Assembly (NCBI RefSeq): GCF_024718545.1
Contig: NZ_JAMXDB010000001.1
Coordinates: 1 to 64,000, forward strand
DNA: 64,000 nucleotides
Direction: 5' to 3'
From: Weissella fangxianensis
Lineage (GTDB): Bacteria > Bacillota > Bacilli > Lactobacillales > Lactobacillaceae
Positions 1 through 64,000 of the stretch are shown piece after piece. Numbering within the stretch: position 1 is the stretch's first letter; each line of letters begins with the position of its first letter. The translations under genes and the position numbers were made by a program. The notes below the pieces were generated by a model. The model was not told the DNA's origin. It worked only from the letters and a program-made list of their open reading frames with translations, and ran no database searches.

Positions 1-127
1 TTATATCTATTACTACAACAATAAACGGATTAAAACAAAGCTGGCCGGAAAAACTCCGGTTCAATACCGAAGTCTTTCCGACCAGCTAGTTGCTTAAACT
101 TCTCTCCAATTTTTGGGGTTCAGTTCA
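1..127 (+). mobile_element. 3' end of an IS3-family (IS150-like) insertion sequence
   Basis: The left edge of the window lies inside an insertion sequence. Frame 2 encodes the last 31 residues of an IS3-type OrfB transposase, followed by a non-coding tail ending TTGGGGTTCAGTTCA at 127. Ends of this family finish in CA, so 127 is a natural right terminus. Independent support for the boundary is that base 128 is the last preserved base of a repeat seen elsewhere in the window. The left end, the rest of the transposase and the target duplication lie outside the window, so intactness cannot be judged. Confidence 0.8.
2..97 (+). CDS. IS3-family transposase OrfB, C-terminal fragment (partial at window edge)
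   Basis: The reading frame from base 2 to the TAA at 95-97 gives a peptide containing YYNNKRIKTKL and KTPVQYR. These are the typical ending of IS150-group OrfB proteins (rve integrase core, DDE), where YYNxxR and LTPVxYR lie just before the C-terminus. The catalytic D,D,E residues would lie upstream, outside the window. The protein would be the integrase subunit made by frameshifting between OrfA and OrfB. It is cut off only by the window edge, so it may be complete in the genome. Confidence 0.82.
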   Translation, partial: YIYYYNNKRIKTKLAGKTPVQYRSLSDQLVA

Positions 128-235
128 GTTCCAACCTTTTTTCTGAAAGTATATTGTATAACGAAGTTTATGCTACGGCCAAAAATGATGAAAATCACGT
201 GACACGCTAGCTTTAAAACGACTTTTGTCACGCTC
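128..235 (-). repeat. 128-bp intergenic hairpin repeat, copy C (decayed, truncated by the IS)
   Basis: On the minus strand this starts AGCGTGACAAAAGTCGTTTT and aligns with the 5' half of the copies at 29469-29596 and 52860-52987. It keeps the central GGCCGTAGCA block and ends GGTTGGAAC. The final GCGTTT of the other copies is replaced by the IS terminus. The right hairpin arm has diverged, so little pairing remains. It lies just after the ykoC stop codon and in ykoC's orientation, as the other two copies do relative to their upstream genes. Confidence 0.65.
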
Positions 236-239
236 TTGT

Positions 240-908
240 TTACCAAGGCTTGATGATAATCGCAGTTAAAAGATATGCCAAGATTAACAGGCAGACGAGG
301 CCCCATTGCCATTTTGGTAAGTGTTCTTGTACAGTCTGTGTTCGTGGAAAACCTTCCGAAAAACCATGAGAAGTCATGGCAATTGCCAAGTCATCCGACC
401 AATGTAGGGCACTTAGAATCGCTTTGAAATAGATCTGAGGTTGCCATAAATGATAAGTAATCCCACGCAAGGCACCAGCATATCGAATGATTTGCACTTG
501 TCGTCTGACACGTGGCACTAAGTTAAAGGCAGCTAATAAACCATAAGTAAAAGTATTAGATAACTTTGCATGCTGATTCAAGCTGAACAGTAAATCTTTC
601 ACATTGACAGTTAGCGTGACAGCGGCTCCCAAAAGGAGGTAGGCGTATAAACGAGTTGCATAGACCAGTGCCAGGTGATGTGTGTCACCAGTACCAAAGG
701 CAATAAATGACCACCAAGTTCCAAAGGCCACGGGAATCGAGATTATCAGCATCAGGCCGACAATTTTTAAGTTTGGTCGTTGGAGTAATAGATAAATTAA
801 ACTAATGAGCGCAATGACTCCGTTGAGAATAACGGAACGGACAAATGAAGTTTCAATACCAATGCCGAGCATAATGAAGACAAGAATTGTTGGATTTAAT
901 TTAAGCAT
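240..908 (-). CDS. ykoC: ECF transporter transmembrane (T) component, YkoC/CbiQ type
   Basis: This is an integral membrane protein of the CbiQ/EcfT family. It couples the ATPase of an energy-coupling-factor transporter to the substrate-binding subunit. Several hydrophobic helices fill the first two-thirds. The C-terminal half has the coupling region with ALRGI and a conserved helical segment (AILSALHWSDDLAIAM). Start: an in-frame TTG lies upstream at 926, but the ATG at 908 has GGGGAGG eight bases ahead and is chosen, giving 222 aa and an 8-bp overlap with the ATPase gene. It is last in the ykoE-ykoD-ykoC operon, and a TPP riboswitch upstream implies thiamine or its pyrimidine moiety as substrate. 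Confidence 0.85.
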   Translation of the reverse strand: MLKLNPTILVFIMLGIGIETSFVRSVILNGVIALISLIYLLLQRPNLKIVGLMLIISIPVAFGTWWSFIAFGTGDTHHLALVYATRLYAYLLLGAAVTLTVNVKDLLFSLNQHAKLSNTFTYGLLAAFNLVPRVRRQVQIIRYAGALRGITYHLWQPQIYFKAILSALHWSDDLAIAMTSHGFSEGFPRTQTVQEHLPKWQWGLVCLLILAYLLTAIIIKPW

Positions 909-2316
909 TTGGCGCCTCCCCAACAAGTTGTAATTGTTGATTCTTAAAAATCAATTCATAGTCAATAAAATCAGCCAAACCGGCACGTTGATGAGAAATC
1001 ATCAGGACACTTTGGTCAGTTTCGTGAATACTCTGGTTAATTAATGTCATCACTGTGTTTACTGAATCAATATCCAGACCAGCCAGTGGTTCATCCAACA
1101 ATAGAATTGGTTGCCCCATAATCAACATACTGAGCACTTGTAACTTCTTTTGTTGACCACCAGATAGTTGATAGACCACATGTTCAGTTAGATGATTTAA
1201 GTGTAAATTTTCTAAAGCTGTTTGTATACGCTCATCTGTCCAATAATCAGTTGCTAAACTATGCTGTTGTGACAACGTGACTTCTTCTTGAACGGTCATT
1301 GTTACAAATTGATCACTAGCCGATTGAAAAATCAACGCAACTTTTTTTGCCCAATTTTTTAGCTTTATTTTGGCTGTATCTTGATCATCCCAAGTCACTT
1401 GCCCGTTATATTTGACTTGGTGACTAAGTGCCTTAAATAAAGTTGATTTACCGATACCGTTTGCACCAGACAATAAGCCGATTTGTCCAGTCGGTAAAGT
1501 AAAGTCACTATTGATTAACAATTGCCGACTTTTGCCCACAGTCAGTGTCAATTCTTGCCAGCGTAGATGACCATCAGTTTTAGGAACACCATAAAAAGGT
1601 GTTTGAGCAGGGAGATTAACTAATTTTGACAGTGATTGTTGATTTAATGTGCCCGAATCAGTATCGATAGCAAATAGGTAATCAACGAGTTCTTGGTAAC
1701 CAGATAAGTCATGATCAGAGATAATGATCGTTTTGTGCTGCTCTAGTTGCATTTTTTTCAAATCCGTCAGTAGTGATAAACGTGCGGCTGGATCAACACT
1801 GGCAAATGGTTCATCAAGTAAGATGATATCACTGTCCATCGCAAAAATAATGGCCAAGGCAACGCGTTGTTTTTCACCACCAGACAACGTCAATAAATCT
1901 TGGTCAGCAATTTGCTCTAGATGGAGCGCATTGATAGCAAATGCTACTCGCTGATTAATAACCTCAGTTGGCAATTGTAAATTCTCTAAAGCAAATACCA
2001 ATTGTAGTCGTGCTGTCCGCATCGCGAATTGACGGTCTGGATTTTGGAAGAGCATGGCAATTCGTTTTGCCCGTTCGAAAGGTGCTAATGGTTGAATAGG
2101 TTCGTCGTTTAATAATACCTGACCAGCCGTGACGACCCCACCAAATTTTGGTAGTAATCCAGCCATTGCTTTCAGCAGGGTCGATTTACCTGAACCAGAA
2201 GGGCCAATCAATAAGTTAAAAGATCCTGTTTCGGGAACCCAGTTAATCTGATTTAATACGTTGGGTTGGTCAGCTTGATAGGCAAAGCTTAGATGATCAA
2301 CTTGTAATTTTGTCAT
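901..2316 (-). CDS. ykoD: ECF transporter duplicated ATPase, YkoD type
   Basis: This 471-residue protein holds two ABC ATPase domains in tandem, as in the YkoD family, where one chain replaces the EcfA/EcfA' pair. The first domain has a Walker A GPSGSGKST (about residue 40), signature LSGGEKQRVALA (about 143) and Walker B ILLDEP. The second has GANGIGKST (about 285), LSGGQQKK (about 382) and ILLLDEP. It powers vitamin uptake with YkoC and the S-component YkoE. The start codon lies four bases after the ykoE stop, so the genes are co-transcribed. Both nucleotide sites look intact. Confidence 0.92.
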   Translation of the reverse strand: MTKLQVDHLSFAYQADQPNVLNQINWVPETGSFNLLIGPSGSGKSTLLKAMAGLLPKFGGVVTAGQVLLNDEPIQPLAPFERAKRIAMLFQNPDRQFAMRTARLQLVFALENLQLPTEVINQRVAFAINALHLEQIADQDLLTLSGGEKQRVALAIIFAMDSDIILLDEPFASVDPAARLSLLTDLKKMQLEQHKTIIISDHDLSGYQELVDYLFAIDTDSGTLNQQSLSKLVNLPAQTPFYGVPKTDGHLRWQELTLTVGKSRQLLINSDFTLPTGQIGLLSGANGIGKSTLFKALSHQVKYNGQVTWDDQDTAKIKLKNWAKKVALIFQSASDQFVTMTVQEEVTLSQQHSLATDYWTDERIQTALENLHLNHLTEHVVYQLSGGQQKKLQVLSMLIMGQPILLLDEPLAGLDIDSVNTVMTLINQSIHETDQSVLMISHQRAGLADFIDYELIFKNQQLQLVGEAPNA

Positions 2317-2320
2317 AAGC

Positions 2321-2884
2321 TTAACGTTTTAGTAATCCAGATTTTGCAACAAGCTTTTTGATAAAGTAAACTAATACACCACCAAAGAAACCGGCAGAAA
2401 TCAAACGAATAATAAATAGGGTAATCATCAAACTTGGCTTGTAATCTGCATAACCACTATTGAAGAGGTCCCAAATGAATGTCACGATCGTTGTCGTTAA
2501 TACAGAAAGACTAATGCCTAATTTATCCCAGTTTTTGTAGCCAGTCGCAGCAAATCCGAGTTCTGTACCAATACCTTGGACAAAACCGGAAATCAAATTA
2601 GCAGCTCCCCAGCTTGAGAATAATAGCATTTCAACAGCTGCTGCTAATACTTCACCAATAGTTGAACTACCGACCTTTTGTAGGATAGCCCCAGCTAATG
2701 GTCCAGCCATCAACCAGACACCTAATGTTAAATCATTTGCGTAGGGCTTTAGTGGAGTAGCAGCAACGGCATAATAAGCAGCACTCCAGACCTCAAAAAT
2801 GACCCCAAAAAAGATGGCGATGATGGCTAAGAAAATCACATCACGTAATGACCATTTAACCTTAGACTCAGTAACTGTTTGCAT
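2321..2884 (-). CDS. ykoE: ECF transporter substrate-binding (S) component, YkoE family
   Basis: This 187-aa hydrophobic protein has about five to six membrane segments and a short charged N-terminus. It resembles YkoE, the S-component of a thiamine/hydroxymethylpyrimidine ECF transporter. The segment LMAGPLAGAILQKVGSSTIGE and a conserved aromatic-rich helix are typical. The start ATG is preceded by AAGGAGG at 2894-2900. It is first in the operon, behind a TPP riboswitch, which fixes the ligand class as thiamine-related. Whether it takes thiamine itself or HMP cannot be decided from sequence alone. Confidence 0.88.
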   Translation of the reverse strand: MQTVTESKVKWSLRDVIFLAIIAIFFGVIFEVWSAAYYAVAATPLKPYANDLTLGVWLMAGPLAGAILQKVGSSTIGEVLAAAVEMLLFSSWGAANLISGFVQGIGTELGFAATGYKNWDKLGISLSVLTTTIVTFIWDLFNSGYADYKPSLMITLFIIRLISAGFFGGVLVYFIKKLVAKSGLLKR

Positions 2885-2940
2885 AATAATTGCAAACCTC
2901 CTTAAAATAAAATGTGGTCGAATCGCCGAAGCTTTGGTAA

Positions 2941-2996
2941 CAAAAAAAGCCCCAGTATCGATAGCGCTTACACACTAATCATTGATACTGGGGCTT
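2941..2996 (-). terminator. Riboswitch-linked intrinsic terminator
   Basis: Reading the minus strand, the 14-bp arm at 2981-2994 pairs with 2949-2962 (one mismatch) and is followed by seven U residues (2942-2948). It lies between the TPP aptamer and ykoE, so it is the expression platform: thiamine pyrophosphate binding should favour termination. Confidence 0.88.
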
Positions 2997-3011
2997 GTTT
3001 ACTGTCATGGT

Positions 3012-3098
3012 AAACAAACCAAGCTCCCTAGCAACATTACCTTGCTCAGGTTCTATGGGTATTATCTCAGCCAGCTTAATGGCACCCCAGCTTGTTTG
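3012..3098 (-). promoter_or_regulatory. TPP (THI-box) riboswitch aptamer
   Basis: The minus strand shows the conserved THI elements in order: GGGGTGCC, GCTGAGA, ATACCC, GAACCTGA, GGTAATG and AGGGA. These are closed by a P1 stem formed by AAACAAGCT and AGCTTGGTTTGTTT. The layout matches the TPP aptamer precisely. It lies upstream of a terminator and of ykoEDC, giving thiamine-repressed expression of the transporter. Confidence 0.95.
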
Positions 3099-3111
3099 AT
3101 TCGCTTGTTTA

Positions 3112-3140
3112 AGTATAGTGGGAATGTATTTAATTTGCAA
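3112..3140 (-). promoter_or_regulatory. Sigma-A promoter of the ykoEDC operon
   Basis: On the minus strand TTGCAA (3135-3140) and TATACT (3112-3117) are separated by 17 bp, just upstream of the aptamer. Confidence 0.8.
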
Positions 3141-3271
3141 ATAAATTCTATTGGGCTAACACATCATCAGAACAACTCAGGCTTTAATGGTATAAAGCAT
3201 ACCGTAACCGGTTTTATTTTGTTAAAATAGATTTAACGACAGATGGTGGTGAGAAATGGAGGAAATCACTC

Positions 3272-4243
3272 GTGAAATCTCAAATAAAGTTGTTAGGGCT
3301 AACTGCGAATCATGATTTAGCAGATGCAGTGGCAGAAGAATTGCATTTGCCGTTGACACAGTTAGATATCAAGCGCTTTGCGGACGGCGAAATTTATGAA
3401 CGAATATTAGAAAGTATCCGTGGCGATGATGTTTACGTTATTGCACCAATTGCAGAGGAAGTAAATGATGCATTTATGGAAATGATGATTGTTGTGGATA
3501 TCTTACGACGTTCATCTGCGGCGAAAATTACGCTTGTTATTCCATACTTTGGTTACGCTCGCCAAGACCGTAAAGCCAAATCACGAGAACCGATTACTGC
3601 TAAAATGGTTGCGTCACTTATTGAAATGAATGGTGTTGACCGGGTTGTTTCGATGGACTTTCACGCAGCGCAATTACAAGGCTTCTTTAATATGCCAGTT
3701 GATCATTTGCAAGCGGCACCATTATTAACAGACTACTTTTACAGCCGGAATTTATTAGATGATTTGGTTGTTGTTTCACCAGATCACACCGGAGCTGGTC
3801 GTGCCCGTAAATTTGCTGACTTACTTGGTGCTCCTTGGGGAGTTGTCAACGATAATGTCGCAATGACTAACCCAGAGTCTGATGATGCAATTGTTGGTGA
3901 TGTCAAAGGACGTCGGGCAATCATTGTTGATGATATTATTGATACTGGCTACCGTGTGCAGATGACTGCTAAAGCGTTATTGGCTAATGGCGCCACTGAA
4001 GTTTACGTTGCTGCAACACACCCAGTTCTTTCAGGTCAAGCAGCTGAAAATTTGGCAGCAGATGACAATATTGAACGTTGTATCTTTACGGACACCTTAC
4101 GTATCCCTGAAGAGAAGCAAAGTTCAAAATTCACGACATTATCTGTTGCACCTTTGTTTGCCGAAGCTATTAACCGCATTCATGAGAACAAACAGATTGA
4201 TGTACTATTACGTTCAAAAAATAAGCCAGAAGTTAATTTATAA
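3272..4243 (+). CDS. prs: Ribose-phosphate pyrophosphokinase (PRPP synthetase), divergent paralogue type
   Basis: This makes PRPP from ribose 5-phosphate and ATP for nucleotide, His, Trp and NAD synthesis. It is 323 aa, normal for the family. Visible features are FGYARQDRK and the flexible-loop SREPITAK near residues 90-105, MDFHAAQLQGFF around 130, and the PRPP-binding loop VDDIIDTG near 220. The N-terminal region reads ERILESIRGDDVYVI instead of the common HGEIQVNIRGxDVFI, suggesting the second, divergent Prs that many lactobacilli carry. The start is GTG with GGAGG nine bases upstream. Ribokinase, which makes its substrate, is encoded 1.1 kb downstream. Confidence 0.92.
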   Translation: MKSQIKLLGLTANHDLADAVAEELHLPLTQLDIKRFADGEIYERILESIRGDDVYVIAPIAEEVNDAFMEMMIVVDILRRSSAAKITLVIPYFGYARQDRKAKSREPITAKMVASLIEMNGVDRVVSMDFHAAQLQGFFNMPVDHLQAAPLLTDYFYSRNLLDDLVVVSPDHTGAGRARKFADLLGAPWGVVNDNVAMTNPESDDAIVGDVKGRRAIIVDDIIDTGYRVQMTAKALLANGATEVYVAATHPVLSGQAAENLAADDNIERCIFTDTLRIPEEKQSSKFTTLSVAPLFAEAINRIHENKQIDVLLRSKNKPEVNL

Positions 4244-4275
4244 ATAATCGCATTTAAAAATTAGGAGGTACCATA

Positions 4276-5265
4276 ATGGTCTACGCAGCATCAGAAAATC
4301 GTTATGAAGTTATGCCATATCGTCGGGTTGCCGATTCAGGATTGATTTTACCAGCCTTGTCATTTGGATTGTGGCGTAATTTAGGAGATCAAAAGCCGCT
4401 AGCTAATTCAAGAGAAGTGATGTTAAAAGCATTTGATAATGGTATTTTTTCTTTTGATAATGCTTCAAATTATGGTCCTTCCGATGGGACTGCGGAAGAA
4501 ACATTTGGTGCAGTTTATAAAAAAGATTTACATCCTTACCGTAATGAATTGATCATCACCACTAAAGCTGGTTACCATATGTGGCCAGGACCACTGGGAC
4601 AGTTTTCAGGTAAAAAGACCTTAACAGCTGCTTTAGATCTATCATTACAACGGATGCATTTAGATTACGTTGATATTTTTTATGCGCACCGTTGGGATCC
4701 AGAGACGAACTTACGTGAAACAGCTGAAGCCTTAGACTTAATGGTTCGCCAAGGGAAAGCTCTGTATGTTGGGGTTTCAAATTACACGACTGAACAAGTG
4801 GCTGAGATTAGTAAAATATTTGATGAATTACACACACCATTTATTGGTAATCAGATGTCATACAATATGTTTAATCGAGAAGCTGAAGATACGGATATGT
4901 TGGCTACTTTGGCACAACATCATGCTGGATTGATTGCGTATGGTCCATTGGCAGAAGGTTTGTTAACGGATCGTTATTTGGATGGTTTCCCAGCTGACAT
5001 GCCATTGCATCGTACCAATGCGTTCATCAAAGATGATCCCAAGGGAACGGTGTCAAAGCTTAACGCGTTGAATAAAGTGGCAGCTGATCGTGGACAAACC
5101 TTAGCACAACTAGCAATGGCCTGGTTGCTACGTGATAAACGTGTGCCATCAATCGTCATTGGTGCTTCTTCAGTTGATCACTTATTGGATAATGTCAAGG
5201 TTGCTGATAATATGACGTTGTCTACCGAAGAATTAGCAAAAATTGATGCTATTTTGAAGGGATAA
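4276..5265 (+). CDS. Aldo/keto reductase, YghZ/Gpr (L-glyceraldehyde 3-phosphate reductase) subfamily
   Basis: This is an NADPH-dependent reductase of the AKR superfamily (TIM barrel, 329 aa). It resembles E. coli YghZ along its length: YRRVADSGLILPALSFGLW at the N-terminus, NYGPSDGTAEE with the catalytic Tyr, TTKAGYHMWPGP with the catalytic Lys, YVDIFYAHRWD with the His, and IVIGASSVDHL at the cofactor-binding end. YghZ reduces aldehydes such as methylglyoxal and L-glyceraldehyde 3-phosphate. The exact substrate here is inferred. AGGAGG precedes the ATG, and the gene lies 32 bp after prs with a terminator behind it, so prs and this gene may be one transcript. Confidence 0.88.
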   Translation: MVYAASENRYEVMPYRRVADSGLILPALSFGLWRNLGDQKPLANSREVMLKAFDNGIFSFDNASNYGPSDGTAEETFGAVYKKDLHPYRNELIITTKAGYHMWPGPLGQFSGKKTLTAALDLSLQRMHLDYVDIFYAHRWDPETNLRETAEALDLMVRQGKALYVGVSNYTTEQVAEISKIFDELHTPFIGNQMSYNMFNREAEDTDMLATLAQHHAGLIAYGPLAEGLLTDRYLDGFPADMPLHRTNAFIKDDPKGTVSKLNALNKVAADRGQTLAQLAMAWLLRDKRVPSIVIGASSVDHLLDNVKVADNMTLSTEELAKIDAILKG

Positions 5266-5280
5266 AATTTGAGGGACAAG

Positions 5281-5327
5281 AATTGTTTATTTTCTAGATA
5301 ACTAACTTGAAAATAAACAATTTTTTT
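5281..5327 (+). terminator. Intrinsic terminator after the aldo/keto reductase
   Basis: Perfect 14-bp arms (5281-5294 and 5309-5322) are followed by a run of seven T. It separates the prs/AKR unit from rbsK. Confidence 0.85.
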
Positions 5328-5355
5328 GAATAATTATTTATAGGAGAATTGAGCT

Positions 5356-6273
5356 ATGACAAGAAAAGTAACAGTTCTGGGGTCGTTGAATTCGGATACG
5401 ATTTTGCATATTGATCACTTGCCAGTACAGGGTGAGACCATGGCCATGTCTGATGCCTCAACCGCACCAGGGGGTAAGGGGGCCAATCAAGCAGTTGCTG
5501 CCCAGCGCTTAGGTGCGCAAGTGCATTTTATCGGTGCTGTTGGTCAAGACCAGAACGGTGAGTTGCTACTGAATGCCTTGCAAGCAGATGGTGTCGATAC
5601 CACACACATTGCCCAACTTGCCAATGTTGGTACCGGAGCCGCCTATATTTTATTGGAAAGCGATTCGAACAATACGATTCTTATTTTAGGTGGTGCGAAT
5701 CAACAAGTTAGTGAAACAAATGTTGATGAGGCAGAAAAAACGATTCAATCATCAGAAGTCTTGGTCGCACAATTTGAAACACCGATTGTGGCAACGCTGC
5801 AAGCGTTTAAACTTGCTAAGTCAGCGGGGGTCATGACGATTCTAAATCCAGCACCCGGGCACAAAGAAATTCCAAAAGAATTATTGGGGTTAACTGATCT
5901 GATTACACCTAACGAAACTGAGGCCGAAATCATTACGGGTATTCCAGTTAATGATGATATATCGATGACCAATGCTTCTAATAAAATGCAAGAGATGGGT
6001 GCTAAAAATGTTATCATTACTCTAGGTGAGCGTGGTGCGTATTATCAGTTGGCTGATGGTCATCATGGTTTCGAGCCGGCCTTGAAGGTTAAAGCTGTGG
6101 ATACAACAGCAGCAGGTGACACTTTTATTGGCGCATTGGCGACTAAATTAGCGCCTGATATGACCAATCTTGTTGAAAGCGTTCGTTTTGCTAGTGCAGC
6201 ATCCGCATTAACTGTGCAAGGTGCAGGTGCCCAACCATCGATCCCCACACTTAAAAAAATGAAAGAAGTATAA
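5356..6273 (+). CDS. rbsK: Ribokinase
   Basis: This is a PfkB-family sugar kinase that phosphorylates D-ribose to ribose 5-phosphate. It is 305 aa with the PfkB signature 1 GGKGANQAVAAQRLGA (about residues 38-53) and signature 2 VDTTAAGDTFIGAL (about 250), where Asp is the catalytic base. DTTAAGD rather than DTTGAGD is common in ribokinases. The RBS is AGGAGAA. No ribose transporter or pyranase (rbsD) lies next to it, so the ribose may come from nucleoside salvage. Its product is the substrate of the Prs encoded upstream. Confidence 0.92.
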   Translation: MTRKVTVLGSLNSDTILHIDHLPVQGETMAMSDASTAPGGKGANQAVAAQRLGAQVHFIGAVGQDQNGELLLNALQADGVDTTHIAQLANVGTGAAYILLESDSNNTILILGGANQQVSETNVDEAEKTIQSSEVLVAQFETPIVATLQAFKLAKSAGVMTILNPAPGHKEIPKELLGLTDLITPNETEAEIITGIPVNDDISMTNASNKMQEMGAKNVIITLGERGAYYQLADGHHGFEPALKVKAVDTTAAGDTFIGALATKLAPDMTNLVESVRFASAASALTVQGAGAQPSIPTLKKMKEV

Positions 6274-6281
6274 CATCAATT

Positions 6282-6770
6282 ATGCACAACAACGATATTA
6301 TTCGTAGATTGCAATATATTTTCAATATTAATAGTAAGGACATGATGACTATTTTTGAACTAGGTGGTTTGACTCTTGATAAGCTAACCTATTTAGCAAT
6401 CATGGCTAAACCAACCCAAGATAGTGCCAGAGATGCTCAGCTATCACGACATGACCTGGAAAAGTTTTTGAACGGATTGATTATCTCTCAGCGAGGACAT
6501 AAAAAGAATCCAGATGGGTCGATTGCTGCACCGGACTATAGTATGCAACGCGATAACGATATTAATAATGTCGTTATTAAAAAGGTAAAGATTGCTATGG
6601 CGTACACAACTGAAGATTTACTTGATTTTTGGCAAGCTGCTGATTTCAAAGTAACTAAAGGTGAGGTTGGGGCAATGTTACGGCGTAAGTCACATCCAAA
6701 ATATTTAATTGCTGGTGACCAATTCATGCGTAAACTATTGATTGGTATGGCAAACACGCTGCGTGGTTAA
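6282..6770 (+). CDS. DUF1456 family protein (YehS-like)
   Basis: This 162-aa protein contains two copies of an approximately 65-residue DUF1456 unit. The first begins NNDIIRRLQYIFNIN, the second begins NNVVIKKVKIAMAYTTEDLLDFW. Each is followed by a conserved basic stretch (ISQRGHKK; MLRRKSHPKY). E. coli YehS has the same layout. No biochemical function is established for the family. It starts 8 bp after rbsK and shares its transcript, with a terminator directly behind it. It is probably cytoplasmic, with no signal peptide or membrane segment. Confidence 0.85.
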   Translation: MHNNDIIRRLQYIFNINSKDMMTIFELGGLTLDKLTYLAIMAKPTQDSARDAQLSRHDLEKFLNGLIISQRGHKKNPDGSIAAPDYSMQRDNDINNVVIKKVKIAMAYTTEDLLDFWQAADFKVTKGEVGAMLRRKSHPKYLIAGDQFMRKLLIGMANTLRG

Positions 6771-6795
6771 ATGACCAATTTATGATAGAAAACGG

Positions 6796-6829
6796 CTTAA
6801 GTTAGGCATTACTTAACTTAAGTTTTTTT
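6796..6829 (+). terminator. Intrinsic terminator after the DUF1456 gene
   Basis: CTTAAGTTA (6796-6804) pairs with TAACTTAAG (6814-6822), followed by seven T. Confidence 0.8.
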
Positions 6830-6887
6830 GTAAACGTTTTAATTTTTAATTGATAATAAAAATTAAAACCACTTTTGGGCAAAATAT

Positions 6888-6916
6888 TTGATATTATTGT
6901 GTAAAAAAAATAAAAA
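6888..6916 (+). promoter_or_regulatory. Probable mntH promoter
   Basis: TTGATA (6888-6893) is followed after 17 bp by TAAAAA (6911-6916). The -10 is weak. The near-palindrome TTTTGGGCAAAA lies just upstream (around 6873-6884) and could be a metal-repressor site; that role is a guess. Confidence 0.45.
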
Positions 6917-7124
6917 TAAGCAAAAAAATAGTTGCAACTGGGGGCGTAAGCGAGTAATATATTGTCGACGGGTAAGGAGCGCCCCGGTTAAGTATAAGTC
7001 ATAAGCTTTCAACAACCAAGTTGAACGAAATTCTTTATGAATTCTACTTAGCACTATATACAAAAGTAAATAGTACACTGGGACTGACCTTATTACGGCA
7101 TATTACGTATTATGGGAGGTTGTC
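6917..7124 (+). promoter_or_regulatory. Long structured mntH leader, unassigned
   Basis: About 200 nt of untranslated leader contains a conspicuous G+C-rich hairpin in very AT-rich surroundings: AACTGGGGGCG (6936-6946) pairs with CGCCCCGGTT (6980-6989). It is followed by TTCAAC/GTTGAA (7008-7013/7020-7025) and a GAAATTC/GAATTC hairpin near 7027-7042. An upstream AGTTGCAACT could pair alternatively with the first arm. I could not match it to the yybP-ykoY manganese riboswitch core or another known class. The position before a Mn transporter makes a metal-responsive RNA plausible. Confidence 0.5.
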
Positions 7125-8519
7125 ATGACTGAAAAAGAAGTGACAAAAAACAAAGGGCTGGTACAAGATGCAGCTGCGGATGATAGTTTAGGCGATATCA
7201 ATGGTTCTGTATCTGTACCAAAAGGTGGCTCTTTTTGGAGAAAACTGTGGGCATTTTCAGGACCAGGGGCATTAGTTGCCGTTGGGTATATGGACCCTGG
7301 TAACTGGGTCACTTCTGTAACTGGTGGAGCAACGTACCACTACACATTACTTTCAGTTGTCTTGATTTCATCACTGATTGCAATGATGCTACAATATATG
7401 GCTGGTAAGTTGGGAATGGTTAAGCATGAAGACTTAGCTCAAGCGACTCGTAACCGTACCAACAAGACCGGTGGTATCATCCTTTGGATTATTAGTGAGT
7501 TGGCCTTGATGGCAACGGATATTGCCGAGGTTATCGGTGGTGCGATTGCCTTGCACTTGTTGTTCGGTTGGTCAATGATTGCATCTGTGTTAACGACGGC
7601 ATTGGATGTTGTGTTGCTATTGTTACTAATGCGTTTTGGATTCCGAAAAATCGAAGCAATTGTTGTAACACTTATTTTAACTATCTTATTTATTTTCGGA
7701 TATCTAGTAGTTTCATCAAATCCTAATTTAGCAGCTTTGTTTGGTGGTTACTTACCACAATTACAAACAGTTAGCACACACGGTATTCATGGTGCTGATT
7801 CACCATTAGTCATGACCTTAGGTATTATTGGTGCGACGGTTATGCCACACAACCTATACTTGCATTCATCAATTTCACAAACACGTCAAGTGAGTCGTAA
7901 AAACAAGGAAGAGTTAAAAGAGGGTGTTCGTTTTATGGCTTGGGATTCAAATATCCAATTGTCATTAGCCTTTGTTATTAATTCATTCCTATTGATTTTG
8001 GGAGCATCATTGTTCTTCGGACATGGTGATCAAGTTGGTACTTTCGGTCAAATGTATAATGCACTAGGTGATAGTTCAATTGCTGGTGCCATTGCATCAC
8101 CAGTTCTATCAACGTTATTTGCGGTTGCTTTGCTAGCATCAGGACAAAATTCAACAATTACTGGAACGTTGACTGGTGAAGTTATCATGACTGGTTTCTT
8201 ACACTTGAAGGTGCCAATGTGGCTACGTCGTGTGATTACTCGTGGTTTGGCTTTGATTCCAGTTGTTGCCTTTACGTTGATTTATGGTGGTGACGAAGGA
8301 AAACTTGATCAATTACTTGTTTATTCTCAAGTCTTCTTGTCAGTTGCTTTGCCATTTGCGATGGCACCATTAATTGCGTTCACATCTTCAAAGAAGGTTA
8401 TGGGTGAAGACTTTGCCAACTCAAAGTGGATGACATGGTTAGCATGGATTGTCTTTGTTGTTTTGACAGGATTGAATATCCAATTAGTCTTCCAAAGTCT
8501 TGGACAGATGTTTGGTTAA
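7125..8519 (+). CDS. mntH: Manganese transporter MntH (Nramp family)
   Basis: This is a proton-coupled divalent metal importer of the inner membrane. It is 464 aa with 11 predicted helices after a cytoplasmic N-terminus of about 40 residues. The metal-binding motifs are intact: DPGNW in TM1 (residues 57-61) and MPHNLYLHS in TM6 (from 240). LAB import Mn2+ in high amounts as an antioxidant and cofactor, and mntH genes are often multiple. GGGAGG precedes the ATG. It is monocistronic, with a structured leader in front and a terminator behind. Confidence 0.95.
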   Translation: MTEKEVTKNKGLVQDAAADDSLGDINGSVSVPKGGSFWRKLWAFSGPGALVAVGYMDPGNWVTSVTGGATYHYTLLSVVLISSLIAMMLQYMAGKLGMVKHEDLAQATRNRTNKTGGIILWIISELALMATDIAEVIGGAIALHLLFGWSMIASVLTTALDVVLLLLLMRFGFRKIEAIVVTLILTILFIFGYLVVSSNPNLAALFGGYLPQLQTVSTHGIHGADSPLVMTLGIIGATVMPHNLYLHSSISQTRQVSRKNKEELKEGVRFMAWDSNIQLSLAFVINSFLLILGASLFFGHGDQVGTFGQMYNALGDSSIAGAIASPVLSTLFAVALLASGQNSTITGTLTGEVIMTGFLHLKVPMWLRRVITRGLALIPVVAFTLIYGGDEGKLDQLLVYSQVFLSVALPFAMAPLIAFTSSKKVMGEDFANSKWMTWLAWIVFVVLTGLNIQLVFQSLGQMFG

Positions 8520-8580
8520 TTAGTTAACGAAGCTAATTAATTTTGGCATAAAATGATTTAATCAAATAAACTATAAATCA

Positions 8581-8617
8581 AGTGGCTGAATTCTTTAAAG
8601 AATTCAGCTACTTTTTT
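8581..8617 (+). terminator. Intrinsic terminator after mntH
   Basis: AGTGGCTGAATTCTT (8581-8595) pairs with the arm at 8598-8612, followed by six T. A related but weaker hairpin with the same AATTC core recurs at 9252-9287. Confidence 0.85.
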
Positions 8618-8647
8618 GTAGATTTGTGAGGAGGTGGTATTTCAATT

Positions 8648-8896
8648 ATGGTCGAAAATAATTTTGACTTACATGACTGTCTTGCTGAATTAACTTCAGA
8701 TCCTAAAGCAGAATCAAAGATATTACAATACATTGACCAACAGCATGGTCCCAAAAACAAAGTTGTTATGCATATTGAAATGGGAGAATTAATTAATGTT
8801 ATACTGTCAACAGAAGAAGGTGATAATATCTTAGCTTGTGTTTTGACTTATTCAGAGCATTATCATAACAAGATAATTGAATTGACAGCTAGCTAA
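8648..8896 (+). CDS. Small acidic protein of unknown function (82 aa)
   Basis: I do not recognise this protein. It is a soluble, acidic 82-residue chain beginning MVENNFDLHDCLAELTS, with no membrane segment. It contains a His/Tyr-rich part near the end (YSEHYHNKIIE) and a Cys pair far apart. A strong GAGGAGGTGG lies 12-21 bases ahead of the ATG, supporting translation. It sits between the mntH terminator and a second small gene 37 bp downstream, so the two probably share a transcript. A regulatory or toxin/immunity role cannot be inferred. Confidence 0.6.
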   Translation: MVENNFDLHDCLAELTSDPKAESKILQYIDQQHGPKNKVVMHIEMGELINVILSTEEGDNILACVLTYSEHYHNKIIELTAS

Positions 8897-8933
8897 TTTA
8901 AACACTGTAGGTTTAATGAGGGGGGGACGATAT

Positions 8934-9125
8934 ATGAGTAAATGGGTGCGTGAATTTTTACGCCTTGATTTAGAAACAATAATATTTGGTTTTTCGTATT
9001 ATTTTTTTACTAATTTAATAGGTTATGAGCAAAGCATTACTAATGCTGTTAGTGTTTCTGTCATATTTTGGGTACTAATGTTAATTGTTTTAGACTTTAT
9101 GGGTAAATTTAAGAAGAACGATTAA
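8934..9125 (+). CDS. Small membrane protein of unknown function (63 aa)
   Basis: The chosen ATG at 8934 is preceded by the very G-rich GAGGGGGGG at 8918-8926. An in-frame ATG at 8916 would place that site inside the gene. The protein has a basic amphipathic start (MSKWVREFLRLD), two likely membrane helices (IIFGFSYYFFTNLIGY and AVSVSVIFWVLMLIVLDF) and a basic end (KFKKND). No family is recognised. It follows the 82-aa gene on the same strand, and a terminator-like hairpin lies about 125 bp downstream. Confidence 0.55.
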   Translation: MSKWVREFLRLDLETIIFGFSYYFFTNLIGYEQSITNAVSVSVIFWVLMLIVLDFMGKFKKND

Positions 9126-9251
9126 TAATTGAGGTCATTGGTAGTATAAAAATAACTTCTTATCTTTTTAGTCTTGAAATGAAAGGTTAATTTGGTTAGT
9201 TGTTACATGATGCTAATAGCAGAATTATTTAATTGAATAGCTTAAACACTA

Positions 9252-9287
9252 AGCAGCTGAATTCTTCATGAATTTGGTTGCTTTTTT
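9252..9287 (+). terminator. Intrinsic terminator upstream of padR
   Basis: AGCAGCTGAATTC (9252-9264) pairs with GAATTTGGTTGCT (9270-9282) through Watson-Crick and G-U pairs, followed by six T. It closes the small-gene pair. Confidence 0.7.
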
Positions 9288-9318
9288 CTTTAAACGGCAA
9301 TTATTATAATCTTTATTG

Positions 9319-9355
9319 TTGACATACCATTATACGTCATATAATATAATGGTAT
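9319..9355 (+). promoter_or_regulatory. padR promoter with overlapping inverted-repeat operator
   Basis: The -35 TTGACA (9319-9324) and -10 TAATAT (9342-9347) are 17 bp apart, near consensus. A perfect 11-bp dyad, ATACCATTATA (9324-9334) and TATAATGGTAT (9345-9355), spans the promoter. PadR-type repressors bind such dyads, so autoregulation is likely. Confidence 0.85.
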
Positions 9356-9390
9356 ACAAGATATAACATTGAGAAATAAGGAGAACAGCC

Positions 9391-9705
9391 ATGAATATTC
9401 AAGTACCAACGGTGGTACTCGATGGTTCTGTATTGGCCGTATTAACCAAGGAAGATACATACGGTTATATTATTACTAAGGCGATGCAAGAATTATTGGG
9501 CGTCAGTGAATCAACGATGTACCCTGTTTTAAGACGATTAAAACGTGATGGCTATTTAGAAACATATGATAAGCCATTTGAAGGTCGCAATCGGCGTTAT
9601 TACCACATTACTGAAGTAGGTGTGACCCATTTAAATGAAATCAGTCAAGCATGGGTAGATTTCCGTGGAGCAGTGGATTCATTATTGGAGGAAAGTGATG
9701 ATTAA
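9391..9705 (+). CDS. PadR-family transcriptional regulator
   Basis: This 104-aa winged-helix repressor belongs to the short PadR subfamily. Typical stretches are LDGSVLAVLTKEDTYGYIITKAMQELLGVSESTMYPVLRRLKRDGYLE (split here by position: about residues 11-58) and the wing GRNRRYYHIT (about 69-78). It binds DNA as a dimer. A dyad operator covers its own promoter. It is co-transcribed with a DUF1700 gene (8-bp overlap) and a DUF4097 gene. In Firmicutes this trio is linked to cell-envelope or antimicrobial stress, and the PadR member represses the operon. Confidence 0.92.
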   Translation: MNIQVPTVVLDGSVLAVLTKEDTYGYIITKAMQELLGVSESTMYPVLRRLKRDGYLETYDKPFEGRNRRYYHITEVGVTHLNEISQAWVDFRGAVDSLLEESDD

Positions 9706-10315
9706 AGAATATTTAACAGCAGTTAGATCATATTTGAATGATATTCCTGCTGATGAACGTGAAGAGTTACTACAGTTTTATGAAGAGCAAATGTTAGATG
9801 CTGGCTATACGATGGAAGAAGTTAAAGAAAAGTATGGTTCACCAAAGCAATTTGCGCGCTCATTAAAAATTGAATATTTCATTGAAAGTGATGAAGTAGC
9901 AGATGAAGATATGCCAACTAGCAAACGAACAAAAAACCGCGTGACCTTAATCTGGTTAATTGTTTTGGGGTTGTTTGCGTCACCAATTTTAATTCCCGTG
10001 GCAATTGGATTAGTACTCGCACTAATTGGTGCCTTTATTGGTTTCCTGGCAATTATCTTTGGTATTTATGTTGGGATTATCGGAACTTTAGCTGGTGGTT
10101 TGTTTGCCTTCGTTAACGGTATTATTTTATTGTGGCAGTCTGTGCCAACTGGATTACTATTTATCGGTGGTGGTCTGTTGTTAACCGGTCTAGTTGTTTT
10201 CTTTGCACCAATCGTTTGGCGCTTGACTCGTTGGTTATTTGAAATGTTGGTACAATTTGTGAAGTGGATTGGCCATCGTTACTTAGGCAAAAATCACGTA
10301 AAGGAGGCACAATAA
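9698..10315 (+). CDS. DUF1700 membrane protein
   Basis: The chosen ATG (9698) overlaps the padR stop and has GGAGG at 9688-9692. The product is 205 aa. The cytoplasmic N-terminal domain (about residues 1-75) has the DUF1700 signature LNDIPADEREELLQFYEEQ and a MEEVKEKYGSPKQFA helix, as in other family members. Three to four membrane helices follow (about 85-185), then a basic C-terminus. DUF1700 proteins are typically encoded with PadR regulators and DUF4097 proteins. The N-terminal domain may interact with the PadR protein, but this is not established. Confidence 0.88.
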   Translation: MIKEYLTAVRSYLNDIPADEREELLQFYEEQMLDAGYTMEEVKEKYGSPKQFARSLKIEYFIESDEVADEDMPTSKRTKNRVTLIWLIVLGLFASPILIPVAIGLVLALIGAFIGFLAIIFGIYVGIIGTLAGGLFAFVNGIILLWQSVPTGLLFIGGGLLLTGLVVFFAPIVWRLTRWLFEMLVQFVKWIGHRYLGKNHVKEAQ

Positions 10316-10316
10316 A

Positions 10317-11126
10317 ATGGGATTAAAAACAACACTCATGGCTGGTGGTAGTATGATGCTTGTTGGTGGTGCCTTGGTGATTACTGGACTATCAACCGGT
10401 GCTAAGACGTCATTTACTTGGGATAATGGTCCCAAGATTGTCGAAACACACAGTCTTAACAAAACATTTAATAATAAAGATTTTAAAAAAGTTACAATTG
10501 ATAGTGGCGCGAATTCATATGTGAGAATCGTCCGGGGGAATCAATGGCAAGTATCAGGCAAGTATCTTGATGGTAACGCTGATTTAAGTACCGTCAATAA
10601 TGAATTGAAGTTGGCCTTACGTGAGCCAAAAAATTCAGTTTTTGGTTTTAAAGAATCAGATCAGACTGCTGTTGTGACGGTCCCATATAAGGTTAATTTG
10701 GATGACTTAAACATTAATACTGAAGGTAGTGGTGTGAAAACACAGGATGTGTCCGCCAAGAATGTGACAGTTCATAATAATTATGGTGGTGTACGTTTAA
10801 CAAAATTGACCGCCCAAAAGATTAATATGCAAGGCGATGCTGGTAATTACCGCTTACAAGACGTGACGGCGGATACGATACATGTGGACAGCGGGGATGC
10901 CTATTTGAAGGCACGCAATTTAACGTTGAAACAAGCTAGCCATGTGCAGGGTGATAATCAAGAAGTTGTCTTACGTGAAAGCCACCTACCAGGTATTAAG
11001 GTTGTTAACCAAGATAGTAGTATTTATGCTAACGGTGCTGACCAAGGTGATAATGATTATCTAACAGGTGATCAAAGTAAGGCTTTGACGATTGATGGCG
11101 ACGAGACTGACGTTACAATCAAGTAG
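10317..11126 (+). CDS. DUF4097 family protein, membrane-anchored beta-helix
   Basis: This 269-aa protein has an N-terminal membrane anchor or signal segment (about residues 5-28) followed by an extracellular region of short repeating beta-strands. The strands run from VTIDSGANSYVRIVRG to LTIDGDETDVTIK, typical of DUF4097 putative adhesin or scaffold domains with a right-handed beta-helix look. It starts one base after the DUF1700 stop with AAAGGAGG ahead of it. It probably acts at the outer face of the membrane with the DUF1700 protein. The molecular function is unknown. Confidence 0.85.
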   Translation: MGLKTTLMAGGSMMLVGGALVITGLSTGAKTSFTWDNGPKIVETHSLNKTFNNKDFKKVTIDSGANSYVRIVRGNQWQVSGKYLDGNADLSTVNNELKLALREPKNSVFGFKESDQTAVVTVPYKVNLDDLNINTEGSGVKTQDVSAKNVTVHNNYGGVRLTKLTAQKINMQGDAGNYRLQDVTADTIHVDSGDAYLKARNLTLKQASHVQGDNQEVVLRESHLPGIKVVNQDSSIYANGADQGDNDYLTGDQSKALTIDGDETDVTIK

Positions 11127-11160
11127 TTTATAGACTGGTAACTAATATATTTATAGCAAG

Positions 11161-11201
11161 CAGGGTTTGGAATGATTATTTTGTTCCAAACCCTGTTTTT
11201 T
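11161..11201 (+). terminator. Intrinsic terminator of the PadR operon
   Basis: Perfect 12-bp arms, CAGGGTTTGGAA (11161-11172) and its complement (11184-11195), are followed by six T. Confidence 0.92.
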
Positions 11202-11287
11202 ACTAAGAAGTTTAAACATTAATGTAACACAATTTGTACACCGACTTGTGTCACGCTCTCAAGTTCTCACTGTGTTTTAATCTTTGT

Positions 11288-11293
11288 TATAAT
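11288..11293 (+). promoter_or_regulatory. pepX -10 element
   Basis: A perfect TATAAT lies 26 bp before the pepX start. The -35 is weak (TTCTCA at 18 bp). A T-rich run and a CACGCTCTC stretch precede it. Confidence 0.55.
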
Positions 11294-11319
11294 GGAAACA
11301 CTGAAATGGAGAGTGAAAT

Positions 11320-13686
11320 ATGAAAATAAATCAATTTGGTGTTATCAAAAGAACTTTCGAACAGAAAATTAATGAGTTGGCGTTGATTGGTTTTTATGAT
11401 GAAAAAATCCAAGCCGCCATTTCAAAGGGGAGTGTGCCACTATTACAAGCACTGTTAGAACAAGCAGCGCAATCAACTGCGGTGACAACAAAGTTTGATG
11501 ATTATATGGTCAACGAACAACAAGATTTAGCCGCTTTTTTTGCAACGGATAAACAAGTCACCAATCAAGAATTTGATGCCATTGCTTTGCAATTACTCAA
11601 TTTTGAAGAATCAGTTGACTATAATTTAGCTGATTCTGTACAAGCAGTAAACAGAATTGGATTACCGTTATTTAGTAAGGATGGGGACTGGTCGACTCAT
11701 GATGTGTTAAATGCATGGTATGATCTGTTAACGACGCATACCAAAGGTGGTCTACAATTTATTGATGAATTAGTCAGTCATCAGTATCTCAAGCCAACTA
11801 ATCAGACAGTGTTCTTTAATGGTAAGGCGTTAGCAACATTTGACACCAACCAATTAATTAAGGAAGTTGTCTATGTTGAAACGGATTTAGATACGGATAA
11901 AGATGGTGTAAAAGATTTTGTTCGTGTCGATATTATTCGTCCAACAACAGCACAAAAGGTGCCAACTTTGTTTACGGCATCCCCTTACTACCAGGGAACA
12001 AACGATGTGGTTAGTGATAAAAAGTTGCACGATGTTAATCAACCACTACAACGCAAAATTCCTAATAATTTAACATACGAGGACATTGCGTATGAGTCTA
12101 GTGCACCGGAAAAATTGACTGCCCATGAACAAACCGGCGAAACAACGGAAGCAACTGAGACCTTCTATTCAAAATCACACGTGGATTTGAATAATTATTT
12201 CTTATCTCGTGGTTTTGCGGTGGCATATTCTTCAGGGGTTGGGACTCGTTATTCAGATGGTATGCAAGATACTGGTTCACCCGAGCAAGTGGTTAGTATG
12301 CAGGCAGTTGTGGAGTGGTTGGCCGGTAATCGTCAAGCCTTCGTTGATCGTCAAAGCGGTGTGACAATCAAGGCCCATTGGTCAAATGGCAAAGTGGCGA
12401 TGACAGGTAAGTCATACTTAGGAACCTTAGCGACCGCTGTGGCAACTACGGGTGTTGCGGGATTAGAGACGGTAATTTCTGAAGCAGCTATTTCAGATTA
12501 TTATCAATACTACCGTGATAATGGGCTTGTGATTGCGCCCGGTAGCTTTCCTGGCGAAGACATGGATGTTTTAGCAGAATTAGTCTATTCACGGATGCAA
12601 GATGCAGGTGATTGGCATCGGACAAAGGCACAGTGGGAGCAATTCCAGAAGCAAACCGTTAGAGACATGGATCGCACGACAGGTAATTATAATACTTATT
12701 GGGATGCACGTAATTATCTAAAAAATGTGCCCAATATGAAAGCCGATATTGTGATGGTTCATGGCTTGAACGATTGGAATGTGAAGCCACGACAAGTATT
12801 CCGTCTCTATCAAAAACTACAAGAACTTGATATTGTTAAGAAATTATATCTACATCAAGGACAACATATCTATATCAATAACAATCGTTCATTAGACTTT
12901 AGTGATCAAATGAATCTGTGGTTGAGCCATAAGCTGTATGGTATTGAAAATGATGCTGTTGCGCAATTACCAGATTTGACTTGGCAAAGTAACCAAACAC
13001 CTGAAACTTGGGAAACTCGTCAAAGCTGGGGCACAACGACCCCTACGAAAATTTCCTTAGCAAATGTGCAAACGCCAGTTAATTACACAGATCGACAAAC
13101 GAAAGTCGCCTATGAATCGTATAGTAAAGATTATGACCACTGGCGTTCATTGATGATTGATCGTGACAATCATGAGCTTGATCATTCACGTGTTATCTTT
13201 TCACAACCAAAACAAAAAGAAGATTTATTGATTGATGGTGAAGTATCGCTGCAATTAAGAATTAAATCGTCAACTAATGTGGGGTTAGTCAGTGCGATGT
13301 TAGTGGATTATGGTGATGCTAGTCGCTTAACGAAGAAACCTGTTCCACAGGGAAGCCAAATTGACCGTGGTGTCAATTGGCAGCCAACGCCGTTAGTTGA
13401 ATTCGAACAGGCAAAATCAACACCTAATAAAATGATCACGATTGGGCATATCAATATGCAAAATCGTGAAAATGCTTGGCGTGTGAATGATTTGCATCCA
13501 GATGAATATGTTGATTTAACATTGACTTTGCAACCAACCTTGTATCAGTTAACGGCTGGTCATCAATTGGGAATTGTGATTTATGGTACCGATTTTGAAA
13601 TGACCGTGCGCGGTAATCAAAATATTACTTATACAATTGATACAAAGCATAGCCAATTATTAGTACCAGTGGTTACTAGTAAGTAA
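11320..13686 (+). CDS. pepX: Xaa-Pro dipeptidyl-peptidase (PepX)
   Basis: This cytoplasmic serine peptidase (MEROPS S15) releases X-Pro dipeptides from casein-type peptides and is a hallmark of lactic acid bacteria. Its 788 aa match the family length. The N-terminal helical domain covers about 150 residues, then the alpha/beta-hydrolase core with the nucleophile in GKSYLGT (Ser about 365). The Asp lies in MVHGLNDWNV, the His in HQGQHIYINN, and a C-terminal jelly-roll domain follows. A TATAAT at 11288-11293 and GGAGAG before the ATG suggest its own promoter. It appears monocistronic. Confidence 0.95.
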   Translation: MKINQFGVIKRTFEQKINELALIGFYDEKIQAAISKGSVPLLQALLEQAAQSTAVTTKFDDYMVNEQQDLAAFFATDKQVTNQEFDAIALQLLNFEESVDYNLADSVQAVNRIGLPLFSKDGDWSTHDVLNAWYDLLTTHTKGGLQFIDELVSHQYLKPTNQTVFFNGKALATFDTNQLIKEVVYVETDLDTDKDGVKDFVRVDIIRPTTAQKVPTLFTASPYYQGTNDVVSDKKLHDVNQPLQRKIPNNLTYEDIAYESSAPEKLTAHEQTGETTEATETFYSKSHVDLNNYFLSRGFAVAYSSGVGTRYSDGMQDTGSPEQVVSMQAVVEWLAGNRQAFVDRQSGVTIKAHWSNGKVAMTGKSYLGTLATAVATTGVAGLETVISEAAISDYYQYYRDNGLVIAPGSFPGEDMDVLAELVYSRMQDAGDWHRTKAQWEQFQKQTVRDMDRTTGNYNTYWDARNYLKNVPNMKADIVMVHGLNDWNVKPRQVFRLYQKLQELDIVKKLYLHQGQHIYINNNRSLDFSDQMNLWLSHKLYGIENDAVAQLPDLTWQSNQTPETWETRQSWGTTTPTKISLANVQTPVNYTDRQTKVAYESYSKDYDHWRSLMIDRDNHELDHSRVIFSQPKQKEDLLIDGEVSLQLRIKSSTNVGLVSAMLVDYGDASRLTKKPVPQGSQIDRGVNWQPTPLVEFEQAKSTPNKMITIGHINMQNRENAWRVNDLHPDEYVDLTLTLQPTLYQLTAGHQLGIVIYGTDFEMTVRGNQNITYTIDTKHSQLLVPVVTSK

Positions 13687-13739
13687 ATGTCAATAATCAA
13701 GATTGTAGGCAATAAGAGAAAATAAAAGAGGGTATAGTT

Positions 13740-14558
13740 ATGGGACGTAAATTAGTTGGCATTGATTTGGATCGGACAACTTTAAATGATGCCGGAAATA
13801 TTTCTATTAAAACACGTCAGACCATTCAAAAAATGCAACAAGCTGGTCATGTCGTGGCAATCATTACGGGACGTCCAGTACGCTTATCAATGGACATTTA
13901 TCAACAACTAGGGTTAAAATCTCCAATGATTAATTTCAACGGATCACTTGGTGAAATTCCTAATCAAATGTGGGAACATGCTTATTCTTACCAAGTTGAC
14001 CGTGAAATTGCTTTTGATTTAATTGAAAATGCGGCTGATATGGCTATCAAATCAGTGGTAGCTGAAAGTCGGGCGGATGTTTGGACTAATAGTCGCATAG
14101 CACCAGAAAATCCCAATGAAGCGTTTTTCTTTCCGCAAACGACCGATACTTACCACATGTTAGACCGTTTAAATTTGACCACGAATATCAATTCAATCTT
14201 GATTGAAGCACAAAATAGCGATCATCAAGCGCTTATTCAAGAATATGTGACCAATCGTTACGGTGCAGACCGTGTGACAGTTAACACATGGGGTGCTGAT
14301 TCACCAGTACTAGAAGTGGTTCCGGCAGGGGTTGCGAAAGATACAGGATTGCAGATTATGCAACGCGCTTTTGATATTGATAAAGATGATGTCTATGCCT
14401 TTGGTGATGGCATGAATGATTACGAAATGATCGATTATGCCACGCATGGCATTGTCATGAAAAATGGCAATCCAGCTCTAAAGGCGATTGCTAATGACAT
14501 TACCTCGTATACTAATGAGGAAGATGGCTTGGCCAAGTACTTAGAGCAGATTATTTAA
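13740..14558 (+). CDS. HAD-superfamily Cof-type phosphatase
   Basis: This 272-aa soluble hydrolase belongs to the Cof/YidA subfamily (HAD IIB). Motif I is GIDLDRTTLN with the nucleophile Asp at about 9. Motif II is in IITGRP, and motif III/IV is FGDGMNDYEMI near residue 221. The cap of about 110 residues sits between motifs II and III. Members dephosphorylate sugar phosphates, FMN or PLP; the substrate here is unknown. The RBS is GAGGG. It stands 53 bp after pepX, with no clear terminator between, so it may be read with pepX. Confidence 0.88.
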   Translation: MGRKLVGIDLDRTTLNDAGNISIKTRQTIQKMQQAGHVVAIITGRPVRLSMDIYQQLGLKSPMINFNGSLGEIPNQMWEHAYSYQVDREIAFDLIENAADMAIKSVVAESRADVWTNSRIAPENPNEAFFFPQTTDTYHMLDRLNLTTNINSILIEAQNSDHQALIQEYVTNRYGADRVTVNTWGADSPVLEVVPAGVAKDTGLQIMQRAFDIDKDDVYAFGDGMNDYEMIDYATHGIVMKNGNPALKAIANDITSYTNEEDGLAKYLEQII

Positions 14559-14561
14559 AAG

Positions 14562-14667
14562 AGCAACGAAATATATTTCTCAGCCGTCAATCTACCCAGT
14601 AAGTGTGGGCAGGTTGACGGCTGATTGTAATTTTGAGCTCTTGCAGCGTCCTTATTTTCGTTGCCTG
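14562..14667. repeat. Long nested imperfect palindrome between the HAD gene and the methyltransferase
   Basis: Outer arms GCAACGAAATA (near 14564) and TATTTTCGTTGC (near 14652) enclose an inner hairpin. In the inner hairpin TCAGCCGTCAA (from 14580) pairs with TTGACGGCTGA (to 14624), with further pairing of CTACCCA and TGGGCAG. There is no long T run, so it is not a simple terminator. It may be a transcription stop, an mRNA end-protection element or a mobile palindrome. Confidence 0.55.
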
Positions 14668-14737
14668 AAAAACACCTTTTTGAATAGTAAAAAAACGTGT
14701 AGAATAAAATTATTATATAGGACAAGGAGTTTATGAA

Positions 14738-16138
14738 ATGGCGGAGTTACCTAAAGACTATCAGACGAAGTACCGTCAATTAATGGGCGATGATGCAGAT
14801 GAATTCTTTGCAGCATTTGATCAGCCAGTTGTGAAGGCTTTTCGAGTCAATCCATTAAAAGCTAATCAGCAATTGTATGATACACCAACAAACGGGCAAG
14901 TGCCTTGGGGTGACTGGGGTTACTTTGGTGTTGCGAAAGGTCATTCGGTTGATCACACAACGGGTGTGATTTATTCACAAGAGCCATCTGCACAATTAGT
15001 GGGAGAAATCGCGCAACCACAACCTGGTGAGCGGGTCCTTGATTTAGCAGCTGCGCCGGGCGGCAAATCAACGCACTTGGCTTCTTATATGAAGCAACAG
15101 GGATTATTGGTATCGAATGAAATTTTTCGTAAGCGGGCGCAAATTTTAAGCGAAAATATTGAACGTTTCGGGGTCCAAAATGCATTGGTGACTAATCATT
15201 CACCACAAGAACTATCCAAGAAATTCCCACAATACTTTGATCGCATTGTTTTAGATGCACCTTGTTCTGGTGAGGGGATGTTCCGTAAAGATCCTGAGGC
15301 AATCAACTATTGGCATACGGACTATCCAGCAGAAAATGCAACTCGTCAGCGAGAAATCTTAGTAGAGACCATGAAAATGTTAAAACCAGGTGGGACACTA
15401 GTATACTCAACGTGTACGTTCGCTCCTGAAGAAGACGAACAAATCATTGCATGGTTATTAGCAACTTATCCTGGTTTACACTTGGTTGATGTACCAAAGC
15501 ATGACGGCATGTCAGATGGTCACCCAGAATGGGCTGATGGCAATCCTGAGTTAGTAAAGCCTGTCCGTTTGTTCCCACAATTCGTGGCTGGTGAAGGGCA
15601 TTTCATGGCAAAGTTGCAGTATCAGCCAGAGGATGAATCAACAGCTAAGGAACCTAAATTGGCTAAAACCAATTTAACGGCTGATCAGCGACAATATTGG
15701 GACGACTTTCAACAAAAATTCTTACCAAGTTATCAACCAGGCGTTCTTTTAGCTTTTGGTGATCAACTTTATGCAGCACCAACTGGCACGCCAGAATTAA
15801 AAGGCATCCAGGTATTACGAGCTGGGTTGCATTTGGGAACTTTTAAGAAGAAGCGCTTTGAGCCTAGTTTGGCTTTGGCTTTGGCCTTACACCCTGATAC
15901 GTTTACGCAGCGCTATCAATTAAACGATGAAGAATGGCGTCAGTATGTCCACGGCGACACATTCATGCTACCATCATCTATGGGTCATTTAACAAATGGT
16001 TGGTATTTATTAGAGTTAAATGGTAATGGGGTTGGCTTTGGTAAGCTAGTCAACCGTCAAATGAAAAACTTTTATCCGAAGGGTCTAAGGTTCATTGTTC
16101 ACGAGAATCAAGCGAATTTATCAGATGACGTATACTAA
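14738..16138 (+). CDS. rsmF: 16S rRNA m5C methyltransferase, RsmF/NOL1-NOP2-Sun family
   Basis: This SAM-dependent RNA cytosine-5 methyltransferase is 466 aa. The core carries the SAM-binding motif VLDLAAAPGGKSTHLA (about residue 101), motif IV LDAPCSGEGMFRKD (about 169, Cys) and motif VI YSTCTFAPEEDE (about 222, catalytic Cys). A C-terminal extension of about 160 residues resembles the RsmF-type and PUA-like RNA-binding part. In E. coli RsmF (YebU) modifies 16S C1407; the exact site here is inferred. The RBS is ACAAGGAG. Both conserved Cys are present, so activity is expected. Confidence 0.9.
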   Translation: MAELPKDYQTKYRQLMGDDADEFFAAFDQPVVKAFRVNPLKANQQLYDTPTNGQVPWGDWGYFGVAKGHSVDHTTGVIYSQEPSAQLVGEIAQPQPGERVLDLAAAPGGKSTHLASYMKQQGLLVSNEIFRKRAQILSENIERFGVQNALVTNHSPQELSKKFPQYFDRIVLDAPCSGEGMFRKDPEAINYWHTDYPAENATRQREILVETMKMLKPGGTLVYSTCTFAPEEDEQIIAWLLATYPGLHLVDVPKHDGMSDGHPEWADGNPELVKPVRLFPQFVAGEGHFMAKLQYQPEDESTAKEPKLAKTNLTADQRQYWDDFQQKFLPSYQPGVLLAFGDQLYAAPTGTPELKGIQVLRAGLHLGTFKKKRFEPSLALALALHPDTFTQRYQLNDEEWRQYVHGDTFMLPSSMGHLTNGWYLLELNGNGVGFGKLVNRQMKNFYPKGLRFIVHENQANLSDDVY

Positions 16139-16189
16139 ATATAAAAACTTTTGGTAAAATAGCTATATTAAAGCATGAAAGGAATTAAC

Positions 16190-16501
16190 ATGGCAAACGA
16201 GCAAATTACGCGTGAAGAAGTTGAACATGTGGCTAGCTTAGCAAAGTTAGCTTTAACGGATGCAGAAGCTGATATGTTTACAGATCATTTAGGTAAAATA
16301 TTTGATATTGTGACAACATTAGCTGAGGTAGATACAGAAAATGTGAAACCAACATACTCTGTAACTGAGATGCAAACAGTATTACGAGATGATGTGGCGG
16401 TTAACGCACAACAATCAGAAGCATTATTGAATAATGCACCAGAACACCAAGGTACTTTGATTAAAGTGCCCGCAATTCTTAATGGGGGAGCTGAAGGTTA
16501 A
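16190..16501 (+). CDS. gatC: Asp/Glu-tRNA amidotransferase subunit C
   Basis: This 103-aa stabilising subunit of the GatCAB complex converts Glu-tRNA(Gln) and Asp-tRNA(Asn) to the amidated forms. The ATG at 16190 is chosen because AAAGGA lies seven bases upstream; an upstream in-frame ATG at 16175 lacks a site. The conserved [13 protein letters not shown] and LRDDV segments are present. It overlaps gatA by one base (TAATG). An extended -10 (TGGTAAAAT) lies about 30 bp upstream. Confidence 0.93.
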
Positions 16502-17958
16502 TGGATTTTTTGCATACAGATATCGAAAAGTTGCATGAACAACTAGTAAACAAAGAAATTACATCAGTTGACTTAGTTAAAGAAACACTAGCAAATATTG
16601 AGCAAACTGATGCAAAATATGACGCATTTTTAGCAACTATGTCAGAAAAGGCTTTAGCTGAAGCTGCTGCCATTGATGAAGCAGGTATCGATCCAGATAA
16701 TGTACTATCTGGAATTCCATATGGAATTAAGGATAACTTGATTACGAAGGATGTGACGACAACTGCCGCATCAAAAATTTTACAAGACTTTAAACCAATT
16801 TATGATGCAACGGTCGTTTCACGTTTACGTGAACAAGGCGCTGTTGGTGTTGGTAAGTTAAACATGGATGAGTTTGCCATGGGTTCAACAACTGAAACAT
16901 CATATTATAAGCAAACTAAGAATGCTTGGGATCAAACAAAAGTCCCTGGTGGTTCTTCGGGTGGATCAGCTGTGTCAGTTGCTGCCGGTCAAGTACCATT
17001 CGCATTAGGAACTGACACAGGTGGTTCAATCCGTCAGCCCGCTGCTTTCAATGGGATTGTTGGAATGAAACCAACATACGGCCGTGTGTCACGTTGGGGA
17101 GTGATTGCCTTTGCGTCATCACTTGACCAAGTTGGTGTCTTTACGCGTCGTGTCAAGGATAATGCCACTGTATTAGCTGCCATGGCTGGTCATGATGACA
17201 ACGATCAAACGTCTTCAGACCAAGCGGTACCTGATTTTGCGGCCCACTTGGATGGCGATATCGCTGGCTTGAAGATTGCCGTACCAACAGAATACTTTGC
17301 TGCTGGTGTGGATGAAGGTGTTAAAGCAACTGTTCGTGCCGGTATTGACAAATTACGTGAACTTGGCGCAACAGTTGATGAAGTTTCATTGCCACATACA
17401 AAGTATGGTGTTGCTGCATACTATATCTTAGCTTCTGCTGAGGCATCATCAAACTTGCAACGTTTTGATGGTATCCGTTATAGTACGCGTCCAGAAAACG
17501 TCAAAAGTTTGGAAGACCTATACGTACAAACACGTACACAAGGCTTTGGTGACGAGGTCAAGCGTCGTATTATGCTTGGAACATACTCACTTTCAGCTGG
17601 TTCATATGATGCTTTCTTCAAGAAGGCTGCACAAGTACGTACGCTAATGAATGATGATTTCCAAAAAGTCTTTGCCGATTATGATTTGATTGCGGCACCA
17701 ACTGCACCAAATGTTGCTTATGACTTTGGCGCTAACCAAGATGATCCTGAAGTCACTTACATGAATGATGTTTTGACGATTCCTGTTAATATGGCTGGAT
17801 TGCCAGGTATGTCAGTACCAGCAGGCTTTGTTGATGGATTGCCAGTTGGTATGCAATTGATAGCAAACCGCTACCAAGAGGAGACCATTTATCGTGCTGC
17901 GTATGCTTATGAGCAAGCAACACGTCTATTCGAAAAAGTACCAGGAGGTAAGGATTAA
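16501..17958 (+). CDS. gatA: Asp/Glu-tRNA amidotransferase subunit A (amidase)
   Basis: This 485-aa amidase releases ammonia from glutamine and channels it to GatB. The Ser-cisSer-Lys triad is visible: Lys in [10 protein letters not shown] (about 78), and the two Ser in PGGSSGGSA (about 153) and [12 protein letters not shown] (about 177). It overlaps gatC and gatB by one base on each side, giving tight translational coupling. Its presence implies there is no discriminating glutaminyl-tRNA synthetase, or that Asn-tRNA is made by transamidation, as in most Lactobacillales. Confidence 0.96.
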
Positions 17959-19403
17959 TGGCAGTGCCAAATTTTGAGACGACGATCGGACTAGAAGTCC
18001 ATGTTGAGCTAAAGACTAATTCTAAGGCGATGTCACCTTCTCCAGTACAATATGGTTCTAAGCCTAATGCCAATACCAATGTTATTGACTGGGGATATCC
18101 TGGGGTTTTGCCACAGGCTAATAAGGGCGCCATTGAATATGGTATGATGGCATCACTTGCATTGAATGCTGATATTACACGTGATTTGCACTGGGATCGA
18201 AAGAATTACTTCTATCCTGATAATCCCAAGGCTTACCAAATTACCCAACAACAACAACCCATTGGTCGTCATGGTTGGCTAGAGATTGAATTTGAGGGTC
18301 AAAAGAAGCGTGTGGGTATTACTGAACTACACGTGGAAGAAGACGCTGGAAAGAATACCCACGGTACAGATGGTTATTCATATGTCGACTTAAACCGTCA
18401 AGGAACACCATTGATTGAAATTGTTGGTGCACCTGATATTTCATCACCTGATGAAGCTTATGCTTACCTAGAAGCATTACGTCAAGCTATCCAATTTACA
18501 GGAATTTCTGACGTGAAGATGGAAGAAGGTTCGATGCGTGTCGATGCCAATATTTCAATTCGCCCAGTTGGTTCAAGTGAATATGGTACTAAAGTCGAGT
18601 TAAAGAACTTGAACTCATTTAACTATGTGCGTAAGGCGCTAGCATTTGAGGAAAACCGCCATGCCAAGATTTACATGTCTGGTGGTACAATCAAGCAACA
18701 AACTCGTCGCTTTGATGAAGCAACTGGTGAAACTGTTTTGATGCGTGTTAAGGAAACAGCTGATGACTACCGTTACTTCCCAGAACCTGATTTGACGCCA
18801 ATCCACGTCACGGACGATTGGATTGATGAAGTTAAAGCAAAGTTACCAGAGACAGCTAAAGCCCGTAAGGCACGTTATGTCGATGAACTTGGTTTGGAAG
18901 TTTATGATTCAGAAGTCTTAACACAAACGCTAGCCATGGCAAACTTCTTTGATGAAACCGTTAGTTTTGGTGCGGATCCAAAGCGTACCGCTAACTACCT
19001 AATGGGTGATGTTAATGCCTTCTTGAACGAGCAACAAGCTGATTTGGAAGAAACCCCATTAACACCAGCTCACTTAGCTGACATGATCAAGTTGATTGAT
19101 GATGGTACAATTTCAACAAAGATGGCCAAGAAGGTCTTCAAAGCAATTACTAAGGGTGATGACCCAGTTGAATTTGTGGAGAAGAATGGTCTTAAGCAAC
19201 TATCTGATCCAGCAGTATTGACACCAATGATTGATGAAGTTTTGGATAATAATGAGCAATCAATTATTGATTTCCATAATGGAAAAGATCGTGCCGTTGG
19301 CTTCTTGGTTGGTCAAATTATGAAGCAAACCAAGGGTAGTGCTAATCCAGCAGTTGTTAACAAATTATTGATGGCTGGTTTGCAAGCCCGTAAACCTGAG
19401 TAA
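17958..19403 (+). CDS. gatB: Asp/Glu-tRNA amidotransferase subunit B
   Basis: This 481-aa kinase/transamidase subunit phosphorylates Glu-tRNA or Asp-tRNA and accepts ammonia. The N-terminal cradle domain starts [14 protein letters not shown] and includes [13 protein letters not shown] and EEDAGKNTH. The C-terminal helical and YqeY-like tail binds the tRNA (about residues 330-481). It overlaps the gatA stop by one base. A terminator follows within 80 bp, ending the gatCAB operon. Confidence 0.96.
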
Positions 19404-19454
19404 AAAAACAGTGGAAACACATTTAAAAAGAGAGTAATTTTCTCTTATCGGAAT

Positions 19455-19480
19455 CAGAGTAGTATAGTCTACTCTGGTTT
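19455..19480 (+). terminator. Hairpin after gatB
   Basis: CAGAGTAG (19455-19462) pairs with CTACTCTG (19469-19476). Only a short T run follows. A second small hairpin AAGAGAG/CTCTT lies just upstream (19427-19446). Confidence 0.55.
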
Positions 19481-19513
19481 CATACATATATTAAAATTTA
19501 GGAGCGAGATAGA

Positions 19514-20464
19514 ATGAAAAGAGCACGCATTATTTATAATCCAACTTCTGGACGTGAAGCTATTCGACGTGACTTGGTCGATATTTTGGCTGTGTATGAA
19601 GAAGCCGGTTATGAGACCAGCGCCTATGCAACGACTCCTGAACCAAACTCAGCAATGATGGAAGCAGAACGTGCTGCCAAAGCAGGTTTTGACTTGTTAG
19701 TTGCAGCAGGTGGTGATGGGACGATTAATGAGGTTGTCAATGGTATTGCTCCATTAGATGAGCGACCAATGTTAGCCATTATCCCAGCTGGAACGACTAA
19801 CGATTATGCACGTGCATTGAGTATTCCACGTGAGGATCCTTTAGCAGCTGCTAAAGTTATTCTGAAGGGGAAGGCAGCCAAGATGGATATTGGCCAAGCG
19901 AATGATTCGTACTTTATCAATATTGCTGCTGGTGGTTCATTGTCAGAGTTAACATATTCAGTGCCTTCTAAGTTAAAGTCAATGTACGGCTACTTAGCTT
20001 ATGTCGTTAAGGGAGCTGAGATGTTGACTAGCATCAAACCAATGGACATCCATGTTAAGTATGATGATGGTGAATTTAATGGTAAATCAGCCATGTTCTT
20101 CTTGGCATTAACTAATTCCGTTGGTGGTTTTGAGCAGATTGTGCCAGACGCTAAGCTAGATGATGGTAAATTTACTTTGTTGATCGTTAAAACAACAAAA
20201 TTTGCTGAGATTTTGAATTTGATTACCGAAGTGCTGAAAGGAAAGCACGTTAATAATCCAAATTTGATTTATGTGAAGTCTGAAAAAGTGGAAGTGTCAT
20301 CGACTAAAAATGACAAAATTATGATTAATTTAGATGGTGAATATGGTGGGGATGCCCCAGTCACATTCGTTAACCATAAACAGCATATTGATATCGTTGC
20401 AAACATTGATGATATTGCAGAGAATACGTTAGTTGCAACGCCAATTACGTTACATGAAGATTAA
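19514..20464 (+). CDS. dagK: Diacylglycerol kinase (DagK, YegS/BmrU type)
   Basis: This 316-aa soluble lipid kinase recycles diacylglycerol, released by lipoteichoic acid synthesis, to phosphatidic acid. The catalytic domain begins RIIYNPTSGRE, has the ATP-binding GGDGTINEVVNGI (about residues 67-79) and IPAGTTNDYARAL (about 93). The C-terminal beta-sandwich carries LDDGKFTLLIVK. In many lactobacilli dagK follows gatB, as here. The RBS is GGAGCGAG. It is monocistronic between two hairpins. Confidence 0.93.
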   Translation: MKRARIIYNPTSGREAIRRDLVDILAVYEEAGYETSAYATTPEPNSAMMEAERAAKAGFDLLVAAGGDGTINEVVNGIAPLDERPMLAIIPAGTTNDYARALSIPREDPLAAAKVILKGKAAKMDIGQANDSYFINIAAGGSLSELTYSVPSKLKSMYGYLAYVVKGAEMLTSIKPMDIHVKYDDGEFNGKSAMFFLALTNSVGGFEQIVPDAKLDDGKFTLLIVKTTKFAEILNLITEVLKGKHVNNPNLIYVKSEKVEVSSTKNDKIMINLDGEYGGDAPVTFVNHKQHIDIVANIDDIAENTLVATPITLHED

Positions 20465-20475
20465 TTGTTTTTGAT

Positions 20476-20520
20476 AAGTACTAGGGAAAACCAATGTGGG
20501 CTTTCTTGGTACTTTTTTTA
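20476..20520 (+). terminator. Intrinsic terminator after dagK
   Basis: An imperfect stem joining AAGTACTAGG (from 20476) and TTGGTACTT (to 20514) is followed by a run of T. Confidence 0.7.
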
Positions 20521-20642
20521 TGGGATGGCTGCGTTTAGCGAATAATTATCAATAATGCGCCGCCGAGCAAGAATGATATATGATAAAATAAAGCTTTAGA
20601 GAGTCGCTTGGTCGACATAAAAGATGAAGGACTGGTTTTCGT

Positions 20643-21941
20643 ATGGGCACTGTTGAAACATATCGACAATTTGAAAAGAGTTTGGGTGATGATTGGCAAG
20701 TATTACCCAGTCAACATAGTCGAGTCGGCATGTTGAAGGAAATTTTAAATTGGCTCGGTCATCCTGAGCGCCGTTTGTCGGTTATTCATATTGTTGGCTC
20801 AAACGGTAAAGGATCGACTGGTGTGATGTTGAGTAAAATCTTAACGACTGCCGGTTATCGAGTGGGTCATTTTTCAACGCCAGCAATTTTGTCAGATCGT
20901 GAAGTTGTGATGATTAATGGTCAGATGATTAGTGAAAAAGAAGTGATGTTTCACTATAAGCGTATTATGACTGAAATTAAAAATCACGGTGGCGATGAAA
21001 AAACATTAACAAAATTTGAAATGTGGACTCTGATTGCCCTATGCCATTTTGCGAAACAAGAAGTTCACTTTGCTATTATTGAGGCTGGTTTAGGTGGTAC
21101 TGGGGATACGACGAATGTCGTTGAAAAGCCATTGATTGTTGCGATTACGAAAATTTCCGATGATCATTCGACCATGCTGGGGCATAATGTGCTTAAAATC
21201 GCAGAGAATGTTGCTGGGGCGATTAAGCCAGGCAGTTTAGTAGTCAATTATCCTGGACAAGATGTTGAAGTTTTTAAAACACTTCGTGATAAAGCAACAG
21301 CAGTCGGGGCAGTTTGGAATCCGTATCCTAAGCCACAAATTACATTGATGCGCTCATCACCAGAAGGGCTGATCGTTAATGCCGACCAATTAGAAGGTTT
21401 GAAATTATCATTAACGGGTGCTTATCAGGCAAATAATTTAAGTACCGTTTTGCAGGTCGTCACCATCTTAAAGAATAAGCGAATTACTTTGTCAGATGTG
21501 ACAGTTGCCGAAGCATTAGCGCATGTTAAAATCACGGGCCGGATGGAGTTTGATAGCACCCATAATATTCTTTATGATGGTGCTCATAATCCGCACGGTA
21601 TTTCAAGTTTGGTTGCCGCTATTCGTTCTTGGCATTTACCTTTTAAGCCGATTGTTATTTTGGGCCTGATCAAAGGTAAAAATCATATGGATATGTTGGA
21701 TGAATTGCTTCCTTATGTATCAACGATCATTGCGGTGACACCTGATGCCAAAAATGCGATGTCAGCTGATGAGTTGGCAGCCAAAATTGTGATGATGAGC
21801 AATGTGGACGTTGAGATTGCTGATGATTCTACAGCCGCTATTTCGTTAGCGCGACAAGTTCGTGAGTCGTCAAAGTCATTAATTGTAGTTACAGGTTCAT
21901 TTTATACATTACGGGCTATCGAAAAGGAGGACGGTATTTAA
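20643..21941 (+). CDS. folC: Folylpolyglutamate synthase / dihydrofolate synthase
   Basis: This 432-aa Mur-ligase-like enzyme adds glutamate to folates, and possibly to dihydropteroate. The P-loop is GSNGKGSTG (about residue 52). Further landmarks are the omega-loop FSTPAI (about 79), IIEAGLGGTGDTTN (about 147) and YDGAHNPHGI (about 316) in the C-terminal domain. The Shine-Dalgarno is weak (GAAGGA at 12 bases). The next gene begins one base after its stop, so folC and the HAM1-like gene are coupled. No other folate gene is nearby, which hints at FPGS rather than biosynthetic function. Confidence 0.93.
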   Translation: MGTVETYRQFEKSLGDDWQVLPSQHSRVGMLKEILNWLGHPERRLSVIHIVGSNGKGSTGVMLSKILTTAGYRVGHFSTPAILSDREVVMINGQMISEKEVMFHYKRIMTEIKNHGGDEKTLTKFEMWTLIALCHFAKQEVHFAIIEAGLGGTGDTTNVVEKPLIVAITKISDDHSTMLGHNVLKIAENVAGAIKPGSLVVNYPGQDVEVFKTLRDKATAVGAVWNPYPKPQITLMRSSPEGLIVNADQLEGLKLSLTGAYQANNLSTVLQVVTILKNKRITLSDVTVAEALAHVKITGRMEFDSTHNILYDGAHNPHGISSLVAAIRSWHLPFKPIVILGLIKGKNHMDMLDELLPYVSTIIAVTPDAKNAMSADELAAKIVMMSNVDVEIADDSTAAISLARQVRESSKSLIVVTGSFYTLRAIEKEDGI

Positions 21942-21942
21942 C

Positions 21943-22548
21943 ATGATTGAACGATTTGTTATTGCCTCAAATAACACCCATAAAACTGACGAAATGGTTA
22001 GTTATCTGGCTGTACTAGGTTTAAAAGGTATTAATTATCGTCAGTTGATTGATGAAATAACGTTTCCACCAGAAACCACTGATGATATGGCTGCCAATGC
22101 GCTCGTCAAAGCACAAACGATCCATAATTTATTGCCAGATGAGTATGTTTTAGCCGATGATTCGGCGCTATTTATCCCGGCCATTCCGGATCATTTTGGG
22201 GTAACGACCATGCGCGAGTTTAGGGCTCATCAGTTACGTGGCGATGATGAAATTAATCAGTATGTACTACAACAATTGCCAGCTGGTGCATCGCGCGAGG
22301 CTCATTTGTTGGCAGATTTTGTGGTGATCACACCACAAAATATCATTTATACCACACAAGGTAAGGGTGGTGTGACGCTTACTGAGACACCACGTGGTAA
22401 TCGAAATGGATTATATGAGTTGTTAGAAACTGAAAATGGGCTGACCCTGGCAGAAATTGATATGCCAGCACGTGTGCATTACGCACATCGTGGTCGGGCA
22501 GCTATTAAAATGAAGAATCAATTACAACAAGCTGGCGAATTAAAATAA
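21943..22548 (+). CDS. Divergent HAM1/RdgB-type nucleotide pyrophosphatase
   Basis: This 201-aa protein retains a Maf/HAM1 fold signature: IASNNTHKTDEM at the N-terminus (SxNxxK, nucleotide phosphate binding), LADDSALFIPAI at about 68 (the ADDSGL position) and YAHRGRAAIKM near the end (the SHRGxA position). Family members hydrolyse ITP, XTP and dITP. The central part, for example FGVTTMREF, departs from the usual PGVxSARY, so substrate preference may differ. It is not the canonical long RdgB found next to murI. It sits one base after folC with a good RBS (AAAGGAGG). Confidence 0.75.
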   Translation: MIERFVIASNNTHKTDEMVSYLAVLGLKGINYRQLIDEITFPPETTDDMAANALVKAQTIHNLLPDEYVLADDSALFIPAIPDHFGVTTMREFRAHQLRGDDEINQYVLQQLPAGASREAHLLADFVVITPQNIIYTTQGKGGVTLTETPRGNRNGLYELLETENGLTLAEIDMPARVHYAHRGRAAIKMKNQLQQAGELK

Positions 22549-22581
22549 TTAACGAATAATCAGAAAAGAGGACTAAGTTTG

Positions 22582-24108
22582 ATGACACTCACTGCAGATA
22601 ACATCACAACGTTATTAGCTGATCAAGATTTATTAGTATCAGCACCAGAATTTGATGGTGAGATACAACATTTAGCTTATAATTCAAATGACGTTGTACC
22701 AGGTACCTTATTATTTATTAAGGGGAATTTTAAAGCTGCGTACTTAACCGATGCCATCGAAAAGGGCGTTACTGCAATCGTTGCTCCGGCTAACTTTAAG
22801 CATGATACTAATTTACCAACTTGGGTAGCAGATGATGTACCAGCGGCCATGAGTATTATTGCGATGGCTTATTACCAATATCCACAAAATAGTTTAGCTT
22901 TGATTGGTATAACTGGTACCAAAGGGAAGACATCAACGGCGTATATGGCATATGAAATTTTGCGTGCGTATACACATGATAAGGTTGCGTTGTCTTCAAC
23001 TTTACAAGTTATTACGGGTAATAATCCAGAATCTCATTATCGGGCACACTTAACAACGCCAGAATCAGTAGATTTGTTCCGTTGGATGCGTGAGGCGGTT
23101 GATAATGGTATGACGCATATGGTGATGGAAGTATCATCACAGGCATTTAAAATGCGCCGCGTTTATGGCCTTCATTTCAATGTTGGTATTTTCTTAAATA
23201 TTAGTCCAGATCATATTGGTGAAAACGAACATCCAACATTTGAAGATTATATCCAACACAAAATGATGTTATTTGATCATTCAGAACAGGTGGTTTTGAA
23301 TGTTGATACAGATCATTTTGGGGAATTGATCGAACATGCTGAATTAACGGTTCCTCGTGATGGTATTTGGTTGTATGGGCAAGAAGATGCTGATTCTCCC
23401 AAAGCGGATGTTTACTTTGAAGCGACTGATGCCAACTTACATGGCAGTGTCTTTAAAGTTCGTGAGGTGGGTCAACAAGCCGAACACTTACATATTAATG
23501 GGGAATATACTTTAGATATGCCTGGTGATTTTAATCAAAGTAATGCGTTAGCAGCAATGATTGCAACGCGTTTGGTTAATGCGGATGCACCAGCAATGGC
23601 CGAAGGGCTCGAAACGGTAAAAGTTCCCGGACGGATGCAGGTTTTAAACACCAAAGAACACGGGACAATATACGTCGATTATGCCCATAATTATGCGTCA
23701 ATTGCGGCCTTATTGCAGTTTGTTCGCCAAAATGAATCGGTCAATCAATTAACGATTGTTGTGGGAGCGCCAGGTAACAAGGGTGTCTCACGTCGTCCTG
23801 GTATTGGAAAAGCCGTTAGTGAGGGTGCCGACGTTGTTTATCTGACGAGTGATGATCCACAGTATGAGGATCCAGCAAAAATTGCTGATGAGATCCAAAC
23901 GGCAATCACTAATCCGAAAGTAACGATCTATCGCGAATTAGACCGTACAAAAGCGATTGCATCAGCAATCCAGGCAGCTGGTTCAGACGATGTTGTCGTC
24001 TTAGCAGCTAAAGGATTGGATGAATATCAAAAGATATACGGTGTCGATACACCATATGAAAATGATTGGGCAGTGGCAAATCGGATTGTTTCCGAATTAG
24101 AGTTCTAG
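22582..24108 (+). CDS. murE: UDP-MurNAc-tripeptide synthetase (probably L-lysine-adding MurE)
   Basis: This cytoplasmic Mur ligase adds the third amino acid to UDP-MurNAc-L-Ala-D-Glu. It is 508 aa. It has an N-terminal uridine-binding domain, P-loop GITGTKGKTST (about 109), TTPESVDLF, and EVSSQAFKMRR with HxxPDHIG-type ISPDHIGEN. The C-terminal ligand-binding motif is DDPQYEDP, not the DNPR of diaminopimelate enzymes, so L-lysine is the expected substrate. Start: ATG at 22582 with GAGGA nine bases upstream, rather than the TTG one codon earlier. Lysine-type peptidoglycan fits Weissella and Leuconostoc. Confidence 0.92.
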   Translation: MTLTADNITTLLADQDLLVSAPEFDGEIQHLAYNSNDVVPGTLLFIKGNFKAAYLTDAIEKGVTAIVAPANFKHDTNLPTWVADDVPAAMSIIAMAYYQYPQNSLALIGITGTKGKTSTAYMAYEILRAYTHDKVALSSTLQVITGNNPESHYRAHLTTPESVDLFRWMREAVDNGMTHMVMEVSSQAFKMRRVYGLHFNVGIFLNISPDHIGENEHPTFEDYIQHKMMLFDHSEQVVLNVDTDHFGELIEHAELTVPRDGIWLYGQEDADSPKADVYFEATDANLHGSVFKVREVGQQAEHLHINGEYTLDMPGDFNQSNALAAMIATRLVNADAPAMAEGLETVKVPGRMQVLNTKEHGTIYVDYAHNYASIAALLQFVRQNESVNQLTIVVGAPGNKGVSRRPGIGKAVSEGADVVYLTSDDPQYEDPAKIADEIQTAITNPKVTIYRELDRTKAIASAIQAAGSDDVVVLAAKGLDEYQKIYGVDTPYENDWAVANRIVSELEF

Positions 24109-24125
24109 TCTTTAGGCTAGAAATT

Positions 24126-24134
24126 TGTTATAAT
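24126..24134 (+). promoter_or_regulatory. Extended -10 promoter for the DUF2187-like gene and argS
   Basis: TGTTATAAT, with perfect TATAAT at 24129-24134 preceded by TGn, lies 77 bp before the start. There is no good -35, as is usual for extended -10 promoters. Confidence 0.6.
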
Positions 24135-24210
24135 TTATAGAATTGTCGTTATTGCGGCCAACTATTAATAAATAAAAAACCTCAGTTATAAAAGTAAAGG
24201 GGAAACTATC

Positions 24211-24513
24211 ATGGCTAAAGAACCAGCAGAAAATACATCAGAATTTGATATCGGTGATTTCGTCGCCGGTAAGAAGTTTGCTAATTTTGAGCATGACTTC
24301 AAAGGAATCGTTGAAAAAATTTATGAGCATTCAGTCCTAGTGGTTATTACGGAAAATAATCCTGAAGATGATGCGACCGTAAACGAATATAATCATCGTG
24401 CAGTATTGCGTATGTCAGACGCTAAAATCTTAGTAAAGACTGATAACCCTGCACCTCGTCCATCAGAAGATGATGATGAAGCGGATGATAATGCCAAAGG
24501 AGACAAAGCTTAA
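24211..24513 (+). CDS. DUF2187 (YkvS)-like small protein
   Basis: This 100-aa protein has a compact beta-rich core, IGDFVAGKKFANF then FKGIVEKIYEHSVLVVI (about residues 11-47), resembling the KOW-like DUF2187/YkvS family. The C-terminal tail is very acidic (SEDDDEADDNAKGD). Family function is unknown; a role in RNA or protein binding is only a fold-based guess. The stop overlaps the argS start by one base (TAATG), so the protein is translated in step with arginyl-tRNA synthetase. The RBS is AAAGGGGAA. Confidence 0.7.
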   Translation: MAKEPAENTSEFDIGDFVAGKKFANFEHDFKGIVEKIYEHSVLVVITENNPEDDATVNEYNHRAVLRMSDAKILVKTDNPAPRPSEDDDEADDNAKGDKA

Positions 24514-26198
24514 TGGACTACAAGAATCAAATTGCCGAAACAATTGCTGCAGTTGTTCCTGAATTGGATAAAGCAACGATTCTTTCAAAAATTGAGGTGC
24601 CTAAGGATACTAAGATGGGTGATTATGCTTTTCCAGCATTTTTACAAGCCAAAGAACGTCGCATGGCACCACAACAAATTGCAAGTAACATTGTGTCAGA
24701 AATTGCAACTGACGGCTTTAAAGAAGTCAAGGCTGTTGGACCTTATGTTAATTTCTTTTTGGATCAAGCCAACTTTGGTGCTGAAACATTAGCTGAAGTG
24801 CTACGTCAAGATGACTATGGTCATAACACTGATGGTGAAGCGGGTCATGTGACAATTGATATGTCATCACCTAACATTGCTAAGCCAATGTCAATGGGTC
24901 ACTTGCGGTCAACAGTTATTGGAAACTCTTTAGCTGAAATTGCCAAAGCAAACGGCTATCAACCAATTAAAATCAATCATTTAGGTGATTGGGGAACACA
25001 ATTTGGTAAGTTGATGTCAGCTTATAAGCGTTGGGGATCAGAAGAAGAAGTGAAAGCTGACCCAATCAACACATTGGTAAAGTACTATGTACGTTTCCAT
25101 AAGGAAGCTGAGACACAACCTGAATTGAACGATGAAGGTCGTGCCTGGTTCAAGAAGCTTGAAGATGGTGATGAAGAAGCGCACGGACTATGGTCATGGT
25201 TCCGTGAAGAATCATTGAAAGAATTCATGGAATTATATAATGACCTAGATATTGATTTTGATTCATTTAACGGTGAAGCTTTCTATAATGACAAGATGGA
25301 CGCTGTGATTGATACCCTTAAGGAAAAGCAATTACTTGTTGAATCACAAGGTGCACAAGTGGTTGATTTGGAAGACGAAGGATTGAACGTTGCAATGATC
25401 CAACGTACTGACGGGGCAACTTTGTACATGACGCGTGACTTAGCTGCTGCTATTTTCCGTAAGAACAACTACAATTTTGTTAAGTCACTATACGTGGTTG
25501 GTGGTGAACAGCGTGAACACTTCAAGCAATTGAAGGCAGTCTTGAATAAGATGGGTTACGAGTGGTCAAATGATATTGAACACATCCCATTTGGTATGAT
25601 TACTGTTGATGGTAAGAAATTATCAACACGTTCTGGCCGTATTGTTCTATTGAAGGATGTTTTGGCTGATTCTGTTAAATTGGCAACTGCTCAAATTGAC
25701 GAAAAGAACCCAGATCTACCTAATAAGGCAGAAGTTGCTCATGAAGTTGGAACTGGTGCGGTTGTATTCCATGATTTGATGAATGAACGTCTGGGTGACT
25801 TTGATTTCAAGTTGGAAGAAGTGGTTCGCTTTGAAGGTGATACTGGTCCATATGTACAGTATACAAATGCTCGTGCGCAATCAATTTTGCGTAAGGCAGG
25901 TAAGCCTGAGTTAGATTTGACTAACTTGTCAATTGATGATGAACAAGTTTGGGAAACTGAAAAGTTAGTTGCAAACTTTAGTGATACTGTTCGCCGCGCA
26001 TGGCGTGATCGTGAACCATCAGTGATTGCGAAGTATGCATTGAATTTGGCCCGTACTTTCAATAAGTACTATGCTAATTCAAAAATCTTGGTTGAAGATG
26101 ACCAATTAAACGCACGTTTGGCATTAGTAACGGCTGTTTCAAATGTTTTGACTGAATCACTACGTTTGTTGGGTGTAAAAGCACCACAAGAAATGTAA
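24513..26198 (+). CDS. argS: Arginyl-tRNA synthetase
   Basis: This class I aminoacyl-tRNA synthetase is 561 aa. It has an N-terminal Add-1 domain (about 1-110) that recognises the tRNA D-loop. The HIGH-type motif sits in SSPNIAKPMSMGHLRST (about residue 128), as usual for ArgRS. The KMSKS-equivalent loop is DGKKLSTRSGR (about 365). The helical anticodon-binding DALR domain includes YVQYTNARAQSI. It charges tRNA(Arg). A terminator follows, then argR. Confidence 0.96.
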   Translation: MDYKNQIAETIAAVVPELDKATILSKIEVPKDTKMGDYAFPAFLQAKERRMAPQQIASNIVSEIATDGFKEVKAVGPYVNFFLDQANFGAETLAEVLRQDDYGHNTDGEAGHVTIDMSSPNIAKPMSMGHLRSTVIGNSLAEIAKANGYQPIKINHLGDWGTQFGKLMSAYKRWGSEEEVKADPINTLVKYYVRFHKEAETQPELNDEGRAWFKKLEDGDEEAHGLWSWFREESLKEFMELYNDLDIDFDSFNGEAFYNDKMDAVIDTLKEKQLLVESQGAQVVDLEDEGLNVAMIQRTDGATLYMTRDLAAAIFRKNNYNFVKSLYVVGGEQREHFKQLKAVLNKMGYEWSNDIEHIPFGMITVDGKKLSTRSGRIVLLKDVLADSVKLATAQIDEKNPDLPNKAEVAHEVGTGAVVFHDLMNERLGDFDFKLEEVVRFEGDTGPYVQYTNARAQSILRKAGKPELDLTNLSIDDEQVWETEKLVANFSDTVRRAWRDREPSVIAKYALNLARTFNKYYANSKILVEDDQLNARLALVTAVSNVLTESLRLLGVKAPQEM

Positions 26199-26223
26199 TT
26201 AAAATATATTAACTATTAAAAGG

Positions 26224-26264
26224 GTCGAAGTTCATTCCGTGTATCGGAAAACTTCGACTTTTTT
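26224..26264 (+). terminator. Intrinsic terminator after argS
   Basis: GTCGAAGTT (26224-26232) pairs with AACTTCGAC (26250-26258), with inner CCG/CGG pairing and six T behind. Confidence 0.92.
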
Positions 26265-26306
26265 ACCTATAATAATGATTGATAATTTTGTCTACTAAAG
26301 GCAGAG

Positions 26307-26335
26307 TTAAGTGAAATAGTCGATTATGATAGAAT
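26307..26335 (+). promoter_or_regulatory. Probable argR promoter
   Basis: TTAAGT (26307-26312) and TAGAAT (26330-26335) are 17 bp apart. No ARG-box-like sequence was evident around it. Confidence 0.45.
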
Positions 26336-26396
26336 AGTACCAGTGGTGACAGTAACGATTAGTCATCATGATTGAGTGAAAAAAGAGGAATGAAAC

Positions 26397-26864
26397 ATGG
26401 CTTTAAAAAAGCAAGAACGACAAGCAATGATTCTTGAAATTTTGGCACGTAATGTGATTGATTCTCAAGAAGAAATTTTACATCGTTTGCAAAATGCAGG
26501 TATTGCAGTCACACAAGCTACGGTCTCACGTGACATTAAAGAACTACGGATTGTACGTCGTCCGGATGTTAATGGTCAAACGAGATATCAAGTGATGGCT
26601 GATGCAACGAATCAGGCTGCTAATGATGGCAATCAAATTGAACAAGGCTTTTCAGACATGGCAGTCGATGTCACACCAGTGTCATTTATGATTGTGGTAA
26701 AGACGACGCAAGGTAATGGCAATCGTTTGGCTGCGATGATTGATGCAGCGGAAATGCCAGAGGTGATTGGTACATTAGCTGGTCATAATACAATTTATGT
26801 CACTACGCCGACAGCTGAGGCGGCAATTGCTTTAGCTGATCAATTTAATAATTGGAAGCAATAA
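26397..26864 (+). CDS. argR: ArgR-family transcriptional regulator lacking the usual effector motif
   Basis: This 155-aa protein has the ArgR layout. The N-terminal winged helix has TQATVSRDIKELRI (about residues 40-53), and an oligomerisation/effector domain follows from about 85. In ArgR and AhrC the effector loop reads GTIxGDDT, where the Asp pair contacts arginine; here it is GTLAGHNT. Loss of both acidic residues suggests altered or no arginine sensing, as reported for one member of ArgR pairs in lactococci. The gene after it starts two bases downstream, so it is co-transcribed with a class A PBP. Confidence 0.88.
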   Translation: MALKKQERQAMILEILARNVIDSQEEILHRLQNAGIAVTQATVSRDIKELRIVRRPDVNGQTRYQVMADATNQAANDGNQIEQGFSDMAVDVTPVSFMIVVKTTQGNGNRLAAMIDAAEMPEVIGTLAGHNTIYVTTPTAEAAIALADQFNNWKQ

Positions 26865-26865
26865 T

Positions 26866-29058
26866 ATGAAAGATTATATTAAAGGATTAAAAAATTGGTT
26901 TCATCAAAAAATGATGCCAGTGACTAATTGGTTACGTAAATTTTTTGGTCCGTTAATTCGGTTTCACCAACGATTTTTTCAGCCATTCTATGCGTGGTTG
27001 CGAAAAACTTTTGGCCCTTTTTGGCATAGATTTCAAATCAATCGCTGGCTGATCGCGTTATTCCTGTCGCTGATTTTAGTTATCAGTGTGCTAGGAACCT
27101 TTGAAGCTAAGACGACGGATGTGTCTGATTTGAAAAAGCGCCTCCAATCAACCACTGAAATCTATGATGTTTCTGGTAACAAGGCAGGTAGTCTGTCAGG
27201 ACAGAAGGGAACGTATGTCAAGTTTAGTGAGATTTCTCCACATGCGGTAAATGCCGTTATCGCTACTGAGGATCGTAATTTCTATAAGGAACATGGTTTT
27301 TCTGTCCGTGGAATGACACGTGGGGTATTGACTACCATCTGGTACCGAATTCGCGGTAGCAATGTGTCGGTTGGAGGGTCAACTTTAACGCAACAGTTGG
27401 TAAAAAATGCCTTCCTAAGTCAGGACCAGACTGTTATTCGTAAAGCACGTGAATTATTTTTATCAGTCCAAGTTGAAAAAGAATATTCTAAACATGAAAT
27501 CTTGGCAATGTATCTAAACAATGCTTACTTTGGTCATGGTGTTTGGGGTATTCAGGATGCGGCTAAAAAGTATTTTGGTGTGAGTGCAGCTGATTTGTCG
27601 GTGTCGGAAAGTGCGATGCTCATTGGGATGCTACAATCTCCCAATGGCTATGATCCATTGACATATGAAGATGCGGCTAAGCAGCGGCGTGATCAAGTCA
27701 TTCAAAATATGGTGTCAACGAAATATTTGACGCAAGCGCAAGCAGACTATAATGCAAAATTTGCCTTAGGCGCTACCGATCATGAAGTTGATAATTCAAA
27801 TTATAATTATCCTTATTATTTTGATTCCGTCATTAATGAAGCAATGAATAAGTATGATTTGAAGGAACAAGACATTTTGAATAATGGGTATAAGATTTAC
27901 ACAACTTTGGACCAAAAAGATCAAACGAATTTGCAAAATGATTATGACGATGAGAGCTTAAATCCAATTGGTGATGGGTCGCAGGCGGCTTCAGTGGTAA
28001 TGGATGCGAAAACTGGTGGTGTCCGTGCCGTTGTTGGTGGTCGTGGTGAACACGTCTTTAGAGGATTCAATCGTGCTACCCAGTCTCATCGTTCACCAGG
28101 ATCGACGATTAAACCAATTGCGGATTATGCGCCATCATTGTCACGTGGTTTCTCATATGATTCTGACCTGAAGAATAGTAAGATGAGCTTTGGTACCAAT
28201 GGTTATTCACCTTCAAATTATGGTGATTATACCAGTGAAAAAATCCCAATGTATCAAGCCTTGGAGAATTCTTACAATATTCCGGCCGTTTGGCTGCTTG
28301 ATCAAATCGGTGTGAATGCTGGGTATAACGCAGCTACTAAGGCTGGCTTACCATTGGCCAAATCTGATAAGAACTTGTCATTAGCAATTGGTGGTATGAA
28401 AAAAGGTGTCACACCATTAGAGTTGACTCAAGCATATACGAGTTTTGCTAATGGGGGTCAAATGAGTGATAGCCATTTCATTACTAAAATTGTCGATACT
28501 TCTGGTAAGACGATTGCCCAAGCCAAAGAAAAGCATACGCGTCTATGGTCAAAGCGGGTGGCTAATGAGATGACTTCAATGATGATGGGTGTTTATACGC
28601 ATGGTACTGGAACCGCTGCTGATCCGAGTGGTTATGATGTGGCTGGTAAAACAGGAACAACTGAAGTTTCAGGAACTAATTCAACGAGTGATAATGCCAC
28701 TGACTCATGGGCAATCGCCTATACGCCAGATGTTGTTGTGACGACATGGACAGGATATGATGAAACGGATGCTGACCATACGATATCTGCCTATTTGTCG
28801 CAAACATCTGGTCCGTTAATGAAAACGGCACTTGAACAAGTTTTGCCAAATACAAAACAAACGAACTTTGGTGTCAAAAGTGTTCGCGCGAAGATGTCAG
28901 CCACTGAAAATGGGGCTTCAAATAAGAAGAATGGTATTTCTAATAACATTTCCGGTATTGGTGATGATATTAAGAATGGTGCTTCTAGTGCCTGGAGTAA
29001 TGTCAAAGGTGGTGCCCAAAAAGCTTGGTCGGGAATTCAATCATTATTACCACAATAA
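26866..29058 (+). CDS. Class A penicillin-binding protein (PBP1A/2A type)
   Basis: This bifunctional peptidoglycan glycosyltransferase/transpeptidase is 730 aa. The cytoplasmic N-terminus of about 58 residues is rich in Trp, Phe and basic residues and contains WLRKFFGP and WLRKTFGP. One membrane helix follows (about 59-79). The glycosyltransferase has ATEDRNFYKEHG (about 131, catalytic Glu) and GGSTLTQQLVKN (about 168). The transpeptidase has SPGSTIKP (catalytic Ser, about 414), SYN (about 469) and AGKTGTT (about 595). The C-terminus is Gly/Asn-rich. It starts one base after the argR stop. Confidence 0.93.
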   Translation: MKDYIKGLKNWFHQKMMPVTNWLRKFFGPLIRFHQRFFQPFYAWLRKTFGPFWHRFQINRWLIALFLSLILVISVLGTFEAKTTDVSDLKKRLQSTTEIYDVSGNKAGSLSGQKGTYVKFSEISPHAVNAVIATEDRNFYKEHGFSVRGMTRGVLTTIWYRIRGSNVSVGGSTLTQQLVKNAFLSQDQTVIRKARELFLSVQVEKEYSKHEILAMYLNNAYFGHGVWGIQDAAKKYFGVSAADLSVSESAMLIGMLQSPNGYDPLTYEDAAKQRRDQVIQNMVSTKYLTQAQADYNAKFALGATDHEVDNSNYNYPYYFDSVINEAMNKYDLKEQDILNNGYKIYTTLDQKDQTNLQNDYDDESLNPIGDGSQAASVVMDAKTGGVRAVVGGRGEHVFRGFNRATQSHRSPGSTIKPIADYAPSLSRGFSYDSDLKNSKMSFGTNGYSPSNYGDYTSEKIPMYQALENSYNIPAVWLLDQIGVNAGYNAATKAGLPLAKSDKNLSLAIGGMKKGVTPLELTQAYTSFANGGQMSDSHFITKIVDTSGKTIAQAKEKHTRLWSKRVANEMTSMMMGVYTHGTGTAADPSGYDVAGKTGTTEVSGTNSTSDNATDSWAIAYTPDVVVTTWTGYDETDADHTISAYLSQTSGPLMKTALEQVLPNTKQTNFGVKSVRAKMSATENGASNKKNGISNNISGIGDDIKNGASSAWSNVKGGAQKAWSGIQSLLPQ

Positions 29059-29110
29059 CTATAAAATATGAGATAATGGAATAACTAAAAGAGATGGGGA
29101 ATAAATACTT

Positions 29111-29455
29111 ATGATAAATATTTACGATGACGTTAACGCAGTTGCAACTACTTTACGCGAAACAGCGCAATATAAGACATTACGTGATGCCATTGATGCT
29201 GTCGAAGCTGAGCCAGAAGCTAAGGCTATCTTTGCTCGTTTCCAACAAGCACAAACACAAATCAATCAAGCAGTGCAATCAGGTAATGAACCAGCGGAGG
29301 ATCAAATCAAAGCTTGGCAAGAAATTGCTAACGAGATGGAGCAATATGATTCTCTAAAGAAGATGCTTGAAGCTGAAAAAGGATTGAACCAATTGTTGAT
29401 GGAAATCAACGATATCATTACCAAGCCAATTGCCGAATTATACGGTCAAGATTAA
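29111..29455 (+). CDS. YlbF/YheA family (DUF964) protein
   Basis: This 114-aa all-helical protein has conserved stretches VEAEPEAKAIFARFQQ (about 36) and a KKMLEAEKGLNQLLMEIN helix (about 78). In B. subtilis YlbF and YmcA form a complex with YaaT that influences RNase Y and development; the shorter YheA/YlbF-like relatives in lactobacilli are uncharacterised. The RBS is GATGGGG. Its stop is followed after 13 bp by copy A of the intergenic repeat. It is cytoplasmic and probably oligomeric through coiled helices. Confidence 0.85.
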   Translation: MINIYDDVNAVATTLRETAQYKTLRDAIDAVEAEPEAKAIFARFQQAQTQINQAVQSGNEPAEDQIKAWQEIANEMEQYDSLKKMLEAEKGLNQLLMEINDIITKPIAELYGQD

Positions 29456-29468
29456 ATAATAGAGATGA

Positions 29469-29596
29469 GAGCGAGATAAAAGTCGTTTTGAAGCCGGTGT
29501 GTAACGTGATTTGCGATATTTTACCCGGAGCAAAGCGAAGGACAGGAATGTCGTAAATTGTGTTACATTGAGGCTTCAGACTTTTAGAACGCGTTT
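29469..29596 (+). repeat. 128-bp intergenic hairpin repeat, copy A
   Basis: This copy starts GAGCGAGATAAAAGTCGTTT and ends GAACGCGTTT. Arms pair AAAAGTC with GACTTTT, GAAGCC with GGCTTC, and GTAAC..TTGCGA with TCGTAA..GTTAC. The loop carries the conserved GGAGCAAAGCGAAG block. Copy B has the same length, and in the outer stem a base pair is swapped (T-A for A-T), so pairing is preserved by covariation. It lies just after ylbF in the sense orientation. Confidence 0.85.
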
Positions 29597-29687
29597 AAGC
29601 TATAAAATTTATAAGCGTATAAATTAATTTGTTTTTAGCAAACAAATGTTGAGACATTTACTTTTGTCCCAACATCATATTGATAAA

Positions 29688-29723
29688 CAGGGTGGAACAT
29701 GTGATTTTGTTCCACCCTGTTTT
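29688..29723 (+). terminator. Intrinsic terminator upstream of yhaO
   Basis: CAGGGTGGAACA (29688-29699) pairs with TGTTCCACCCTG (29708-29719), followed by T. A weaker hairpin ATGTTG/CAACAT (29646-29675) lies before it. The 29456-29809 gap thus contains the repeat, two hairpins and a -10 TATAAT at 29776-29781. Confidence 0.88.
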
Positions 29724-29809
29724 GCTGTATTAACGTCTTTTAGAACGTTCTCTTTTTTTTGTCGTCAAACTCCCATATAATGAAATTAAAAACAAAAAGG
29801 GGCTGGAAA

Positions 29810-31003
29810 ATGAAATTTATTCATGCAGGCGATTTACACCTGGGTAATCCATTTGGTGGTTTATCCGTGACACCAGATTGGTTGACTGACAAGTTACAAT
29901 CTGCAACCGAAACTGCCGTCCATCGCTTGGTGGATGATGCCATTACTGCTGCAGTGGATTTTGTGGTATTAGCAGGTGACTTATTTGATTCAACCACGCC
30001 CGATGCGCGCGCACAATTAGATTTAGTCAAAGAATTAGAAAGATTAGCAACGGCCAACATTCCGGTATATATCGGGTTTGGTAACCATGATTATGTTGTT
30101 GATTGGCAACGGTTACCAACATTTCCAAAGAATGTAACCCTGTTTCCAGAAGCGGTGACTACGTATGATTTACAGACCCAAAATCATGAGACAGTAGCAA
30201 TTTCAGGATTTTCATATACACAACGGCATATTACGACTGACCAAGTGGCCCAATTCCCAATGAAAGCTAATCAAGCTGATTGGCATATTGGTGTTTATCA
30301 TGGTGCGGTGGGTGAAGTCGGTTCAGGAAATTATGCCCCGTTTAATTTGCAAGCATTGCAAGACAAACATTATGATTACTGGGCATTAGGTCATATTCAT
30401 GTGCGAGAGACATTGCAAGCTAAGCCATTTATTGGTTATTCGGGTAGTATTCAGGGATTGGATAAAACTGAAACTAATGCCAAAGGTTATTATATGGTAG
30501 AAAGTGACGGTGATGAACTAGTACCGACATTTACTCCGGTGGCGCCAATTACTTGGGTGACGGCAAACTTACGGACAAATCGTGACTTGAGTACGGTTGT
30601 TCAATATGTACGCGAGCAATTTGCGGCCAAGGATGAGTTTGAATTAATTACGTTAGAGTTGATTACTGAAGACCCCAATGTCCTGTCAGCCATTGTGAAC
30701 CAACAATTATTGGCACAATTTGTGGCAGCAGCTCAGCCTACTGATATGTTCTTTATCTACGATATTCAGGCACAAACGCAAGACCAGCAGATGCCGTTAC
30801 CAGCTGTTGATGAGACCTATTGGTCAGAAACCGTGGCTGATGTATTTACCCGAGAGCAATTACAAAAACTAGGCCTAAAACAGGTGACGGATGTCGCTGT
30901 TTTAGATCATTTTTTAAATGAACAGACATTGCAGGAGCTACATACAGCAGTTCAAACACAATTGCACTTGGCACAGATGGGGGATGAATATCATGTGGAT
31001 TAA
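29810..31003 (+). CDS. yhaO: Metallophosphoesterase, YhaO/SbcD-like DNA exonuclease
   Basis: This 397-aa Mre11/SbcD-type calcineurin-like phosphoesterase probably acts on DNA with the YhaN ATPase. Metal-binding motifs are FIHAGDLHLG (from residue 3), VLAGDLFD, GFGNHDYV, GVYHGAVG and ALGHIHVR. The start at 29810 gives MKFIHAGD directly, as in the family; an in-frame upstream start lacks a ribosome site, while the chosen ATG has AAGGGG. A TATAAT lies 29 bp upstream. The gene overlaps yhaN by 11 bp. Confidence 0.92.
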   Translation: MKFIHAGDLHLGNPFGGLSVTPDWLTDKLQSATETAVHRLVDDAITAAVDFVVLAGDLFDSTTPDARAQLDLVKELERLATANIPVYIGFGNHDYVVDWQRLPTFPKNVTLFPEAVTTYDLQTQNHETVAISGFSYTQRHITTDQVAQFPMKANQADWHIGVYHGAVGEVGSGNYAPFNLQALQDKHYDYWALGHIHVRETLQAKPFIGYSGSIQGLDKTETNAKGYYMVESDGDELVPTFTPVAPITWVTANLRTNRDLSTVVQYVREQFAAKDEFELITLELITEDPNVLSAIVNQQLLAQFVAAAQPTDMFFIYDIQAQTQDQQMPLPAVDETYWSETVADVFTREQLQKLGLKQVTDVAVLDHFLNEQTLQELHTAVQTQLHLAQMGDEYHVD

Positions 31004-33332
31004 AAAAGTGCATATTGTGGGCTTTGGTCAGTTTAATGAACAAACATTTGATTTTGTGCAGGGATTACAAATTGTGCAGGGATTAAATGAAGCCGGTAAG
31101 ACGACTTTACATCAATTTTTATTTGATATGTTATTTGGCTTTCCACAAGCTAAAGGTCGTAAAATCAACACTTATGAGCCATTAAATAAAGGCCCATATG
31201 GTGGTAGTATGCAATTTGAAGTTGATGGTCAACTTTACGAGCTGGAGCGTTTAGGCAGAACACAAACAGCAACGACTTTAACAGCCGTCGCAACGGGGCA
31301 ACAATTTGCTGATCCGGAAGCAATGCTGACCAAGTTATTGGGACCAGTTGACCGTGACTTATATTTGGCAATTTTTAGTTTTGACCAAGCAGCTTTAATG
31401 AATATCTTTTCACTAAAGCCAGACGACTTTGCATCATACTTGCGGACGTTAGCAACACCAGGAGCTCAGAATTGGTTAGAAGTTGCGAATCGCTGGGAAA
31501 AAACAGCAACGGCAAAATTTGGTAGCACTAAAACAGCGCATCGTGAGCTCAACCAAGCTTTGGCAAATTTAAAGACACAACGCCAACAGTTACAAAATAA
31601 GATTCGCCAACAGCCATCTTTAGATAAGTTACAAGCAGAGGCGCAACATCTAAGTCAGCGGGTAACGAGTTTACAGCAACGGCAAGAGCAGATCCAAGGT
31701 CAGATGAGTCACCAACAAGCACAGGTTCACTTAGTACCGGTGTATCGACGTTGGCAGCAGATTAAGCAACAAGTCAAAGCGACTGGTAAATCGTTGGATT
31801 TAACGGTTGCTGACAAAGCTGACCGTGTCCGGCAACAATTAGCCGCATTAGATGAAGTGATGGTAACGACAGCGGTTACGAAGCAACAAGTTGAATCAGC
31901 GACCGTTGCTTTACGGCAATTAGAAAAATTAGAAAAGCAGCAACAAACTTTGGCTGAACAACAAGTCAAATCTGTCCAGGCTCAAAATGAATTATTGGAA
32001 AAATATCATTGGACACAGATACCACCATTATTAACAGAGCAACAAAAAGCTCGTTTGGGTGGTCAAAGAGAAACGACGCAAGCAAATTCTGATTATCGCT
32101 GGTTGATAGTAGCGGCAATAATTTGTGTTGTGGTTATTATTGGTGCTTTGCTGGCGGGTCATTGGATGATCGGTATGCTGTTAGCGGTGCTTGTCTTAGT
32201 CATTAGTTGGTGGGGTAGTCGCCGACCAGAACAAACAAAAACAACACTGAATGGGTCACAAGATTTACCAGCTGCCTATCAACAAATGTCAGCCAACGAT
32301 ATTTTTGCTGTCCAGGCGGATATCCAGCATATTAATGATATGATGTCGTCTAATAATCAAATTATTCATGATCAACAGGCGATGATGCCAGAGTTGGTCA
32401 AAGTACGAGCGACTTTAAATTGGTTAGGTGAAGGCTTAACTGTTGACGAATACCGCAAGCGTCTTGCTGATATCCATATTAAGCAAGAAACCATGGGACA
32501 ACAACAGTTACAACGCGCTAATCTACAACAAACTTTGCAAGACTTGTATCAAGAACTAGGTGTGAAAGATGCTGCCATGTTGCGGCAACGGCGTGATGCA
32601 CAACGTCATATTAATGATTTGCAGCGTGAAGCAAATGTGCTTGAAGAACAACTAAAAGATGCTGACTTGCATGAGTTAGCTGCGCAAACTGTTGTTAAGC
32701 CAGATGATCAGTCAGAAGCGGACGAGCAGCAACACATTTTAAAGCGTATTCAGGATGAGAAAAATCAGTTGAATCAAAAGTTGGCTGAAATCAATGTACA
32801 ATTACAAAATCTACAAACTGATAATACAATCGAGCATCAGCAACAGGTGGTGGCTAACCAAGTAGCCGTTGTTAATCAACAATTGACTCAGTATTTTGTT
32901 GATCGGCTAGGTAGTGAGTGGATTAGGCAGGCATTGAATGCGGCCATTGCTGATCGGTTGCCAAATCTTTTGACGCAGGCAGGGGTTATTTTAAGCCAGT
33001 TGACCGATAATCATTATCAAACGATTCAGCAAACGAAGACGTTGCTCAAGGTGGTTCGTGATGATGGGAAGATTCTAGGGGTGAATCAGTTATCAAAAGG
33101 AACGGCTGAACAATTGTATGTGGCATTGCGGTTAGCCTTTGTTAAAACTGTAGCCGCTGCTTTGCAGTTACCGCTGTTGATTGATGATGCCTTTGTTGAC
33201 TTTGACAATCAACGACGGCAAACCATGTTGAACGTATTGAAAGATCTGGCATCATCTGAACAACAAATTTTTTACTTTACGGCGCAAAAGACACCAGGAG
33301 AACAGGTCTTAGAATTGACGCATCAACAATAG
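30993..33332 (+). CDS. yhaN: AAA/SMC-like ATPase, YhaN (SbcC-like)
   Basis: This 779-aa ABC/SMC-type ATPase is the partner of YhaO. The N-terminal half-domain starts WIKKVHIVGFGQF with Walker A GLNEAGKTTLHQ (about residue 32). Long Gln-rich coiled coils run through about 190-340 and 450-620. They are interrupted by two hydrophobic helices (about 375-415), a known feature of YhaN that suggests membrane association. The C-terminal half has signature LSKGTAEQLYVALRL and Walker B LPLLIDDAFVDFD. The start at 30993 has GGGGG nine bases ahead. Likely role: DNA end processing at the membrane. Confidence 0.9.
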   Translation: MWIKKVHIVGFGQFNEQTFDFVQGLQIVQGLNEAGKTTLHQFLFDMLFGFPQAKGRKINTYEPLNKGPYGGSMQFEVDGQLYELERLGRTQTATTLTAVATGQQFADPEAMLTKLLGPVDRDLYLAIFSFDQAALMNIFSLKPDDFASYLRTLATPGAQNWLEVANRWEKTATAKFGSTKTAHRELNQALANLKTQRQQLQNKIRQQPSLDKLQAEAQHLSQRVTSLQQRQEQIQGQMSHQQAQVHLVPVYRRWQQIKQQVKATGKSLDLTVADKADRVRQQLAALDEVMVTTAVTKQQVESATVALRQLEKLEKQQQTLAEQQVKSVQAQNELLEKYHWTQIPPLLTEQQKARLGGQRETTQANSDYRWLIVAAIICVVVIIGALLAGHWMIGMLLAVLVLVISWWGSRRPEQTKTTLNGSQDLPAAYQQMSANDIFAVQADIQHINDMMSSNNQIIHDQQAMMPELVKVRATLNWLGEGLTVDEYRKRLADIHIKQETMGQQQLQRANLQQTLQDLYQELGVKDAAMLRQRRDAQRHINDLQREANVLEEQLKDADLHELAAQTVVKPDDQSEADEQQHILKRIQDEKNQLNQKLAEINVQLQNLQTDNTIEHQQQVVANQVAVVNQQLTQYFVDRLGSEWIRQALNAAIADRLPNLLTQAGVILSQLTDNHYQTIQQTKTLLKVVRDDGKILGVNQLSKGTAEQLYVALRLAFVKTVAAALQLPLLIDDAFVDFDNQRRQTMLNVLKDLASSEQQIFYFTAQKTPGEQVLELTHQQ

Positions 33333-33341
33333 GAGGTTGTT

Positions 33342-34310
33342 TTGACAAAAGCATTAAAGGACTATCAATTAGATGAACGAGTTGAAACCTTTGCATTACT
33401 TAAAGAAGTTGATGCCCGGGTAACACAACAGGGAAAGCGTTATTTAGCTTTACAATTAGCTGACCGTTCCATGGATATCAAGGGGATGAAATGGGATGCT
33501 ACCGAAGCAGAAGTCGGCAAATTAGCTGCCGGCATGGTAGTCTATATTCAGGCGGTACGCCAAGCGTATCAGGATAAACCACAATTAAAGGTGTTGTCGA
33601 TTCGACCAAGTAAAATTGGTGAACCACAGGATACAGCAGATTTTGTGGCTGCTGCACCTATGAAAAAACAAGATATGGCCGAAGAAGTATCAGCAATTAT
33701 TTTTCAGATTACTAATGCCAATTGGCAACGCATCGTACGACACATTCTTGGCAAGTACCGTGAGGCGTTTCTGCAGTTTCCAGCTGCTAAAAGTAATCAT
33801 CATGCCTTTGCAGGTGGGTTAGCGTACCATAGTTTGTCGATTGTGCATTTAGCACAAGCTGTTGTTAAGCAATATGGTAATTTAAATGCTAGTCTATTAT
33901 ATGCGGGGGCTTTATTGCATGATATTGGGAAGGTTATTGAACTTTCTGGACCAGTTGCGACGCAATATACAACTGCTGGTAATTTGATTGGTCATATTGT
34001 GCTAGTTGATGAAGAGATTGTTTTAGCAGCCACGGAGTTACAGATTGATTTAAAGAGTGAAGACATGCTTGTTTTGCGGCATACAGTTTTGGCACATCAT
34101 GGTTTATTGGAATATGGCTCACCTGTACGTCCGATGATCAAAGAAGCGAATGTGCTACACCAGTTAGATGAACTAGATGCTGGTATGCAAAGCTTTGATA
34201 ACGCTGTGGCTGAAACCCAACCTGGTGAATTTTCACCTCGCCAATGGGCCTTAGATAATCGCAGCGTTTATCGACCAAGTGAAGAGCATCTCGCAGATGA
34301 AACAAGGTAG
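33342..34310 (+). CDS. yhaM: 3'-5' exoribonuclease YhaM
   Basis: This 322-aa nuclease trims single-stranded RNA and DNA 3' ends in Firmicutes. The OB-fold nucleic-acid-binding domain covers about 12-95 (ETFALLKEVDARV, YLALQLADRS). The HD domain has HHAFAGGLAYHSLS and LLHDIGK (about 195), then the distal VLAHHG. The start codon is TTG with AGGAGG seven bases upstream. It completes the yhaO-yhaN-yhaM operon, an arrangement common in Bacilli. No clear terminator follows; the next promoter is about 25 bp downstream. Confidence 0.93.
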   Translation: MTKALKDYQLDERVETFALLKEVDARVTQQGKRYLALQLADRSMDIKGMKWDATEAEVGKLAAGMVVYIQAVRQAYQDKPQLKVLSIRPSKIGEPQDTADFVAAAPMKKQDMAEEVSAIIFQITNANWQRIVRHILGKYREAFLQFPAAKSNHHAFAGGLAYHSLSIVHLAQAVVKQYGNLNASLLYAGALLHDIGKVIELSGPVATQYTTAGNLIGHIVLVDEEIVLAATELQIDLKSEDMLVLRHTVLAHHGLLEYGSPVRPMIKEANVLHQLDELDAGMQSFDNAVAETQPGEFSPRQWALDNRSVYRPSEEHLADETR

Positions 34311-34332
34311 AAAAAAATTTTCGTGAATTCGT

Positions 34333-34361
34333 TTGCAAAATGTAAGCTTTTTACATAAAAT
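34333..34361 (+). promoter_or_regulatory. gntK promoter with operator-like dyad in the spacer
   Basis: TTGCAA (34333-34338) and TAAAAT (34356-34361) are 17 bp apart. The spacer holds TGTAAGCTTTTTACA (34341-34355), an imperfect 15-bp dyad. It resembles a CcpA cre site with an extra base, or a gluconate regulator site. Binding there would block RNA polymerase. Confidence 0.7.
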
Positions 34362-34405
34362 TATAGTAAGTGATAAAGCAAAATTAGATTTGAGAGGTTT
34401 TAATA

Positions 34406-35938
34406 ATGGATTACCTAATTGGAGTTGACTTAGGAACCACATCAACAAAAGTTGTCCTATTCGATACTAAGGGACATGTTATTGCAAGTGCTAATAAAGG
34501 TTACAAGTTATACCGTGATGCACCCGATATGGCTGAAGAAGATCTAGATGAAATTTGGGAAGCGTTTACTGATGCGATGGCACAAGTAACTCGTACTGCC
34601 AAGGATGGTAAAATTTTGGGTGTTTCATTTAGTTCAGCAATGCACTCATTGATTGCCTTTGATGCTGACTGGAAGCCTTTGACTCGTGTGATTACGTGGG
34701 CAGATGCACGTGCTGTTAAGTACACAGAGCAATTAAAGTCAAGTGGTGTTGGTCAAGAGATTTATAGTAAGACTGGAACACCAATTCACCCAATGGCTCC
34801 TTTGTCAAAACTTCTTTGGTTAAAGAATGAGCAAACTGATATTTACAACAAGGCAGCTCATTATTTGGGTATTAAAGAATACTTGTTTAACCGTCTATTT
34901 GGCGCTAACAAGATGGACTACTCAATTGCATCAGGAACTGGTTTGTTTAATATCTTTAATTTAGATTGGGATGAACAAGCATTATCAGTTACTGGTGTTG
35001 CTAAGGATCAATTACCAGAACCTGTGGATCCATACACTATTGAAAAGGGCATGAATCCACAATATGCTGCTGAAATGGGCTTGGATGTCGATACGCCATT
35101 TATTTATGGTGCAGGGGATGGTCCATTATCAAACCTTGGTGTTAACGCTATTCAACCAGGTGTTGCAGCCGTTACGATTGGTACATCAGGAGCTATCCGT
35201 GTCGTTACAGATGCACCAAAGATCGATCCAAAGGGACGTACATTTACATACGCCTTGGACAAGGACCACTGGGTTGTTGGTGGACCTGTTAATAACGGTG
35301 GTGATGTCTTCCGTTGGGCACGTGACAACATGTTCGATTCAGAAAAGTCAACGGCTGAATTATTAGGGGTTGATTCATACGATCTCTTAACTGAAATCGC
35401 CTCAAAGATTCCAGCTGGTGCTGACGGGTTGTTGTTCCACCCATACTTAGGTGGCGAACGTGCCCCAATTTGGGATGCTAATGCGCGTGGTTCATTCTTT
35501 GGTTTGACACACAACCATACGCGTGCTCACATGGTACGCGCTGTCCTTGAGGGTATTATCTTTAATATCTACATGGTATCGCTAGCACTTGAAGAGGTTG
35601 TTGGTGACTTATCTGCTATCCAAGCAACTGGTGGTTTTGCTCGTTCACCATTGTGGCGTCAAATGGCTGCGGATATCTTTGAGCAACCAGTCACTGTGCC
35701 AAAGGCCTTTGAATCAGGTGCCTTAGCAGCAACTGTGATGGCACAAAAGGCTTTGGGATTGGTTGATAACCTAGAAGTTATTGGTGATATGATTGGTGAA
35801 GCAAACACTTACCAACCAAATCCAGATAACTATGAGGCTTATCGTGAATTGACACCAATTTTCATTCGTCTATCTCGTCAATTACAAACAGAGTACAAGG
35901 CAATTGCTGATTACCAACGTACCCATATTGACAAATAA
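34406..35938 (+). CDS. gntK: Gluconate kinase (FGGY family)
   Basis: This 510-aa kinase phosphorylates D-gluconate to 6-phosphogluconate, which enters the phosphoketolase pathway in heterofermentative LAB. The FGGY layout is complete: IGVDLGTTSTKVVLFD at the N-terminus, the substrate-discriminating THPMAPLSKL-type stretch (here GTPIHPMAPLSKLLW, about 126) as in gluconokinases, GAGDGPLSNLG (about 234) and ATGGFARSPLWRQM (about 412). The RBS is GAGAGG. The matching permease gntP is encoded 11 kb away rather than next to it, an unusual separation. A terminator follows. Confidence 0.93.
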   Translation: MDYLIGVDLGTTSTKVVLFDTKGHVIASANKGYKLYRDAPDMAEEDLDEIWEAFTDAMAQVTRTAKDGKILGVSFSSAMHSLIAFDADWKPLTRVITWADARAVKYTEQLKSSGVGQEIYSKTGTPIHPMAPLSKLLWLKNEQTDIYNKAAHYLGIKEYLFNRLFGANKMDYSIASGTGLFNIFNLDWDEQALSVTGVAKDQLPEPVDPYTIEKGMNPQYAAEMGLDVDTPFIYGAGDGPLSNLGVNAIQPGVAAVTIGTSGAIRVVTDAPKIDPKGRTFTYALDKDHWVVGGPVNNGGDVFRWARDNMFDSEKSTAELLGVDSYDLLTEIASKIPAGADGLLFHPYLGGERAPIWDANARGSFFGLTHNHTRAHMVRAVLEGIIFNIYMVSLALEEVVGDLSAIQATGGFARSPLWRQMAADIFEQPVTVPKAFESGALAATVMAQKALGLVDNLEVIGDMIGEANTYQPNPDNYEAYRELTPIFIRLSRQLQTEYKAIADYQRTHIDK

Positions 35939-35956
35939 TTAATAAATTTTAAGTAA

Positions 35957-35993
35957 AAGTGGTTGGACATTATCTTGCCTTAACCGCTTTTTT
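35957..35993 (+). terminator. Intrinsic terminator after gntK
   Basis: AGTGGTT (from 35957) pairs with AACCGCT (to 35987), with partial inner pairing, followed by seven T. Confidence 0.8.
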
Positions 35994-36024
35994 TCGTTAG
36001 TAAAAATATTTTTTCTAAAAAAAC

Positions 36025-36070
36025 ATCCCGTAACTGTTGTGCTGATAGCATATCAAGTTACGGGATATTT
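36025..36070. terminator. Bidirectional hairpin between gntK and the polysaccharide operon
   Basis: Perfect 11-bp arms ATCCCGTAACT (36025-36035) and AGTTACGGGAT (36056-36066) are flanked by an A run on the left and T-rich sequence on the right. It could stop transcription in either direction. The remaining 36071-36223 is AT-rich and holds the promoter below. Confidence 0.7.
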
Positions 36071-36152
36071 TAGTGTATCATTATTTTTTTAGCTATCAAA
36101 AAAATGGTCTATTTTCTAAAGAAATGCTTACGAATATAAATTGGTATATGTT

Positions 36153-36181
36153 TTGACTTTCAAAAATCATATCAGTAAAAT
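36153..36181 (+). promoter_or_regulatory. Promoter of the c-di-GMP polysaccharide operon
   Basis: TTGACT (36153-36158) and TAAAAT (36176-36181) are 17 bp apart, leaving a leader of about 36 nt before the first gene. No c-di-GMP riboswitch is visible. Confidence 0.82.
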
Positions 36182-36223
36182 TACTTTACCAGATAATATA
36201 TAGAGAGATATGAGAATTATAAA

Positions 36224-37315
36224 ATGACATTACATCAATTTTATAACATTGGTATACTTATACCTGCTTTTAACCCTGATGACAAATTGATTTATTTATT
36301 AGATGACATACACCAACAAACAAAATTTAATCAAAAGATTGTTATTGTTGATGATGGATCACTAAATCAAGACATTTTTGAACAAATTACGACCAAGTAT
36401 GGTCAAAGTATTGTTGTCCTACACCACGATAGTAATCAAGTGAAGGGGCAAGCATTAAAAACCGGTTTCCAATATTTTTTGCAACACTATCAATATATTA
36501 ACGGTGTTGCAACAATTGATGCGGATGGGCAACATAAAGTGAGTGATCTTCGAAACTTAGAAGATAATTTTATAAAACATCCTGAAGCATTGATTATTGG
36601 TGGCCGTACTTTTGACGAAGCAGTACCTTTAAGAAGTAGATTGGGTAATCTGGTAACCAATCAATTAGTGAAGGTATTGACTGGTATCCGAGTACAAGAC
36701 ACACAAACTGGACTCCGAATTATTCCAATCAATTATGTAAAATTATTAATCTCATTCCCGACTAACCATTATGAATTCGAATTTGATATGTTATTGGCGA
36801 CTAAAAAGGCGGGGATTGAACTTGTAGAAGTTCCCATTCAAACGGTGTATTTGGATAATAATGCGACGTCGCATTTTAGGGTTATCCATGATTCATTAGC
36901 TATTTACAGTCGCTTTTTTAAGTTTGCGTTTAGTGGTGTCAGTTCGTTTGTCATTGATATTGTTAGTTTCTATGTGTTGGTACATTTTATGATGACATAT
37001 ACTCATGATTTTATTATATGGGCAACGCTTATTTCACGCGTCATTTCAGGACTGTTTAATTATGTCATGAATAAACAGTTTGTTTTTAGTACCCAAACTC
37101 GGCAAGCTCTTTGGAAATATAGCGGATTATTTCTTTGCCAATTGGTCGCCTCTGGTTTATTAACGACAATTTTTAGTTATCTAACAGCGTTAAACCAGGC
37201 AACTTTTTGGATTAGTTGCATTAAGATAATGGTTGATCTTGGCCTGTTTTTGATTAGCTATCAAATTCAAAAAAGATTCGTATTTCGGGAGGCCAAGGAT
37301 ACTAATGCAGCTTAA
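36224..37315 (+). CDS. Glycosyltransferase family 2 fused to a GtrA-like membrane domain
   Basis: This 363-aa two-domain protein has an N-terminal DPM1/DPG-synthase-like GT2 domain with IGILIPAFNPDDKL, IVIVDDGS (about 43) and ATIDADGQHK (about 104, DxD). It also has DTQTGLRI and YEFEFDMLLATKKAG further on, typical of polyprenyl-phosphate mannosyl/glucosyl transferases. A C-terminal GtrA domain of four membrane helices follows (about 228-350). Proteins of this layout make and help flip undecaprenyl-phosphate sugars for surface glycan modification. It overlaps the next gene by 11 bp. The RBS is weak (GAGATATGAG). Confidence 0.9.
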   Translation: MTLHQFYNIGILIPAFNPDDKLIYLLDDIHQQTKFNQKIVIVDDGSLNQDIFEQITTKYGQSIVVLHHDSNQVKGQALKTGFQYFLQHYQYINGVATIDADGQHKVSDLRNLEDNFIKHPEALIIGGRTFDEAVPLRSRLGNLVTNQLVKVLTGIRVQDTQTGLRIIPINYVKLLISFPTNHYEFEFDMLLATKKAGIELVEVPIQTVYLDNNATSHFRVIHDSLAIYSRFFKFAFSGVSSFVIDIVSFYVLVHFMMTYTHDFIIWATLISRVISGLFNYVMNKQFVFSTQTRQALWKYSGLFLCQLVASGLLTTIFSYLTALNQATFWISCIKIMVDLGLFLISYQIQKRFVFREAKDTNAA

Positions 37316-39278
37316 ACTTCATCAAAAAGTATTATATGGATTAGCGGTTATATTAACGGTTATTTACCTGATTTGGCGAACCTTTTTCACGTTGCCATCG
37401 CATGATCACCTTGGTTCATTTGTCGTTGCTATATTACTCTTGCTAAGTGAAATATTGTCTAATATGACTGCGTTTATTATTATTTATTTCCGTGTGAACT
37501 TTGATAAAAATAAGAATCAACAACTAGATTTACCTGATATTGCTCCTGAGATTGTCTGGCCGGATATAGATGTCATTATTGTGACACATGAAGAAGATAT
37601 TGAATTATTGCGAAAGACAATCAATGCCGCGGTGAATATGACGCCCGGCCATCATCAAAAAGTTAATATTGTGATTGCTGATGATGGTAATCGACCATCA
37701 GTGAAGTTATTGGCTGAAGAATATCAGGTAATGTATATTGATATGCCTGAAGGTAATCAGGCGGCAAAAGCAGGTAATATTAATCACGCTTTAAAATTTA
37801 TTCAGGCACCGTTATTGGTGGTGTTTGATGCAGATATGATTCCCTTTCAAACTTTTTTGCTACATTCGGTGCCTTATTTTATTCAAAATAAACTGATGCA
37901 AGAGCAAGATAATCAAGTGAAATCCTTGGGCTTTTTACAAACACCTCAAAGCTTTTATAATGCTGATATTTTTCAGTATAATTTGTTTTCAGAAAAAACA
38001 GCGACCAATGAACAGGACTTCTTTTCACGGGATATCAATATCCTAAATGGCTCAAATGGGGCAGCAATTTTTACCGGATCCAATGCCGTGTTTGCCAGAG
38101 AAGCGATTGATGCAGTTGGTGGTTTTCCTGAAAAGACATTGACCGAAGATTTTGAACTAGGCGTGCGCATTAATTTAGCTGGCTACATCAGCTTGGCAAC
38201 GAGTGAACCAGAATCAAGTGGGATGACACCAATGGCCATCAAGAGTGTTGTTAAACAACGTGTTCGCTGGGCACGGGGTGTTATCCAAAGTGCTCGGAAT
38301 TTACACATATTGACTAACCGTCAATTACCATGGGTGAACCGTTTGATTTTGATCAATGTGTATCTATATTGGTGGTCTTTTGCAAGAAGAATGTTGTTTA
38401 TCTTGGCACCCATCTTATTTGCTCTTTGGCATATTAAATTAGTCGATGTTAATTTTTGGCTATTACTTATACTATGGGCGCCAGGATATCTGTTACTACA
38501 TTATGTGTTAGGGAAAAGTTATACTAACATACGTGGTGAGCGGTGGGGTGAAATACATGAAACCTTTTTTGCACCATATCTTTGGCTGCCTGTTCTTTTG
38601 GAGACCCTGGGGATTAAGCAGAAGAAGTTTAAGGTGACCAATAAAAATAATGGACAATCAACACAGGCAATCCTTTATGGTATCCCGTATTTAGCACTGT
38701 GGTTGCTTGATGTTTGGGCACTAATTTCATTTAATTACGGTAAATGGGGCTCTGAAATTATGTATGGGGCGATTATCAGTTTTTGGCTGCTTACCCATTT
38801 GATTAATTTAACATTTAGTTTGTATATCGCATGGGGTCGCCAGATCAATCGTCAATCAGAGCGTTTTGCCCGATCAGTTAAAGGGTCTATACAAGTCAAT
38901 GACGAGACAAATATACCGATAACCACAATTGATATATCTGATAAAGGTTTGTTATTTAGACAATCTGAAAGTATTGGTTTGGAAATTGGACGCGAAGTGG
39001 TTGTTGAACTTTATCATGCTGGCAAAACGATTACATTCAGTGGGGTTATTCGGATGAGATATGATGACAATACAAGATATGGGCTACAGATTACCTATAT
39101 TACCTCAGATAATCAAAACAAGTTATATCATCTTATTTACAATGGTAGAAATACGTTACTACCTAGGGAAAAAGATTCTTGGATGACCATTTATGATGCA
39201 CTGTTATTTAATGTTGGTTATCACTTGAAAAATAGCTGGCGAAATATCCAGTCATATAGAAGGATGAAAGAAAAATGA
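37305..39278 (+). CDS. BcsA-like processive glycosyltransferase with C-terminal PilZ domain
   Basis: This 657-aa membrane synthase extrudes a polysaccharide from cytoplasmic nucleotide sugars. Two N-terminal helices lead to a GT2 core with all catalytic markers: ADDGN (about 125), FDADM (about 174), FTGSNAVFAR, TED (280-282) and QRVRW (318-322). Several membrane helices follow (about 345-510). The tail is a PilZ domain with both c-di-GMP contacts, RQSER (516-520) and DISDKG (543-548), so allosteric activation by c-di-GMP is expected. No BcsB or cellulase partner is nearby, so the product need not be cellulose. Confidence 0.92.
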   Translation: MQLKLHQKVLYGLAVILTVIYLIWRTFFTLPSHDHLGSFVVAILLLLSEILSNMTAFIIIYFRVNFDKNKNQQLDLPDIAPEIVWPDIDVIIVTHEEDIELLRKTINAAVNMTPGHHQKVNIVIADDGNRPSVKLLAEEYQVMYIDMPEGNQAAKAGNINHALKFIQAPLLVVFDADMIPFQTFLLHSVPYFIQNKLMQEQDNQVKSLGFLQTPQSFYNADIFQYNLFSEKTATNEQDFFSRDINILNGSNGAAIFTGSNAVFAREAIDAVGGFPEKTLTEDFELGVRINLAGYISLATSEPESSGMTPMAIKSVVKQRVRWARGVIQSARNLHILTNRQLPWVNRLILINVYLYWWSFARRMLFILAPILFALWHIKLVDVNFWLLLILWAPGYLLLHYVLGKSYTNIRGERWGEIHETFFAPYLWLPVLLETLGIKQKKFKVTNKNNGQSTQAILYGIPYLALWLLDVWALISFNYGKWGSEIMYGAIISFWLLTHLINLTFSLYIAWGRQINRQSERFARSVKGSIQVNDETNIPITTIDISDKGLLFRQSESIGLEIGREVVVELYHAGKTITFSGVIRMRYDDNTRYGLQITYITSDNQNKLYHLIYNGRNTLLPREKDSWMTIYDALLFNVGYHLKNSWRNIQSYRRMKEK

Positions 39279-41146
39279 TGATGGCAGCAATTCTGTTTGC
39301 GTTAGCTTTACTAGGATTTCAGCAGTTAGTGATGTTCCTTAAGGGCAGTCAATATTTATCATGGTTGCTTGCAATTATTGTGCAAAGCTTAGTTGTTTAT
39401 ATTTTCGCACTAGCCCATCAGTTACGAATAGGTATTTGGCTAACGTTCATTAGTGGGCTAATGCTGGTAATAATTTTTTTCGTGGTTAGGCTAAAGCAAC
39501 GACAGTTACATCAAATAAAGTTACATCTATTTGATGTATGGTTTATGATCTTTGGTATCTTAATCAGCCTAACTTTGTTGAAAAGCCCGTTGATTCATTA
39601 TGACAATTTTACCCATTGGGCAACCATGGTAAAGTATTTAACTTTCGTCGGTGAACTGCCAGATGCCCAACAAAATTTGGTGACGTTCACTGATTATCCA
39701 CCAGCTACAGCGATGTTTTTAACCTATTTATCGACGATTGTAGGTTATCATGAAGGCAGTCTACTGGTCGGGCAATTTGTGATTATTGGTGCGGGTCTAT
39801 ATGCCTTATTTGGGGTACTTCGCGATCAACGACGTGCCTTAATAACGGCAGGCTTGGTGTTCATGTTGACGCTGATTAATATCTTTAACATCGCCATTAG
39901 ATTTAATAACTTGTTAGTTGATTGTCTGATAGCTATTTTAGCGATAGCAGGTGTTAGTGCTGTCTATATTCATCAGAATCAACGTGGTTGGCAAATTGTT
40001 AGTACAAGTTTGATTGTCAATTTTTTATTATTGACCAAAAGTTCGGCGATGTATTTTGCAATCTTGATATTAATTTATTTTGCCATAGCTAATTTGGCAA
40101 AGATTAAAAATAAGGCGCCTAAATGGCGTGAGGTCATTAAAACGACCGCAGTAATTATCTTGACGACTGCTGGAAGTTTTATTGGTTGGTTACTGTGGCG
40201 TGTTCATGTCGCTAATGTGTTTACGAAAGTATCCAAACATGCTTTAAATTTGCAAGCCTATCAAAGCCAAGTTGATCATGAATCTGCAAATACACAAAAA
40301 CTAATTGTTCAAAAATTTATTAGTTACATGACTAATACGGACACGTTATTTTTTCGAGGGATCCTATTAGTTAATATTGCCTTATTACTGACTTGGTTAG
40401 TGATTCGTGTTGGTCTTCATAAAAGAAGTTATAGTTTGCTTATGTTAGCAATCACTGATTTAGTTACAGCCATCTATGTGATTGGTGTACTGGGAATGTA
40501 TGTCGTTTCAATGCCATATGCTGAAGTCATCAATTTGGCTGGTATTGATCGTTACTTATCAACGACTGTCATATTTAGCATTTTATTAAGTGGTGTCATT
40601 ATTTTAAATGATATTGACCGAGCATCGTTTCAACCAATTGTTGCGCAACGAAATTCAGCTAGTTTTGCCAATTTACAAACAAAACAGGTGTATCAAGAAA
40701 GTACTTTTTTCTTGCTTATCTTTTCAAGTGTTCTGATGTTGTCAGAGATTAATGGTATTAATTTTTTGAATCAAAAGATGAACGATGCATTGCCGATAAA
40801 GATGCAGCAGATGGTGCCTAATCAAAATACGTTTAACCACAAACGTATTTTACTTGTTGATGCGAAAGCACAAGACGTTAACAATGCTTATGCAAACTAT
40901 GTGGGTCGTTATTATTTATTTAGTGATCATGTGGACGGGCGTGAAGCATTTGATGTCTCATCCAAGCAATTTCAGTCAATTATTCAGGGGTATCAATATG
41001 TTGTTGTGCCTAGATACCATCAAACTTTTTCAAAATTAACAAGCAAAACTTATCATGAACATGTGCGTACGGGTATTTATAAGGTAACTAATAATGGTAT
41101 AAAACCGTTATCGACTGCAAACTACTTAGCTGAGATGAATAAATAA
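39275..41146 (+). CDS. Polytopic membrane protein, GT-C-like (putative lipid-sugar-dependent glycosyltransferase)
   Basis: This 623-aa protein has about twelve membrane helices in its first 500 residues and a C-terminal soluble region of about 110 residues (from about QKMNDALPIK), probably extracellular. The first extracellular loop contains SPLIHYDNFTHWATMVKYL and FTDYPPATAMF. An acidic residue in this place followed by a conserved YPP stretch resembles GT-C enzymes that use undecaprenyl-phosphate sugars. The family is inferred, not recognised with certainty. It overlaps the synthase gene by four bases (ATGA). It may decorate the polymer with sugar supplied by the GT2-GtrA protein. Confidence 0.7.
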   Translation: MMMAAILFALALLGFQQLVMFLKGSQYLSWLLAIIVQSLVVYIFALAHQLRIGIWLTFISGLMLVIIFFVVRLKQRQLHQIKLHLFDVWFMIFGILISLTLLKSPLIHYDNFTHWATMVKYLTFVGELPDAQQNLVTFTDYPPATAMFLTYLSTIVGYHEGSLLVGQFVIIGAGLYALFGVLRDQRRALITAGLVFMLTLINIFNIAIRFNNLLVDCLIAILAIAGVSAVYIHQNQRGWQIVSTSLIVNFLLLTKSSAMYFAILILIYFAIANLAKIKNKAPKWREVIKTTAVIILTTAGSFIGWLLWRVHVANVFTKVSKHALNLQAYQSQVDHESANTQKLIVQKFISYMTNTDTLFFRGILLVNIALLLTWLVIRVGLHKRSYSLLMLAITDLVTAIYVIGVLGMYVVSMPYAEVINLAGIDRYLSTTVIFSILLSGVIILNDIDRASFQPIVAQRNSASFANLQTKQVYQESTFFLLIFSSVLMLSEINGINFLNQKMNDALPIKMQQMVPNQNTFNHKRILLVDAKAQDVNNAYANYVGRYYLFSDHVDGREAFDVSSKQFQSIIQGYQYVVVPRYHQTFSKLTSKTYHEHVRTGIYKVTNNGIKPLSTANYLAEMNK

Positions 41147-41180
41147 TATGCTCTGAAATAGTGAATAATAGAGGCATGGG

Positions 41181-42347
41181 ATGGAAAATATAATGGAAAT
41201 AACAGTCATTATAATTACTTCATTGTTAATTATAATGGGGATTGTTGCAATCGATTACTCAATTAGAACCTGGATCGATAAAGTTAACGGATCGGTAGTC
41301 CTAAAAAGGTGGTTAATTTGGTTAAGAGTGGTGATACCAATTGTGGCCATTGTGATGATTGATTTAAATTACTCAGATGCGACTGATATTTGGGGTCGAT
41401 TAACTGGTTACAGCGTTGAGATATCGATTGCCTGTTATTTTATTGTGCATGTACATGACAAATTATTTGTGTATGCAACGGATTGTATGGCGCTTGTTGT
41501 CATGTTATTTAATATCAGCGTGTATTTTCCGGCGGTACCAAATTATCAAGATTTTGGTAGGCTACTTCTTTCGTTATTTGGTGTGTTATTAACTATATTT
41601 ATAAATCATCTGATTTATAGTTACGATGTTTTTAAAATCAGGTCGCGTGTTCGATTTTTTGTCATCATTTGTTTGTATAGTATGTCGTGGTGGAGTATTT
41701 TATCGCTTAATCAAACATTTTCTGGTTATGATCTGCTAGCACAAATGGTTGCTAGTATCGTTAATATTTCGATTATTTTGTCGTTGGACTTAGTTTTTAG
41801 AAAACAGCTTGAGTCGTTGACCCATGAGATTGATGCAGATTTTTTAACGCAAATTGGTAACCGTAAAGCATTTGAATTTGCGTTTCAACAACTGTTTAAT
41901 AAGTATGAAAAAAGACAGCATGATTGGTATCTTGTGATGCTGGATATCGATGATTTTAAACAAATTAATGACCAATTTGGTCATATAGTCGGTGACACAG
42001 CATTGCGTCGTTTATCGAAAGAGGTTAATCTACAGTTATATGATCTACAATTAGATGCTTCGTTTTTCAGAATAGGCGGGGAAGAGTTTGCTATTTTGTT
42101 GACGCATATTGATGAATCGCATTTACCGCAAATTATTGAACAACTCAAGACAACTGTTGGTCGAATTGATATTACAACTAATGGTGAGCAGTCTGTAAAG
42201 ATATCTATATCGATAGGAGTTGCTAAGTATCAGCATCATGATAATAGTGCTGCAGTGCTTTACGAAAGAGCAGACTCGTATTTATACGCAGCTAAAAAAG
42301 ATGGCAAAAATTCAGTGAACTATGAAGGTAATAAGTTAATAAAATAG
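41181..42347 (+). CDS. Membrane-bound diguanylate cyclase (GGDEF)
   Basis: This 388-aa protein makes c-di-GMP from two GTP. Six or seven membrane helices occupy residues 5-205 with no recognised sensor fold. The GGDEF domain follows: DADFLTQIGNRKAF (about 217), LDIDDFKQINDQFGH (metal site, about 254), RIGGEEF with the active-site GGEEF at 299-303, and SISIGVAKY. Where the inhibitory I-site RxxD would sit, the sequence is QLDA with no Arg, so product inhibition is unlikely. It lies 34 bp behind the GT-C-like gene, and a strong terminator follows. It presumably feeds the PilZ synthase in the same operon. Confidence 0.93.
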   Translation: MENIMEITVIIITSLLIIMGIVAIDYSIRTWIDKVNGSVVLKRWLIWLRVVIPIVAIVMIDLNYSDATDIWGRLTGYSVEISIACYFIVHVHDKLFVYATDCMALVVMLFNISVYFPAVPNYQDFGRLLLSLFGVLLTIFINHLIYSYDVFKIRSRVRFFVIICLYSMSWWSILSLNQTFSGYDLLAQMVASIVNISIILSLDLVFRKQLESLTHEIDADFLTQIGNRKAFEFAFQQLFNKYEKRQHDWYLVMLDIDDFKQINDQFGHIVGDTALRRLSKEVNLQLYDLQLDASFFRIGGEEFAILLTHIDESHLPQIIEQLKTTVGRIDITTNGEQSVKISISIGVAKYQHHDNSAAVLYERADSYLYAAKKDGKNSVNYEGNKLIK

Positions 42348-42364
42348 GGCATGTAAATGTCGAT

Positions 42365-42395
42365 ACCGCTAATCTAATTAGATTGGCGGTTTTTT
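42365..42395 (+). terminator. Intrinsic terminator of the c-di-GMP polysaccharide operon
   Basis: ACCGCTAATCT (42365-42375) pairs with AGATTGGCGGT (42380-42390), followed by six T. It marks the operon end between the GGDEF gene and the bPH2 genes. Confidence 0.93.
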
Positions 42396-42490
42396 ATGTT
42401 GTTACATTAAACCCGTGGATAGTGTTTGCTTTCCAAATTTCGTTTATGTTAGGCTTAAACTTATTATGTGAAGGGGTAGGTATTTACAAA

Positions 42491-42958
42491 ATGGGGCAAC
42501 AATTACCTAAGCGTATCAAAACGGTTTGGCGTTTACAGGCCGGGTTTAATCTTTTAATTGATATTGGCATTGTGGTGGGAATCATAGTGTGTCATTACTT
42601 TTTTTCATGGCCAACATGGCTGATATGGGTGGCGAGTTTACTTGCGATGATGGCGGCAATTATCCAATTTACCTTGATTCCTTATCGCTATCAATTTTGG
42701 TGCTATCAGCTTTCAGACCATGACGTCGAAATTACAACGGGCTTTTTCGTACGTAAAACGACGGCGGTGCCAATTTTAAGGATTCAAGATGTTACCTTGT
42801 CTGCGGGACCTTTATTGCAATTTAATCATTTACAATCAGTCAAGATTCATACAGCCGCCGCAGTACATGAAATCGGTGGAGTTGATCATGCCACCGCAAC
42901 GAAATTAAAAAATCAAATTATGAACCTAGCCAAAGAGGAGGATGTTTATGACAGTTAA
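42491..42958 (+). CDS. bPH2 (DUF304) membrane protein, YdbS-like
   Basis: This 155-aa protein starts MGQQLPKRIKTVWRLQ. Two membrane helices (about 20-65) precede a cytoplasmic bacterial PH-like domain with YRYQFWCYQLSDHDVEITTGFFVRKTT and VPILRIQDVTL. The open frame extends upstream to a TTG at 42383, but that codon lies inside the operon terminator. The ATG at 42491 has GGGGTAGG ten bases ahead and yields the usual YdbS length. It is paired with a YdbT-like gene (11-bp overlap). In B. subtilis ydbST are sigma-W targets, linked to peptide-antibiotic resistance. Confidence 0.85.
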   Translation: MGQQLPKRIKTVWRLQAGFNLLIDIGIVVGIIVCHYFFSWPTWLIWVASLLAMMAAIIQFTLIPYRYQFWCYQLSDHDVEITTGFFVRKTTAVPILRIQDVTLSAGPLLQFNHLQSVKIHTAAAVHEIGGVDHATATKLKNQIMNLAKEEDVYDS

Positions 42959-44414
42959 GGCAAAACATCTGCACCCCTTGGCACTAATTGTTTTTTTAGC
43001 TGAGGAAGTGAAGACGTGGTGGCTATTACTATTATTAGGTGCTATTAATGGTTTATGGTGGGTGCTTTTAGCAGCGATTTGCTTAGGATTATTTTTAATA
43101 GTTGGTCGCTATGCCACCATGACTTACACAATTACAACTAATGAAATTGTGATTAAAAGTGGCATGTTTAATAAAAAACAACATCATCTGACTTATCCAA
43201 AAATACAAACCTTTCAAACAAAACAATGGTTCTTTATGAAGCCACTGCATCTTGTTAGTTTAAAAATTGAAACATCGGCACATGTTGACAATCAAGCTGA
43301 TGCCAGCTTACCAGTGATTACGGTAAAAGAAGTCAGAGAACTGGAACGATTAAAACAGAATAGTCATTCAAAAATGAATGATAATTCAGAATCGACGCCG
43401 AAGACGGCTGTTTCGCAATCAGCAGAAACACAACAGGCACAATATCAAATTAAATGGCGTGATTTAAATTTATATGCACTGACCTCATTTAGTGTTGTAC
43501 CAATTTTAGCTGGGGTGCTGGCAATTTATAGCAACTTAGATGATGTTTTACCAGATCATTATATTAATCAAATATTTAGTCGTTTTAGTCAGCAGACAGC
43601 AACCGTGATTGTCTTTGACGTTGTTTGCTTAATCTTGTTGGCTATCGTGGCTGCCTATATGTTGATTATCCAGCGTTACTATCACTTTACAATTGTGCAC
43701 CAGGGTTCACAGTTGACGACAAGAAAAGGTTTTTTTCAAACTAGTCGGGTGACCGTTCGTCTTAATCGAATTCAAAGCGTGGTGTATGTCCAATCGTGGT
43801 TACGACGTTTATTACATTTAACAACTGTGCAGGCGTTAGTGGCGGCGAACGCCTCAGATAATGAAGAAAGTGGTGATGTGGTCATTATGCCAGTCGTGCA
43901 GACGAAAGATGTGCGATATCAGACCCGCCGTTTTATTAATTGGTTGCCAAGCAAAGAAGTTGTACCTACTTCATGGCGACAAGCGAATGCCCATGGTCGT
44001 TGGGCATTGATTCGCAATCGCTTGTTAGTAGCTGCTATTGTGGTTATACCAACTTGCATTTTGTGGCGTCCCTATGGTTTGTTATCACTGATTTTGTTGC
44101 CGGTTGCGTGGGGACTGGGTGCTTATGTTGGTAAAACAAATGGTCTTGGTGTGACTGAAAATCATATTTTGGTTGCCCAAGTGGGTCGTTTATTTGGTAA
44201 AAAGCGCTATTATATGCCTAAGACAAATATTCAATCAATGCGAATATCGCAGAGTGTTTTTATGCGCCATACAGGACTGGTCCATTTAGAAATTCGTCTA
44301 CGCAGTGGTAACAGTGAGTTATTAGTTGAAAATCGCTATTTACCAAAACGTGATACTCAGACGATTTACAACTGGTACCGTCAGACAGATGTGGCCAAAG
44401 AGTCTATCCAGTGA
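42948..44414 (+). CDS. bPH2 domain membrane protein, YdbT-like
   Basis: This 488-aa protein has three PH-like (DUF304) units, each following a pair of membrane helices. The conserved strands are YTITTNEIVIKSGMFNKKQHH, FTIVHQGSQLTTRKGFFQTSR with VRLNRIQSV, and LGVTENHILVAQVGRLFGKKR. A hydrophilic Ser/Gln-rich linker (about 145-170) separates units one and two. The start ATG at 42948 has GAGGAGG seven bases upstream. Together with the YdbS-like protein it is thought to act in envelope stress. The exact mechanism is unknown. Confidence 0.88.
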   Translation: MTVKAKHLHPLALIVFLAEEVKTWWLLLLLGAINGLWWVLLAAICLGLFLIVGRYATMTYTITTNEIVIKSGMFNKKQHHLTYPKIQTFQTKQWFFMKPLHLVSLKIETSAHVDNQADASLPVITVKEVRELERLKQNSHSKMNDNSESTPKTAVSQSAETQQAQYQIKWRDLNLYALTSFSVVPILAGVLAIYSNLDDVLPDHYINQIFSRFSQQTATVIVFDVVCLILLAIVAAYMLIIQRYYHFTIVHQGSQLTTRKGFFQTSRVTVRLNRIQSVVYVQSWLRRLLHLTTVQALVAANASDNEESGDVVIMPVVQTKDVRYQTRRFINWLPSKEVVPTSWRQANAHGRWALIRNRLLVAAIVVIPTCILWRPYGLLSLILLPVAWGLGAYVGKTNGLGVTENHILVAQVGRLFGKKRYYMPKTNIQSMRISQSVFMRHTGLVHLEIRLRSGNSELLVENRYLPKRDTQTIYNWYRQTDVAKESIQ

Positions 44415-44490
44415 TTTATAGTAGGCTTTATAGTATAAAGTAATAGAAGTGTCTCGATAAATCTAGCAAAATAGGACAGGAGAGATTGAT

Positions 44491-45048
44491 ATGGTATGGG
44501 GAATTATTATTGGTATTCTGGTTGTGATTATTATTGGGTGGCTAATTGCTATCTACAACCAGTTGGTGCGATTACGTGAAAATGTCCGTAATGCCATGGG
44601 ACAAATTGCTGCGCAAGTTGAAAGTCGTTGGGATGCATTAACTAATTTAATGCAAGCGACTGAAAAGTATCAAACGTACGAAAGTAAAACCTTTGAAAAG
44701 ATTGTTAACGCTCGTCAAAATGTGTCTGAACAATCAGATGTCGCCGATGTCAATGCGGATGAACAACAATTTAATCGGGTATTAGGGGTCGTGAATGCTT
44801 TGGCTGAGCAATATCCTGACTTAAAAGCGAGTCATGTTTATCAACAGACAATGACAGCAGTTGATGAATTTGAGAATAAAGTACGTTTATCACGTATGGT
44901 ATACAACGACTCAGTTACAAAATTAAATCGGTCGATCCAAGTCTTTCCTAATTTCATGATTGCTGGTTCGATGGGCTTTAGTCAGGAAAAGTATTTCGAA
45001 AATACTCAAGGAAAACAGGAGATGCCACAATGGGAAAAATCAGAGTAA
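44491..45048 (+). CDS. LemA family protein
   Basis: This 185-aa protein has an N-terminal membrane helix (about 3-22) and an extracytoplasmic or cytoplasmic helical bundle typical of LemA. Landmarks are IYNQLVRLRENVRNAMGQI, a long central helix pair, and VFPNFMIAGSMGFSQEKYFE near the end. LemA proteins are widely found with DUF2207/TPM-type proteins, as here (19-bp overlap with the next gene). Function is not established; roles in envelope stability are proposed. The RBS is AGGAGAG. Confidence 0.93.
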   Translation: MVWGIIIGILVVIIIGWLIAIYNQLVRLRENVRNAMGQIAAQVESRWDALTNLMQATEKYQTYESKTFEKIVNARQNVSEQSDVADVNADEQQFNRVLGVVNALAEQYPDLKASHVYQQTMTAVDEFENKVRLSRMVYNDSVTKLNRSIQVFPNFMIAGSMGFSQEKYFENTQGKQEMPQWEKSE

Positions 45049-46784
45049 GATCACTCTGGTTACTATTTCTGGCATGTATCGTTTCGTTTTTCGTGTTGGG
45101 AAATAGCCAGAAGGTTGTGGCTGAACAAACCGTTAATCGCATGAATATCGATGTTTCTTTGAATGATCAAGGAACAGCCACAATTAAAGAAAATTGGTCC
45201 GTAACAGCTGATGAAGGTAGTGAAATTTACAAAGTTGTGAAGTTAGTTGGTCCTCAAGAGCTTTCGAATTATCAGGTTAGCATGGATGGCCGTCAATTTA
45301 CGAGGCAATCAAATTGGCAAACTGATAATAATCGCCAGCAAAAGGCCTATCAATATGGTCAGAATGGGGATGAACTAAATTGGGGAATTACCTCATACGG
45401 TACTCATCAATATACGATTCAGTATCAAATCAGTAATTTTGTTGAACAAACGGCCACGAAGCAAATGATTGCTTGGCAGTTTTTAAACAGTGATGTGAAG
45501 ATTTCGCCTAAAAACTTGCAAGTTGTTGTTCATGATCCAAACCGACAATTATCAGTGGATAATGGTTATGGTGTTTGGGGATTTGGCTTTGATGGGGAAA
45601 CTGCGTTTAATAAGGGGCAGGTGACCATGCAAAGCAGCAAGAACTTGTCAGAAGATAATTACGTCAAAATGATTGTTCAAATCCCTAAGAATACCTATGG
45701 TACGGCATATAAAACGACACGTTCTTTTGATTCCTATATGCAAGAAGCCTTTAAAGGTAGTGATTATAATTATCAAGATTATAAGAACGGGGAAACCGTG
45801 AAGAATGATCAAGGACGCCGGCTAGCATTAATTGTGGTGACTGTTGTTATTCTGTTGGTATTGGGTGCTGGTATTTGGTTACTACTGTGGTATCGCAATT
45901 ACCGTCGTTATTATCCAACTATTAAGACGTTACAAAAACAAACCAAAGGCGAGTACTATCGTGAAATTCCAACCGGTAGTATTTATAATGTTTACCAACT
46001 ATTGAGTGCCATGTTATCGACGACAGTGACAAGTAATTTCTTGTCAGTCGGGTTGTTGCAACTGATGCGTGATCAATATTTGACCATTCAGACAAAAGAT
46101 GCTGAAAAAAAGCCGAATAAGAAAAAAATCACGTTTATATTGGCTGATAAAGAATTGGCGGCGGATACGCCAGAACCGATTCAAAAGTTATATGAATTAT
46201 TAAAACACGCAGCCAAAGACGGCGTTGTCACACAAAAAGATTTTGGTAAGTATTTAAGCAAACATAGTAAAAAACTTGAAGCATTAACGAAAGCTTTCGA
46301 TCATTATAGTCAACAGTATGGTGAGGCCAATGATTTGGTTTATCCGACGAAAACAAAGCGAGTAAAAACTGATGATAAAAAGCGTGATCGGGCAAATCGG
46401 GCGGCTAGTTGGTTACAAGGCTTCCGTAAAAAGCCGGCTGCGGATGAAGTTGATTTGAATCTGGCTCGTCTAAAGAATTACTTGCAAGAATTTACATTGA
46501 TCAATGAGCGAACACCACAAGAGGTTGGCTTGTGGGATGATCTAATGTTAGCGGCAGCCGCTTTTGGTATTGCTGAAGAGGTGGCCGAGCAACTAACAGT
46601 GGCTTATCCAGAGTATCAAGCAGAAAGTGTTTACTATCATGGGTCATTTTTCCCATTCTTTGCTGTTCAGCACTTTAGTAGTAGCGCCATGACAACCGCT
46701 GTTAGTACTGGTAGTGGTGGTGCCACGAGTATGTCCGGTGGTGGTAGCTTCGGTGGCGGCTCCGGTGGTGGTGGCTTCCGTTGA
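45030..46784 (+). CDS. DUF2207 membrane protein
   Basis: This 584-aa protein has a Sec signal peptide (about 1-32, VVAEQ), then an extracellular beta-rich DUF2207 domain (about 35-235) with NRMNIDVSLNDQGTATIKENW. One membrane helix follows (about 265-290), then a cytoplasmic region with Lys-rich stretches. The C-terminus is glycine-rich (GGGSFGGGSGGGGFR), a hallmark shared with TPM/YgcG proteins. It is encoded with LemA and probably forms a complex with it. The neighbouring bPH2 genes make an envelope-linked module, with the likely operon ending behind this gene. Confidence 0.9.
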   Translation: MGKIRVRSLWLLFLACIVSFFVLGNSQKVVAEQTVNRMNIDVSLNDQGTATIKENWSVTADEGSEIYKVVKLVGPQELSNYQVSMDGRQFTRQSNWQTDNNRQQKAYQYGQNGDELNWGITSYGTHQYTIQYQISNFVEQTATKQMIAWQFLNSDVKISPKNLQVVVHDPNRQLSVDNGYGVWGFGFDGETAFNKGQVTMQSSKNLSEDNYVKMIVQIPKNTYGTAYKTTRSFDSYMQEAFKGSDYNYQDYKNGETVKNDQGRRLALIVVTVVILLVLGAGIWLLLWYRNYRRYYPTIKTLQKQTKGEYYREIPTGSIYNVYQLLSAMLSTTVTSNFLSVGLLQLMRDQYLTIQTKDAEKKPNKKKITFILADKELAADTPEPIQKLYELLKHAAKDGVVTQKDFGKYLSKHSKKLEALTKAFDHYSQQYGEANDLVYPTKTKRVKTDDKKRDRANRAASWLQGFRKKPAADEVDLNLARLKNYLQEFTLINERTPQEVGLWDDLMLAAAAFGIAEEVAEQLTVAYPEYQAESVYYHGSFFPFFAVQHFSSSAMTTAVSTGSGGATSMSGGGSFGGGSGGGGFR

Positions 46785-46798
46785 TTATGCACAAAGTA

Positions 46799-46851
46799 AA
46801 TTGGTGTGTACCAATTCCGGGACATCAAAAGGTGTCTTAAACGCTTTTTTT
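46799..46851 (+). terminator. Hairpins after the DUF2207 gene
   Basis: AATTGGT (46799-46805) pairs with ACCAATT (46810-46816). A second small stem GACAtc/ggTGTC follows, with a run of T at 46845-46851. The T run is about 12 nt from the second stem, so efficiency is uncertain. Confidence 0.45.
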
Positions 46852-46864
46852 ACAGTTTGTACAG

Positions 46865-46894
46865 TTGTAAAAAGTTAGTGGAAAGGTGTAAAAT
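46865..46894 (+). promoter_or_regulatory. gntP promoter
   Basis: TTGTAA (46865-46870) and TAAAAT (46889-46894) are 18 bp apart. Confidence 0.65.
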
Positions 46895-46904
46895 GACGTA
46901 GTTG

Positions 46905-46918
46905 AGCAATCGCTTACA
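46905..46918 (+). promoter_or_regulatory. Candidate CcpA cre site upstream of gntP
   Basis: AGCAATCGCTTACA agrees with the cre consensus TGWAARCGYTWNCW at 11 of 14 positions, with the best match in the right half (CGCTTACA). Placed downstream of the -10, it would act as a roadblock for catabolite repression of gluconate uptake. Confidence 0.45.
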
Positions 46919-46966
46919 CAAGTGTGAGTGAAATTATTTTTTGATTGAAGAAGAGGTTAGTGTATT

Positions 46967-48469
46967 ATGTTCACAATGCTAACAGGATTATCAATTGACA
47001 AATCTACAGGACTGTATCAATGGTTGCTAAATGATTTTAATATTTGGCCATTTTTGATTCTAGTTCTTGGAATTGCCTTGTTGCTATTTTTTATCCTGAA
47101 GTTAAATGTTAATACCTTCGTGGCATTAATTATTACATCTATTTTAGTTGCCCTTGGTCTGGGTATGAACCCAGCCGGAATCGCCGATGCGTTGAAAGAT
47201 GGTATCGGTGGCACGATGGGTGAGCTGATCATCGTCTTTGGATTTGGATCGATGATTGGTCGTTTGGTTTCTGATTCTGGTGGTTCCTACCGTATTGCCA
47301 CAACGCTGATTAGAAAATTCGGTAAGAAGCGTTTGCAGTGGGCAGTTGCTGGTGCATCATTTATCATTGGTATTTCTTTGCTATTCGAAGTTGGACTAGT
47401 TGTTTTGATCCCAATTGTATTTACAATTGCGCTTGAAGCTGAAGTACCTTTGCTTTACTTGGGAATCCCAATGGCTGCAGCATTGTCTGCCGCTCAAGGG
47501 TTCTTGCCACCACAGCCATCACCTACAGCAGTTACTAATATTCTAGGTGCTAACATTGGTATCGTCTTAATGTATGGTATTGTTGTTGCCATCATTGCGA
47601 TGTTAGTTGCTGGACCATACTTCACTCGTGTTATTAAGAAGTTTGAGCCTAAAGCATTTAAGATTACCAAGAAGTTAGATGCTATTGGTGAAGTTAAGAC
47701 GTTTAAGTTAGAAGATACACCATCATTTGGATTGGCAATCACTACTTCATTGATGCCTGTTATCTTCATGCTTATTTCAACGATTTACACGTTGACAGTT
47801 AACGCTGGTAAGCAAGTTTACTCAGGTACGGTTGGTGATGCCTCATGGAAGGCTATGTCAGCTGCCACTCAAAGTGGTTACGTTACTGATCCATCAGTAT
47901 TAGACAAGATTGTTGCTATGTTTGGAAACCCTGTAATTGCCATGGTCGTGGCTATGTCATTTGCGATCTGGTCAATGGGACCAAAGCAAGGTCGTACAAT
48001 GGGTGAAGTTGGTGACTCAATGGGTAATGCCTTGAAGTCAATCGCTAACCTATTGATGGTTATCGGTGGTGGTGCCGCTTTCAAGGGAATCTTGACAGCC
48101 GGTGGTATCTCTGATGCAATTGCTGACGCTTTCTCAAACACGTCATTGTCACCAATTATCTTTGCTTGGCTTATTGCTTTGATTTTGCGTGTGTCAGTTG
48201 GATCAGCAACAGTCGCTGGTTTGACAACAGCCGGAATCGTTGCACCATTGGTAGCAAGTCAATCAGCTGTTGATCCAGCCTTTGTTGTCTTGGCTATTGG
48301 TGCCGGTTCAGTTGGTATCTCACACGTTAACGATGCTGGTTTCTGGATGTTCAAGGAGTTCTTCGATTTGGACGTCAAACAAACTTTGAAGATTTGGACG
48401 GTACTAGAAACATTGATTTCTGTTGTCGGCTTGATCGTTATCTTAGCTTTGTCAGCAATCTTTTCATAA
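46967..48469 (+). CDS. gntP: Gluconate:H+ symporter, GntP family
   Basis: This 500-aa membrane permease has about 12-14 helices. Conserved stretches are DGIGGTMGELIIVFGFGSMIG (about 80), the amphipathic LPPQPSPTAVTNILGANIG (about 180) that marks the GntP family, and AGSVGISHVNDAGFWMFKE (about 445). It imports gluconate or a related sugar acid. Its natural partner gntK lies 11 kb upstream. The RBS is AAGAGG. A terminator follows at once, so it is monocistronic. Confidence 0.93.
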   Translation: MFTMLTGLSIDKSTGLYQWLLNDFNIWPFLILVLGIALLLFFILKLNVNTFVALIITSILVALGLGMNPAGIADALKDGIGGTMGELIIVFGFGSMIGRLVSDSGGSYRIATTLIRKFGKKRLQWAVAGASFIIGISLLFEVGLVVLIPIVFTIALEAEVPLLYLGIPMAAALSAAQGFLPPQPSPTAVTNILGANIGIVLMYGIVVAIIAMLVAGPYFTRVIKKFEPKAFKITKKLDAIGEVKTFKLEDTPSFGLAITTSLMPVIFMLISTIYTLTVNAGKQVYSGTVGDASWKAMSAATQSGYVTDPSVLDKIVAMFGNPVIAMVVAMSFAIWSMGPKQGRTMGEVGDSMGNALKSIANLLMVIGGGAAFKGILTAGGISDAIADAFSNTSLSPIIFAWLIALILRVSVGSATVAGLTTAGIVAPLVASQSAVDPAFVVLAIGAGSVGISHVNDAGFWMFKEFFDLDVKQTLKIWTVLETLISVVGLIVILALSAIFS

Positions 48470-48488
48470 TTAATATAAATAAACGTAA

Positions 48489-48522
48489 AAACTGGGATAG
48501 ATTTTCTATCTCAGTTTTTTAT
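48489..48522 (+). terminator. Intrinsic terminator after gntP
   Basis: AAACTGGGATAG (48489-48500) pairs with CTATCTCAGTTT (48506-48517), followed by T. Confidence 0.88.
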
Positions 48523-48689
48523 TTGTCTTTAGGAAAATGATGACAAATAAAAAAACTATTAATCCTTATTAGGAAATGTGGTAAGTCGCTAGTCGAAAGG
48601 TTATACTTAAAGACAATTGCTAATTTTAAGCACATATTTTAAATGAAAGTGAAAATACAAGAGCTATTTTCATCAGAGAAGGTACGTTT

Positions 48690-49955
48690 GTGGTAACAAA
48701 AGAAATTCAAACGGGTGTGTTTGTCCACGTTTTACCGACAAAACAATTTGCAACAACGCACATCGCGGTTAATTTTACGCAACAATTAAATCAACAAACT
48801 CTCAATGCACGTGTCCTAGCAAGTAATATGCTGGAAACGGCTTCTGCAAAGTATTCCTCGCAAACCAAGCTTGCTCAGGCACTAAGCGAAATGACTGGGG
48901 CAGCCTTTGGGACAGAGATTTTTAAAGTCGGTCAATTACATACCATTCGCTTGCAATTAAATTTGGTTCACGAAACTTTTGCAACGACAGATAGTGATAT
49001 TCTGCGTGATGGGTTTAATTTTTTAAATGAAGTCATTAATTGGCCAATGGGTGATGAGTCAGTTGGTTTTTCACCAGTCATGTTTAATCGACAAAAAGAA
49101 ATTGCCCTTGATGAAGTTGCTGGTCTTCGCGAAGATAAACCTTACTATGCCTTACGAGAAGCCTTGCAAGCTTATTTTGGCTCTGCAGATCAGGCATTGC
49201 CAGCTTTTGGAACCATTTCTGGTTTGCAAGCTACCACGCCACAACAAGCTTGGCATGTTTGGCAAGAAAGTGTCGCAAATGATCGTATTGATATTGTGGT
49301 CGTAGGGGATATTGCCTTAGCCGAGGTGCTTGCAGTAACAACGCAATTTAATTTTGCACCACGCCATCATCAATTGCAGGCAATCTATCAGCAAAAGTTA
49401 TTCCCACAAGTTAAGCAGGTCAAGTCACAGGATGATGTAAACCAAGCCCGTTTAGTGTTGGGCTATACATTAATGTCGGCTGGTGATGAACGCTTTGTTG
49501 CTAATGTGTTTAATGGTCTATTTGGTGGCCTGGCGATTTCAAGGTTATTTTTAAACGTTCGTGAATCAGCAGGGCTAGTTTATGGTATCTCATCGGATTA
49601 CAATCCATATACTGGATTATTGATCGTAGAAGCAGGTGTTGATCAAGTTAATCTAGCTATTACAACAGCAAAAGTTAATGAAGAATTACAACGTCTCCAA
49701 CAGGAATTAGTTCCTGATGAAGAATTGGCAGTAGTAAAACAATTATTAAAGACATCGTATACGATGACCTTGGATCAGCCACTTTATTTAGCAGATCGTC
49801 TGTATAATCAACAAGTCTTAGATCAGCCAATCACCGATGACGCTTGGTTGGAAAAGATTGACGCGGTAACGGCTGAACAAGTTCGAAGTTTCGCACAGCG
49901 TGCAGTTTGGCAATTGCAGTATGAAATGGTTGGGGGAGAAGTGAATGTTGGCTAA
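48690..49955 (+). CDS. M16 peptidase-like protein, YmfF type (no zinc motif)
   Basis: This 421-aa member of the insulinase-like family lacks the HxxEH zinc motif: the corresponding region reads ASNMLETASAKYSSQTKLAQ. It is thus the non-catalytic subunit of a YmfF/YmfH pair. The conserved GLAISRLFLNVRESAGLVYGISSDYN stretch (about 276-302) is typical of the C-terminal half. The start is GTG with GAGAAGG upstream. It overlaps the catalytic partner by 11 bp. The pair precedes rodZ and pgsA in most Bacilli. Its substrate is unknown, though homologues process peptide pheromones in some streptococci and enterococci. Confidence 0.9.
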   Translation: MVTKEIQTGVFVHVLPTKQFATTHIAVNFTQQLNQQTLNARVLASNMLETASAKYSSQTKLAQALSEMTGAAFGTEIFKVGQLHTIRLQLNLVHETFATTDSDILRDGFNFLNEVINWPMGDESVGFSPVMFNRQKEIALDEVAGLREDKPYYALREALQAYFGSADQALPAFGTISGLQATTPQQAWHVWQESVANDRIDIVVVGDIALAEVLAVTTQFNFAPRHHQLQAIYQQKLFPQVKQVKSQDDVNQARLVLGYTLMSAGDERFVANVFNGLFGGLAISRLFLNVRESAGLVYGISSDYNPYTGLLIVEAGVDQVNLAITTAKVNEELQRLQQELVPDEELAVVKQLLKTSYTMTLDQPLYLADRLYNQQVLDQPITDDAWLEKIDAVTAEQVRSFAQRAVWQLQYEMVGGEVNVG

Positions 49956-51225
49956 ATCACAAAAATTTTTACCAGCTGAAAGACATCTAACTTTGTCGAA
50001 CGGTTTGCGGGTGCACCTGCTCCCACGACCAGACTTTCACCAAGTGGTCGCAATGGTCACGGTAGACTATGGTGCTCGTGATCGACTGTTTATGGATCAA
50101 GGGAAACTTGTTTCACAACCAGCTGGTGTTGCTCATTTTGTCGAGCATCGTCTGTTTGCACAACCAGAATATGATGCGTTTTCACGATTAAGCGAACTTG
50201 GGGCAAATGCTAATGCATTTACGACCCAGACACGAACAAGTTATTATCTGTCAACAACCGTTGGTAATCAAGCAGCATTGCAAGAATTATTGACATTCAC
50301 GCAAGAACCGTATTTTGACTTAGCAACTGTCCAACGTGAACAAGAAATAATTACGCAAGAAATAGACATGTATGAGGATGATATTAATTCAAAACTATAC
50401 CGTCTAATCCTAGCGCGTTTATACCCAGATGATCCTTTAGGACAGGATATTGCGGGTACAGTCGAATCAGTTCACCAAATCACGCCGGAACAGTTGCAGT
50501 TAGCATTTTCATCATTTTATCAACCAGATAATATGGATGTGGTGGTCACGGGAGCTTTTGATGAGACCAAGTTACTGTCATTGATTGAAAACTCACCAGC
50601 AGGGCAGCGCGTAGGAGCCAAATCAGTTACCAAGTTGGTGCCAGAATTAAAACCTGTCATCACAACGCCATTAGAAGTGCCTTTAAATGTCGTACGGAAT
50701 AAAGTGGTATTGGGTCAACGATGGGAACTAGATTTCGCCAAATTGTCGCGACGTGATATTTTACGGGTGACAATTATTGGTAGTCTCGCTATCGATCTTG
50801 TCTTTGGTGAGTTTTCACCAACGTATATGACTTGGTATAACGATGGCCTCATTGATGATAACTTTAGTGCCGACTTTGACGCGGAACGACACTTTGCTTA
50901 TTTGACAATTGCTGCTGAAACGGCAGAACCAGAGCGCGTCATTGCAGCAGTTTCGCAGGTTTTGAATGATTTAACGGCGCAAGTTGTCCAACTTAAGACT
51001 AGTTTTAAGTTGGTGAAGAATGATGCCTTAAGTCGTTTGATCAATAAATTAAATCAACTAGAAGAAACGGCCATTCGCTTTGAAGGCCAAACTTTTGATG
51101 AGGCAACCTTGCAAGATGAAATAGCTATTTTGCAAGCGCTAACAGTCAATGATATGATTATGGTATTAACACAGACAGCGGTCAGCCCAGTGGCCAGCAT
51201 AATCGCTCGACCTGATATGTTGTAA
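49945..51225 (+). CDS. M16 zinc peptidase, YmfH type
   Basis: This 426-aa protein carries the inverted zinc motif HFVEH (about residue 65) and the third ligand region EQEIITQEIDMYEDD (Glu, about 139), so it should be the active subunit. The two M16 halves are visible. It contains the characteristic GANANAFTTQTRTSYYLS, where the substrate strand binds. It is translated together with the YmfF-like protein. M16 pairs like this form clam-shell chambers that cleave peptides. The precise role in the cell is unknown. No signal peptide is present. Confidence 0.92.
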   Translation: MLAKSQKFLPAERHLTLSNGLRVHLLPRPDFHQVVAMVTVDYGARDRLFMDQGKLVSQPAGVAHFVEHRLFAQPEYDAFSRLSELGANANAFTTQTRTSYYLSTTVGNQAALQELLTFTQEPYFDLATVQREQEIITQEIDMYEDDINSKLYRLILARLYPDDPLGQDIAGTVESVHQITPEQLQLAFSSFYQPDNMDVVVTGAFDETKLLSLIENSPAGQRVGAKSVTKLVPELKPVITTPLEVPLNVVRNKVVLGQRWELDFAKLSRRDILRVTIIGSLAIDLVFGEFSPTYMTWYNDGLIDDNFSADFDAERHFAYLTIAAETAEPERVIAAVSQVLNDLTAQVVQLKTSFKLVKNDALSRLINKLNQLEETAIRFEGQTFDEATLQDEIAILQALTVNDMIMVLTQTAVSPVASIIARPDML

Positions 51226-51294
51226 TTATGTTAAAATGAAATAGAATGCAATTATATTTATTATGCTAAATTTTAAAAGTTAGGATGAGAGATT

Positions 51295-52254
51295 ATGAAT
51301 GAAGAACGCAATAGCGCTATCGGACAAGAGCTCCAACAGGCTCGACTTGATAAAGGGCTATCACTTGATGATGTTCAACAATCAACGAAAATTCAAAAAC
51401 GCTACTTAGCGGCGATTGAAAGTGGCCAATTTGATCAATTACCAGGTGCCTTTTATGAACGCGCATTTGTCCGTCAATATGCAACGGCGGTTGGAATAGA
51501 TGCGGTTGCCTTCATGCAAAAATATGAAAATGAAGACGCTGAAACACCACAACCTGATTTAAGTGCAGCACGTGTTGATGCAGATAATGTGACTCGTGCG
51601 GGCATGCATCAAAATGAAGAGACAGTTGCTGATAAAACTCGAAGCATGATGCCAAAAATCATTATTGGTGTGGTCATCGTTGCGATTATCGCCATTATTT
51701 GGGCAGTGGTTTCATCGTTTGCTGGTTCTGCTAAGCAAGAATCAAAGAATCAGTCGACCGTCTCAGTATCAACATCACAAGTTGCTAACAAGGATTCTTC
51801 TTCAAAGAAGGCGTCATCAAAGTCATCAGCAACGACATCTTCTGATAGTGAGTCAAAATCATCAGCATCAAGCAGCTCAAAGAAGGCATCATCAAAGTCA
51901 TCTTCTGAAAAGAAGGAAAAGACAGCTAAAGTTGACTTGGGCGAAAGTAATGTAAGTGGGACGACAGTTAGCTACGACTCAGTGAAAGCCCCTAACAAGG
52001 CAATGAAGATGCAGTTGAAGGCGGAAGATGGTTCTTCATGGATGCAAGTTAGTGATGCAGCTGGTACCGTATTGTGGAATGGTACTGTGGAAGATAGTAA
52101 GACGCAAGAGGTTGAGATTCCAACATCAGCAAATGGTGTGCAGGTTTCAATTGGAAATGCCTTAGCAACAAAAGTATCACTAAATGGTAAGTCAGTAGAC
52201 TTGCAATCTAATAATGCGAGTGTTTGGCACTTGAATATGAACTTTACACGATAA
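51295..52254 (+). CDS. rodZ: RodZ-like cytoskeletal/HTH membrane protein (YmfM)
   Basis: This 319-aa bitopic protein has an N-terminal HTH domain (about 10-78: GQELQQARLDKGLSLDDVQQ, YLAAIESGQFDQLP), homologous to RodZ, which links MreB to the wall machinery. One membrane helix lies at about 120-142. A Ser/Lys-rich low-complexity linker follows (about 155-205, repeated KKASSKSS), then an extracellular DUF4115 beta domain (about 215-319). It stands between the M16 pair and pgsA, the usual order. The linker has strong compositional bias, with TCA/AGC serine codons. Confidence 0.88.
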   Translation: MNEERNSAIGQELQQARLDKGLSLDDVQQSTKIQKRYLAAIESGQFDQLPGAFYERAFVRQYATAVGIDAVAFMQKYENEDAETPQPDLSAARVDADNVTRAGMHQNEETVADKTRSMMPKIIIGVVIVAIIAIIWAVVSSFAGSAKQESKNQSTVSVSTSQVANKDSSSKKASSKSSATTSSDSESKSSASSSSKKASSKSSSEKKEKTAKVDLGESNVSGTTVSYDSVKAPNKAMKMQLKAEDGSSWMQVSDAAGTVLWNGTVEDSKTQEVEIPTSANGVQVSIGNALATKVSLNGKSVDLQSNNASVWHLNMNFTR

Positions 52255-52275
52255 AAACGTAGGAGCAAATAAAAA

Positions 52276-52860
52276 ATGAATTTACCAAATCAACTGACTG
52301 TATTTCGAATGATTTTGATTCCAGTGTTTATGTTAGTATTGTCAATTTCACCTGATTGGGGTGTTTTGTCGTTTGGCGGTACAACATTACCTGTCGCACA
52401 TTTAGTCGCTGCAATTATATTTATTGGCGCATCATTAACTGATCTTGCCGATGGTAAAATTGCTCGTAAGCGTCACTTGATCACAAACTTTGGTAAGTTT
52501 GCGGATCCACTAGCTGATAAGTTACTCGTTATGACAGCCTTGATTTATTTTGTTCAATTTGATTGGGTACCAGCTTGGATGGTTGCCATTATTGTTATCC
52601 GTGAGTTAGCAATTACTGGTTTGCGTACGTTGATTGTTGAAAATAATGGTAAGGTTTTGGCAGCAGCTATGCCGGGAAAGATTAAGACCGCTTCACAAAT
52701 GGTCTCAATTTCTTTCTTCCTACTACATGATGTTTTCTTCGAAATGATCAATGTACCATTCGCCATGATTATGATGTGGATTGCCTTAATCGCAACGGTT
52801 TACTCAGGAATTGATTACTTCTATAAGAACCGTGGCGTATTCGCCGATGGGTTTAAATAG
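52276..52860 (+). CDS. pgsA: CDP-diacylglycerol--glycerol-3-phosphate 3-phosphatidyltransferase
   Basis: This 194-aa membrane enzyme makes phosphatidylglycerol phosphate, the committed step to anionic phospholipids. The CDP-alcohol phosphatidyltransferase motif is complete: DLADGKIAR then GKFADPLAD, fitting Dx2DGx2ARx8Gx3Dx3D. About five to six membrane helices are present. The RBS is AGGAGC. The stop codon's last base is the first base of repeat copy B. The gene order rodZ-pgsA-cinA-recA is conserved in Bacilli. Confidence 0.95.
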   Translation: MNLPNQLTVFRMILIPVFMLVLSISPDWGVLSFGGTTLPVAHLVAAIIFIGASLTDLADGKIARKRHLITNFGKFADPLADKLLVMTALIYFVQFDWVPAWMVAIIVIRELAITGLRTLIVENNGKVLAAAMPGKIKTASQMVSISFFLLHDVFFEMINVPFAMIMMWIALIATVYSGIDYFYKNRGVFADGFK

Positions 52861-52987
52861 AGCGAGACAAAAGACGTTTTGAAGCCGGTTGTAACGATGA
52901 TTGCGTTATTTTGGCTCGTAGCAAAGCGAAGAGACAGAATTACGTAATCGTTGTTACATTAAGGCTTCAGTCTTTTGGAACGCGTTT
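52860..52987 (+). repeat. 128-bp intergenic hairpin repeat, copy B
   Basis: This is the best-preserved copy. AAAAGAC pairs with GTCTTTT, GAAGCC with GGCTTC, and GTAACGATGATTGCG with CGTAATCGTTGTTAC, with the GTAGCAAAGCGAAG block in the loop. It begins within the pgsA stop codon and is exactly as long as copy A. A partial second copy of its first 30 bases (GAGTGAGACAAAAAGCG) follows immediately at about 52990-53020. Confidence 0.88.
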
Positions 52988-53041
52988 GAGAGAGTGAGAC
53001 AAAAAGCGCCTTGAATCTCATAATAAATGAAATTTAAGTAT

Positions 53042-53072
53042 AAAAGCCGGGACGAAATGTCCTGGCTTTTAT
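53042..53072 (+). terminator. Intrinsic terminator between pgsA and cinA
   Basis: AAAAGCCGGGAC (53042-53053) pairs with GTCCTGGCTTTT (53059-53070). With repeat copy B it fills most of the gap 52861-53170; I see no gene there. Confidence 0.85.
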
Positions 53073-53170
53073 ATTCCATAATGGTCGTCGAATATCAATT
53101 TTTGATTTATACTAATAAAAGACATTTATAGAACATGTTGCTTCTTTATTAATGGGGAAGGAGGTTGGCA

Positions 53171-53653
53171 ATGCAACAAGAACAAGTTGGAAAAAGTTTA
53201 ATTACTCGTCACCAAACGATTACATCAGCTGAATCTTTAACAGCTGGGTTGTTTGTGGCAACATTAGCTGAAGTTAGTGGTATCTCTGCAGCGCTACCAG
53301 GGGCTTTTGTGACTTATGCGGCAGCTGCTAAAACGAAATTAGTGGGGGTGCCCGCAGAATTGATTACGCAGTATGGTGTCGTATCTGACCAAGTGGCGCA
53401 AGCTATGGCCAAGGGTGCGCAAGCAAAGTTAACAACTGATTGGGCGATTAGCTTTACTGGCGTTGCTGGTCCGGATGCGCTAGAAGGACACCCAGCTGGG
53501 ACAGTCTATATTGGTGTGGCAACGCCGTCTGGACAAACAATGGCGCAGAAATATCAGTTTAGTGGTGATCGGCAAGCAGTCCGTGAGGCGAGTGTCGCAG
53601 CTGGCTTTGACTGGTTGGCAGATTTATTAGCCAAAGAATCGTCAATTGATTAG
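53171..53653 (+). CDS. cinA: CinA C-terminal-domain protein (nicotinamide-nucleotide amidase type), stand-alone
   Basis: This 160-aa protein contains only the COG1546 (PncC-like) domain. It carries TSAESLTAGLFVATLAE (about 17), the YAAAAKTKLVGVP region and a conserved SFTGVAGPDALEGHPAGTVYIG (about 98). Full-length CinA of about 415 aa has an additional molybdopterin-binding-like domain in front, which is absent. Chosen ATG at 53171 with AAGGAGG six bases upstream; a TTG two codons earlier would overlap it. Family enzymes deamidate NMN, and CinA is implicated in competence. It is directly upstream of recA, as usual. Confidence 0.88.
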   Translation: MQQEQVGKSLITRHQTITSAESLTAGLFVATLAEVSGISAALPGAFVTYAAAAKTKLVGVPAELITQYGVVSDQVAQAMAKGAQAKLTTDWAISFTGVAGPDALEGHPAGTVYIGVATPSGQTMAQKYQFSGDRQAVREASVAAGFDWLADLLAKESSID

Positions 53654-53658
53654 ATGTA

Positions 53659-53687
53659 TTGAAAAAAAGTGTTAATTAGGTTACACT
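53659..53687 (+). promoter_or_regulatory. recA promoter
   Basis: TTGAAA (53659-53664) and TACACT (53682-53687) are 17 bp apart. No LexA/DinR box (CGAAC-N4-GTTCG) is visible between here and the gene. Confidence 0.8.
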
Positions 53688-53731
53688 AGAACTGCGTTAA
53701 GTTAAAGTTAATGAGTGGAGGCCCAAAAGAT

Positions 53732-54877
53732 ATGGCTACAGGAAAGAATATTAATCCAAATAAAAAATTAGAAGGTAAGATTACTGACCCTAAAGAACGT
53801 CAAAATGCATTGAATGATGCTTTGAAAAAGATTGAAAAGTCTTTCGGTAAGGGCTCGGTTATGAAGCTTGGAGACAGTCGCTTCACCAAAGTTGAATCAA
53901 CACCAACTGGTTCATTAAAGCTGGATGTGGCTTTGGGTATTGGTGGTTATCCAAAGGGTCGTGTTGTTGAAATATATGGACCTGAATCATCTGGTAAGAC
54001 GACCTTGGCTTTGCATGCGGTTGCGGAAGCACAAAAAAATGGTGGTATCGTTGCCTATATTGATGCTGAAAATGCGATGGATGTGGAATATGCCAAAGCA
54101 TTAGGTGTTGATGTTGATGAACTACTATTATCTCAACCAGATACTGGTGAGCAAGGATTGGCCATTGCGGACGCTTTGGTAGCATCAGGTGCGATTGATA
54201 TGGTCGTTGTCGACTCTGTTGCCGCTTTGACACCTAAGGCAGAAATTGATGGTGAAATCGGTGACTCGTCAGTTGGTTTGCAAGCACGCATGATGTCACA
54301 AGCGCTACGTAAGATGTCAGGTGCTATCTTGAAGACAGGAACGACGGCTATCTTTATCAATCAATTACGTGAAAAGATTGGTGTGATGTTTGGTAATCCT
54401 GAGACAACTCCTGGTGGACGTGCATTGAAGTTCTATTCATCAGTACGTTTGGATGTTCGTCGTAAGGGTGGTATTGATGCAACTAAGGCAGATGGCGATA
54501 ATATCAAATCTGTTGGTAATTTGACACGTATTAAGGTCGTTAAGAATAAGGTTGCCGCACCATTCCGTGAAGTTGAAGTTGAAATTCTCTTTGGAAAGGG
54601 AATTTCAAAGACTGGTGAAATGATTGACTTGGCAGCTGATAAAGAAATCATCATTAAAGCTGGTTCATGGTTCTCTTATAAGGGTGAAAAGATTGGCCAA
54701 GGAAAGGTCAATGTTATTCGCTGGTTAGAGGAACCAGAACATAAAGAAATCTATGATAAAATTTATGATCAAGTTCGTCTGGCTTATATTGGTAGCCATG
54801 ATGGATCAGCTGATGCACCTGAAGCTGCACAAGAAGCAGATGGTGATGAAGTGCCATTGGATATTGAAGAAAAGTAA
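53732..54877 (+). CDS. recA: Recombinase RecA
   Basis: This is the DNA strand-exchange and SOS co-protease, 381 aa from the chosen ATG (GGAGG ten bases upstream; an ATG at 53711 has no site). Walker A is GPESSGKTT (about 74). YIDAENAMD replaces the usual YIDAEHALD. Walker B lies in [11 protein letters not shown]. The L1 and L2 loops are present: [20 protein letters not shown] and [20 protein letters not shown]. The acidic C-terminus ([17 protein letters not shown]) matches the family. It has its own promoter and terminator. Confidence 0.97.
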
Positions 54878-54895
54878 TCTATAATTAATAGACAG

Positions 54896-54927
54896 AAACT
54901 GGGACATCATGTTTGTCCCAGTTTTTG
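54896..54927 (+). terminator. Intrinsic terminator after recA
   Basis: AAACTGGGAC (54896-54905) pairs with GTCCCAGTTT (54915-54924), followed by T. Confidence 0.9.
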
Positions 54928-55002
54928 TCTGTAAAAATAACTAGCGAAACAGGCTAAAGTGGTGTAACATAGAAACACTAATTTTTATCGGGGGAGCATA
55001 AC

Positions 55003-57285
55003 ATGACGCCGTATGACTCAGAGCAAAAACGCCTAGATTCTGTACTAGAAAAAATTCAGAATGCTAAGGCAAATAATAAAATGCAACAAACGAACGCCAA
55101 GGAAAAGAAGGCGGATGTTGATTCTGGCTGGAAAGATGTTCGTTTTAAGACATCAACGTATGGTAGCTTGTTTGAGACAGCGATGTCGGTTCGTCAACAA
55201 CAACAAATGTTACAAGAACGTGAGTTGGCAATGGATTCAGCCGAACATCAGGCAGTTGTATTGGACCGTTTGACTGAACGTCCTTATTTTGCACGCATTG
55301 ATGTGCAAGAAAAGGGAGCAGAAAAGGTTGATCAAATCTATATTGGTTTAGCATCATTTTCAGATGGACCAGATAATTTCTTGATTTATGATTGGCGTGC
55401 ACCAATTTCTTCTATCTATTATGATGGTGGTTTGGGTAAAGTCTCTTATGACACGCCTGATGGTAAACAAGATGCTGAAGTCTCTTTGAAACGTCAATTT
55501 CAAATTGAAGATGGCACAATTGTCACAATTTTTGATACTGACGAAGCAGTTGGTGATCAGATGCTGCTTAATGCGGTTTCAGGTGAATCAACGACTAAGA
55601 TGAAGTCAATCGTTACGACGATTCAAAAGGAACAAAATAAAATTATCCGTAATACGGCAGCGGACTTGTTGTTTGTCCAAGGAGCTGCTGGTTCTGGTAA
55701 AACATCAGCTGTACTACAACGAGTGGCTTATCTGCTTTACCGTTATCGTGGTCATTTAACTTCAGGACAGGTCGTACTATTCTCGCCAAATCAATTGTTT
55801 AATGATTATATCGACCAAGTGCTACCAGAATTAGGTGAGCAAAACATGGTGCAAATGACCTTCTATCAGTATGCATCACGTCGTTTGCCTAGGTTACAGT
55901 TGGAAACGTTGCAAGAACGTTTTGAATCACAACCAACAGGTATGGCCAAGCAAATTATTGACTTAAAGGGGACAAGTGCCTACTTTAAAGCCATGCAAGC
56001 GTACGCGCAATCATTAAACCAAGCCAATTTGAAACTACGGCCGATTAAATTCCGTGGTCAAGAAATAATCAGCAAGGATAAAATTGCAGAAATCTATTAT
56101 TCATTTAATGATAACTACAACCTTGGTAATCGTCTGCATGCGACGAAAGAACAATTGATGAAAATTTTGCAAGGTAAATCAGGTAATGAAGTTCATGCTG
56201 ATTGGGTAGAAAATGAAGTACAAAATTTGAGTAAAGAACAATATGATACGATGCTCCGTGACAACCCACGTGAGTTTGATTCAGACGAAGCGGAGTATAA
56301 GTATATTGCGAAGCAGTTGGTAATGAAAGCATTTACGCCGGTTATCCGTGGTGTTAATCGTAATCATTTCATCAATATTAATGAGCAATTTGTTCACTTT
56401 TTAAAGTCAGTACCTCAGCTTATTAATTTGGCTGACTATGATATGAGTCAGGCAGACTGGCAAACCGGTGTTAAGCACACTATTGAACAAATGCGTCAAG
56501 GTGTTTTGCCAATGGCAGATATGACACCTTATATGATGTTATTCGATCTAATTAAGGGAAGTCGTGGGGAACGTGATATCCGTTTTGTCTTTATTGACGA
56601 AATTCAGGACTATACACCTTTCCAGTTGGCGTTCTTAAAGTTTAGTTTTCCAAAAGCTCGCTTTACAATGTTAGGTGACTTGAATCAGGCCATTTTTACC
56701 AAGGAAAACGCCGTTAGTTTGCAGGATGAATTGTCACAGTTATTTGATCCTGATAAGTCAGAGTACATTGAGTTAACCCAAACATATCGTTCAACCCAAC
56801 AAATTACAGACTTTTCAAAAGATATTTTGATTAATGGTGCGCAAATTGATGCTTTTGAACGCGCGGGTGATTTACCAACGGTTTCAATCGTGCCAAATAC
56901 TGAAGCAATGGTGACGGAAATTGTGCAACAATTAGCCGATAATCAAGCTGCAGAAGAGACAACGGCGATTATTACGAAGACTTTGGCGGAAGCTGAAATA
57001 GCCTATGCGGCTTTACGTGACCAAGCGGATGTCACGATTATCCGAACAGAGAATCAACGCTTAGTACCAGGAACAATTATTGTGCCTGCTTACTTGGCCA
57101 AGGGACTAGAATTTGATGCCGTTATTATGTGGAATGCGTCGCCAAAGGTGTATCATGGAGATGATGAACGACAACTTGTTTATACCATTGCATCTCGTGC
57201 AATGCATCAGTTAACGATATTTGCCGTTCAAGAATTGACGCCACTATTAGCGAATGTGGCTGATAACTTATACGAGATGAGGTAG
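55003..57285 (+). CDS. helD: HelD-like RNA polymerase recycling helicase
   Basis: This 760-aa UvrD/Rep-superfamily ATPase of the HelD type removes stalled RNA polymerase from DNA. The N-terminal arm is a charged coiled coil (about 1-75). The signature IYIGLASF and FLIYDWRAPISSIYYD (about 127-142) identifies HelD rather than UvrD. Walker A is GAAGSGKTSAVLQR (about 228), Walker B FVFIDEIQDYTPFQ (about 528), and motif VI-like LVYTIASRAMHQLTIF is near the end. It is followed six bases later by coaA. Its promoter is not obvious beyond a TAACAT -10. Confidence 0.93.
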   Translation: MTPYDSEQKRLDSVLEKIQNAKANNKMQQTNAKEKKADVDSGWKDVRFKTSTYGSLFETAMSVRQQQQMLQERELAMDSAEHQAVVLDRLTERPYFARIDVQEKGAEKVDQIYIGLASFSDGPDNFLIYDWRAPISSIYYDGGLGKVSYDTPDGKQDAEVSLKRQFQIEDGTIVTIFDTDEAVGDQMLLNAVSGESTTKMKSIVTTIQKEQNKIIRNTAADLLFVQGAAGSGKTSAVLQRVAYLLYRYRGHLTSGQVVLFSPNQLFNDYIDQVLPELGEQNMVQMTFYQYASRRLPRLQLETLQERFESQPTGMAKQIIDLKGTSAYFKAMQAYAQSLNQANLKLRPIKFRGQEIISKDKIAEIYYSFNDNYNLGNRLHATKEQLMKILQGKSGNEVHADWVENEVQNLSKEQYDTMLRDNPREFDSDEAEYKYIAKQLVMKAFTPVIRGVNRNHFININEQFVHFLKSVPQLINLADYDMSQADWQTGVKHTIEQMRQGVLPMADMTPYMMLFDLIKGSRGERDIRFVFIDEIQDYTPFQLAFLKFSFPKARFTMLGDLNQAIFTKENAVSLQDELSQLFDPDKSEYIELTQTYRSTQQITDFSKDILINGAQIDAFERAGDLPTVSIVPNTEAMVTEIVQQLADNQAAEETTAIITKTLAEAEIAYAALRDQADVTIIRTENQRLVPGTIIVPAYLAKGLEFDAVIMWNASPKVYHGDDERQLVYTIASRAMHQLTIFAVQELTPLLANVADNLYEMR

Positions 57286-57291
57286 TCTACT

Positions 57292-58236
57292 ATGGCGACA
57301 GCACCGTTAAATTTTGCTGTTTTTAATAGAGAGAATTGGCAAAAATTAGCTAATCAGTATGTGGTGCCAGAAAAGATTGATATGACACCACAGACATTGC
57401 AGAACATTAAGGCATATAATGACCGCATTGTGATGGCCGATGTATTTAATATTTATGGACCGTTAGTGACCTATATTAAATTACGTTATGACCAGTATCG
57501 GCATGATATAGCAGAACGCGCTGATTTTCTTGGTCGGTCAGCATCACGAGGACCATTTATTATCGGTATTGCTGGTTCAGTGGCGGTTGGTAAATCGACA
57601 ACAGCACGTTTATTACAATACATGTTGCAGTCAGCTTTCCCCGAGAAGGAAATTGCTTTAACGACAACGGACGGATTTTTATATTCTAATAAAAAATTAC
57701 GGGCTGCTGGTATTTTTGACCGTAAAGGTTTTCCTGAGTCTTATGATATGGCAGAGTTGTTAGCGTTTATGAATGCATTGAAAGAAGGCAAACGGACTGT
57801 CCATTCGCCTAAGTATTCTCATGATATGTCCGATGTGTTGGTAGGTGAGTATGATGAGTTTGATAATCCAGATATTTTCATTATTGAAGGTATCAACACG
57901 TTACAAAGTGGGGCGAACACGCCTGTATACGTTTCGGATTTCTTTGACTTTTCGATTTATGTGGATGCCCAAACAGATTTGATCGAGCAATGGTATATTG
58001 AACGGTTTAAGGCGTTGCTATCGGCTGCAAAGGATAATCCGGCTGACAATGAATTCTTTGCTGAGTATACAAAGATGCCAACGGAACAAGCGGTAGCATC
58101 TGCTTTAGATGTGTGGCGCCAAGTAAATTTGCCCAACCTAAACGAATATATTTTACCAACTCGTGAGCGTGCCGATTTAGTATTGCATAAACAAGCTAAT
58201 CACGAGATAGATACGATATGGTTACGCAAATTCTAA
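57292..58236 (+). CDS. coaA: Type I pantothenate kinase
   Basis: This 314-aa enzyme phosphorylates pantothenate, the first step of coenzyme A synthesis. Conserved features are IGIAGSVAVGKSTTAR (P-loop, about 92-107), TTDGFLYSN (about 125) and RKGFPESYD, with HSPKYSHD and IIEGINTLQ (about 203). This is the canonical bacterial type, feedback-inhibited by CoA. It is cotranscribed with helD (6-bp spacing). A strong terminator follows. Confidence 0.95.
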   Translation: MATAPLNFAVFNRENWQKLANQYVVPEKIDMTPQTLQNIKAYNDRIVMADVFNIYGPLVTYIKLRYDQYRHDIAERADFLGRSASRGPFIIGIAGSVAVGKSTTARLLQYMLQSAFPEKEIALTTTDGFLYSNKKLRAAGIFDRKGFPESYDMAELLAFMNALKEGKRTVHSPKYSHDMSDVLVGEYDEFDNPDIFIIEGINTLQSGANTPVYVSDFFDFSIYVDAQTDLIEQWYIERFKALLSAAKDNPADNEFFAEYTKMPTEQAVASALDVWRQVNLPNLNEYILPTRERADLVLHKQANHEIDTIWLRKF

Positions 58237-58279
58237 AAACATTACTTTTCAAAATGACGATAATGTAACAAAAAGCCAT

Positions 58280-58317
58280 AAAGACGCCGAACATTCGTGT
58301 TCAGCGTCTTTATTTTT
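58280..58317 (+). terminator. Intrinsic terminator after coaA
   Basis: AAAGACGC (58280-58287) pairs with GCGTCTTT (58304-58311), with inner GAAC/GTTC pairing, then T-rich sequence. The rest of the gap 58318-58603 holds the WalR box below and the leader of the LysM gene. Confidence 0.92.
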
Positions 58318-58461
58318 TATTTTTAAGGAAATTTTAGAGATTATTTTTCGAGTTAACTATCTTAATGTTTTCTTTATAAATCCCTATTTTATAGGGGATA
58401 CTTTCTAATGTTACAAAAATATTTCGTGTATTGGCGGCTTTGAATTAACCGTTTAAATTCA

Positions 58462-58478
58462 TGTAATGTTTATGTAAC
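58462..58478 (+). promoter_or_regulatory. WalR (YycF) box upstream of the APF-like gene
   Basis: TGTAAT (58462-58467), five bases, TGTAAC (58473-58478) fits the WalR consensus TGTWAH-N5-TGTWAH exactly. It lies about 125 bp before the start. WalRK controls wall hydrolases in Firmicutes, which fits the downstream LysM protein. Confidence 0.7.
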
Positions 58479-58603
58479 TTGCTATAAGCTGAAATTGTTA
58501 AACTATTACTTGTCGTTGGGTAATGCCCAATTCATCAACCTGCGTAGTCACAGGTATTAAATATAGTAATCAAAATTATCCATTAGGAGTATTATTAATT
58601 TTT

Positions 58604-59386
58604 ATGAGTAGTAAAGTGAAACAAACAGCCTTAGCAGTTGCCGGAGTTGCGTCAGTCTTTGTTGCTGGTTCATCTATTGTTAATGCCGCATCAACTTATA
58701 CAGTTAAAGAGGGCGATACTTTATCAGAAGTTGCCAACAAGTTCAACATGACAGTTGATGACTTGGTAAAGTCAAACGACTTGAAAGATGCGAACATGAT
58801 CTTCGTTGATCAAAAGATTGAAGTGCCAGATTCAGCAGACCTTGCTGAAACTGATATTGATGCATCAACTGATTCTGCAGCTAACGATGCTGCTTCATTG
58901 GCAATGTCTCAAGCTGCTTCATCAGCTGCTGCAAGTTCAGCAGCCGCAGCATCATCAGCAGCCGCAGCTAGCTCAGCTGCTGCATCACAAGCTGCTGCTG
59001 ACAAGGCTGCCGCAAGCGAAGCTGCTCAAGCAGATACGACTGCAGCTGCAGAGCCAGCTCAACAAGCTGCACCAGCAACTTCAAATGAGTCAGCTGCTGC
59101 AGAAAGCACACCATCATCAAGCAATGAAGCTGGTGGATCAGTTAAGGCACAATTCTTGGCTAACGGTGGAACTGAAGCTTTGTGGAGTTCAGTTGTTATG
59201 CCAGAATCAGGTGGAAATCCTAATGCCGTTTCACCAAATGGCTACCATGGTCTTGGTCAAACCAAAGAAGGTTGGGGATCTGGTAGTGTTGCCAGCCAAA
59301 CTTCAGGAATGGTTAATTATGCCACTTCACGTTACGGTTCAGTTGAAAACGCAACGGCCTTCCGTCAAGCTAACGGTTGGTGGTAA
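58604..59386 (+). CDS. Secreted LysM protein with APF/transglycosylase-like C-terminal domain
   Basis: This 260-aa precursor from MSSKVKQTAL has a signal peptide (about 1-29, cleaved after NAA). A LysM domain binds peptidoglycan (about 31-75: YTVKEGDTLSEVANKFNMTVDDLVKSN). A long Ala/Ser repeat linker follows (about 90-160). The C-terminal domain matches aggregation-promoting factor-type proteins (LWSSVVMPESGGNPNAVSP, GYHGLGQ, ATAFRQANGWW); the Glu in PESGGNP is the likely lytic-transglycosylase acid. The frame stays open to an ATG at 58523, but that would precede the signal peptide. AGGAG lies 15 bases ahead of the chosen start, somewhat far. Confidence 0.88.
   Translation: MSSKVKQTALAVAGVASVFVAGSSIVNAASTYTVKEGDTLSEVANKFNMTVDDLVKSNDLKDANMIFVDQKIEVPDSADLAETDIDASTDSAANDAASLAMSQAASSAAASSAAAASSAAAASSAAASQAAADKAAASEAAQADTTAAAEPAQQAAPATSNESAAAESTPSSSNEAGGSVKAQFLANGGTEALWSSVVMPESGGNPNAVSPNGYHGLGQTKEGWGSGSVASQTSGMVNYATSRYGSVENATAFRQANGWW
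58905..59040 (+). repeat. Ala/Ser-coding low-complexity repeat
   Basis: Short tandem units of the type TCAGCAGCCGCA encode (S)(A)n stretches in the linker of the APF-like protein. Slippage could alter linker length between strains. Confidence 0.75.
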
Positions 59387-59409
59387 AAAACACTTAATGA
59401 ATAATAATC

Positions 59410-59449
59410 AGAAGATTGAGCAATTAAATTGTCTCGGTCTTCTTTTTTT
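59410..59449 (+). terminator. Intrinsic terminator after the APF-like gene
   Basis: AGAAGATTGAG (59410-59420) pairs with CTCGGTCTTCT (59433-59443) with G-U pairs, followed by six T. The gap to 59700 further holds the dyads and promoter listed separately. Confidence 0.85.
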
Positions 59450-59468
59450 ATGAAAAAATTTCCGAAAG

Positions 59469-59485
59469 TTGTGAACACATCACAA
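59469..59485 (+). promoter_or_regulatory. Dyad upstream of the MFS exporter (site 1)
   Basis: TTGTGA, five bases, TCACAA is a perfect inverted repeat. A related half-conserved sequence TTGTGAACACAACTACAA recurs at 59592-59609, so the two may be sites for one regulator. Confidence 0.45.
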
Positions 59486-59611
59486 ACAACTGTTCAATAA
59501 ATGATGTTATCCTGTAAGGGTTTTCATTGCTTATGGCATAGCGATATTGATAGATGAATTGATGACCACGATTGGCCAGTACAGTTGTTTCTTGTGAACA
59601 CAACTACAATA

Positions 59612-59632
59612 TTTGTTAAATTACTTAACAAA
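59612..59632 (+). promoter_or_regulatory. Dyad just upstream of the MFS promoter (site 2)
   Basis: TTTGTTAA, five bases, TTAACAAA is a perfect 8-bp inverted repeat ending five bases before the -35. Confidence 0.55.
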
Positions 59633-59636
59633 AAAC

Positions 59637-59675
59637 TTGATTAAATAGAAAACGAGTTTTACAATGATACATTGT
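59637..59675 (+). promoter_or_regulatory. MFS exporter promoter with operator over the -10
   Basis: TTGATT (59637-59642) and TACAAT (59660-59665) are 17 bp apart. ACAATG-ATA-CATTGT (59661-59675), a perfect dyad, overlaps the -10, as expected for repressor control of an efflux gene. No regulator gene is adjacent. Confidence 0.7.
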
Positions 59676-59700
59676 GATTAAAACAAATGGAGGAAAACAA

Positions 59701-61245
59701 ATGGCACATGATAAAAGTGTGACTTTGGATATGGACGGTAAGCCATTTAACCGTACAGCCATGGTCGCCGTATTATTAATCGGTACTTTTGCTGGTGTGT
59801 TGATGCAAACATCATTGGGAACGGCTATTCCAACCCTAATGAACGATTTTGATATTTCGTTTGCAACGGCGCAACAAGCAACAACTTGGTTCTTACTAGC
59901 AAACGGGGTGATGATGCCCGTTTCAGCTTTCTTATCAACGCGTATTAAATCAAGAACATTATATATTATTGCTTATGCACTTTTAACTGCAGGAATGGCT
60001 TTGACGGCCTTTACACCTGCTGATTCAAATATGTGGTGGATGTTCTTAGCTGGTCGTATCGTAACTGCCATTGCCGTTGGAGTAACGATGCCTTTGATGC
60101 AAGTGGTAATGCTTAACATCTATCCAATTGAAGAACGTGGTGCTGCCATGGGAATCAACGGTATTGTGATTGGGCTAGCGCCTGCTATCGGACCTAGTTT
60201 GTCTGGTTGGATCCTTGAAAAGGACCACACGTTACTTGGCTTGACAATTTCTTCTTCATGGCGAACTATCTTTATTTTGCCATTGATCGTTATTGCCATC
60301 GCATTTATTTTGTCATTCTTCTATGTTAAGAATGTTTTGCCTACTAAGAAGATTAAGTTGGATGTTGTTTCATTCATCTTGTCAATTCTTGGTTTCGGTG
60401 TCTTCCTACTTGGATTTACAAATGTGGCTACAGCAGGTTGGGGTGATTTCTCATCAGTTATCTTACCAATCATCGCTGGTTTGCTACTAATCATTTTGTT
60501 CATCTGGCGCCAAGTTAAAATGGATGTACCATTTATGGACGTCCGTGTCTTTAAGAATAAGCAATTCTCATTGACGACCTTAGGCGTTATGTTGGCTATG
60601 ATGGCCATGATGGGTGTTCAAATGATGTTGCCAACTTACTTGCAAAACGTGCATGGTATGTCAACATTGAATTCTGGACTAGTTTTGTTGCCAGGTGCAT
60701 TGATGATGGGATTGTTGGCACCATTGACTGGACGTATGTATGACCAAATTGGTGCAAAGCGTCTAGCAATTGTCGGCTTTGCTATCTTGGCTTTGGGAAC
60801 TTTGCCATTTATGTTCATTACGACAACAACTTCAGGTGCTTTCATTACAGCCCTATATGCTTTGCGTATGTTTGGTGTTGCGATGGTTATGATGCCATTG
60901 ACGACGATGTCAATGTCAGTTTTGCCAGCTAATGAAGCACCACATGCAACGGCTTCAAACAACACGGCCCGTCAAGTGGCTTCGTCAGTTGTTGTTGCCT
61001 TGTTGACATCAGTGACACAAAATATTATCAATAACAACGAGCCAGGTAAGGCTTTGCAGACAGCTAATCCATTACAATATGGATCAGATATGCTTGATGC
61101 CTCGATGAAGGGCTTCCGTGTATCATTTGCCATCGGTTTCGGCTTCGCAATTCTTGGTATTATTGTGGCACTATTTGTCCGCGGTGGTCGTGTTGTACCT
61201 GAGGGTATGACAAAACATGTCTCATCAGATGAAAAGGAGGATTAG
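59701..61245 (+). CDS. DHA2-type MFS multidrug exporter (EmrB/QacA-like)
   Basis: This 514-aa 14-helix drug:H+ antiporter is identified by TSLGTAIPTLMNDFDIS near helix 1 (motif D1-type), FLAGRIVTAIAVGVTMPLMQVV (helix 4), and the motif C-like GLAPAIGPSLSGWIL (helix 5). The start ATG at 59701 has GGAGG eight bases upstream; an ATT-rich in-frame extension to 59674 lacks a site. Exported drugs cannot be predicted. It is followed five bases later by a DUF4811 gene, a common pairing in lactobacilli. Several dyads in front suggest inducible expression. Confidence 0.93.
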   Translation: MAHDKSVTLDMDGKPFNRTAMVAVLLIGTFAGVLMQTSLGTAIPTLMNDFDISFATAQQATTWFLLANGVMMPVSAFLSTRIKSRTLYIIAYALLTAGMALTAFTPADSNMWWMFLAGRIVTAIAVGVTMPLMQVVMLNIYPIEERGAAMGINGIVIGLAPAIGPSLSGWILEKDHTLLGLTISSSWRTIFILPLIVIAIAFILSFFYVKNVLPTKKIKLDVVSFILSILGFGVFLLGFTNVATAGWGDFSSVILPIIAGLLLIILFIWRQVKMDVPFMDVRVFKNKQFSLTTLGVMLAMMAMMGVQMMLPTYLQNVHGMSTLNSGLVLLPGALMMGLLAPLTGRMYDQIGAKRLAIVGFAILALGTLPFMFITTTTSGAFITALYALRMFGVAMVMMPLTTMSMSVLPANEAPHATASNNTARQVASSVVVALLTSVTQNIINNNEPGKALQTANPLQYGSDMLDASMKGFRVSFAIGFGFAILGIIVALFVRGGRVVPEGMTKHVSSDEKED

Positions 61246-61250
61246 GCAAC

Positions 61251-62003
61251 ATGATTATTATTGTTTTAGCAGTATTTGCAGTATTAACATATATCTCATG
61301 GTTCTACATTAAAAGTGCGCCAACACGCCTTATTATGGGCCTAATCTCTTTTGCTTTATTAGGAGCAACTGTGTTGTTGCTAACCGCTAATATCAAGTCA
61401 CATTATGGGATGAAGAATGTGACAACAACTACCGAAAAGACAATTTATTCAGCTGGTGGTTCAAAATCACCCGCTGGTATGTTGATTACACAAGAACTTG
61501 GTACGAAGTCAGGCAACTATGTCATGATCTATGCGGATAGTGAAGATGGTAAAGCTAAGCCACATTTTGTCCCAAACAAGAAGAACATGGCCGAGGCTAT
61601 TAACAAGAAGGCAACTTATAAGACTGCTGATGTTGATAAGGCTACCGTTAAGACGGTGACAACTCGTCGTGAGTGGCAAAATGACTTCTTTAAGTGGTTG
61701 TTAGACTTTGGAGGCAAAGGTCACTCATTAGTTAAGCAAACAAGCACTGTGACTGTTCCTAAGAACACTTGGGTCGTTTTGAGTGCTCAACAAGCAAAAC
61801 AAGTGACAGCAAAGCAAAAGGCAGCTGGTCAAGATAAGGCCGCTGCTGCTGCGCAACAAAAGCAAATGCGTGATGCCATTCAAGCTAAAGTTGCTGCATA
61901 TATGAAGGATAATCCAAAGGCAAGCGCCAATGACGTTGCCGATTATTCTCATGAAGCAACTGCGGAAATGACAGCAGATGCCATGAAGCAAATGATTAAA
62001 TAG
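61251..62003 (+). CDS. DUF4811 membrane protein, partner of the MFS exporter
   Basis: This 250-aa protein has two N-terminal membrane helices (about 2-17 and 26-46) and an extracellular or cytoplasmic beta-rich region with GMLITQELG, a NDFFKWLLDFGG segment, and a basic Ala/Gln-rich helical tail (about 180-250). It matches the DUF4811 family as remembered, which occurs beside DHA2 exporters in Lactobacillales. It may assist or modulate the transporter; no function is proven. AAGGAGG lies upstream within the end of the MFS gene. Confidence 0.82.
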   Translation: MIIIVLAVFAVLTYISWFYIKSAPTRLIMGLISFALLGATVLLLTANIKSHYGMKNVTTTTEKTIYSAGGSKSPAGMLITQELGTKSGNYVMIYADSEDGKAKPHFVPNKKNMAEAINKKATYKTADVDKATVKTVTTRREWQNDFFKWLLDFGGKGHSLVKQTSTVTVPKNTWVVLSAQQAKQVTAKQKAAGQDKAAAAAQQKQMRDAIQAKVAAYMKDNPKASANDVADYSHEATAEMTADAMKQMIK

Positions 62004-62008
62004 TCAGT

Positions 62009-62092
62009 AAAAACATTTATTAACAGGTTAGGTGATTGGGTCGTCTGAATTAGGGGATACTGATAGCTTAACTGCTTAGTAAATGTTTTTTT
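62009..62092 (+). terminator. Long-loop terminator after the DUF4811 gene
   Basis: AAAAACATTTA (62009-62019) pairs with TAAATGTTTTT (62080-62090), then T. The 60-base loop has further weak pairing. Confidence 0.6.
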
Positions 62093-62195
62093 ATTATCAA
62101 TGTAATCGCCTGCTATAACTGGTATCATCGCTAATCATGCGATAATAATTTCGCTATCAGTTAAAATGTTTGTATCATTAAGTAGGAACACGTGT

Positions 62196-62302
62196 TATAC
62201 TTAAAACATAGTTTGAAAGATTTTGTTTTATGTTTCTCAGAAATAAGGGCATCTTCGTTTTGGATTATTAATTTTATGGCAGGATGCCAGGAGGTTTCAG
62301 AC
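62196..62302 (+). promoter_or_regulatory. cspA promoter and long 5' leader
   Basis: An extended -10 (TGTTATACT, TATACT at 62196-62201) is followed by an untranslated leader of about 95 nt before the cold-shock gene. Long leaders that fold differently with temperature are usual for csp mRNAs. An upstream in-frame ATG-like start exists in the leader but has no ribosome site. Confidence 0.6.
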
Positions 62303-62503
62303 ATGGAACAAGGAACAGTAAAGTGGTTTAACGCAGACAAGGGTTACGGATTTATCTCACGCGAATCAGGCGACGATGTATTCGTACACTTCTCAGCAAT
62401 CCAATCTGATGGCTTCAAGTCATTAGAAGAAGGTCAAGCTGTATCATTTGAAGTACAACAAGGTGACCGTGGTTTGCAAGCTGCTAACGTTACAAAGTTG
62501 TAA
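62303..62503 (+). CDS. cspA: Cold-shock protein (CspA family)
   Basis: This 66-aa OB-fold RNA chaperone has both RNP motifs: RNP1 KGYGFIS (about residues 13-19) and RNP2 VFVHFSAI (about 27-34). It begins [16 protein letters not shown], as in typical family members, and ends AANVTKL. The ATG has GGAGG nine bases upstream. It binds single-stranded RNA and melts secondary structure during cold shock and growth transitions. A leader of about 95 nt and a strong terminator flank it. Confidence 0.96.
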
Positions 62504-62523
62504 TCGTTAATCAGCTTAAAAAA

Positions 62524-62560
62524 TAAAAGAGCCTGGGAATTTTCCTAGGCTCTTTTATTG
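62524..62560 (+). terminator. Intrinsic terminator after cspA
   Basis: TAAAAGAGCCT (from 62524) pairs with AGGCTCTTTTA (to 62558) with inner GGAA/TTCC pairing. Confidence 0.92.
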
Positions 62561-62598
62561 TGGTAATAGTGACGCATTATTTCTATGGAGAGTGTGCA

Positions 62599-63492
62599 AT
62601 GGTAGGGTGGACAAAGCAAATCGAGTTGCCAACGGATCAGCCGGCAGTCTCAATTAAAGAGCAACTGACCATGTGGCATGTGCCACGACGGATACGAGGC
62701 AATTTTCGAATCGCACGTCGTATTTATTTGAATGGTGAGTATCAACCGACTTCAACTATTTTAAAACCACATGATGTGTTGTTATTGCACTGGTTACCGA
62801 CTGACTTTATAACGCCGGATTCACATTATGTCCCTGATGATTCACAATCCTTACAAATCCTATATGAAAACGACGAGTTATTAGTTGTTAATAAAATCAA
62901 AGGTGTTAAAACGCATCCCAATTCTCCTGGTGAAGATGGTACGATGATGAACTTTGCCCAAGCATACTTGATCAAGCAGGGTAAACGGGCATACATGGTT
63001 CATCGTTTGGATGGTCAAACGACTGGGGCCTTGATTATTGCAAAAGTACCATACGTGGTACCAATGTTGAATCAACTGTTACATGATAAGACCATCAAAC
63101 GTACTTATTTGGCTTGGGTCGACGGCCACCTGACACAGCCAACAGGGACGATTAACCTACCAATTGGTGAACATCCAACTAATAGTCGTTTGCGTCAGAT
63201 CAATGGTATCAATGCGAAACCCGCAGTGACTCACTGGACAAAAATTAAAACGGTCTATCAACAGACGCTAGTACGTTTACAGTTAGAAACGGGGCGAACT
63301 CATCAAATTCGCTTACATATGGCAGCAATCGGGCACCCACTGGTAGGAGATGACTTGTATAATCAACAATCTAATTATGAAGGTGGTTTATTGTTACATT
63401 CTGCTAGTGTGCAATTACCGATTCCGTTTTCAAATGACATCAAGTCGATTGGGGCACCGTTACCGTCTAGTTTCCCAGTAAATCTTAAGTAA
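62599..63492 (+). CDS. RluA/RluD-family pseudouridine synthase
   Basis: This 297-aa RNA pseudouridine synthase has the catalytic Asp in MVHRLDGQTTGALI (about 135-148), followed by KRTYLAWVDGHL and the conserved GRTHQIRLHMAAIGHPLVGDDLY (about 232-254). There is an S4-like N-terminal part (PRRIRGNFRIARRIYLNG) that probably binds RNA. Target rRNA or tRNA positions cannot be read from sequence. Start: ATG at 62599 with GGAGAG upstream; the frame continues upstream into the cspA terminator and is not used. Confidence 0.92.
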   Translation: MVGWTKQIELPTDQPAVSIKEQLTMWHVPRRIRGNFRIARRIYLNGEYQPTSTILKPHDVLLLHWLPTDFITPDSHYVPDDSQSLQILYENDELLVVNKIKGVKTHPNSPGEDGTMMNFAQAYLIKQGKRAYMVHRLDGQTTGALIIAKVPYVVPMLNQLLHDKTIKRTYLAWVDGHLTQPTGTINLPIGEHPTNSRLRQINGINAKPAVTHWTKIKTVYQQTLVRLQLETGRTHQIRLHMAAIGHPLVGDDLYNQQSNYEGGLLLHSASVQLPIPFSNDIKSIGAPLPSSFPVNLK

Positions 63493-63534
63493 TTACCCGA
63501 ACTTATTAAGAAATTTCAAAATTTTCCTTTAAAA

Positions 63535-63551
63535 TGTAATGATTTTGTTAA
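63535..63551 (+). promoter_or_regulatory. WalR (YycF) box upstream of the last LysM gene
   Basis: TGTAAT (63535-63540), five bases, TGTTAA (63546-63551) fits TGTWAH-N5-TGTWAH exactly. It stands 87 bp before the start codon. Confidence 0.68.
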
Positions 63552-63637
63552 GAACTTCTGTTATTATTAAAAAATGTTGTATTAAACAAAAATTAAATAC
63601 GCATAAACGCGTAACGAATTAAGGGGAAACTTCTTCA

Positions 63638-64000
63638 ATGGAAATCAAGTCACACAAGAAAATGTATAAGGCAGGTAAGCAATGGGTATCAGTTGCAGTA
63701 GCAACTACTGCAGCGGGTGTCGCTTTTGTTGGTGCTAATGAGTCTGCTTCTGCAGATGTATGGCAAGCTAACACTGTTGATCAAGTTGCATCACAAATTT
63801 CAGCAAATGGTGGTGTTAACGATTACCAAATCCAAAACGGTGATACGGTTTGGGCATTAGCCATGGCCACAAATGATTCAGTTGATCATTTTGCGACAAC
63901 TAATGGGATTATTAACCCTGATTTGATTGTTGCTGGTCAATCATTTAATGGGGCAACTGCAGCAACCGCTCAGTCAGCAACTCCACAATCAGCTGCTGCG
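63638..64000 (+). CDS. Secreted LysM protein with KxYKxGKxW signal (partial, runs off the window)
   Basis: The ATG at 63638 follows AAGGGG at a good distance. The N-terminus has KKMYKAGKQWV, a KxYKxGKxW-type signal peptide region. A hydrophobic stretch and ASADVWQ suggest cleavage near residue 40. A LysM domain follows (about 65-108: YQIQNGDTVWALAMATNDS to LIVAGQSFN), then the start of an Ala/Thr/Ser-rich linker. The gene continues beyond base 64000, so the C-terminal catalytic domain is unseen. It probably binds and cuts peptidoglycan, and a WalR box lies in front of it. Confidence 0.85.
   Translation, partial: MEIKSHKKMYKAGKQWVSVAVATTAAGVAFVGANESASADVWQANTVDQVASQISANGGVNDYQIQNGDTVWALAMATNDSVDHFATTNGIINPDLIVAGQSFNGATAATAQSATPQSAAA

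Follow-up and report, generated by a model that had tools for sequence, protein, structure and literature searches.

A putative c-di-GMP-gated exopolysaccharide operon in Weissella fangxianensis, with a PilZ-bearing synthase, a GT2-GtrA/GT-C pair, and one recognized cyclase

The three-gene core discussed here (a GT2-GtrA fusion, a synthase, and a GT-C enzyme) is already known as a locus on plasmid pKB290-1 of Levilactobacillus brevis KB290, and plasmid curing ties it to aggregation. KB290 strains without pKB290-1 lost aggregation and rough colonies, a phenotype that follows the whole plasmid (37 genes in the paper's table) and not the core operon alone; in the available portion of the genome paper, which describes two of the core genes, two GT2 genes are assigned, as probable, to wall polysaccharide, and a link to c-di-GMP is not named (PMC3609814). 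The accessible text of a 2023 review has lactic acid bacteria not found to make cyclic dinucleotides besides c-di-AMP (PMC10243994), and a survey covering the exopolysaccharide clusters of 106 Lactobacillus genomes has PilZ and c-di-GMP, in the part available, in its reference list only (PMC6843789). Our search of titles and abstract openings, with most subscription journals outside its range, found no description of the four-gene operon or of c-di-GMP control of the core. A later paper on the pKB290-1 operon reportedly exists.

We analyzed a stretch of 64,000 nt from Weissella fangxianensis (hereafter, the window), in which four intact ORFs lie tightly packed on one strand between 36224 and 42347. 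Gene 2 shares 11 nt with gene 1 and 4 nt with gene 3, and a gap of 34 nt separates gene 3 from gene 4. The features, in order along the window, are as follows.

36153..36181, + strand: candidate sigma-70 promoter, TTGACT-17-TAAAAT; 10/12 consensus matches, first ATG 42 nt downstream
36224..37315, + strand: gene 1, fusion of a DPMS/ArnC/GtrB-like GT2 with a transmembrane GtrA domain by Pfam and model, 363 aa
37305..39278, + strand: gene 2 (657 aa), processive synthase of BcsA type with PilZ at its C-terminus; phmmer 2.5e-61 vs. solved BcsA, Pfam PilZ 4.9e-10, motifs
37827..37838, + strand: DADM (DxD) catalytic motif, invariant in 12/12
38142..38150, + strand: TED catalytic motif, invariant in 12/12
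38256..38270, + strand: QRVRW motif; QxxRW invariant in 12/12
38628..38645, + strand: FKVTNK, fitting FxVTxK; aligned with FNVTAK of solved BcsA, F.VT.K in all rows of the synthase motif alignment
38850..38864, + strand: RQSER (RxxxR), predicted c-di-GMP-binding motif of PilZ, by sequence motif
38931..38948, + strand: DISDKG (DxSxxG), predicted c-di-GMP-binding motif of PilZ, by sequence motif
39275..41146, + strand: gene 3, GT-C-fold membrane glycosyltransferase by AlphaFold2 model and structure comparison, 623 aa
39596..39607, + strand: HYDN after the first core helix, holding the candidate GT-C catalytic aspartate (D110); 12/12 invariant, in the loop after model helix 85-102
41181..42347, + strand: gene 4, GGDEF diguanylate cyclase with ~5 hydrophobic segments, 388 aa; Pfam 1.1e-36, GGEEF at 42075-42089
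42365..42390, + strand: intrinsic terminator; 11-pair stem, loop of 4, T-run

The preliminary description of this DNA had bracketed the operon with one promoter and one terminator. The terminator stands as a good hairpin followed by a T-run, and the promoter is plausible only, promoter-like sites in the region being no more numerous than expected by chance (32 vs. a shuffle mean of 37.4). Between 30000 and 48000, no c-di-GMP riboswitch or other known RNA matched Rfam at the gathering score.

Gene 2 is, by its sequence, a BcsA-type synthase carrying PilZ. Residues 11-567 align to solved BcsA with the catalytic motifs present, as well as FKVTNK, which we take to be the gating-loop motif of BcsA; Pfam matches GT2 synthase families (best 1.4e-18) and PilZ (PF07238), the latter with 40.1 bits, above the curated cut-off of 22.5, and the PilZ signature RxxxR plus [D/N]xSxxG is found as RQSER and DISDKG. 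Two narrower assignments were rejected. A plain hyaluronan-type synthase, raised in the preliminary description as the opposing possibility, does not fit, with hyaluronan synthases absent among the eight sequences matched at E <= 0.001 and BcsA the only solved synthase matched over the length of the protein. A plain cellulose-type synthase does not fit either: BcsA is the nearest solved family, yet gene 2 lies below the NCBIfam cellulose synthase equivalog cut-offs (299.2 vs. 699.1 bits for TIGR03030 and 262 vs. 992 for NF008558). Within the four operon genes, no protein matches BcsB in Pfam and none is a BcsZ gene.

For gene 1, Pfam finds GT2 (1.4e-15) and GtrA_DPMS_TM (1e-9). Its structure model (pLDDT 77.9) compares best, by VIA, with ArnC (Z 22.2; 269 aligned, 4.8 Å) and dolichyl-phosphate mannose synthase (Z 21.1; 305 aligned, 7.9 Å, residues 6-356), followed by GtrB (Z 20.0; 240 aligned, 3.8 Å), but soluble GT-A enzymes come close, up to Z 19.6. 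Together, domains and model make it likely that gene 1 both synthesizes and flips a sugar linked to polyprenyl phosphate. For gene 3, neither Pfam (E <= 0.1) nor NCBIfam gives a match, and the fold of its AlphaFold2 model (pLDDT 81.1) is GT-C: VIA gives Z 17.0 to ArnT (5f15; 409 aligned, 5.5 Å), and the 43 best entries, with Z of at least 7.1, are all GT-C transferases or complexes holding one, except chain U of the GPI transamidase, the next entry falling to Z 5.7; the best Foldseek E-value is only 1.8e-3. By analogy with other GT-C enzymes, D110 is presumably the catalytic aspartate. Genes 1 and 3 thus hold what defines multicomponent transmembrane glycosylation, namely a polyprenyl-phosphate sugar synthase with a GtrA domain and a transferase of GT-C fold, and by analogy they would glycosylate a polymer on the outer side of the membrane.

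Gene 4 matches GGDEF (PF00990) with 126.5 bits, and in an alignment judged by eye its GGEEF and the neighboring conserved residues are intact; the RxxD I-site, an optional feedback site, is absent, Q and A standing in place of R and D. It presumably makes c-di-GMP. The preliminary description, which had read the genes as a lipid-sugar maker with GtrA, a BcsA-like synthase with intact PilZ, a GT-C-like membrane protein, and a GGDEF cyclase, lacking a BcsB or BcsZ partner, agrees with these results: genes and motifs lie where it had placed them, DADM, TED, QRVRW, RQSER, DISDKG, and GGEEF occur once each in their respective proteins, and the Pfam search that it had proposed recovered GT2, GtrA, PilZ, and GGDEF, gene 3 being recognizable by its model.

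We consider it about 70% probable that the operon is a c-di-GMP-gated exopolysaccharide machine, the cyclase, gating, and decoration steps of which we infer from sequence, structure models, and analogy. The membrane cyclase would make c-di-GMP in response to some cue; c-di-GMP would bind RQSER and DISDKG of the synthase and open the FKVTNK gating loop as in BcsA, and the opened synthase would polymerize and extrude the main chain. Meanwhile, the GT2 domain of gene 1 would load a sugar on undecaprenyl phosphate, GtrA would flip it, and the GT-C enzyme would transfer it to the emerging chain outside, following the schemes of ArnC/ArnT and GtrB/GtrA/GT-C. The resulting polymer may stay bound to the cell, probably with branches, and promote aggregation, in line with the loss of aggregation on curing of the core-bearing L. 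brevis plasmid. Such an operon would give c-di-GMP a definite target, open to experiment, in bacteria associated with food. Should the GT-C module decorate the chain, it would also offer a way to build branched polymers with a synthase, of use for polysaccharides in foods and materials.

The W. fangxianensis genome holds one GGDEF protein (gene 4), one Pfam PilZ protein, no EAL match at E <= 0.001, and no HD_5 match, so that the sole recognized cyclase stands beside the synthase without a recognized phosphodiesterase. The preliminary description missed this more unusual feature, that a recognized phosphodiesterase is absent here while the operon of the sister species W. sagaensis and W. bombi still contains an EAL gene. 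In the synthase tree, W. fangxianensis is sister to W. bombi (99/92) and then to W. sagaensis (100/100), and because its synthase is nested among relatives with an EAL-bearing operon, the EAL phosphodiesterase was probably lost in its lineage. An apparent pairing of PilZ presence with EAL absence in Weissella (7 of 8 Pfam-PilZ genomes without EAL) was discarded as an artifact, because the Pfam PilZ model misses the synthases of W. bombi and W. sagaensis, in which the PilZ motifs are present alongside an EAL gene. With the operon's EAL lost and no other recognized phosphodiesterase, the signal would probably be ended by a stop of synthesis, by growth dilution, or by an unrecognized hydrolase. 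The last of these is a serious contender, if somewhat short of even odds: a phosphodiesterase of an unrecognized family, or a GdpP/DHH-type c-di-AMP enzyme, may remove c-di-GMP, in which case the circuit would not be phosphodiesterase-free. GdpP can act slowly on c-di-GMP, and our search comprised the EAL and HD_5 models on an assembly of 77 contigs. This alternative touches solely the signal-removal step of the proposed mechanism. A single recognized cyclase and a single recognized PilZ receptor without a recognized phosphodiesterase amount to a minimal circuit, in which gating, sensing, and removal could be studied with little cross-talk.

The GT2-GtrA/synthase/GT-C core is found repeatedly across Lactobacillales. 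Of 395 Lactobacillaceae genomes, 53 have the GT-C of gene 3, and GT-C adjoins the synthase at 49 of 53 Pfam-PilZ sites in this family, confirming the conserved gene order that the preliminary description had proposed to look for; the four sites without core order comprise distant PilZ synthases in two genomes and the sites of two others. In other families of the order, synthase and GT-C occur together in 16 of 20 regions examined (20 of 30 matching non-Lactobacillaceae genomes, mostly the better matches), the misses being three distant GT-C genes without a synthase and one broken locus. Synthase and GT-C also travel together on plasmids, and some loci carry two GT-C copies behind one synthase. 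These associations argue against a reading in which genes 1 and 3 are merely cotranscribed and put sugars on teichoic acid or some other polymer of the wall, in the manner of YfhO/CsbB/GtcA-type systems, and we regard that reading as unlikely. It draws on precedent: the Gram-positive systems named in the available part of an Actinoplanes paper act on LTA, WTA, or secondary cell wall polysaccharides (PMC13390465), and neither exopolysaccharide nor cellulose occurs as a word in the accessible text of a 2021 review of transmembrane glycosylation systems (PMC8035078). The same Actinoplanes paper, however, proposes modification of an exopolysaccharide by a GtrA cluster.

A GGDEF gene stands beside the core in several lineages, its sensor portion varying between them (5TMR-LYT in Carnobacterium and PAS in Streptococcus), but within the stretch examined at only 7 of 49 Lactobacillaceae core sites, so a dedicated cyclase pairing appears to be lineage-specific. 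In searches for GGDEF and EAL, W. viridescens and the Streptococcus equinus group have one GGDEF above cut-off and no EAL. Family-wide, 202 of 397 Lactobacillaceae genomes have a GGDEF match at E <= 0.001, and 190 have one that exceeds the curated cut-off, which overturns the earlier statement that c-di-GMP signaling is rare in Lactobacillales and contrasts with the review's statement on c-di-AMP alone (PMC10243994, as available). We give roughly equal chances for and against the wider proposal that this is a widespread, unrecognized class of exopolysaccharide machine in Lactobacillales. In it, a processive synthase gated by PilZ and lacking BcsB would have its chain decorated outside by its own GT2-GtrA/GT-C pair, and in the W. 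fangxianensis lineage, as well as separately in the S. equinus group and W. viridescens, the machine would be run by a one-cyclase, phosphodiesterase-free minimal c-di-GMP circuit.

The state of the PilZ motifs supports a link of the synthase to c-di-GMP, as proposed earlier. Across the 53 GT-C genomes, 44 synthases keep both motifs, another 4 keep RxxxR while their second motif is altered, and 5 have neither; GGDEF is present in 48/48 genomes keeping RxxxR vs. 1/5 with both motifs lost (Fisher 1.7e-5), that is, absent from 4/5 genomes with a motif-less synthase and from 0/48 others. The five motif-erased synthases belong to one genus and form one clade (100/100) of the synthase tree, and therefore probably reflect a single event. 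Two W. viridescens genomes and one further genome (G294) have an altered second motif (DLSDTA, DMADHG) yet keep GGDEF. That the synthase has no active cyclase in the GGDEF protein and would be constitutive or respond to another ligand, as perhaps where the PilZ motifs are gone, seems distinctly improbable given the intact GGEEF and its surroundings and the presence of GGDEF in all RxxxR-keeping GT-C genomes compared with about half family-wide, even though the motif-erased synthases keep their catalytic motifs, making activity without c-di-GMP possible, and L. acidophilus DgcA expressed without its transmembrane part had no cyclase activity in vitro in the portion of that study available (PMC6123363).

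Some relatives carry damaged copies. The nearest, W. thailandensis, has one frameshift in the synthase gene and one in the GT-C gene, suggesting that the trait may be dispensable, and the GT2-GtrA and GT-C genes are split in W. viridescens DSM 20410. Codon differences between W. fangxianensis and W. thailandensis number 4 synonymous and 12 nonsynonymous in the parts of synthase and cyclase compared, where constraint is not apparent, and 31 synonymous and 27 nonsynonymous over all parts compared. Although the broken genes and the 4:12 count speak for it, we think it very improbable that the operon is decaying in this group, with phosphodiesterase loss an early step and the trait out of use, as all four W. 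fangxianensis ORFs are intact and nonsynonymous differences over all parts are fewer than the ~3 to 1 synonymous expected under drift by rule of thumb.

The c-di-GMP-gated exopolysaccharide machine thus proposed can be set against known systems. With PilZ-bearing BcsA, gene 2 shares architecture, DxD/TED/QxxRW, FxVTxK, RxxxR, and DxSxxG, differing in IFTGS where the solved protein has FFCGS, and among the four genes GT2-GtrA and GT-C partners replace BcsB and BcsZ. CsbB/GtcA/YfhO, GtrA/GtrB/GtrX, and ArnC/ArnT likewise combine a lipid-phosphate sugar maker, a GtrA domain, and a GT-C transferase, but serve teichoic acid, O-antigen, or lipid A, whereas the W. fangxianensis module adjoins a processive PilZ synthase. 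In Lactobacillus acidophilus, the dgcA-pdeA and gts operons also tie c-di-GMP enzymes to a BcsA-like glycosyltransferase and exopolysaccharide; there, PdeB, a degenerate EAL protein encoded apart from the synthase, serves as receptor, the cyclase lies in a different operon with an active phosphodiesterase, and PilZ is not mentioned for GtsB in the available text (PMC6123363), unlike W. fangxianensis, where PilZ is on the synthase and the genome has no EAL match. The Lactobacillus johnsonii EPS1 genes 241/242 encode a GtrA flippase and a GtrB-like transferase required for a branched glucan, but as separate genes, near which the authors found no further glycosyltransferase, and c-di-GMP is not a term of the part of the paper available (PMC7117936). 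Plasmid pKB290-1 (LVISKB_P1-0027/-0028 and the next gene) has the same GT2-GtrA/synthase/GT-C core, with 55.5% identity in the synthase and 38.1% in GT-C, and intact synthase PilZ motifs (RKTER, DTSEGG) but, unlike W. fangxianensis, no GGDEF gene in the stretch examined.

Judged from its sequence, the operon combines a BcsA-type PilZ synthase with a putative transmembrane glycosylation module and one recognised cyclase, while no phosphodiesterase is recognised. Its genes are:

36224-37315, same strand as the other three: gene 1, GT2 and GtrA domains (open reading frame, Pfam)
37305-39278, same strand as the other three: gene 2, BcsA-type synthase with PilZ (open reading frame, Pfam)
39275-41146, same strand as the other three: gene 3, GT-C-fold protein (open reading frame, predicted structure)
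41181-42347, same strand as the other three: gene 4, GGDEF protein (open reading frame, Pfam)

The four reading frames are tightly spaced (an 11-nt overlap, a 4-nt overlap, then a 34-nt gap), and a sequence scan of the window places a plausible promoter ahead of them and a convincing terminator behind, bearing out the four-gene operon of the preliminary description. The G+C content is 35.5%, versus 40.1% in the remaining window. The host assembly is a 1.97-Mb Weissella genome in 77 contigs (99.94% complete), and W. thailandensis JCM 10695 is 98.6% identical across the 6.5-kb operon region. An FGGY-family sugar kinase gene (34406-35938) and a GntP permease gene (46967-48469) flank a block comprising the operon, two bacterial-PH-domain genes, LemA and DUF2207; insertion of this block between the kinase and permease genes may have split a gluconate locus.

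Residues 11-567 of gene 2 match solved BcsA (2.5e-61), its PilZ domain is matched by Pfam (4.9e-10), and it carries DADM, TED, QRVRW, FKVTNK, RQSER and DISDKG, suggesting that it works like BcsA; it scores only 299 bits where NCBIfam sets its cut-off for cellulose synthases at 699, so that name is not warranted. Pfam places GT2 and GtrA domains in gene 1, whose predicted structure (pLDDT 77.9) aligns best with ArnC (Z 22.2, 269 residues, 4.8 Å), followed by dolichyl-phosphate mannose synthase (Z 21.1, 305 residues, 7.9 Å, residues 6-356) and GtrB (Z 20.0, 240 residues, 3.8 Å). Soluble GT-A enzymes come next at Z 19.6, so the fold by itself cannot fix the acceptor. Gene 3 matched no family in Pfam or NCBIfam, and Foldseek by itself gave a best E-value of just 1.8e-3. 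Its model (pLDDT 81.1, from an alignment of 12 sequences) aligns with ArnT (Z 17.0, 409 residues, 5.5 Å), and the best 43 entry rows (Z >= 7.1) are GT-C transferases or GT-C-containing complexes, except GPI transamidase chain U; the following row has Z 5.7. The HYDN motif (108-111), kept in 12/12 sequences, sits in the core's first loop, where GT-C enzymes bear their catalytic acid. By analogy, genes 1 and 3 would act as an ArnC/ArnT pair, with a lipid-phosphate sugar loaded inside and used outside, which is a fair picture of their working mode.

Gene 4 has a complete GGDEF domain with GGEEF, preceded by about five hydrophobic segments in a simple hydropathy scan; Q and A occupy its I-site positions, so feedback inhibition through this site is not expected. 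The genome contains one GGDEF and one Pfam PilZ protein, with no match to EAL or to HD_5/HD-GYP; since the Pfam PilZ model overlooks some divergent domains, a second receptor is possible. The preliminary description was wrong to call c-di-GMP signalling rare in this group: GGDEF occurs in 202/397 Lactobacillaceae genomes (190 above cut-off) and EAL in 183/397 (179 above cut-off); a search of 13 named genomes found GGDEF in 13/13 and EAL in 7/13. GGDEF without EAL is found in 7/53 GT-C-bearing genomes, each from the window's genus; outside it, two S. equinus genomes and one of S. vicugnae have one GGDEF and no EAL, with the GGDEF gene directly upstream of the operon.

The window synthase is sister to that of W. 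bombi (99/92), with W. sagaensis branching next (100/100), in a tree of 39 selected synthases that leaves out the split W. thailandensis synthase. An EAL gene separates GT-C from GGDEF in W. sagaensis, W. bombi and Carnobacterium jeotgali, that of W. sagaensis being recognised by a custom-built profile and a genome EAL search. Given the tree order, a single loss of the EAL gene in the window lineage is simpler than two gains. Over its full length the window cyclase is 35% identical to that of W. bombi and 33% to that of W. sagaensis; identity to the W. thailandensis cyclase is 99%, and the next best match beyond this Weissella trio is 29% and part-length.

The core of GT2-GtrA, synthase and GT-C genes is widespread. 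GT-C is found in 53/395 Lactobacillaceae genomes (11/40 genera) and in 40/370 genomes (19/79 genera) of an order-wide sample. Within the family it adjoins the synthase at 49/53 Pfam-PilZ sites, with GT2-GtrA directly upstream of the synthase at 40 of these 49 (split genes counted), and some core loci have two GT-C genes. Synthase and GT-C occur together in 16/20 regions from other families of the order, and each of these 16 synthases shows the two PilZ motif patterns; the 20 regions came from 30 genomes with a match, mainly the better matches, and include at least two assemblies that also appear among the named genomes (C. jeotgali and S. vicugnae). Flanking genes vary among species, as judged by ORF lengths, and two plasmids, both predicted to be conjugative, carry the core, suggesting that it moves as a unit.

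Several loci differ in layout. In the plasmid loci from L. brevis KB290 and L. plantarum BK-021 (L108/L109), a recombinase gene lies upstream of the core, whose GT-C gene bears the annotation "hypothetical protein" or "ABC transporter permease". Two loci of coded genus g5 (L058/L061) have an additional GT-C homologue upstream on the opposite strand, and two of coded genus g17 (L072/L075) show a second, distant PilZ-synthase layout with EAL and GGDEF genes directly downstream and no GT-C gene. A Streptococcus-like operon copy (L041, 1-5347) lies on a short contig labelled as a Lachnospiraceae MAG, possibly through bin contamination.

In five g17 genomes (L096, L097, L098, L099 and L104) the PilZ region of the synthase lacks both RxxxR and DxSxxG, while DDx, DAD, TED, QRTRW and FKVTxK are retained; these are probably a natural set of c-di-GMP-independent synthases. 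GGDEF was not found even at E <= 1 in four of the five, although it does occur in other g17 genomes. Among the remaining 48 GT-C genomes, 44 have both PilZ motifs and four (G281, G294, G319 and G363) have RxxxR with an altered second motif. GGDEF is present in 48/48 of these versus 1/5 motif-erased genomes (Fisher 1.7e-5), a p-value that overstates independence because the four erased synthases of full length fall into a single clade (100/100) and probably reflect one event. At the sequence level, this shows PilZ motifs and GGDEF lost together with catalytic motifs kept, as a c-di-GMP gate would predict.

Several observations count against the proposed mechanism. The fifth motif-erased genome still has two GGDEF proteins, and a GGDEF gene lies within the examined stretch at just 7/49 core sites, most family copies having no adjoining cyclase gene. 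In the near-identical operon of W. thailandensis JCM 10695 (L036, 6920-13044), the closest relative with a name, the synthase and GT-C genes are each broken by a single frameshift, whereas the window copy is intact; W. viridescens DSM 20410 has split operon genes, and G294 as well as both W. viridescens genomes have an altered second PilZ motif. The synthase and cyclase parts compared between the window and W. thailandensis differ at 4 synonymous and 12 nonsynonymous codons. Sequence comparison and modelling nonetheless mostly support the mechanism first proposed, in which the cyclase would gate the synthase and the GT2/GT-C pair would add sugars outside.

Among known relatives, L. brevis plasmid pKB290-1 carries the core, and a later paper reportedly links the L. 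brevis operon to exopolysaccharide. According to excerpts of the KB290 study, whose authors singled out two glycosyltransferases of pKB290-1, all strains with this plasmid aggregated and formed rough colonies; a strain without pKB290-1, -2 and -3 did neither and survived less well in simulated gut juices, and survival of a strain that had lost just -2 and -3 matched that of the parent (PMC3609814). Extracts from other studies describe a branched glucan of L. johnsonii that requires GtrA and GtrB homologues (PMC7117936), an Actinoplanes GtrA cluster proposed as an exopolysaccharide modifier (PMC13390465), and a c-di-GMP-linked exopolysaccharide system of L. acidophilus that is built differently from the window operon (PMC6123363). 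The window operon is a variation on known kinds, the BcsA-type PilZ synthase and the transmembrane glycosylation module, here with no recognised phosphodiesterase and one recognised cyclase.
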